NCBI GenBank assembly: GCA_004356735.1
Contig: SMWR01000054.1
Location: 1 to 36,354, forward strand
Origin: Deltaproteobacteria bacterium
Lineage (GTDB): Bacteria > Myxococcota_A > UBA9160 > SMWR01
Direction: 5' to 3'
Length of the DNA stretch: 36,354 bases
Positions 1 to 36,354 of this stretch are shown in pieces. Each line of letters begins with the position of its first letter. Position 1 is the stretch's first letter. The notes under the pieces are model-generated. The model was not told the origin of the DNA. It saw only the letters and a list, made by a program, of their open reading frames with translations, and ran no database searches. A program made the translations under genes and the position numbers.

Positions 1-412
1 CTGCGGATCGGACTGCCAAGCGGGCCCTTCAAGTCCGAGAAGTCGGAATGATGTCAAATCAGAGCGTCGGGAGCGTAGGCGAGCCGAGCGGCTGACCGTT
101 GGCGGGGAGGCCATCCGGACCAGCGGTTGCCAGCTTCGTGTCAACCACGTGACGCGTCGAGCAGGTGCCTGCGAGCGCGAGCAATGCTCGTGCGAACTCC
201 CGTTCACGCAACCGTCGACGACGGAGATTCACCTTGAGGCGACGCTAGCAGCGATAGGCGCGTCTACCGGCAGGTGTCTTTGCGCCGAGGGAGTGTGCTT
301 CCGGTGCTTGCGCCTTGCTCTCGGCGGCGTCCAGGGGCGGGCAGGGGAATGCCGCAACCCCGCGAATTCTGTGGTGGACCCGCGCAGAATCGCGCTGTCG
401 ACAGCATGATCG

Positions 413-739
413 TCAGTCTTCGAGCAGCTTCTTGATCATGGACTCGAAGTCGGCCTTGGGGCGTGCGCCCTGAAGTTGCTCGACGACGGTGCCGCCCTTG
501 AATGCCAGGATCGTGGGGATCGCGCGAACTCCGTACTGACCGGGCGTGTTGGGATGGGCGTCGATGTCCATCTTCAGGATGTTCACCTGGTCACCGTACT
601 GGTCGGCGAGCTCGGCGATGATCGGCGCGATCGCGCGGCAGGGTGCGCACCACTCGGCCCAGAAGTCGATGATCACGGGCTTGTCGGAGTTCAGGACCTC
701 GGCTTCGAAGTTCTGGTCCGTGACTTCTGCGATGGCCAT
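413..739 (-). CDS. trxA: Thioredoxin
   Basis: Protein MAIAEVTDQNFEAEVLNSDKPVIIDFWAEWCAPCRAIAP... with WCAPC active site and cis-Pro segment RAIPT; start at ATG 739 rather than the longer ORF start. Confidence 0.96.
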   Translation of the reverse strand: MAIAEVTDQNFEAEVLNSDKPVIIDFWAEWCAPCRAIAPIIAELADQYGDQVNILKMDIDAHPNTPGQYGVRAIPTILAFKGGTVVEQLQGARPKADFESMIKKLLED

Positions 740-1087
740 GTGCGTGTTCTCCTGTTCGGGCTGGGCCCGGGTTTCTCGGTTGCAGCGGCTGTCGATCGGT
801 GACTCTAGGATGCCGCGCCGAAGCCAGGGTCGCATCCGTTGACGCCCAGATGCCTCGCGAGTATGCTGGCCGGCTCAGATCCCATTGTTTTTGCTGAGCT
901 TTTTGCTTGGCGACGAGGGAGGCGCGAGCCCGATGTCCGATCTCCGGCTGGCGCGGATGCGCGCCAGCTTGCCGGAAAGCGCTCGAGTCACGCGCGACGC
1001 CGTCGAGGTCTCGAGGGCGCGGATCGCCGTGATCCTTGTTTTTTGCGAGCTCGTGGACGCCGAACTCTCATCCGAGATCGCCGTAGC

Positions 1088-2074
1088 GTGAGCCGCAAGC
1101 TGCCTCGAATCGATCGCTCGAAAGTCCGCACCACCAGTGCGCGAAAGCGCGAGAGCAAGATCAAGATTGGCGACGAGGCGCGGCCGTATCGGGCCGGTGC
1201 GAGCTTCAGCGACTTTCTCGCAGGTCTGCCCGGAATTCTGGGCGCGGCCGATCTCAAGCGCATCATCGCAGCCGGGGTGAAGGCGCACGAACGTGGCAAG
1301 ACGCTGCTGTGGGGCTTGGGTGCCCACGTCATCAAGGTCGGCCTGGCTCCGTTGGTGACCGATCTGCTGGAGCGGGGCTTGATCTCGGGAATCCTGATGA
1401 ACGGCGCAGGTTGTGTACACGATCTCGAGCTCGCAATGATGGGACGCACCAGCGAGGACGTGGCCGAAGCGCTCGACGACGGCAGCTTCGGCATGGCAGC
1501 AGAGACCGCGGAGCAGCTCAACCGCGCCATCGCGGCCGGCTTCGCGGAGGATCTCGGCATGGGAGCCGCCGTCGGGCGAGAGATCCTCGATGGAAAATAT
1601 CCGCACAAGGACCGTTCCATCCTGGCAACCGCGGCCCGGCTCGAAGTGCCCGTCACGGTCCACGTTGCCATCGGTACCGACATCCACCACATGCACCCCA
1701 GCGCAGACGGCGCTGCGCTCGGCGCCACCAGCCACCGGGACTTCGAGACCCTGACGGCTCTGGTGTCGACGCTGGAAGGCGGTGTCTACATGAACGTCGG
1801 GTCCGCCGTGATCCTGCCCGAGGTCTTTCTCAAGGCCCTGGCTCTGGCGCGCAACCTGGGCCACAAAGTGCAGCGCTTTACGACCGTGGACATCGACTTC
1901 ATCCGCCACTACCGACCGACGGTCAATGTCGTCCAACGACCGACCCGCCTGGGCGGTACCGGCCTCTCGCTGACCGGTCAACACGAGATCCTGGTGCCGC
2001 TGCTGGCCGCGGGTCTCATCGAAGCCGTAGCTGCGAACAGCGCCGGCGGCGATGGCAAGAAGCAGCGCCGATGA
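1088..2074 (+). CDS. Deoxyhypusine synthase-like protein
   Basis: GAHVIKVGLAPLVTDLLERGLISGILMNGAGCVHDLELAMMGRTSEDVAEALDDGSFGM resembles DHS-like bacterial proteins; GTG start at 1088 inferred, upstream ORF extension low-complexity. Confidence 0.6.
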   Translation: MSRKLPRIDRSKVRTTSARKRESKIKIGDEARPYRAGASFSDFLAGLPGILGAADLKRIIAAGVKAHERGKTLLWGLGAHVIKVGLAPLVTDLLERGLISGILMNGAGCVHDLELAMMGRTSEDVAEALDDGSFGMAAETAEQLNRAIAAGFAEDLGMGAAVGREILDGKYPHKDRSILATAARLEVPVTVHVAIGTDIHHMHPSADGAALGATSHRDFETLTALVSTLEGGVYMNVGSAVILPEVFLKALALARNLGHKVQRFTTVDIDFIRHYRPTVNVVQRPTRLGGTGLSLTGQHEILVPLLAAGLIEAVAANSAGGDGKKQRR

Positions 2075-2625
2075 GGGAAGCCATCGTCATTCAAGAGGGC
2101 GACATCACCGAGCAGGAAGTCGACGCCATCGTCAACGCGGCCAACAGTGAGCTGGTGTTGGGGGCCGGCGTGGCCGGCGCGATTGGCGAGAAGGGCGGGC
2201 CCTCGATCCAGCAGGAATGTACGGCTCACGGTCCGGTGGCCGTGGGTGAGGCGGCCGTCACCGGTGCCGGCAACCTCGCCGCGCGCTTCGTGATCCATGC
2301 GGCCGGCATGCCGCCCGGTGGCTCGGCCAGCGCCGAGAGCATCCGGATGTCGGTGCGATCCAGCCTCGAGCGGGCGGCCGAGCGGGGCTGCCGCAGTATC
2401 GCGATTCCGGCCATCGGCGCGGGCCTCGGTGGCTTTCCGGTCCAGCGCTGCGCGGAGATCCTTCTCGACGAGGCCCGCGCCCACCTGCGCGGTGAGACCA
2501 GTCTCGAGGAAGTGCGGTTCGTGCTGTTCGGTGAGCCCAGCTACCGGGTCTTCGAGATGGTCCGCGACGCCGCCAAGATCCAGGAACAGCTGGAGCGCAT
2601 CAGGTCCCGCCAGCGCCAGCGCTAG
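2071..2625 (+). CDS. Macro domain (ADP-ribose-binding) protein
   Basis: GDITEQEVDAIVNAANSELVLGAGVAGAI...IAIPAIGAGLGGFP; ATGA overlap with upstream gene. Confidence 0.9.
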   Translation: MREAIVIQEGDITEQEVDAIVNAANSELVLGAGVAGAIGEKGGPSIQQECTAHGPVAVGEAAVTGAGNLAARFVIHAAGMPPGGSASAESIRMSVRSSLERAAERGCRSIAIPAIGAGLGGFPVQRCAEILLDEARAHLRGETSLEEVRFVLFGEPSYRVFEMVRDAAKIQEQLERIRSRQRQR

Positions 2626-2642
2626 CGCTACGCTGTAGCCCC

Positions 2643-3437
2643 ATGTCGATCCACCTCCACCAGCTCGCTGCCGCCCTGTATCTGCTGGCGGGTCTGGTGG
2701 CCTGGACGGGGATGGCGTTGCGGTCCGCCCGGCTGGAACGGGGCTCGGTCTGGCTGCTGGCGGGCGCTGCCCTGGCTCACCTGGGCGCCTTCGCGACCCT
2801 CCATTCGCTGGAGCCGCCGCCGCCGCTGACCGACCTTCCGGCCGCCGTCTCCTTCATGGCCTGCGCCGGCACGATCTTCTTCCTGGCGATGCTGCGCCGA
2901 CTGCGTCTGGACGGGCTGACCGTGTTGGTGGCTCCCGCCGCCTTCGTCGGCGCTTTCTTTGCCGCGCTCCAGCTGCCCGAGGCCGAGCCAGCAGTCGTCG
3001 CCGGCAGTGGCTCCTGGCCCCACGCCCACGTTCTGCTGGCCAGCATGGGGCTCGCGTTCCTCGGTGTCTCGGGCATGGCCGGCATGTTGTTCCTGGCCGA
3101 GCACCGTCGAATCAAGGCCAAGCGGCCCATCGACGCGGGCTTTCCCCTTCCGACGCTCGAAGCCCTCGATCTCGCCAACCGGGTCTCGCTGGCAGTCGGC
3201 TTTCCGCTGCTCACCCTGGGCGTGATCGCCGGCATGATCTGGGTGCAGAAGAGTCAGGGCGTGGTTTGGAGCGGCTCCGTTCACGAAATCTGGTCAGTGA
3301 TCGCCTGGACCGTCTACGCCGTGCTGGCTGGCGCTCGCTTCGGTGCCAGCCAGGGTTCGCGCCAGGCCGCGGCCAGTGCCGTCGGCGGATTTGCCTTTCT
3401 CTGCTTTGCAGTGATTGGCGTGGGGCTGCTCACATGA
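2643..3437 (+). CDS. CcsA/HemX-family cytochrome c assembly-type membrane protein
   Basis: Multi-TM protein with WPHAHVLLASMGLAFLGVSGMAGMLFLAEHRRIK, immediately upstream of hemA. Confidence 0.8.
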   Translation: MSIHLHQLAAALYLLAGLVAWTGMALRSARLERGSVWLLAGAALAHLGAFATLHSLEPPPPLTDLPAAVSFMACAGTIFFLAMLRRLRLDGLTVLVAPAAFVGAFFAALQLPEAEPAVVAGSGSWPHAHVLLASMGLAFLGVSGMAGMLFLAEHRRIKAKRPIDAGFPLPTLEALDLANRVSLAVGFPLLTLGVIAGMIWVQKSQGVVWSGSVHEIWSVIAWTVYAVLAGARFGASQGSRQAAASAVGGFAFLCFAVIGVGLLT

Positions 3438-4723
3438 GGATCGTCCTGCTCGGCATGAACCATCGCACGGCGCCGCTCGATCTGCGCGAACGGCTGGCCG
3501 TGCACGACCCGGCTCCGGTGCTCCAGAAGCTCGTGGCCTGCGACGAGATCGATGAGGCCGTGCTGATCTCGACCTGCAACCGGGTCGAGGTGGTGGTGGT
3601 CACCCGCAGCTATGACGCGGCTCGGCTGCGGCTGCGTTCGATCTTCGCCCGGGAGCTTGCGTCGGATTCGATCGAAGTGAGCACGAGCGAGCTGGACGCC
3701 TGCCTGTACGAGCACGTGGACGGAGATGCAATGCGCCATGTCCTGCGCGTCGCCTCTTCGCTGGATTCGATGGTGGTGGGTGAGCCGCAGATTCTCGGTC
3801 AGACCAAGGATGCTTGTCGGGTGGCGACGGAATGCGGGGCTGCCGGTCCGATCTTGGGACGCCTCTTCCAGCACGCCTTCGCCACCGCAAAGCGGGTGCG
3901 CAGCGAGACGCGGATCGCTGAACGTCCGGTGTCGGTGGCCCGAGTCGCTGTGGATCTGGCCCGCCAGATCTTCGAGAACCTGGCCGACAAGCAGGCGCTC
4001 CTGATCGGGGCCGGCGAAATGATCGAGTTGGCCCTCGAGTCCCTGCGCAAGCACGGTCTGGAATCGATCCGGGTGGCCAACCGGACTCCCGAGCGGGCCC
4101 AAGAGCTTGCTGCCCGCTTCGGTGCCACCGCCCACGGACTCGACGGGTTGACCGAGCTGATCGCGGAGGTGGACGTGGTGCTGATCTCGATCGGCGGCGA
4201 CGATCCGATTCTGACCGTCGAGCTGCTGGAGCGGGCGCTGGCATCGCGTTGGGGACGCCCCCTGTTCGTGATCGACATCGGGGTTCCGCGCAATGCCGAC
4301 CCAGCCATCAACAAGCTGGACCCGGTCTATCTCTACGACATCGATGACCTGGCTTCGCTGGCCCGCAAGAACGCGGACGAGCGCCAGCGTGAGGGCGTTC
4401 TTGCGGAAAGCATCATCGAAGAGCAGCACCAGCGCTTCGAAGGTTGGCTCACGGCGCTGCGCGCGATTCCTACCATCAAGCACCTGCGCGAGCGGGTGGA
4501 GTCGATTCGCGTCGACGAGCTCGAGCGCGCGCTGCGAAGGATTTCGCTCGACGACGACCAGCGCGAGGCCGTCGAGGCCCTGACGAAGTCGATCGTGAAC
4601 AAGATCCTCCACGCGCCCGTTTCGAAGCTGCGCCGCGAGGCCGAGCACGAAGAGGGCATTGTCTACCTCGAGGCAGCGCGGGCCCTGTTCGGTCTCGACG
4701 ACGAAACATCGGACGAAGAATGA
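3434..4723 (+). CDS. hemA: Glutamyl-tRNA reductase
   Basis: MRIVLLGMNHRTAPLDLRERLAV, STCNRVEV, VVGEPQILGQ motifs; ATGA overlap with upstream gene. Confidence 0.97.
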   Translation: MRIVLLGMNHRTAPLDLRERLAVHDPAPVLQKLVACDEIDEAVLISTCNRVEVVVVTRSYDAARLRLRSIFARELASDSIEVSTSELDACLYEHVDGDAMRHVLRVASSLDSMVVGEPQILGQTKDACRVATECGAAGPILGRLFQHAFATAKRVRSETRIAERPVSVARVAVDLARQIFENLADKQALLIGAGEMIELALESLRKHGLESIRVANRTPERAQELAARFGATAHGLDGLTELIAEVDVVLISIGGDDPILTVELLERALASRWGRPLFVIDIGVPRNADPAINKLDPVYLYDIDDLASLARKNADERQREGVLAESIIEEQHQRFEGWLTALRAIPTIKHLRERVESIRVDELERALRRISLDDDQREAVEALTKSIVNKILHAPVSKLRREAEHEEGIVYLEAARALFGLDDETSDEE

Positions 4724-5649
4724 CTCGGGTTCGCCTGGCCACACGGGCGAGCGAGCTGGCGCTCGCCCAGTCCGGAATGGTGGCGCGCCTGCTCGAACGG
4801 GTCCTCGGCGTCGAGATCGAGCTGGTGCCGCTCACGACGACGGGCGACCGCCTGAAGGACGTCTCCCTGGCGAAGCTGGGCGGCAAGGCTCTGTTCGTGA
4901 AGGAGATCGAGGAGGCCCTGCTGGAAGGGCGTGCCGATCTTGCCGTCCACAGCGCCAAGGATCTGCCGGCAAGGATCCCTGAGGGTCTCGAGCTGGTGGC
5001 CTTTCCCGAGCGGGCCGATCCGCGCGACGCATTGATCGCACGTGAACGGGGCACGACGCTGACGGGTCTTGCACGGGGTGCTCGGGTCGGAACCGGCAGT
5101 GTTCGGCGCTCGGCGCAACTGCACGTGCTGCGGCCCGACCTCGAGATCGTTCCGTTGCGCGGCAACGTACCCACCCGGATTCGAAAGCTGGAAGACGAAG
5201 ACCTGGACGCGGTGATTCTCGCCAGCGCGGGGCTCGAGCGGCTGGGGTTGGCCGATCGGATCGACGAACGCATCGATCCGGCCCGCATGTTGCCCGCCGT
5301 GGCCCAGGGCATCCTGGCCATCGAGGGCCGGGTGGGAGACTCCATTTCGCGCGATGCCGCCATGATCAGTCACGCCGAAACCGTGGCCCGGGTCCGGGCC
5401 GAACGCGGAGTGCTCGTTGGACTCGATGCCGATTGCAATGTGCCTCTCGCCGCCTACGCGGAGGTCGAGGACGGCAAGCTCCGCCTGCGCGCGCTGCTCG
5501 CCAACCTGACCGGTCAGTGCGTCCTCACCTCGGAGGTCGAAGGCGACGTCGATTGTGCTGCCGAGCTGGGATCGCAGCTGGCCGCGCGGCTGCTGGCGGG
5601 CGGCGGGTCGCAGCTGCTGGAGCAGTTGCGGGCTGAGAGCGGGTCGTGA
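4720..5649 (+). CDS. hemC: Hydroxymethylbilane synthase (porphobilinogen deaminase)
   Basis: RLATRASELALAQSGMVA, VHSAKDLPARIPEGL, GSVRRSAQL, RGNVPTRIRKL, LDADCNVPLAAYA. Confidence 0.97.
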   Translation: MTRVRLATRASELALAQSGMVARLLERVLGVEIELVPLTTTGDRLKDVSLAKLGGKALFVKEIEEALLEGRADLAVHSAKDLPARIPEGLELVAFPERADPRDALIARERGTTLTGLARGARVGTGSVRRSAQLHVLRPDLEIVPLRGNVPTRIRKLEDEDLDAVILASAGLERLGLADRIDERIDPARMLPAVAQGILAIEGRVGDSISRDAAMISHAETVARVRAERGVLVGLDADCNVPLAAYAEVEDGKLRLRALLANLTGQCVLTSEVEGDVDCAAELGSQLAARLLAGGGSQLLEQLRAESGS

Positions 5650-7193
5650 CCGGCCGCCACAAGCCGGGTCGGGTGCTGCTGGTGGGAGCAGGGCCGGGGG
5701 ATCCCGATCTCATCACCGTCCGCGGTGCACAGGCCCTTCGGTCTGCCGACGTGGTCGTTCACGACGCCCTGGCTGCGGAGGAGCTACTCGATCTCGCCCC
5801 GCTCGAGGCGGAACGCATCAACGTGGGCAAGCGCGGACATGACGATCCGACCCGACCGCAGGAAGAGACGACGGCACTTCTGTTGCGGCTCGCGCAACAG
5901 GGCAAGACGGTCGTGCGCCTCAAGGGTGGCGATCCCTTCGTGTTCGGACGCGGCGCTGAGGAGGCGTCGGCACTTGCCGAGGCCGGCATCCCGTTCGAAG
6001 TCGTTCCCGGCGTCTCCTCGGTGATCGGTGCGCTGGCCTACGCGGGAATTCCCATCACCGACCGCCGCTACTCGGCGTCGTTCGCCGTCGTGACGGGACA
6101 CAAGGATCCGACCCGGGTGACGCAAGAAACGCGCTGGGCCGATCTCGGCCGCGCGGCCGATACCCTCATCATCTTGATGGGCATGCGAAACCTCGAAGGT
6201 CTGGTAGAGAAGATCATCGACGGAGGGCTTTCTCCGGAGACGCCGGCGGCTGTCGTGGCGGACGGAACGCTTCCGAGTCAGCGCGTGGTCGAGGCTCCCT
6301 TGAACCAGCTCGCCGAGCGGGTCCGCGCCGAAGGTCTTGGAGCCCCCGCTGTGGTCGTGATCGGCAACGTCGTAAAGCTTCGGCAACGCTTGAACTGGAT
6401 CGAGCGGCGTCCGCTCTTTGGACGCCGGGTGCTGGTGACGCGGACGCCCGAGCAGGCGAGTGAGTGGATGGAGGCGCTGCGCGCGGCGGGAGCCGCTCCG
6501 CTGCTGATCCCAATGATTCGAATCGAGGCCGCGTCGGACTCGGGTCCGCTGGACGCTGCGCTGGACCGGCTGCGCGGCTACGACGCGTTGCTGATCACGA
6601 GCGCCAATGCCATCCGGTTCCTGGCCGCGCGGGCGCGCGAACGCGGCGTGTTGCTCCGCGATTTCGGCGGCAGCGTCGTGTGCGTCGGGCCGAAGAGCGC
6701 CGAGGCGACACTGGCCGAGGGGCTTCCGGTCCAGACGATTCCGGCCGAACGCTTTGATGCCGAAGGCATGCTCGATGCCATCGAGAAGCACTTCCCTCCG
6801 GCCGGCCGGCGCTTCCTGTTGCCCCGGGCGGAAGCCGGCCGGGAGACCCTGGTTGACGGTCTTCGGGCGGCCGGCGCCACGGTCGATGCGGTGACGGCCT
6901 ATCGTACCGTGGCTCCCGACACCGACGCCGCGGCGTTGTGCGAGCGTCTGACGGCGGGCCGGCTGGATGTGCTCACGTTCGCGAGTCCTTCGGCGGTCCG
7001 GAATTTCATGGCATTGTTGGATCGGGCAGCGCGCCGGGCCGTGGCCGATTGTCTGGTGGCCGCCATTGGCCCCACGACCGCGGAGGCGCTACGCAAGGAG
7101 GGACTCGAGCCGGACGTCGTGCCGGAGCGGGCCAATGCGGCAGACCTGGTGGCGGCATTGGTCGAGGCCTGCGGCGCAGGAGGATCGTCATGA
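5646..7193 (+). CDS. Fused uroporphyrinogen-III C-methyltransferase / uroporphyrinogen-III synthase
   Basis: N-terminal SUMT ([42 protein letters not shown]) followed by HemD domain ([15 protein letters not shown]...[11 protein letters not shown]); GTG start. Confidence 0.95.
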
Positions 7194-8161
7194 GCTTTCC
7201 GATCACACGCATGCGTCGCCTGCGCCAGAACGACACCCTGCGCCGGATGGTCCGGGAGACCCGGGTCTGCCGGGATGACCTGGTGCTGCCGCTCTTCGTG
7301 GTGGAGGGCAGCGGGGTCCGTGAGCCCGTCGCCTCGCTGCCCGGCGTGTTCCGCCACTCGGTGGACATGCTCGTCAACGAGGTGAAGGAGGTGCGCGATC
7401 TGGGCATTCCCGCCGTCATCCTCTTCGGGATTCCCGGCGAGAAGGATGCGCGGGGGTCTGGGGCCGACGCCGCGGACGGGATCGTGCAGCGCGCGGTGGA
7501 AGCCTCCAAGGCCGCCGAGCCCGATCTCTGTGTCATCACCGACGTCTGTCTGTGCGAGTACACCGACCACGGCCACTGTGGCATCGTCGAGGGCCTCGAC
7601 GTGCTGAACGACCCGTCCGTTCAGCGCCTGGCGGCGATCGCCCTGTCCCATGCCCGGGCGGGCGCCGACGTGGTGGCGCCCTCGGACATGATGGACGGAC
7701 GCGTCGCAGCCATTCGCGAGACACTCGACCAGGGCGGCTTCGAAGGAGTGCCCATCCTGTCCTACGCGGCCAAATTTGCCAGCGCCTACTACGCACCCTT
7801 TCGCGACGCGGCCGAGAGCACGCCCGAGTTCGGCGACCGGCGCAGCTACCAGCTGGATCCGCCCAACGGACGTGAAGCCCTGCGCGAGATGCGGCTCGAC
7901 CTCGAAGAGGGTGCGGACGCGCTGATGGTGAAGCCCGCGCTGCTGTACCTCGATCTGCTGTCCGCCGCGCGTCGCGAGTTCGACGTCCCGCTGGCTGCGT
8001 ATCACGTGTCTGGCGAGTACGCGATGATCCAGGCTGCCGCTGAAAGGGGCTGGATCGATGCGGAGCGGGCCATGGACGAGGCAATGGTTGCGATCAAGCG
8101 TGCCGGTGCCGACATGATCCTGACGTATGCCGCCAAGGATGTGGCCGCGCGACTGGGCTAG
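7190..8161 (+). CDS. hemB: Delta-aminolevulinic acid dehydratase (zinc-type active site)
   Basis: [43 protein letters not shown]. Confidence 0.97.
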
Positions 8162-8183
8162 CGCCTCGCGCGGGGGGGACCCA

Positions 8184-8363
8184 ATGGCCCTGGTCTACAA
8201 GGTGGTCGAGACGAGTGACGTGAGCGACGTCGAGCTCGAGCGAATCCTGAACGAGACGACGTCCGAAGGCTGGGCTCTCGACATGATGCAGTTCGCCATG
8301 CGTGACTCGTCGAAGCGCCCGGCCATGGCCTTCCTCACGTTTACGCGGGATGACGGCGAATGA
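8184..8363 (+). CDS. DUF4177-like small protein
   Basis: 59-aa ORF MALVYKVVETSDVSDVELERILNETTSEGWALDMMQFAM...; size and pattern typical of the family. Confidence 0.65.
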   Translation: MALVYKVVETSDVSDVELERILNETTSEGWALDMMQFAMRDSSKRPAMAFLTFTRDDGE

Positions 8364-8392
8364 AAGTCAGCCGGGGCGGCTGACTTTCATTC
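8358..8392. repeat. 15-bp perfect inverted repeat (gaatgaaagtcagcc-ggggc-ggctgactttcattc); possible terminator
   Basis: Arms 8358-8372 and 8378-8392 are exact reverse complements; overlaps the stop codon at 8361-8363; no long T tract. Confidence 0.85.
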
Positions 8393-8397
8393 GCTTG

Positions 8398-8418
8398 GCG
8401 CAATCCAAGGGATTGCGC
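8398..8418. repeat. 9-bp perfect inverted repeat (gcgcaatcc-aag-ggattgcgc)
   Basis: Arms 8398-8406 and 8410-8418. Confidence 0.75.
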
Positions 8419-8425
8419 GGTTGCG

Positions 8426-8509
8426 CGGGGACGTTGTTGAATATTCAACTCCCCAACCCGGGGAAACGATCGTAAACGGGACGGAGTTGAATATTCAACA
8501 ACGTCCCCG
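8426..8509. repeat. REP/BIME-like inverted pair: two 27-bp perfectly complementary arms, each containing the palindrome gttgaatattcaac
   Basis: cggggacgttgttgaatattcaactcc (8426-8452) and ggagttgaatattcaacaacgtccccg (8483-8509) are exact reverse complements. Confidence 0.9.
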
Positions 8510-9889
8510 TCCGTTTCCGCCCGCGTTTTCGAGGTCGTCGCGGTCGGGGGGAGATACGGCGTCCGGCTGCGTGGGCCGTGGGGGAAGCGGTACTCCGGCC
8601 GCGTAGGGAAAGACCGTGCGGGCCAGGTCGATCTTGGAGCCCAGCAGCTTGTTCACGCCGGTCAGTAGCCCGATTACCCGGCCCAGCAGCACCAGATGGA
8701 TGGGGATTCGCACGATCGGGTTCTGGCGAATCCGCTTGGGTACCTCGCGTCCGAAGCGCTCGGTGAATTCCTTGTCGATCTTCACTCCGTGCCGGAACTG
8801 GGTGGCGAGCTCGAGGATGAAGGCTGCGATGTCGTTCAACGAATCCGGACGCCCATCCCGGGTCTCGAAGCCGAGCTCGAGCATGGCCTCGGCCATGCTG
8901 TCGGCGTCACCCTGGATCATGGCGCTGGCGAATCGGACCGCGGTCTCCCGAAAGTGGGGCGGCAGCTCCTTGGCCAGACCGAAGTCGACGAAGACCAGGC
9001 GCGGCCGCCCGTCCTCCATGGGCTGCACCATCAAGTTGCCGGGGTGCGGGTCGGCGTGGAAGAAGCCATGGACCAGCACCTGTTCGCAGTAGGCCTCGAT
9101 CAACAGCTTGGAGACCTGCTTCGGATCGAGTCCGGCCTGCTGGAGCCCTTCGAGATCGGTGATCTTGATGCCGTCGATGAAATCCATGACGAGCACCTTG
9201 CGGGTTGTGTGCTCCCAGTGGATCCGAGGCACCGTGACGTCGTCGCGGTCTTCGAAGAAGCGGGAGATGCGTTCCGCGTTGTGGCCTTCGTTGACGAAGT
9301 TGAGCTCCCGGGGCACGTGGGTGCGCAGCTCATCGATGAGTGGCATCAGTTCGAAGTCGCGCTCCAGGAACTCGACAGCGCGAAACAGCGCGCGCAGGTT
9401 GCGCAGATCGTCGCGGACCAGGGCTTCGATTTCGGGGTACTGAACCTTGACGGCAACGCGTTCGCCGCTGCGCAGCCGGGCCTCGTGGACCTGGGCCAGT
9501 GAAGCGGAAGCGATTGGCTCCACCGAGAAGAAGCTGAAGAAGTCGCCGAGGGGTCCGCCCAGCTCGGTTTCGACGGTGTCTCGCACCACGGGGAACGGGT
9601 GTGCGGGAACCCGGTCCTGGAGCTTCGAAAGAACGTCGACATAAGCGGGCGGCAGGATGTCGGCGCGGGTTCCCAGGAATTGGCAGCCCTTGAGAATCAT
9701 CCCCTGGAGCTCGATTGCCGCCTGGTAGATCGACTCAGCGCTGGTTCGGTGGAACTTCTGCCAGCGCTCGTCCATGTCGCGCGGCGCCAGTCGGTTCTCG
9801 ATGAAGCGGTGAGCGCGCAGGCCCAGATAGATGCGACCGAAGGTGGTGCCGATCCGGCGCGCCCGATAGAGGCGCTGGCCCGCGCGCAC
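8495..9889 (-). CDS. ABC1 kinase (AarF/UbiB family)
   Basis: ASLAQVHEARLRSGERVAVKVQYPEIE, HGFFHADPHPGNLMV, LVFVDFGLAKEL; GTG start at 9889 inferred, longer ORF overlaps the neighbouring gene. Confidence 0.92.
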   Translation of the reverse strand: MRAGQRLYRARRIGTTFGRIYLGLRAHRFIENRLAPRDMDERWQKFHRTSAESIYQAAIELQGMILKGCQFLGTRADILPPAYVDVLSKLQDRVPAHPFPVVRDTVETELGGPLGDFFSFFSVEPIASASLAQVHEARLRSGERVAVKVQYPEIEALVRDDLRNLRALFRAVEFLERDFELMPLIDELRTHVPRELNFVNEGHNAERISRFFEDRDDVTVPRIHWEHTTRKVLVMDFIDGIKITDLEGLQQAGLDPKQVSKLLIEAYCEQVLVHGFFHADPHPGNLMVQPMEDGRPRLVFVDFGLAKELPPHFRETAVRFASAMIQGDADSMAEAMLELGFETRDGRPDSLNDIAAFILELATQFRHGVKIDKEFTERFGREVPKRIRQNPIVRIPIHLVLLGRVIGLLTGVNKLLGSKIDLARTVFPYAAGVPLPPRPTQPDAVSPPDRDDLENAGGNGRGRC

Positions 9890-9896
9890 CCTGGCG

Positions 9897-11228
9897 TTAC
9901 CAGAGCTCGGGCGGCTTGGAGGGGCAGGACCAGGACGCGTCAAAGGATTCATCGCCGTTGGAGGCACCGCCGGAGTCCTCGGCGTCTTCCTCTTCGTCCG
10001 CGTAATCGTCGTCTTCATAGGACGGTGTGTAGGCGCACTCCACCCAGCGCGGCGCTGGGAACTCGAGGATGTAGCTCGAGCCGAAGCTCCGATACCTGAA
10101 CTCTCCGTCGTAGAGGAATCCGAAGCCGATGGACGGCGTCGGCACCGCGTCGAGATAATTGGCCTCGACGAGTTCGATCATTTCATCCGGGTAGATCTCT
10201 TCCTGCTCGAGGTAGGCGGCAAGCGCGTCGTTGATACTCCGCGCCTGCTGTTCGCGGGTCACGTAGTAGTCCCAGCGCGCCCAGACTTCGCCGATGATGA
10301 GTGGGACGGCGATCAGTACAGCGCCGGCGGCCATGTGCAGGACTCGTGCATCGAGCTTCTCGGGGCGGCCGCGAACGCCGACGGTGCTGGCCAGGGCGAT
10401 CGCCAGGGCGCATGCCACGGCGATTGGAATGTAGGTCTCGGCGCCCGCCCGAAAGGGCAGCAGGCTCATGGCCGAGCCCGCCGCCACGAACAGCAGCGGA
10501 GCGGTCACACCCAGCATCACGCCGCCGATGATCAGCGGGATCTTCTGGTCGGGATGCCGATGGGACAGGGCGATGCCGCCAGTGCCCATCGCGGCGCCCA
10601 TCAGCCAGAGCATCACGAAAAGGGTTCCCACCTCCATGCCGAAAACGGGTACGGCCGGCCACGGGGAGATGCTGAACTGGAGGCTTGGGTTGGTGCCGGT
10701 GGCGTTTCGGATGAATCCGACCACCACGCAGAAGACGGGCAGGAACAGCGCGATCCGAAGCGGCCAGCGGCGGCGCAGCCAGCTCTCGGCCAGGAACGGC
10801 GTGGCCAGGGAGAAGCCGAGTGTGATGGCCATGCATGCCAGGACCGCCGACGTGCGCCAGTAGAAGAACTCCCAGATCCGGGACGCCGCATCGCCGTAGT
10901 AGGTGAAGAGAACGCAGGCGACCACCGCGCTGTACCCGAGCGCCCGCGCGACGGCCGAGCGTCCGGTGAGGAAGACGGCGATCGTCAGTGCGAGCGCCGG
11001 GAATGTCAAGATTGCGATCAAGAGACCGGTGCTCTCGAAGGCGAAGGAAAGCCAGGTTGCGCGGGTCATGAACCCCGTCGGTTGGTACCAGGCAGGATCG
11101 ATCGTGACCGGCGCCGGTCCGATTCCCTGATGAACGAGATAGGCCCAGAGCACGGCGAGCACTCCGAAGACCCAGCAGAGCCAATCCAGCTTGCGCTCTG
11201 CGCGGGTCGAAGCTTCGCTGGCGGTCAC
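9897..11228 (-). CDS. Hypothetical polytopic membrane protein with pseudopilin-like soluble C-terminal region
   Basis: Long ORF with several hydrophobic helices; C-terminal AYLEQEEIYPDEMIELVEANYLDAVPTPSIGFGFLYDGEFRYRS. Confidence 0.75.
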   Translation of the reverse strand: MTASEASTRAERKLDWLCWVFGVLAVLWAYLVHQGIGPAPVTIDPAWYQPTGFMTRATWLSFAFESTGLLIAILTFPALALTIAVFLTGRSAVARALGYSAVVACVLFTYYGDAASRIWEFFYWRTSAVLACMAITLGFSLATPFLAESWLRRRWPLRIALFLPVFCVVVGFIRNATGTNPSLQFSISPWPAVPVFGMEVGTLFVMLWLMGAAMGTGGIALSHRHPDQKIPLIIGGVMLGVTAPLLFVAAGSAMSLLPFRAGAETYIPIAVACALAIALASTVGVRGRPEKLDARVLHMAAGAVLIAVPLIIGEVWARWDYYVTREQQARSINDALAAYLEQEEIYPDEMIELVEANYLDAVPTPSIGFGFLYDGEFRYRSFGSSYILEFPAPRWVECAYTPSYEDDDYADEEEDAEDSGGASNGDESFDASWSCPSKPPELW

Positions 11229-11638
11229 TTCTCTTCCTCGTTCTCTTTCAGCGCGGCGTGGAACTCGTTCACGGTGCCGCCCTCCGGCCCCTTGAGCCGG
11301 ATCTCCGCCTTCACCTCGAGGGTACGGCCTTCCAGAATTTCTCGCATGATGGCTGCAAGATCCATCTGCTGCATCGACTGGGCGATCTCGAAGCTCAGGC
11401 GCTCGAGGAACTCCTTGCGAGTGCGCTCGCTCTGCTCTGTCGCAAAGTCCATCCAGTCCTTGGGGAGGGTGTCACCGAGGGCCTTGCGGATTGTTTCTTC
11501 GGTCAGGAAGAAGCCGGAGAGTCCGATGGAAAGCGCGCGGCGCGCGAACTCGGGCAAGGCGGGCTTGCGCTCGCTCCCTGCTTTGGATTCCACCTCATCG
11601 GTGACGGGCTCTTTTTTATTCCCTCGATCCAGCGCCAT
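11225..11638 (-). CDS. Hypothetical protein, 137 aa
   Basis: ORF with 4-nt overlap with the downstream membrane protein gene. Confidence 0.7.
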   Translation of the reverse strand: MALDRGNKKEPVTDEVESKAGSERKPALPEFARRALSIGLSGFFLTEETIRKALGDTLPKDWMDFATEQSERTRKEFLERLSFEIAQSMQQMDLAAIMREILEGRTLEVKAEIRLKGPEGGTVNEFHAALKENEEEK

Positions 11639-11655
11639 GGAGTAGATTGCCTTTT

Positions 11656-12081
11656 ATGAGCCGGACCCGGGTTCGCGACATCATGCCCCGCAAGATGGTC
11701 ACGATCAGCGAGAGCGACAGGCTGTCGACGGTCGAGGATATCATGACGCTGGGTCACGTGCGCCACATGCCCGTGGTTCACGCTGGGAAGCTCGTAGGCG
11801 TCGTCTCAGAACGCGACCTGCTGCGCGCATCCCTCTCGAACCTGAACGAGTTCGGCAACGAGGAGCGCCGGGCCTTTCTCCAGGTGGTGGAGATCGGGCG
11901 GGTGATGTCGACTCCGCCCGTCGTGACCGCGCTCGAAACGAGCGTCGAGGATGCGGCCCGGGTGATGGCGGAACGCAAGATCGGCTGTCTGCCCGTGGTC
12001 GACGGTGACCGTTTGCTGGGTCTGATCACCGAAACCGATATTCTCCGCTACTTCGCCGGGATGGTGAGCGCCGAAGACTGA
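11656..12081 (+). CDS. CBS-domain protein
   Basis: VRDIMPRKMVTISESDRLSTVEDIM...HMPVVHAGKLVGVVSERDLL...VMAERKIGCLPVVDGDRLLGLITETDIL; two CBS motifs. Confidence 0.93.
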   Translation: MSRTRVRDIMPRKMVTISESDRLSTVEDIMTLGHVRHMPVVHAGKLVGVVSERDLLRASLSNLNEFGNEERRAFLQVVEIGRVMSTPPVVTALETSVEDAARVMAERKIGCLPVVDGDRLLGLITETDILRYFAGMVSAED

Positions 12082-12086
12082 GGCGA

Positions 12087-13457
12087 TCACACCTCGATCC
12101 GCTTCCAGCGGCCCGAGGCGAAGCGCCAGCTCAGCAGCACGGCCTTGACACTCCAGTCCGCCAGCAGGCAGCACCACACGGCCTCCACGGTGCCGAACAG
12201 GGGCTTGGCAACGACGACGGCCAACCCCAGTCGGAACACCAACAGCCCGGTCAGGACGACCACGAGCGGGAAGCGCGTGTCCCCTGCGCCACGCAGGCCG
12301 CCGCCCAACGCGAACTCGACCGCCATGGCCGGCTGTGCGGCGCCCAGGATCCAGATGAAGCTGACCGTCAGGTCGATGGTCTCCTGTCCGACGGCGCCAA
12401 AGACGTTAGCCAGGGGACGCGCGAACACGATGATCACCAGCCCCAGGCCACCCATCACGGCAACGGCATTGATTGCACTGCGCCAACCGAGCCGCTCGGC
12501 CACCTGGGGCAGGCCGGCGCCGAGGTTCTGTCCGACCAGGGTCGAAGCCGCCATCGAAAAGCCCATGCCGGGAACGAAGCAGAACGACAAGATGCGCACG
12601 CCGATCAGGTAGGCCGAGATGGCCGCGGTCGAAAAGGATGACACGATGCCCATGAAGATGAGCAGTCCGCCGCTGAAGATGGCCTGCTCGACGGCCGTCG
12701 GCAGTCCGATGCGCAGCAGCCGCCAGGACAGGGCCCGTGTCACGCTGGCGCGCCAGCCAAGCATCGGGAGAATCAGCTTGTCCCGTTGCCAGAGTGCCGC
12801 CATCACGGTGGCGGCAAACAGGAATACGAAGCCGGTCGCCCAGGCGGAGCCCTCCGCACCGAGCTCGGGCGCTCCCAGCTCGCCGAAGATCAACGCGTAG
12901 TCGAGGACGACGTTGAGCAGCACCGTCAGCGAGCCGACGATCAGCGGTGTGCGAACGTCGCCGGCGGCTCTCAACGCCTGTGCCAGGGTGATCTCGATCG
13001 CAAACGGAATCTGGAACAGGAGCAGGATGGCGAGACACGTCCCGCCGAGAGCGGCCACCTCGGGCTCGACCTGGAGCACCGCCACGATCGGTTCGCTCCA
13101 GGGAATCACGGCCATGATCAGGATCCCCCCGACGACGGAGAGTGCGACGGAGCAGTGCGTGGCTCGGGCCGCTTCTTCCATGTTGCCGGCACCGCACTCC
13201 CGGGAGACGATGGCCATCGTTCCCGTCGTGACGGCCGTCAAGACGGCGAAGCTGAAGAAGTGGATCTGGAGCGCGATGCCAACCCCGGCGATGGCCTCGG
13301 TGCCGAGCGACGACACGAACATGAAGTCGACAACGCCCACCAGCGAGTGCAGCGCGAAGAGCGCCATCGTAGGCCAGGCGAGTTGCCAGACTCCCGTCGC
13401 CGGCGGCGTGACGACGGTCTCCTCCGCCGGACCCGATTCGTGTCGGCTGCCGTTCAC
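12087..13457 (-). CDS. MATE-family efflux transporter
   Basis: 456-aa multi-TM protein, e.g. QIPFAIEITLAQALRAAGDVRTPLIVGSLTVLLNVVLDYALIFG and GGGLRGAGDTRFPLVVV. Confidence 0.9.
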   Translation of the reverse strand: MNGSRHESGPAEETVVTPPATGVWQLAWPTMALFALHSLVGVVDFMFVSSLGTEAIAGVGIALQIHFFSFAVLTAVTTGTMAIVSRECGAGNMEEAARATHCSVALSVVGGILIMAVIPWSEPIVAVLQVEPEVAALGGTCLAILLLFQIPFAIEITLAQALRAAGDVRTPLIVGSLTVLLNVVLDYALIFGELGAPELGAEGSAWATGFVFLFAATVMAALWQRDKLILPMLGWRASVTRALSWRLLRIGLPTAVEQAIFSGGLLIFMGIVSSFSTAAISAYLIGVRILSFCFVPGMGFSMAASTLVGQNLGAGLPQVAERLGWRSAINAVAVMGGLGLVIIVFARPLANVFGAVGQETIDLTVSFIWILGAAQPAMAVEFALGGGLRGAGDTRFPLVVVLTGLLVFRLGLAVVVAKPLFGTVEAVWCCLLADWSVKAVLLSWRFASGRWKRIEV

Positions 13458-13616
13458 GAGGCGAATTCATTCCAACGCGCCAGGATGTGTCGGGCAATTC
13501 GATCGGCGAGCGCGGTGGTTCGGGTCAGGCGCCGGGGACCTCGCGGGGGGGTGTGCCAAGACGTCGGGTTGAGGGGGTGCATGGGGTCGCCTTTCGTAAT
13601 ACAACGCCGACGCGTT

Positions 13617-14708
13617 TCAATCGTCGACGGGTTCTCGAAGGAAGCGCTGGAAGGCGGGCGGGATGATGGCGGCATCGAGGGGGCGAGGAGCTTGGGCCAC
13701 CACGTCGACGCCATTGTAGGTGTTCCAGAACAGGCTGGGGCCCCGAAGCCGGCCAGAGCGTGCGCGAACGACGATCTCGGCCAGGCATTTCGCGGTGTAG
13801 GTGGTCTCCAGCTGGATTCCGGCCTGCCGCGCGAGCGTCATTGCCTCGCGGGCGGCCGGGGTCACGGCGCCGTAGCACGGGCCAAGCTGGTCCTTCACAT
13901 AGTCCAGGTCCGGGTGAGCGCGGCCTCTCGACGAAATCGACGCGTCCAGGCTGGCAAGCCAGTCGATCAGCGATCCGGCGGAACCCAGGATGCGGCGTGG
14001 ACTCGGTGGCAGGACGTCGTTGACCAGTACACCGACCAGTCGGGATCGCAGACCGGTGAGGACGAGTCCGGCGGCCAGTCCGATCAGGCTCCCGCCGCTT
14101 CCGATCGCGATGTAGATGTCGGCAGGCTCCGGACAGTCACCGTGTTCGACTTGTTCGGCGAGTTCGAAGGCGGCGGCGACGAAGCCTAGGTTGCCGTGTC
14201 GCGAGGTTCCCCCGGTCGGCACATACGTTGGCCGCTCCATTCGCAGGGTCGATGTGCCGAGCACGCGAAATAACTGGGCGGCCGCGCCGGGAAGGTTGCG
14301 GCCGTAGACGAGTTTGGCGCCGTAGGCCGCATGCAGCAGCAGCGATTGCTGGACCTCGCGGGTCAGGGGTTGGTCGACGAGTATCAGGGTGGTTCTCATG
14401 CCTGCTTCCGAACCGAGGATGGTCGTCGCCAGTCCATGATGGGTGCCGAGGCCGCCGGTCGTGATCAGTCGTTCCGAGCGTCGGGCCAGTGCGGCGCCCA
14501 GGATGAACTCGAGCTTGCGCGGTTTGTTTCCGCCATAGCGTGAGCAGCTCCGATCGTCCCGCTTGATCCAGAGGTCGGGCGTGTCGGCGGGAAGTTCCGG
14601 CAGCACCAAGCGCTCCACCGGTGTCGGTCCGCTCAACAGCGGGTGCCACGGCAGAACCGCCGCGAGCGCGGGATGGGTCCGAAACAGGGCTGAGGGAGCG
14701 GCAGCCAC
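13617..14708 (-). CDS. PLP-dependent 1-aminocyclopropane-1-carboxylate deaminase / D-cysteine desulfhydrase family protein
   Basis: PTPVERL...WIKRDDRSCSRYGGNKPRKLEFILGAAL...TTGGLGTHHGLATTILG; start inferred (GTG 14708). Confidence 0.85.
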   Translation of the reverse strand: MAAAPSALFRTHPALAAVLPWHPLLSGPTPVERLVLPELPADTPDLWIKRDDRSCSRYGGNKPRKLEFILGAALARRSERLITTGGLGTHHGLATTILGSEAGMRTTLILVDQPLTREVQQSLLLHAAYGAKLVYGRNLPGAAAQLFRVLGTSTLRMERPTYVPTGGTSRHGNLGFVAAAFELAEQVEHGDCPEPADIYIAIGSGGSLIGLAAGLVLTGLRSRLVGVLVNDVLPPSPRRILGSAGSLIDWLASLDASISSRGRAHPDLDYVKDQLGPCYGAVTPAAREAMTLARQAGIQLETTYTAKCLAEIVVRARSGRLRGPSLFWNTYNGVDVVAQAPRPLDAAIIPPAFQRFLREPVDD

Positions 14709-14832
14709 GCCGCAGATGTGGACGAAGCGCGGCCCCAATGCAACCGATTGACTTTTCCCGCGGGGATCCCGTACCCTCCGGAGTGCCCCCCCCCGGGACG
14801 CCCGCGCGCCACCGGTGGGATCGAGGTGCTGC

Positions 14833-16365
14833 ATGGCGGTGGTGGAGAAGGTCGAGGCGGAAGTCGGGGGACGACGACGCCTGCGTCTCTCGAATCCCGC
14901 CACTCTCGAGCCGATCGGCGAGATCGAAGTTCACGATGCGTCGGATGTTCGCGCCAGCATCGAGCGCGCCCGGAAGGTCCAGCCCGCCTGGGCCGAGTTG
15001 GCCTTCGAAGAGCGCGGCCGTTTTCTCGAGCGCGCCGTGCGCGTGATCATCGAGCGCCAGGACGAGATCGTGGACGTGATCGTTTCCGAAACGGGAAAGC
15101 CGCGCATGGAAGCCCTGTCTGCCGAGCTGATCTCGTCCTGCGATGCGCTCCAGTTCTATGCGAAGCGCGCCAAGGGTCTGCTGCGGGACCGGTCGATTCC
15201 GCTGCACCTGATGCGGACCAAGAAGCTTCGTCTCGTCTGCAAGCCGGTCGGTGTAGTGGGAATCATCACGCCCTGGAACTTTCCTTTCGCGCTCACGATC
15301 AATCCAACGGCCCAGGCCTTGATGGCCGGCAACGCGGTCGTGCTCAAGCCTTCGGAAGTCACGCCCTTCTCGGCGCTGCTGCTGGATGAGATCTTTGCGG
15401 CCGTGGGCCTTCCCGAAGGTGTCTTCACGGTCGTCACCGGCGACGGCGAGACCGGTGCCGCCCTGGTGGATGCCGGCGTTGACAAGATCTCGTTCACCGG
15501 GAGCGTTCGGACCGGCCGCAGGGTGGCCGAGGCGTGCGGACGCAACCTGACCCCGTGCACGCTGGAACTCGGGGGCAAGGATCCGATGGTGGTGTGTGCG
15601 GATGCCGATCTGGACCGCGCTGCCCGTGGCGCGGTTTTTGGTGCCTTCAGCAATTCAGGCCAGGTCTGCACGTCGACCGAGCGCGTCTACGTGGTTGACG
15701 AGGTTGCCGAAGCCTTTACCGCAAAGTGCGTGGAGCTGACCTCCGAGCTTCGTCAGGGCAGCAGCGGCGAATTCGACGTGGGCGCCATCATCTGGCCCGG
15801 CCAGATCGACATCATCGAGAGCCATGTTCGCGACGCCGTAGAGAAGGGCGCCCGTGTACTCACCGGTGGCCGTCGCAACCCCAACGAGCGGGGCTACTTC
15901 TGGGAGCCCACGGTTTTGGTCGATGTCGATCACGACATGGCCATCATGCGCGATGAGACCTTCGGTCCAGTGCTTCCGATCATGCGTGTTACCGATGAGA
16001 ACGAGGCCCTGCGTTTGGCCAACGAGACCGGCTACGGACTCAACGCTAACGTCTGGACCAAGGACAAACACCGTGGTTTCGAGCTTGCACGATCGATCGA
16101 ATCCGGCTCGGTCGTCGTGAACGATTGTATGATCACGTACGGCGTAACCGAGTCTCCCTTCGGTGGAGTCAAGCAAAGCGGCATCGGCCGGGTGAACGGC
16201 GAGATGGGGCTCAAGGGGTACTGCAACGTGCAGTCGATCGTGATCGACCGGATGGGCGCGAAGTCGGAACCGCTCTGGTACCCGTACTCGAACGACAAGC
16301 TCGGTAGGATGAAGAAGATGATGCGGTTCCTATGGGGAACCTCTCTCGGACGTTTCCTCTCGTAG
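14833..16365 (+). CDS. NAD(P)-dependent aldehyde dehydrogenase
   Basis: GIITPWNFPFALTINP, KISFTGSVRTGRRVAE, LELGGKDPMVV, NSGQVCTSTERVYV. Confidence 0.95.
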   Translation: MAVVEKVEAEVGGRRRLRLSNPATLEPIGEIEVHDASDVRASIERARKVQPAWAELAFEERGRFLERAVRVIIERQDEIVDVIVSETGKPRMEALSAELISSCDALQFYAKRAKGLLRDRSIPLHLMRTKKLRLVCKPVGVVGIITPWNFPFALTINPTAQALMAGNAVVLKPSEVTPFSALLLDEIFAAVGLPEGVFTVVTGDGETGAALVDAGVDKISFTGSVRTGRRVAEACGRNLTPCTLELGGKDPMVVCADADLDRAARGAVFGAFSNSGQVCTSTERVYVVDEVAEAFTAKCVELTSELRQGSSGEFDVGAIIWPGQIDIIESHVRDAVEKGARVLTGGRRNPNERGYFWEPTVLVDVDHDMAIMRDETFGPVLPIMRVTDENEALRLANETGYGLNANVWTKDKHRGFELARSIESGSVVVNDCMITYGVTESPFGGVKQSGIGRVNGEMGLKGYCNVQSIVIDRMGAKSEPLWYPYSNDKLGRMKKMMRFLWGTSLGRFLS

Positions 16366-16415
16366 CCGCGTGGGCGCTACGCAGCAGGGCATCGTCCGGT
16401 GAAGCGGAGAATCGG

Positions 16416-17237
16416 ATGATTTCGACGATCTTGGTGGCAAGCGATGGTTCTGAAGCTTCGAGTGTGGCCGAACGCTATGGCGTGGGTCTGGCCGGCCGAC
16501 TGGAGGCGCGTGTGTTGGGTCTTTCGGTCATCGAGGAGCGCCTGGCGCGCGGCCTGAAAGACGATGGCCTCGGCGTCATGGCGCCGTCGCAGGAAGCCTT
16601 CGCGGCCTACCTGAAGAGCCGCGCCGAGGCGACCTGCCGGCGCCTGTCGGAAAAGGCGCGGGCCGCAGGGATCGAGAGCCAGTGCGAGACCGCACAGGGA
16701 ATCGCCGACGACCTGATCGTCGAACGCGGACAGCACGCGGACCTGCTCGTGCTGGGACGCGACGGGCAACACAAGGAGTTTCGGACTGGATTGATCGGTT
16801 CGACGGTCAACGGCGTGGTTCGCAAGACCGGAAAGTCGGTGCTGGTGGTGCCCGATGGCGCTCAGCTGTCGGGGCCGATCATGCTGTCCTTTGATGGTTC
16901 GCCCGGCTCGCGGTTGGCCGCAGCGCTTGCCGTCGAGTTCGCCAAGAAGCTGTCCGAGCCGGTGCACGTCTTCGTCGATTCGAAGGACAAGGGGCGCGCC
17001 ATCGCTCGCTTCGACGAAATCCGCAGCGTCGTCGGAGCCCTGCCGGTACCGGTGCGTGAGATCTCGTCCACCCTCGGCAGGCCCGACGTAAAGGTCGTCG
17101 ACTCGGCACGCGAGGTCCGGGCGGGGTTGATCGTGATGGGTGCCTTCGGCCGCAATCGGATCACCGACTACTTCCTCGGCAGCAACTCGGCGGCCGTGAT
17201 CCGCACCTCGCCGATCGCGGTGCTGGTTGCGCGCTAG
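16416..17237 (+). CDS. Universal stress protein, tandem USP domains
   Basis: ISTILVASDGSEAS...LLVLGRDGQHKEFRTGLIGSTVNGVVRKTGKSVLVVP and LIVMGAFGRNRITDYFLGSNSAAVIRTSPIAVLVAR. Confidence 0.88.
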   Translation: MISTILVASDGSEASSVAERYGVGLAGRLEARVLGLSVIEERLARGLKDDGLGVMAPSQEAFAAYLKSRAEATCRRLSEKARAAGIESQCETAQGIADDLIVERGQHADLLVLGRDGQHKEFRTGLIGSTVNGVVRKTGKSVLVVPDGAQLSGPIMLSFDGSPGSRLAAALAVEFAKKLSEPVHVFVDSKDKGRAIARFDEIRSVVGALPVPVREISSTLGRPDVKVVDSAREVRAGLIVMGAFGRNRITDYFLGSNSAAVIRTSPIAVLVAR

Positions 17238-17243
17238 GCGGGA

Positions 17244-18305
17244 ATGGTTCCGGTTGTGACGATCCGTCCGATCCGCTTGGCGGAGCTGGCCGACGTGTTG
17301 GAGCGGCCCTTCGAAGGCGAGGGCGACTTCGAGATCAAGGGCGTCGCGGCCCTCGCCTCCGCGGGTCCCAGTGATCTCTCCTTCGTCCGTTCAGAACGCT
17401 GGAGTGATGCCGTGTCGGCTTCAGCGGCAGGCGCCGTGATTGCGCCCGAGGGCGTCGACGTGGGAGGCCGCGCGGTGATCCGCTCGCCCCATCCGGGCCT
17501 CGACTTCGCCCGCGCCGTGCGACGCATCCAGCCGATGCCGCGGCTGCCGGCCGGCATCGACCCCGGCGCTCACGTGGCGGACGATGCCCAGTTGGATCCG
17601 ACGGCCGCAATCGGACCGGGCTGCGTCGTCGGCTCCGGTGCACGCGTCGGCGCGCGGTCGGTCCTGTACGCCAACGTGACCCTCTACGCCGGCGTCGTGG
17701 TGGGAGTCGATTGCAGGGTCCATGCCGGCTGTGTCCTGCGCGAGGGAACCGTGCTTGGCGATCGGGTGGCGCTGCAGCCGGGAGTCATGCTCGGCGGCGA
17801 CGGGTTCGGCTACGTCGGGAATGAGAAGGACGAGTGGGAATCGGTTCCCCAGACCGGCGGGGTCATCGTGGAAGATGACGTCGAGATCGGCGCCAACGCG
17901 ACCGTCGACCGAGGAACGCTGGGCGACACGCTGATTCGTCGCGGCGTGAAGATCGACGATCTATGCCTGATTGCTCACAACTGCGATGTGGGAGAGAACG
18001 TCCTGATCGCGGGCCAGGTCGGGATCGCCGGCAGCGTCGAGATCGGGCGCGACGCGATCCTGCTCTCCCAGGTCGGAGTGGCCGACCACGTTCGCATCGG
18101 GGCCCGCGCCTATGTCGGACCCCAGTCCGGTGTCCCGGCGGATCTCGAGACTGGCGCTCGAGTGCTCGGGACGCCCGCTCTCGACCTGCCGCTGGGTCGA
18201 CGCGTGGTGGTGTCGATGCGCCGAATCCCGGAGTTGTTGCGCAGGATGCGTCGCCTGGAGCGCCGTCTCGACCCGGATGCCTCCGACGCGGTCGAGCCGG
18301 AATGA
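17244..18305 (+). CDS. lpxD: UDP-3-O-acylglucosamine N-acyltransferase
   Basis: Left-handed beta-helix hexapeptides with [59 protein letters not shown]. Confidence 0.93.
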
Positions 18306-19099
18306 AGCGTGTCCCGCTGAGCCGGCTCGAACGACAGATCCAGCAGGCGCGGGAGGGGCCCGAGCTTCAGGCCCTGCTGGTGCCCCTGAAACAGGACCCG
18401 CGCCAGGGTGCCCGGCGGATCGTCGAGCGCACCGAGCGTCGGCTGCTGGCCGCGGCCCATGAGCGCGAGCGCCTCGCCGGTCTTTTCGAGCTGCGCCGGC
18501 AGTTGATCGCCGCGGGTGCACGAAGGGTGGCCGGGGTCGACGAGGTCGGCGTCGGGCCCCTGGCCGGTCCGGTCGTGGCCTGCGCCGTGGTTCTTCCGGA
18601 GGAGATGGACCTTCCCGGTCTGAACGATTCCAAGCAGCTCTCGCCGGGCGCGCGCCAAGAACTGTCCCGGCGCATACGCGCCCAGGCCGTCGACGTTTCG
18701 GTGGCGGAAGTGACGCCGCATGACATCGATCGGCTCAACATCCACCACGCCACGCTCGAAGCCATGCGCCGTGCCGTCGTGGGCCTGACTCAGCCGCCCG
18801 ATCACGTGCTGGTCGATGCCCGCACGATTCCGGGTCTCGAGGTCCGGCAAACGGCCATCGTTGGTGGCGACTCCAAAGACGGTTCGATCGCGGCGGCCTC
18901 GATCGTGGCCAAGGTGTATCGTGATGCGCTGATGGTGGAACTCGACGCGCGTTTTCCGGTGTACGGGTTCGCTCGCCACAAGGGCTATCCGACACCCGAT
19001 CATCAGCAAGCGCTTCGCGTTCACGGTCCATCGCCAGAGCATCGGCGTTCGTTCGCTCCCGTGGCACGCGCGGCCGTTGGCCGGTCTGCGCCGGCCTAG
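18302..19099 (+). CDS. rnhB: Ribonuclease HII with N-terminal extension
   Basis: [65 protein letters not shown] overlap with lpxD. Confidence 0.92.
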
Positions 19100-19106
19100 C
19101 CCGAGC

Positions 19107-20078
19107 ATGCGGCTCTTTGAAAAGCCCGAAGACTTCCAGGTCGACGAAGTGCCGCTCTATGCTCCGACAGGGGAGGGTAGTCACACGTTCGTACGGATCG
19201 AGAAGCGCAATCGCACCACGCCCGAAGTTGCCCAGGACCTGGCGCGGGCCGCCGGAGTAAAGGCGCGGGACGTGGGCTATGCCGGGCTGAAGGACAAGCT
19301 GGCGGTCACCACCCAGTGGTTCTCGGTGCCCGGCCTCGCTCCCGAAGCGGCACTTGCGTTGGAGTTGTCCGACGCGCGCGTGCTCGAGGCCGAGGCGCAT
19401 CCCCACAAGCTCCGGACGGGCCAGCTTCGCGCGAACCGCTTTCGCATCCTGGCCAGGGATGCCGAGCGGCAAGGAGACGCTGCCGAGGCGCGGGTCCAGG
19501 AGCTCGTGGCACGCGGAATGCCGAACCGCTTCGGTCCCCAGCGCTTTGGTCGTCGCGGCGACAACGCCGATCTCGGGCGACGTCTGCTTGCGGGCGAGCT
19601 CAACATGAGGGATCGCCGACGTGCGCGTCTGTTTGTTTCCGCGCTTCAGGCCGAGGTGTTCAACATCGTCCTCGAGCGCCGCGAGCTGCCGCTCGACGCC
19701 GTCGAGGTGGGCGACGTCGCCAGGGTGCAGGCCAGTGGCGGGCTCTTTCTCGTGGAAGACGCCAAGGCAGAAAACAAGCGAGCCCAGCGCTTCGAGATCA
19801 GTCCAACCGGCCCGATCTTCGGCAATCGTGTCATCGAACCCGCCAGCCCCGTGGCGGAACGGGAGCGGGCCGTTGCGACGGAGTGCGGAATCGACATCGA
19901 TTCGGTTTCGCCGCCGCCGGGTGTTCGGCTTCGCGGTGCCCGCCGTCCACTGCGCGTACTTCCCGAGGAGGTTCGAATCGAGCGCGAGGGACCGGATCTG
20001 GTGGTTCAGTTCATGCTTCCGCCCGGCAGCTATGCCAGCGTGTTCCTCCAGGAAGTCCTGGGAGACACATCCGACTGA
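19107..20078 (+). CDS. truD: tRNA pseudouridine(13) synthase
   Basis: FEKPEDFQVDEVPLY, VGYAGLKDKLAVTTQWFSVPG, MPNRFGPQRFGRRGDNADLG. Confidence 0.93.
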   Translation: MRLFEKPEDFQVDEVPLYAPTGEGSHTFVRIEKRNRTTPEVAQDLARAAGVKARDVGYAGLKDKLAVTTQWFSVPGLAPEAALALELSDARVLEAEAHPHKLRTGQLRANRFRILARDAERQGDAAEARVQELVARGMPNRFGPQRFGRRGDNADLGRRLLAGELNMRDRRRARLFVSALQAEVFNIVLERRELPLDAVEVGDVARVQASGGLFLVEDAKAENKRAQRFEISPTGPIFGNRVIEPASPVAERERAVATECGIDIDSVSPPPGVRLRGARRPLRVLPEEVRIEREGPDLVVQFMLPPGSYASVFLQEVLGDTSD

Positions 20079-20139
20079 CGGCCGCATCGGGAGGCGGTAT
20101 GCTGGCGACGTCTTTTGATCTCTGTCGCCAGGAGTTCCC

Positions 20140-21099
20140 ATGAACATCGCCAACAACATTGTCGAACTGATCGGTCGCACCCCGCTGGTGCGCCTCAATC
20201 GAGTCGTGGCTGGAGTGAAGCCCCAGATCCTCGCGAAGCTCGAGAGCCAGAACCCGGCCGGGAGTGTCAAGGACCGCATTGGTCTCGCCATGATCGAGGC
20301 GGGCGAGCGCGACGGGCTGCTCAAGCCGGGCGAAACCGTCATCGTCGAGCCTACCAGCGGCAACACGGGTATCGCCCTGGCCTTCGTGGCGGCCGTCAAG
20401 GGCTACCAGTGTATCCTGACGATGCCGGAGTCTTTTAGCCCCGAGCGTCGCGCCGTGCTGCGGGCCTTCGGGGCGAAGCTGGTCCTGACCGATCCGTCCA
20501 AGGGCATGCCGGGTGCCATCGACAAGGCGAACGAGATCACGGCGGCGCTTCCGAACTCGTTCATGCCGCAACAGTTTCGCAATCCGGCGAACCCCGAGGT
20601 CCACCGCAAGACCACGGCGGAAGAAATCTGGAACGACACCGACGGCGAGGTTGATGCGCTGATTTCGGGTGTGGGCACGGGTGGAACACTGACCGGAATC
20701 GCCCAGGCCCTGAAGGAGCGCAAGCCCTCGTTCCAGGCGATCGCCGTCGAGCCGGCCGAAAGCCCCGTTCTGTCGGGCGGGTCGCCATCCCCCCATGTGA
20801 TCCAGGGCATCGGCGCGGGATTCGTTCCCGAAATTCTCGATACGGAGTTGATCGATGGCATCATCACCGTTGAGAACGACGAGGCCCTCGAAATGGCACG
20901 CCGCATGGCGATCGAGGAGGGCATCCTCTGTGGCATCTCCTCCGGGGCCGCCGTCTCGGCCGCGATCAAGTACGCGACCGGAGAAGGTGCGAAGCTGGGC
21001 ACGATCGTTGTGATCATCCCGAGCTTTGGCGAGCGCTACATCCAGACCAAGCTCTTCGATCCCTATCGGTACGAGGGGAGTGACGACGTCGAGGTCTGA
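20140..21099 (+). CDS. cysK: Cysteine synthase A
   Basis: [63 protein letters not shown]. Confidence 0.95.
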
Positions 21100-21535
21100 G
21101 GGCAGTCGGCCCATCATTCGTCCTTTCCACGGCATCTGGCCGAAGATCCATGCCAGTGCCTGGGTCGCTCCGGGAGCCGTGGTCGTGGGGGACGTGGAGA
21201 TCGGACCCGACTCGAGCGTCTGGTATGCCTCGGTGTTGCGCGGCGATGTCCACAGCATCCGGATCGGTGCGCGCAGCAACCTTCAGGACCACTGCGTTGT
21301 GCATGTGACCCGGGGAAGGTATCGCTGTGAGGTGGGCGACGAGGTGACGGTGGGCCATCGCGCGACCCTTCACGGCTGTCGGGTGGAAGACGCCGCCTTG
21401 ATCGGCATCGGCTCCATCGTCCTCGATGGCGCCCAGATCGGTGAAGGGGCCGTCGTGGCGGCTGGGGCGCTACGCGCACGCGCACCGGGCAGAGGACGGC
21501 GAGGCCTGAGGCGCTACGCGCGCGCACCGGGCTGA
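21080..21535 (+). CDS. Gamma-carbonic anhydrase family hexapeptide protein with replaced/truncated C-terminus
   Basis: [40 protein letters not shown]...[43 protein letters not shown] then abnormal [23 protein letters not shown] start inferred. Confidence 0.8.
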
Positions 21536-21552
21536 GGACGACGAGGCCTGAG
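21467..21552 (+). repeat. Imperfect direct repeat, 44 + 42 bp (gcgctacgcgc...ggcctgag), with partial third copy
   Basis: 21467-21510 and 21511-21552 differ by a 2-bp indel and a few substitutions; acgctacgct follows at 21553. Confidence 0.85.
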
Positions 21553-21597
21553 ACGCTACGCTCCACTCGCCTGGATTGTGGGCCTGAGGTGGCATCG

Positions 21598-22218
21598 ATG
21601 CCGCGTCGCGAAGAGAAAAAGGCGGAATCGCGTCGTCGGATCCTCGATTCGGCTCGGTCGGTCTTCTTCCGAGACGGTTTCATGGCCGCGAATCTGGACG
21701 AGGTGGCCGACAAGGCGGGTGTCGCCAAGGGGACGCTGTACCGGTATTTCGAGAGCAAGGCCGAGCTCTATGTGGCCGTGCTCGCCCACAATGGCGCCAT
21801 CTTCGAACAGAAGATGCGAGCGACGCTTTCGTCCAACCTTTCGGCCGTCGAGCAGGTTCGGACGACGGCCCGCTTCTACTTCGCCCACTACGTTGAGAAT
21901 CGGGACTACTTCCAGATCTTCTGGGCCATCGAGAACCAGTCGGTCATCGGCGAACTCCCGAGCACGGTGCTCGACCAGGTTGCGCGGCTCTGGGAACAGT
22001 GCATCCAGATCGTGGCCGAGTTGATCGAGAACGGAGTCAAGCAGGGCGAGTTTCGGGACTGCGACTCCTGGGAGGTTGCCCACCTGTTATGGACGATTGC
22101 GAACGGTCTCATCCAGACCGAGCACTCGGCGACCCGTCGTCGCCTGCGGCGAACCGGCCTCGATGAGGCGTTCGACGACGCCCTCGAGCTCGTCCTCCGC
22201 GGCCTTCGCGTCAGCTGA
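21598..22218 (+). CDS. TetR/AcrR-family transcriptional regulator
   Basis: RRRILDSARSVFFRDGFMAANLDEVADKAGVAKGTLYRYFESKAELYVAVL. Confidence 0.93.
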   Translation: MPRREEKKAESRRRILDSARSVFFRDGFMAANLDEVADKAGVAKGTLYRYFESKAELYVAVLAHNGAIFEQKMRATLSSNLSAVEQVRTTARFYFAHYVENRDYFQIFWAIENQSVIGELPSTVLDQVARLWEQCIQIVAELIENGVKQGEFRDCDSWEVAHLLWTIANGLIQTEHSATRRRLRRTGLDEAFDDALELVLRGLRVS

Positions 22219-22236
22219 CCCGACCCCGGACGGCCC

Positions 22237-23065
22237 ATGGCCAACGACGCAGAAGAGCGGGTAAAACGCTTCTATCGCGACGTCGGCTGGCAGACCCAGG
22301 ACGGCATCGCCGAAGACACCCGGCGATTCGAGGACCTTCGCGCCTGCGCCGGGGACTACGTCCGCCGCTGTCGACTCCGCGTGATGCGCCACACATTCCG
22401 GAGCGCGGCGCGGCCATCCTCGACATGGCCTCGGGCCCGATCGTCTTCGACGAATATCTCGAGTACTCCAAGAACTTCGAAAAACGCCACTGCGTCGACC
22501 TGTCTGAGGTGGCTCTGGAAGGTGCGCGGGCGCGCATCGGCGACCACGGCGTCTACCATTGCGGCAGCTTCTTCGATCTCGAATTCGATGACGACTTCTT
22601 CGACTGCGCCCTGAGCCTCCACACGATCTACCACATGGATGCCGGTCGGCAGGAGATCGCCGTGCGAAAACTTCTGCGCGTCACGAAGCCCGGCCATCCG
22701 GTCATCGTCGTGTACACCAGCCCGCGCACGTTGCTGGCCAAGCTGTGATGCCTTGGCGCTGGTTCAAGCAGACCGTGAAGCGCATCCTCGTTGGCCGGCT
22801 CGAGCCGAAGGAGCCCGAGCTCTACTTCTCACCGCACCCGATTGATTGGTGGCGACGCTTCGAAGACATCGCCGACGTCCAGATCTTCCCCTGGCGTTCC
22901 TTCGACACGCCTCATCAACAAGTCCTGTTCCCGAACAATGCCCTGGGCCGCTGGATGTTCGACCGCCTCTTTGCTCTCGAAGACCGCTTCCCGCGCTTTT
23001 TCGCGCGCAACTTCCAATGGCCGATGATCGTGCTGCGGCGCAGCGGGGGTGATTCAAGCGACTGA
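22237..23065 (+). pseudogene. SAM-dependent methyltransferase split over three frames by two apparent single-base deletions
   Basis: Frame 1 (22237..) MANDAEERVKRFY...RRCRLRVMRH; frame 3 IPERGAAILDMASGPIVFDEYLEYSKNFEKRHCVDLS...FFDCALSLHTIYHM...TSPRTLLAKL (to 22748); frame 2 MPWRWFKQTVKRIL... (to 23065); together one continuous methyltransferase-like protein. Confidence 0.75.
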
Positions 23066-23309
23066 GAGGCCCGGTCCGCGTCGCCCCGATCCGAGCTCGA
23101 ACCGCTGCGCGATCTCGTCGCGTGGATCGGCCGGGATTGGATGGCGGAGCGCCGAGCTTCCAAGTTGAATTCTGCCGCGACGGCCGCGACTTGCGAGTCT
23201 GGCTCGCGAGCGGGGCGATTTTCCCCGCGGGGTTCGAGCTTCCACCGGTTGACACCGGAACGGGTCTGCGAGACTTTGGCAGCAACGTCATGCACGGGGG
23301 GACGCGGTC

Positions 23310-23558
23310 ATGATGGAGAGCTTGAGCGAACTGAGAAACCGGATCCGTACGCTGGTTGCGGAGCAGTTGGGTCTCGATGTGGCAGAGGTCGATCCCGAAG
23401 CGAGCATTCTCGATGATCTCGGCGCTGATTCGCTCGACGTGGTCGAGCTGGTCATGCTCCTGGAGGATGAGTTCGACATCGAGGTGCCGGACAAGGCGGC
23501 CGAGGCGATGCGAACCATCGCCGACTTCGAACGCTACGTCGCAAAGCAGGTGGCCTGA
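23310..23558 (+). CDS. Acyl carrier protein
   Basis: ILDDLGADSLDVVELVMLLEDEFDIEVPDKAAEAMRTIADFERYV; DSLD phosphopantetheine site. Confidence 0.95.
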   Translation: MMESLSELRNRIRTLVAEQLGLDVAEVDPEASILDDLGADSLDVVELVMLLEDEFDIEVPDKAAEAMRTIADFERYVAKQVA

Positions 23559-23606
23559 GGGCACGCCGCCACAGCGGCGCGCCGCTGGCGGAGTTTCGGG
23601 AGCGGG

Positions 23607-23900
23607 TCAGGTCTGGGGGCGGAGGCCGGGGAGCCAACCCTTCACTGCACCCCCCAGGACCGTTGCGATCGCAGCGACGAGTGCGATCCCCAGGCGCGGT
23701 CGCATGTTGGCCTGGAGCATGTTCGTGACCGCCTCCTGCTGCTCGGGCCCGGGTGGGATCGTCTTCAGCGCCTGGATCATCTCGGGCATGACCAGCAGCA
23801 TCGCGTAAAGAAAGAACACGCCGAGCAGGTAGAATATCCCGAGCATGAAGCGCGGCCGGAAGGTTGGCCGTCGGCTTTGGGCCGGTTCGGACATCGCCAC
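23607..23900 (-). CDS. Hypothetical small two-TM protein
   Basis: 97-aa ORF with two hydrophobic segments (FMLGIFYLLGVFFLYAMLLVM; LGIALVAAIATVLGGAV); divergent from polA. Confidence 0.6.
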   Translation of the reverse strand: MAMSEPAQSRRPTFRPRFMLGIFYLLGVFFLYAMLLVMPEMIQALKTIPPGPEQQEAVTNMLQANMRPRLGIALVAAIATVLGGAVKGWLPGLRPQT

Positions 23901-23935
23901 GCTAGCGTATGAAGTCCCAGAGGCAGCGTCAAACC

Positions 23936-26617
23936 ATGTCGCGCGATCAGAAGGCCCCTTCCCGCATCGTCATCATCGACGGCACGAACGCGCTCTACCG
24001 CGCCTTCTTTGCCCTTCCCGGCTTACGGGCGCCCGACGGAAGCCCGACGAACGCGGCCTACGGCTTCGTCACCATGTTGGGCAAGGTGATCCGGGAAGAG
24101 CAGGCGGACGCCGTCATCGTTGTCTTCGACGCCCGCGGCAAGACATTTCGCCACGCCCTCTATGCGGACTACAAGGCCGGTCGCGAGGCGCAGCCAGAGG
24201 ATTTGTCGGCGCAGATTCCCCTGGTCCACGAGCTGGTCGAGGCGCATCGGATTCCCATCCTCGAGGTGCCCGACTTCGAGGCCGACGATGTGATCGCGAC
24301 ATTGGTGGCCCGTGCTCCGAAGGCCGCCCGAGTCTTCATCGTTTCCACGGACAAGGACCTGATGCAGCTGGTCAATGAGAACGTGATGCTCCTCGACGGC
24401 TTGCAGGGCCGGCGCTACGACTCGGCGGCGGTGGAGGAGCGCTTCGGAGTTCCGCCCGACAAAGTTCTTGACGTGCGCGCCCTGGTCGGCGACCCCAGTG
24501 ACAACATCCCAGGTGTCCGGGGAATCGGCGCCAAGGGTGCGGCCCAACTGATCACCGAATGGGGCGATCTCGAGAACCTGCTCCAGCACGTGGACGAAGT
24601 GAAGGCGAAGCGTGCGCGAAACGCCCTGGGCGAACACGCCGAGGACGCCCGCCTGTCGAAGCAGCTCTCGACACTGCGCACCGATGTGCCGCTGCCCCTC
24701 GAGCTTTCCGACGCCGTCCTGACCGGGCCCGACGTGGATCGGCTGCGCGCGCTCTACGAGCGGTTGGGATTCACCCGCCTGCTCGAAACCCTCGATGGCG
24801 CTTCGACCACGACCGGCGAGGGCGCCGCGCCCCGCGTCGACGTGACCATCGTAAAGAGCCAGGCCGGTCTCGACGCCGTTCTCGAAGAACTCGCCAAGCT
24901 GCCGAACGCCACCCTGCTGCCGGTGCTGGACGAGGCGGGGCCCCTGGCTGGCTCCGCCGTCGGGCTGGCGATCGCTCTCGAGGGCGGACGGGCCGCGTAC
25001 CTCTCCCTGGACGAGGATGCGCTACCGCTCGTCGAGGTGGCTTCCAGGCTCGAGCCGTTGCTGGGCGCACTGGGTTCGGTGGCCTGGGCGGGCTGGCAAT
25101 CGAAGCTGACCCAGATCCTGTTCAGCGAGTGCGGAGTGTCTCTCAAGGTTCCCCACTTCGACGCCGAGATCGCGGCTGGGCTGCTCGACTCTTCCGCTGG
25201 GCACACGTTGCCCGCCGTGGCGGCTGAAGCTCTCGGCGCGAAGCTCCGCTCCTGGCAGGAGCTGGCCGGGCGGGGCGCCAAGGCAACGCCGGTGCGCGAG
25301 CTGACGCTGTCCGACGTGGCCCTGTGGGCGGGTGAATCGGTCTGTGCAGTCGCGGCTCTGCTGCCGGGACTGACCCGTCGACTGGACGCCGACGGCCTCA
25401 CCGACCTCTTCGAAGCCGTGGAGCTGCCGCTCACGGGCGTGCTGGCCCGCATGGAGCGCACCGGCGTGCGGGTCGACGAGGACAAGCTCGAGGAGCTGTC
25501 CCGCGAGTACGCGGACCAGCTCGATGGCATCGAGAAGGAGATTCACCGCATGGCGGGTGAAGAGTTCCTGATCTCGTCACCCAAGCAGCTCCAGAAGATC
25601 CTGTTCGAGAAGCTCAAGCTACCGGCCATCCGGAAGACCAAGACCGGCTACTCGACCGACGAGGACGTGCTCGAGCAGCTCTCGGCCGAGCACGAATTGC
25701 CCGAGCGGGTGCTGGCCTTCCGCCGGCTGTCGAAGCTCAAGAACACCTACGTGGACGCTCTGCCGCCGTTGGTGAACGAGCGCACCGGGCGCATCCATCC
25801 CACCTTTCATCAGCTCGGCGCGGCGACGGGCAGGCTCTCGGCGACCCAGCCCAACGTCCAGAACATCCCGATCCGCACGCCGGAAGGCGTGCGCATCCGC
25901 GAGGCCTTCATTCCCGCCGAGGGTTACCTGCTGCTCTCGGCCGACTACTCCCAGGTGGAGCTGCGCATCCTGGCCCACTATTCCGAAGACCAGAGCCTGA
26001 TCACAGCCTTTCAGTCGGGCGAGGACATCCACCGCCGCACCGCGGCCGAGGTGGCCGGGATCAGGCCGGACGAGGTCGACGACGACCAGCGGGCGCGGGC
26101 CAAGGCCGTCAATTTCGGAATCATCTACGGGTCGTCGGCCTTTGGTCTCGCGAGACAGCTCGGCATCAGGTCGGCCGAGGCCCAGCAGACGATCGACGCT
26201 TATTTCGAGCGGTACTCGGGCGTGCGCCGCTTCCTGGACGAGACCCTCGCCAAGGCACGCGAGCGGGGCTACGTGACCACCTACCTGGGCCGCAGGCGCT
26301 ACCTGCCGGATCTGGGCTCACGCAACCGGACCCTGCGCCAGGCGGCCGAACGCATGGCCGTCAACTCGGTCATCCAGGGCACGGCGGCCGACCTGATCAA
26401 GCAGGCCATGGTGGCCGTGGACGCCGACCTGACTGCCAGCGGTTCGCGGGCGCGCATGATCCTCCAGGTCCACGACGAGCTGGTCTTCGAGGTGCCGGAG
26501 GCCGAGGCCGAGGCCCTGGCAGCTCGTGTCGTGGCGCAGATGGAGCAGGTGCTGCCGCTCCGGGTTCCGTTGCGGGTGCACGCGGCAATCGGCCGGAACT
26601 GGCGGGAAGCCCATTGA
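23936..26617 (+). CDS. polA: DNA polymerase I
   Basis: 5' nuclease domain (IIDGTNALYRAFF, VSTDKDLMQLV) and polymerase domain (SADYSQVELRILAHYS, RAKAVNFGIIYGSSAFGLARQL, LQVHDELVFEVP). Confidence 0.97.
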   Translation: MSRDQKAPSRIVIIDGTNALYRAFFALPGLRAPDGSPTNAAYGFVTMLGKVIREEQADAVIVVFDARGKTFRHALYADYKAGREAQPEDLSAQIPLVHELVEAHRIPILEVPDFEADDVIATLVARAPKAARVFIVSTDKDLMQLVNENVMLLDGLQGRRYDSAAVEERFGVPPDKVLDVRALVGDPSDNIPGVRGIGAKGAAQLITEWGDLENLLQHVDEVKAKRARNALGEHAEDARLSKQLSTLRTDVPLPLELSDAVLTGPDVDRLRALYERLGFTRLLETLDGASTTTGEGAAPRVDVTIVKSQAGLDAVLEELAKLPNATLLPVLDEAGPLAGSAVGLAIALEGGRAAYLSLDEDALPLVEVASRLEPLLGALGSVAWAGWQSKLTQILFSECGVSLKVPHFDAEIAAGLLDSSAGHTLPAVAAEALGAKLRSWQELAGRGAKATPVRELTLSDVALWAGESVCAVAALLPGLTRRLDADGLTDLFEAVELPLTGVLARMERTGVRVDEDKLEELSREYADQLDGIEKEIHRMAGEEFLISSPKQLQKILFEKLKLPAIRKTKTGYSTDEDVLEQLSAEHELPERVLAFRRLSKLKNTYVDALPPLVNERTGRIHPTFHQLGAATGRLSATQPNVQNIPIRTPEGVRIREAFIPAEGYLLLSADYSQVELRILAHYSEDQSLITAFQSGEDIHRRTAAEVAGIRPDEVDDDQRARAKAVNFGIIYGSSAFGLARQLGIRSAEAQQTIDAYFERYSGVRRFLDETLAKARERGYVTTYLGRRRYLPDLGSRNRTLRQAAERMAVNSVIQGTAADLIKQAMVAVDADLTASGSRARMILQVHDELVFEVPEAEAEALAARVVAQMEQVLPLRVPLRVHAAIGRNWREAH

Positions 26618-26639
26618 GGCCGCCCGTAAGCGCCTGAAA

Positions 26640-26860
26640 TACGGGCTTCCCTGTGGGGTGGGGGGACTTTGGCTCGGGACAGAGCCGGGCGAAGAGGTCT
26701 GCGAAGTTCTCCCTTCGGCTTCGGTCCCACGTCTCGGCCGGCGCAGCCTCCAGCACGTCCATGTCGTCGTAATGCCGCTCGGCTACGGCGGAGGACTCGT
26801 GGCCGATCGCCAGCTCCACCTGCTTGGCTGGGACGCCCCACTGCTTGACGGTAAGCCGTC
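26640..26860 (-). pseudogene. Tyrosine recombinase/integrase C-terminal remnant
   Basis: Reverse strand reads LTVKQWGVPAKQVELAIGHESSAVAERHYDDMDVLEAAPAETWDRSRRENFADLF, with GHxS...HYxD typical of a recombinase C-terminal region; stop upstream in frame at the IS-like boundary. Confidence 0.6.
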
Positions 26861-26920
26861 AGCCGAGTTTGGACATTTTGGGTCTCTGATCTACGGGAGG
26901 GTTCCGGGCTCCGAGGGGAG

Positions 26921-27250
26921 ATGGAATCCATCGCCAAGAAGGCATCGGCAGAGAAGGCGGTGCGAGACATTCGGCGCAGAACTGGACGACGCTTCTCGGC
27001 TGAAGAGAAGATCCGGATCGTGATTGAGGGTCTGCGGGGAGAGGAGAGCATCACCTCGCTGTGCCACCACGAAGGCATCGTGGCCAACCGCTGCTACCGC
27101 GGGAGCAAGGAGTTTCTGGAGGCGGGCAAGAAGCGCCTGCTGGGAGACACGCCGCGAGCAGCGAGTTCCAGCGAGGTCCCCGAGCTTCGCCAGGAAAACG
27201 CCCGACTCAAAGAGCTGGTGGCGGAGACGGTGCTTGAGAACCGTCTGGCA
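26921..27250 (+). pseudogene. IS3-family transposase OrfA, truncated
   Basis: MESIAKKASAEKAVRDIRRRTGRRFSAEEKIRIVIEGLRGEESITSLCHHEGIVANRCYRGSKEFLEAGKKRLLGD...LRQENARLKELVAETVLENRLA; then diverges, no OrfB follows. Confidence 0.85.
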
Positions 27251-27470
27251 CTATCAGATCTGGGCCCCCGCCGGCTGTCTGCCGCGGGGCATGGTTCCCG
27301 TGGGCCACCCCGCGGTTCGCGGCCGCTGCCCGAAGCGCCCGCTTCCCAGCTACCGCAGCCCCGAGAACGCCTGATCGATTCGGCACGAGCCTCCCGCTGA
27401 TTCCGCGTGGTGGCTGACGAGCCGGAGCCGGTGTTTGATCCGACGAAGGCCGGACCGACGGGTGCTGCGG

Positions 27471-29033
27471 CTACGGAGCCCCCCGCGGGCTCCGGGTCCG
27501 TTGAGCGGGCAACAGCTTCCCAGTTCCGGCCTCCGCGATGAAGACAGGTCCCGAGATCACGCGCTGACTGGCCGGGTTGATGAATTTGACCGACTGCAAA
27601 ACCTCCTCGGGGCAGCTGAGCGCACACACGTAAAGGGGCCGGACGTTCCAGCCTGCTCTCCAGGTGGAATCGCGATAGAACAGTTGGTTGACGATGTGGA
27701 TCTCGCCGTGTCGATGCACCTGATCGACCGTCGATGCGACGAAGCGGCTGGTGGCGTGAGCGAACTCGCGAGAGCTCTGCCGAAACGATTGCTGCGTCAC
27801 CTGGATCTGGTAGACGTTGGCGACCAGAACCAGTGCGAGCCAGCCGAAAGCCGCGAAGCGCGGAACCGCTGATCGCGCGTCCTTTCGGAAGACCCTCAGG
27901 TGTGTGAAGACGAGACCAAACGCGATGGCCGCTGCGCCCCAGGGGAAGTAGCGGTAGCGGTCTACCCGCCCGAACCACTCCACGCCACGGTAGAGCCGGA
28001 GCGGGATCGGGATGGAGTAGCCGATCACGAGCGTCAGCATCAGCACCGCGAGGAGGGGGACGAACTTCGTCCCCGTGATGCGGCGGTAGTCGAAGAGCAA
28101 GGCCACGGCGCTCAGTGTGAGCGCCACCAACCAGGGCCCAGCGCGGATTGATCCCACGAGCGCGTCGGTGCCTGCCGCCGGAAGCGCGAAGCCGACATAC
28201 AGCCCATGGGTGAGGAGCCGAAGGGACTGCACCAGGGCAGCGTACCCTCCTTGTTCGAGGCTCAGTGCGTCGAGTGTGCTCGGCGTGACGTGGAGTGACC
28301 GCAACGCGAGGAACGAGCCGGTCACCGCTAGATACCCCGCGATCGAGAGCGCGCGCTGCGTTCGTGTGGATTGCCAAGCTTCAGCGCTCGGGCGGGCGGC
28401 GATGACCGCGGCATACAGGAGCGGCAGCTCGGCACCCATCGTGAAACTCGTCAGCATCAGTCCATGGGCGACCAGCGATAGCGCGAGATCGCGGGTTCGC
28501 GCCGTCGCGCAATACGAGAGGAAGCGCTCGAAGCTGACGAAGAAGAACAGGGTGCCGAGAAGCTGTCCCTGGGTCGTGATCCAAAGAATGGTGTTCGCGT
28601 GCCCCATGGTCAAACCGAACATCGCCGCGGCCACGACCGCGGCAGGCCCGCTCCGCGTCAGTCGCAACGCCAGGCGATGGAGCGCCAGCAGGTTCAGGAT
28701 GTGAAGGGCGAGGCTGACGAGGTGGTATCCCCAGGGTGCGTCACCGAAGAGGGCGAACTGAACCGCCCACGCAGCTCGCAGCAGCGGCTGCCAGTGGACG
28801 CCGGAGACGGGTTGAACCAACTTATCGTACGAGAGGCCTTGGTGGCGAGCCTCGGCGAGATTCCGGAAATCATCAGCCGCGAAGCCGTCGGCGAGCATTC
28901 CGATGTAGACGATGGCAACCGTCGCCGCGAGCAGACAGACGATTCCCACCGATCCGATCGGCAACCCCGCCCAGGAACCGCTCGGAGGGCGTCTGCCCTC
29001 GTCCGGATTCGATAAATGTGTCAACGCAATCAT
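27471..29033 (-). CDS. Polytopic membrane protein, TMTC/PMT-like glycosyltransferase-type (putative)
   Basis: MIALTHLSNPDEG...ADGFAADDFRNLAEARHQGLSYDKLVQPVSGVHWQPLLRAAWAVQFALFGDAPWGYHLVSLALHILNLL; many TM segments; start ATG 29033 inferred. Confidence 0.7.
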   Translation of the reverse strand: MIALTHLSNPDEGRRPPSGSWAGLPIGSVGIVCLLAATVAIVYIGMLADGFAADDFRNLAEARHQGLSYDKLVQPVSGVHWQPLLRAAWAVQFALFGDAPWGYHLVSLALHILNLLALHRLALRLTRSGPAAVVAAAMFGLTMGHANTILWITTQGQLLGTLFFFVSFERFLSYCATARTRDLALSLVAHGLMLTSFTMGAELPLLYAAVIAARPSAEAWQSTRTQRALSIAGYLAVTGSFLALRSLHVTPSTLDALSLEQGGYAALVQSLRLLTHGLYVGFALPAAGTDALVGSIRAGPWLVALTLSAVALLFDYRRITGTKFVPLLAVLMLTLVIGYSIPIPLRLYRGVEWFGRVDRYRYFPWGAAAIAFGLVFTHLRVFRKDARSAVPRFAAFGWLALVLVANVYQIQVTQQSFRQSSREFAHATSRFVASTVDQVHRHGEIHIVNQLFYRDSTWRAGWNVRPLYVCALSCPEEVLQSVKFINPASQRVISGPVFIAEAGTGKLLPAQRTRSPRGAP

Positions 29034-29628
29034 GGTCGGCGACGCGAGCCGGGTAACTGTTCGTTTCCTTCTCGTTGGTTCGAATCGAAGGGGCCTCGGG
29101 GATAGATTGCTGTGCTGTGCGCTTTCGTGCCAATCGTGCAGGTCGTCAGACTTTCTCGGACAGTTGAACCGTTCTTTTTCAAGAGGGTTCCAACTCCCGT
29201 CTGCGGCTAGCTCGCGTTTCGCAGATACTCTTTCTTGCTTCGTTTCAATGTCAAGCGCCTGATTCTTTCTCTGCGGTTGAGGATTGCACATTGGCGACCG
29301 TGGTACATGTCGTCCGGCGTCACGTTGCAGCTGGATTCGTGGACCCGCTCAGGGTTGCAGTCCTCCACGAAGCGAGTGATGCCGGCTGGTCCGATCTGGC
29401 GCGATCAGCGGCACATCCGGGACGGGTGCGACCGCAGAAGGTCGGAACGCAGTGCCCGGTGGCGCCGGCGGCCCTGGGAACCGCCATGGGGGCGGCGCCG
29501 ACGAAGAGGAGTACGAGGGCCGATGCGAGCGCGAGTCGAAGCCGGTTGAGCTCCGCTGGCTTCCCGGGACCCTCGCGTGGATCATTGCTCCAATCTGTCC
29601 AGACTCGGCTGACGGCTCGCAAACGCCA

Positions 29629-31107
29629 CTAGGCGAGGATTCCCGGTACGACCTCGCCGGCGACGTCGGTCAGGCGGAACGCGCGCCCTTGGAATCGATA
29701 CGTGAGCCGCTCGTGGTCGAGCCCGAGCAGATGCAGGATGGTCGCCTGCAGGTCGTGTACGTGCACTGGGTTTTCGACGATCCGGTAGCCGAGGTCGTCT
29801 GTTTGGCCGTAGGTGAGGCCGGCCTTGATGCCACCGCCCGCCATCCAGATACAGAATGCGTCCGGGTGATGATCGCGACCGCGTTTTTTGCCCCCGCCTC
29901 CACGCTGAAGCAAGGGCGTGCGGCCGAACTCGCCGCACCAGATGACGAGAGTGTCATCGAGGAGCCCTCGCTGACGCAGATCTTTGACGAGTGCCGCCGA
30001 CGCGCGATCCACCTGCCGACATTTCACGGGAAGATTTCCGAAGACGTCCAGGTGATGATCCCAACCACCGTCATAGAGCTCAACGAACCGAACACCGCGC
30101 TCCACGAGACGGCGAGCCAGTAGGCAATTGTTGGCGAAGGAGGCCTCTCCGGATATGGCACCATACATCTCGCGCACTGATTCCCGCTCTTCGGAAAGGT
30201 CCATCAGTTCGGGGATCGACGTCTGCATACGAAAGGCGAGTTCGTACTGAGCGATGCGCGTAGCGATCTCGGGATCACCGACAGTTTCCAGATTCTCCTC
30301 ATTCAGGGCGCGAATGGCGTCCAGAATACGCCGCCGGTCCGCTCGCTCGATTCCCCTGGGGTCCGACAGGAAGAACATCGGCTCGTCCCCCCCGCGAAAT
30401 TCGACGCCGCGATACACGCTGGGTAGGAAGCCGTTGCTCCACAAGTCCCTACCGGCACCTACGAACACGCCGCTGCTCATTACGACGTAAGCCGGAAGAT
30501 TCTGGTTTTCGCTTCCGAGGCCGCGGACCACCCAGGAACCGAAACTCGGTCGCCCGTAGCGAAAGAACCCGGTGTGGAGCACGAGTTGAGCGGGTACGTG
30601 GTTGTTCTGATCGGTGTGCACACTCTTGATCACGGCGATGTCGTCGACGACCTCGGAGAGGTGGGGAAGCAGCTCTGAAACCTCGGTACCACTTTCTCCG
30701 CGCCGTGAGAACGCATAGGGTGTCCCCAACAGGTGCGGATGACCACGGATTTGCGCGAATCGTGCCTTCTCACACAACTCTGCCGGGCACGGCTGACCAT
30801 CGTGTTGCTGGAGCATTGGCTTGTAGTCGAGTAGATCGAGTTGGGATGGACCACCGAGCATGTGCATCAGAATGACGTTCTTTGCCCGCGGCTCGAAGTG
30901 CGGTCGTTGAACCGCGAGCGGGTCGTCGAGCCGTTGCGACGGATGGTCGGTGTGAGCCGGGGAAAATGGGCCCTCCGGTCGAAGCAGGGAGCCCAGCGCA
31001 ATCGCTCCGAGACCCAGACCCGCCGATCCGAGCAGGTCTCGACGCGTGAACCTTCGATCGGCCTCCGCCTGCGCGCGGCCGTCTTCAGCCGTTCGTGATC
31101 GTCTCAT
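29629..31107 (-). CDS. DUF1501 domain-containing protein with Tat-type signal
   Basis: [97 protein letters not shown]. Confidence 0.92.
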
Positions 31108-33880
31108 CGAGATTCAGCAGCGTAGTGGCGACATAGAACCACGCAGCCCAGTCGAGCACGTTGATCCCGCGCGGAGGGCGTAGCGACGCGGCGAGGCTTC
31201 GGGCTCTGGCCGGGTTGCGCTCGTTGCGGTTCAACTCGTTACGATACAGCTCGTGCAGCAGGTCGGTCTCCCGCGGGTTTGGATGTCTGGCGACGGCGAG
31301 CTGAAAGCCATAGTCGATACGTTGCCGTGAGGTTGTCGCATTCGGAGCCCGCATGATCCGAACAGCGAGGGCGGCCGCGAGGTCGACGTATACGGAATCG
31401 TTCAGGAGCGTCAGAGCCTGGAGCGGTGTGTTGCTTCGCAGACGTCGAACGCACGTCGATGAACGGCTGGGGGCGTCGAAGTTGACGAAACTCGGGTAGA
31501 GACTCGTTCGTCTCCAGACCGTGTAGAGCCCGCGCCGATAGCGATCCCGGCCAGTCGACGGCAGATACTCCAGCTTCCGAAAGGCGCCCGCGGTCTTCTT
31601 CCACAAGCCCGGGGGCTGCTGGGGGTATACGGGTGGACCGAAGCGCTTTCGGTTGAGCTTGCCGCTGACGGCGAGGGCGTTGTCGCGGATCATTTCGGCA
31701 GTGAGACGCAGCCTCGGGCCGCGAGCATAGAGACTGTTTTGCGGATCCCGTTCGAGCTGCTCCGCATTCACCTGCGATGACTGCCGGTACGTCGAAGACG
31801 TCGCGATCAGACGGTGCATGTGTTTCATCGACCAGCCGTGTTCCACAAATTCGACCGCGAGCCAGTCGAGAAGAGCCCCGTGGCTCGGTGCTTCGCCTTT
31901 GGTGCCAAAGTCATCACGCGATTCGACGAGTCCGCGACCGAAGAACTCCGCCCACCAGCGATTCACCGTCACGCGTGCGACCAGGGGATTTTCGGGACTG
32001 ACGAGCCAACGGGCCAGACCGAGGCGGTTGGGCGGGGCGTCCTGTGGCAACGTGTGGAGAAACGACGGAGTCCCGGGCTCCACCTGCTCGCCGGGATTGA
32101 GAAAGCTTCCGCCCATCAGGATTTGGGTCGTGCGCTTTTCCTCCAGCTCGACCATCACGAGGGTCGTGGATGTCGCGCGCCCCATCGCTATCGGTGCGTT
32201 CTGTCGGCCAACGCCTTCGTCAGGAAGTTGCAACCAGGGGCCGATGAATTCAACACCCACCAAATTCTGCGCGTACCGGGTTTCGATCGGTGTGTTGTTG
32301 AAGTAGCTGAAGATCTGATAGTACTCGCGCTGGGTAATCGGATCGTGTTTGTGATCGTGGCACTGTGCGCACTCGATCGTGGTTCCGAGCCAGACCGTAC
32401 CCGTGACGTTCGTCCGGTCGACCACTTGGGCGATACGGTACTCTTCCGGATCCGCGCCGGCCTCTTCATTGGCCGGCGCTCCGCGGTGGAAGCCTGTCGC
32501 GATCCGTTGGTCGAGCGTTGGATCCGAAAGCAGATCTCCAGCGATCTGCTCGATCGTGAACTGATCGAAGGGCATGTCGCGATTCAGCGCCGTGATGACC
32601 CAATCGCGATACGGCCAGGACGCGCGCAGGCCGTCGAATTGATAACCGTTGCTGTCCGCGTAGCGCGCTGCGTCGAGCCAGGGCACGGCCCAGCGTTCGC
32701 CGTAGTACGGCGAGGCGAGTAAGCGGTCCACGACCGACTCGTAGGCGTTCGGCGAGGCGTTGCTCGCGAATGCGTTCACCTCCGCCGGCGTCGGCGGAAG
32801 CCCGATCAGGTCGAAGTAGACCCTCCGCAGCAGCGTGGCGCGGTTCGCCTCGGGCGCGGGGGACAGGCCTTCGGCCTCCATGTGGGCCAACACGAACGCG
32901 TCGATGGGGTTGAGAACCCATCCGGGAGACTCGACCGCGGGCACAGCGGGCCGTTCTGGCTTCACGTAGGCCCAATGGGACTCGATGGTCGCGTCCGCAA
33001 CCGTGGCCGACTCGGGCCAGTTCGCGCCCTGATCGATCCAGGCCTTGATCAAGGCGATCTGTTCGATCGGAAGGGGATCCTCGTTCTGCGGCATGCTTTT
33101 CTTCTTGTCCAAGGCCAGCAGCCGTCGAACCACTGTGCTGTGTTCCCCGTCGCCGGGGATCACCGCCTTTCCGGTTCTGCCTCCGCCGATGCTGAGATGT
33201 CGGGCGTCGAGCCGCAATTCGTGCCTCTGCTTCTTCGGGCCGTGGCACGAGTAACACGACGCCTCGAAGATGGGTTGCACGTCCCGCACGAAGTCCACGG
33301 TTCCAGTGGGCGCCACCGACGCCAGAGAAACCGGTTCCCGCTGGAAGAACGGGATCGCGGAGGTGAGGTAGTCGTCCCCGAGGACGAGCATCCCGCCGAA
33401 ATGTCCGCCGACGCTGACCGCGGCGCCGCACAACATCAGCCCCGCCACGTAAGCGCGTCGGAGCCACACTCCCGGTCGCACGCGCTCGGCGAAACAGAGC
33501 ACGGCCACCGCCACCGATCCCACGGCCGTGCCAACGCCAAGCCACCGGTGGGTCTCGAGCATCTCCGCGGCACGCCCCACGTAGTCAGCGTGGCTCCCGG
33601 CCTGCCAGCCCAAGAGCGCGGCCACGACCGCTCCGGCGGCGCCCAGGCGTAGACAAAAGAATGCCGTGTCCCCTGCGACCGGTCGCTGGCGAATCAGATT
33701 GAGCGCTTCCACCACGACCGCCGTGAGGAGAAGCGCGATCGGAAAGTGGACGGCCATTGGGTGCAGCCGCCCGAGCAACCGTCCCACCCAGGGGTCCGTC
33801 TCTCCGGCCCATGCCGTTCCGGCCGTAGCGGCCATCCAAACGCAGATCCCGATGAGTGACGACGTTTTGCCTCGTGTCAT
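31085..33880 (-). CDS. Planctomycete-type PSCyt1/DUF1549/DUF1553 (PSD1) protein with N-terminal DUF2231-like membrane domain
   Basis: [22 protein letters not shown] (DUF2231-like); [29 protein letters not shown] (PSCyt1); [45 protein letters not shown] (DUF1549); [63 protein letters not shown] (DUF1553). Confidence 0.93.
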
Positions 33881-34102
33881 ACCTTGATCCGCTGCCTGCA
33901 GCTCCGCTCCGATCCGTCAGGTTACCCCATCGAACTGTGATGGGTACGATCTCGTTGGACACGGAAGTTCTAGTACAACCGATGTTTTTACGAGGCGCCT
34001 CATGGGGCGTTTTTCTTCGAAGGGCACGTGCGGCTGGAGTTGCCCCGGTTCCGTAGACGGTCAAGCCCTCGGGCTCGTTGACCTTCGTTCGGGATCTCTT
34101 TT

Positions 34103-34190
34103 CTACGCCACTGGTGACAAGTAGCCGAGCGCCGAGTGCCGACGATGCGGGTTGTCCCGGCCTTCTCGATGAAGTCGAAGACGGCCATCG
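34103..34190 (-). pseudogene. IS3-family transposase OrfB C-terminal remnant (frameshifted)
   Basis: Reverse strand: AVFDFIE, then in another frame NPHRRHSALGYLSPVA*, matching the conserved FDYIE..YN..RRHSALGYLSP end of IS3 OrfB. Confidence 0.75.
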
Positions 34191-34327
34191 CGGTCTCGTT
34201 GCGTCGTCCAGGCCCGCTTGCGGCGACTGCTGCCCTCGAGTGCCGCACGGCCCATCAGATGGGCGACTCGCTTGCGCCCTACGCGGGTTCCCTACAACGA
34301 ACTGAAAACCCCGATCCCGGGCTCGTT

Positions 34328-34372
34328 CTCATGACCCCGGGGGCGGGGGTTCGAAGCCCTCCCCCGCTGCCA
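34328..34372 (+). other. 3' half of a tRNA (CAU anticodon loop to CCA end); 5' half absent
   Basis: ctCATga / ccccg / ggggc / ggggg-ttcgaag-ccctc / ccccgct / g / cca matches canonical tRNA positions 32-76; no matching 5' acceptor, D arm or 5' anticodon stem upstream. Confidence 0.55.
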
Positions 34373-34375
34373 TCG

Positions 34376-34407
34376 AAGCCCCCGGAACCGGAAGGTTCCG
34401 GGGGCTT
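34376..34407 (+). terminator. Strong intrinsic-terminator-like hairpin
   Basis: aagcccccggaacc-ggaa-ggttccgggggctt, 14-bp perfect stem with GNRA-type loop, followed by a weak T-rich tail tcgtgtttc. Confidence 0.85.
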
Positions 34408-34616
34408 TCGTGTTTCAGGCTCCAGCTGCGCTGTGGGAATTCAATCGGGACTTCGCGGCGCGGCGACAGAGCAAGTCCGCAGGCACTTCGCCCTCACGAA
34501 CCTCGAGTGGGCTGGGTAGGCATCGGAGGGACGGATTCCAGAGCGTTGTTTTTTCAACGGCCACAGTCCAGAATGTCATGCGAGGCAGCTGAGTTGCGCA
34601 CCGTCGGCTACATCGA

Positions 34617-36197
34617 GTGAGCGAACGTCGAGCCCTTAACGGGCTGCGGTACTTCGCGGTCCCGGCGCTCGCCATCGCCGCGACCGGCGGGATCTTCCTC
34701 GCCAACCTGCGGCGCTACACCTTCCTTTCGGACGATGCCTTCATCAGCTTCCGCTACGCCCACCACCTCGTACAGGGCCTCGGACTCGTCTGGAACGTCG
34801 GCGAGGCAGTGGAGGGCTACACGAACTTCCTCTGGGTGCTGCTCATGGCCGGCGCGCTTGCCCTGGGGCTCCGCCCCGAGGTCATCTCCAACGCGCTGGG
34901 CATCACCAGCGGCGTGGGCGTGCTCACCGCGCTCGTGGTCTTCTCGGCTCGGGCCACGAGCTGGCGTAATCCCCTCATCTGGTTGGCGCCGCTGACACTG
35001 GCCACAAGCCGCAGCTTCGTCGCCTGGTGCACCGGCGGGCTCGAGACCATGTTCTTCACGCTGCTCGTGCTGCTCGCCTTCTTGCGCTTTGTGCGCGAGC
35101 ACGAGAGACGCGAGGAAGCGCCGGTAGGCTCGGCCCTCCTCTTCGCAGCGGCCACCCTGACGCGTCCCGAAGGCGCCCTCTTCGCCGCCGTGGCGGGAAG
35201 CGCGCTCGTGTTGGAGTGTCTGCGGGGCCGGCGGTCGCTGCGCGCGGTAACGCTCTTCGCTGTCCCCTACGCCACCGTCGTTGGCGCCCACCTGCTCTGG
35301 CGCCACGCCACCTACGGCTTCTGGCTTCCGAACAGCTTCTACGCCAAGGTACCCGGCGCCGCGTGGGAGAAGGGCGCCCGCTACCTCTTCACCTTCCACG
35401 AGGAATACCGGATCCTCTGGTTCCTGCCGCTCACTCTGCCCGCCCTCGTGCTGGGACGCCGCCATGCCGCCGGCCTTTTCTTTGCCGCCATCGCGACGTA
35501 TCTCCTCTACGTCGCATTCGTGGGCGGCGACTGGTTTGAGTTTCGCTTCCTCGTCGTCGTCCTGCCCCTGCTCTACTGGCTGCTGGCCGAGTCGCTGGTG
35601 TGCCTGGTGGAGCGCGCCCGGCCGGGCCGGCTGCGCCTGGCCGTGGCGACGCTCGCCGCGGTGGCCGCGGGCCTGCTCGTGGTGGCCACCCACGTCGGTT
35701 CGCGCCGCCCTGAGGCACGGCGCTTGGCACCATACGGGATCACGAGCATCGAGGGCATCGACCGCTACGCGCGCTCGCGAATTGCCGAAGGACGCTTCCT
35801 GCGCCAGCTCATCGACGAGGGTGTCCTGCCGCGGGACCTGCGCATCGCCGTCAGCGGCGCCGGCGCCGTTCCGTACTACACGGACTGGCCGACGTTGGAC
35901 CTGCACGGGCTGAACGACGTCGAGATCGCCCACTCGCCGATTGCGAAGCGCGGCTGGATCGGGCACGAGCGCTCGGCGAGCCTCGAGCTGCTGCGTCGCC
36001 GGAACGTGGCGGTCGTGGACGTCGTGAACCGCCTGGTCCACGACTCGCGGATCGACCGCCGCGTCCGCGGCGCGCGCTTGTATCCGGAGCTGCCGCTGCA
36101 GGTGATTCCCGTGCGCGGCCGCTATTTCAAGTTCGCGACGCCCCTGTCGCGCGAGGAACTCGCGCGGGCCCTCGCGCCCCTGGAACTCGCCGACTGA
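34617..36197 (+). CDS. Polytopic membrane protein, ZomB/AftB-like glycosyltransferase-type (putative)
   Basis: TFLSDDAFISFRYAHHLVQGLGLVWNVGEAVEGYTNFLWVLLMAGALALG; CTGGLETMFFTLLVLLAFL; ATLTRPEGALFA; GTG start. Confidence 0.8.
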   Translation: MSERRALNGLRYFAVPALAIAATGGIFLANLRRYTFLSDDAFISFRYAHHLVQGLGLVWNVGEAVEGYTNFLWVLLMAGALALGLRPEVISNALGITSGVGVLTALVVFSARATSWRNPLIWLAPLTLATSRSFVAWCTGGLETMFFTLLVLLAFLRFVREHERREEAPVGSALLFAAATLTRPEGALFAAVAGSALVLECLRGRRSLRAVTLFAVPYATVVGAHLLWRHATYGFWLPNSFYAKVPGAAWEKGARYLFTFHEEYRILWFLPLTLPALVLGRRHAAGLFFAAIATYLLYVAFVGGDWFEFRFLVVVLPLLYWLLAESLVCLVERARPGRLRLAVATLAAVAAGLLVVATHVGSRRPEARRLAPYGITSIEGIDRYARSRIAEGRFLRQLIDEGVLPRDLRIAVSGAGAVPYYTDWPTLDLHGLNDVEIAHSPIAKRGWIGHERSASLELLRRRNVAVVDVVNRLVHDSRIDRRVRGARLYPELPLQVIPVRGRYFKFATPLSREELARALAPLELAD

Positions 36198-36218
36198 AGC
36201 CCGATTCGCACTCGGGCT
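36198..36218 (+). terminator. 7-bp perfect hairpin directly after stop codon
   Basis: agcccga-ttcgcac-tcgggct; no T tract, so terminator function is tentative. Confidence 0.45.
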
Positions 36219-36354
36219 GGACGTGGGGGACTTGTGGGGGACTCGGTGCATGAATCGGTAGTATTCGGACGCATTGGACGCATTCCATGGGCCACCCCTT
36301 CCGCGCATCCATCGGTCATCGTTGCGGCTTCCCCAATCGTCGGGCTGGGCGGGA

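Follow-up and report, generated by a model that had tools for sequence, protein, structure and literature searches.

A probable worn junction of two islands at the initiator tRNA gene in a draft genome of a poorly studied bacterial group

The window analyzed here, a stretch of 36,354 nucleotides that is contig C63 of the draft genome G000 (2.46 Mb, 217 contigs, 84% complete), contains the orphan 3′ half of a tRNA-fMet(CAU), set between the 3′ end of a tyrosine integrase gene on its right and a short segment resembling the end of an integrated element on its left. The region 34283–34513 is very probably the worn junction of two islands that were integrated successively at the initiator tRNA gene.

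The tRNA-fMet half and its terminator

The first-pass annotation of this DNA had described the 3′ half of a CAU tRNA starting at 34328, followed by a terminator and lacking a 5′ half beside it, and had read it as a possible scar of integration. The description is borne out with its coordinates correct, and the tRNA can be assigned: 34328–34372 is identical at 39 of 45 positions to the 3′ half of the intact tRNA-fMet(CAU) of the same genome (in-genome E = 4e-9). The 3′ fragment without a 5′ half and the intact host gene are thus of the same isoacceptor, and the six differing positions mark the event as an old one. Neither ARAGORN nor Rfam at gathering score returned an intact tRNA in the window, and a permissive Rfam scan of 33900–34650, with matches listed up to E = 10, contained none to a tRNA. 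Contig C63 gave no match to the fMet 5′ half (positions 1–32). An intact or intron-split tRNA was therefore rejected, as the two halves for one tRNA are not present and no tRNA or intron family was found; a group I intron or an intact divergent tRNA was rejected as well, since no tRNA, intron, or other RNA family was found at gathering score and the 5′ half is absent from the contig.

Of the extent first given to the feature, 34328–34407, the start and the half tRNA hold, but the meaningful feature is larger, about 34283–34513. The hairpin terminator predicted after the CCA end is present, with a stem of 15 bp by folding rather than the 14 bp first reported.

The intact host tRNA-fMet lies at G000:C184:14751–14825, where contig C184 stops at base 75 of the 77-base gene. 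Because this gene is on C184 and the half copy on C63, the island is not traceable end to end in the draft assembly. A terminator-like match at C207:108–135 was considered as the missing continuation of the fMet contig and rejected, being coding-like DNA without fMet or integrase.

Table 1. Positions of the features at the half-copy site in the window, and of T-loop inserts in half copies of relatives
Feature	Position	Strand	Evidence
tRNA-fMet(CAU) 3′ half without its 5′ half, from anticodon loop through CCA; displaced attachment-site part	34328..34372	+	39/45 versus host fMet; no tRNA called; exact 45-bp counterparts in G062, G039, G026
Hairpin terminator of the former fMet gene	34375..34408	+	15-bp stem, GGAA loop, −34 kcal/mol; similar hairpin after intact fMet in relatives
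Remains of the left island's end arm, adjoining the core	34283..34327	+	Same arm before half copies in G017, G026, G010, G016, G006
Imperfect inverted repeat across the junction, probable core-type integrase sites	34306..34351 (34306–34324 with 34333–34351)	.	Score reached by 1 of 1000 shuffles
IS3-family transposase (OrfB), truncated remnant with an IS end at 34035	34035..34293	-	78% and 77% matches to intact IS in G019:C499; OrfB motifs readable
Tyrosine integrase gene stub, last 32 codons, convergent with the tRNA half	34418..34513	-	SPLEVREGEVPADLLCRRAAKSRLNSHSAAGA, 69% identical to G015 integrase C-terminus, E=3e-6
Worn copy of GTGTGGGGACTTTGTGGGGACTT direct repeats on the integrase side, probable arm-type integrase sites	34434..34455	+	Aligned to intact repeats of G015, G062; binding role inferred
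T-loop inserts in half copies	L071:5375-5469, L072:1143-1237 and 5458-5540, L073:3014-3080, L136:2293-2381, L137:2982-3075, L070:5163-5255		

fMet islands and their integrases in relatives

When 60 relatives were searched with the region, both intact fMet genes and additional half copies preceded by non-tRNA DNA came to light; the sequence homologies, exact repeats, and order of genes described here were observed directly in these genomes. In G062, an intact fMet gene has a convergent tyrosine integrase gene about 48 bp behind it (64% identity to the G015 integrase, with a PF00589 match). A half copy 9670 bp away shares exactly 45 bp with the fMet 3′ half, and the identity extends by no further base on either side. 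Beyond this half copy is a decayed second integrase with two stop codons, and GTGGGGACTT repeats are common to both ends of the element. In G039, the half copy again matches fMet without a difference over these 45 bp, and the ends of the two contigs each hold part of the integrase. In G026, the two stand 2.5 kb apart, again with an exact 45-bp repeat, and enclose a CAP-domain gene without an integrase, whereas in G015 the integrase lies 41 bp from fMet with a shorter half copy 8 kb on. In G062 and G026, one island is bounded by an intact tRNA at one end and by a fragment of equal orientation at the other. The exact repeats of G062, G039, and G026 all begin at CTCATAA, the anticodon loop, which places the crossover within those 45 bp. 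When the GTDB genomes were scanned for half copies with an exact pattern, only two records were returned, matching the G039 and G026 contigs.

The synteny of the right-hand gene (34617–36197) and of the DNA that follows polA was used to look for an empty site, and none was found; at these places the relatives showed neither fMet nor an integrase nor genes of the window, and the genes flanking the site in the window could not be located near fMet or polA in relatives. The tblastx matches in that search were scattered (16–127 codons, 28–63% identity) and are typical GC-rich noise. Among the ten top-ranked literature matches, none was relevant to fMet islands in Myxococcota.

With the G015 integrase as query, matches were found in 23 of 80 genomes of the order. 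Many members of the family are encoded near a tRNA 3′ end in a tail-to-tail arrangement, at fMet in G015, G062, and G051, with more distant members beside Arg, Leu, Thr, Phe, Lys, or SeC tRNAs. The fMet-directed integrases, together with that of G039, are closest in sequence to the G015 integrase. The targets, as read from gene neighborhood alone, fit a family in which each member would be specialized on one tRNA gene. In the window's own genome, an integrase fragment (PF00589) at G000:C111:1519-1987 (L142) is convergent with tRNA-Lys(TTT), a second possible island scar.

Several relatives carry segments between successive fMet half copies, or between a half copy and fMet, that are free of integrase genes: L066 (G025:C202) 6425–10809, L071 (G010:C149) 3991–5469, and L067 (G026:C27) 212–2810. 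Each holds one or a few genes, among them those for a GAF/cyclase sensor, an acetyltransferase, an enolase-type enzyme, and a CAP-domain protein. In G010, G016, and G015, which belong to one genus, fMet half copies have an insert at the same T-loop point, between GGTT and CGAA (Table 1). Most of these inserts consist of two hairpins whose sequence varies between copies with the pairing kept, and the intact fMet genes are without such an insert. The notion that the T-loop insert of genus g11 is a dispersed repeat was rejected, as the G010-type insert occurred only in half copies in the five genomes searched.

Integron gene cassettes are single genes between repeated recombination sites, and some of the relatives similarly have single genes between repeated sites; unlike those of integrons, the sites here contain the 3′ half of a tRNA together with a long arm that bears direct repeats. 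It is a doubtful, if conceivable, proposition that short segments ending in arm and fMet half copy (those of G025:C202, G026:C27, and G010:C149) were moved in trans by fMet integrases and that the window is a decayed site of such an array. If true, the outcome would be a cassette-like system, anchored on a tRNA, for assembling arrays of genes behind fMet; the double-hairpin inserts found in some half copies would then form part of the sites it uses. Among the observations in relatives, the single-gene segments without an integrase and the double-hairpin inserts are less ordinary and might merit further work.

The two flanks of the half copy and the rest of the window

To the right of the half copy, the DNA at 34328–34513 aligns with the fMet 3′ half, terminator, repeats, and integrase 3′ end of G015 at 79% identity over 186 bp (E = 5e-40; several of the E-values in this report are from small custom databases), a match that is not attributable to chance. 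The 32-codon 3′ stub adjoining the half copy derives from the tRNA-directed integrase family that stands beside tRNA genes in the relatives, and its register with G015 indicates that an fMet gene with an island immediately behind it formerly ended in this half tRNA. No full-length integrase of the G015 family was detected in the window's draft genome at E ≤ 1e-25.

To the left, the segment adjoining the core resembles an arm that precedes half copies in five relatives (Table 1). Its summed alignment score is 90, compared with a mean of 44, a standard deviation of 5.5, and a maximum of 65 for 600 random window segments, and a small profile matches it with nhmmer at E = 0.008. In the relatives, the arm is conserved over about 115–130 nt before giving way to unrelated genes, and direct repeats of the GTGGGGACT type, similar to the ones at the integrase end, lie in its outer part. 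The arm in the window is short, about 45 nt, with the outer part missing and an IS3-family remnant in its place, the last ~10 nt of which overlap the arm match. An imperfect inverted repeat spans the junction of arm and half copy with a score that was reached by 1 of 1000 shuffles; it is present in class 1 arms, in G062, and in the window, and is absent from other arms. The G062 arm tracks the different tRNA sequence of that genome (CTGCGACC versus GGTCGCAG; in the others CCCCGACC versus GGTCGGGG). We infer that the integrase would bind core-type sites in the inverted repeat and arm-type sites in the direct repeats.

An element end is thus found on both sides of the displaced fragment, the arm on the left and the integrase end on the right, with a parallel in G062. 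The assignment of the left arm as an element end is less certain than the half copy itself, the arm being short. The right side is convincing alone, and with an nhmmer E-value of 0.008 for so short an arm one could propose a single island, in which the half copy is the left (attL-type) end with the integrase to its right, the fMet 5′ half was deleted, and the arm is a chance or unrelated match. However, the arm scores well above all 600 random segments and the inverted repeat across the junction is kept as well, and we regard a single island as improbable. Still less credible is a second ordinary fMet gene that was broken by an IS3-family element, through insertion and deletion of the 5′ half, and then decayed with no site-specific integration. 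The truncated IS3 remnant does lie within 40 nt of the half copy, but the half copy has its left border at the anticodon loop, which is also the starting point of the exact repeats in three relatives, the 45 nt separating the IS from the half copy are a match to the conserved arm, and the right side has the integrase stub expected of an island behind fMet; this reading is already disfavored, and its chances are very small.

The first-pass annotation had pointed to a recombinase remnant about 7.5 kb to the left as a possible partner of the half tRNA. The minus strand at 26646–26837, immediately after polA, weakly matches a tyrosine-recombinase C-terminus (35–48% identity, E = 0.01–0.07), and a GTGGGG-rich stretch lies there as well. 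No link to the half tRNA was found; the site's own remnant is at 34418–34513, directly to its right. The remnant behind polA is at best a distant relative and may be another old island end. The half copy could in principle mark where a 7.7-kb island ends on the right, with this remnant as its integrase, given the tyrosine-recombinase-like C-terminus, the GTGGGG/GGGGACTTT run in that region, and a recombinase gene orientation as expected for the left end of an island. Against such an island, the match is weak, the flank is polA rather than fMet, and an IS OrfA adjoins the remnant, with the IS-type end sequence recurring in inverted form at 29563–29617; we consider it unlikely.

The adjacent segment of the window, 26851–29617, has an IS-type end and an OrfA-like HTH_Tnp_1 gene (26921–27400) at its left, its end sequence being inverted at 29563–29617, and between these ends is a 606-aa ORF that belongs to no known Pfam family. 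Farther right, at 29629–33880 on the minus strand, a DUF1501 gene adjoins a DUF1549/DUF1553 gene with a PSCyt1 cytochrome-type domain.

The favored account, two islands integrated in succession, is consistent with both flanks and with the exact 45-bp fMet half copies that bound integrase-carrying islands in the relatives, and the initial interpretation of an integration scar is supported. An fMet-directed tyrosine integrase would recombine the attachment site of an element with the fMet gene inside the 45-bp segment between anticodon loop and CCA. With its own 3′ half and terminator, the element would restore fMet, and the host's old 3′ half would be pushed to the far end of the element. The half tRNA in the window was probably displaced in this way, with the fMet gene on C184 as the presumed former other end of the island. 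The terminator and integrase 3′ end to its right would then belong to an older element that formerly lay directly behind fMet, and the putative end arm to its left to the newer element that displaced it. Later, most of the older integrase would have been lost, an IS3-family element would have been left truncated in the end of the newer element, and the half tRNA, no longer under selection, would have drifted to 87% identity.

Relation to known tRNA-targeted islands

The arrangement corresponds to that cataloged by Islander, in which a tRNA gene split by a tyrosine integrase is made whole again by island sequence and the far end is recognizable by the displaced fragment, with crossover subsites that include the anticodon loop (the anticodon-centered subsite A; PMC4383910). 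The relatives share with these islands the restored tRNA, the 3′ fragment at the far end, the adjacent tyrosine integrase, and a repeat that starts from the anticodon loop, and the window shares the half copy and an integrase stub. Unlike the Islander islands, the window retains a decayed junction alone, with a stub of 32 codons and the matching tRNA on another contig. Islands stacked in tandem, some without an integration module, have been described at ssrA in Dehalococcoides (PMC3146451), where repeated insertion at one RNA gene has likewise produced a row of 3′-end copies; those islands target tmRNA with DsiB, a CcrB-like recombinase, as their integrase, whereas the target here is fMet and the integrase matches PF00589. 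Partial tRNA genes that result from integration are documented widely (PMC9897764), and the half copy is likewise a 3′ tRNA fragment from mobile-element integration; those fragments are mostly recent and near-exact, whereas the window half is 87% identical and is not called as a tRNA.

This kind of scar, left by tRNA-targeted islands in tandem, is already well known and is met here in a poorly studied bacterial group. The feature in the window is itself an old, inactive scar. Its meaning lies in the repeated insertion of islands at the initiator tRNA gene in an order that is little known and based on MAGs, and in a recognizable site, composed of arm, 45-bp core, terminator, and integrase 3′ end, by which such islands can be mapped.
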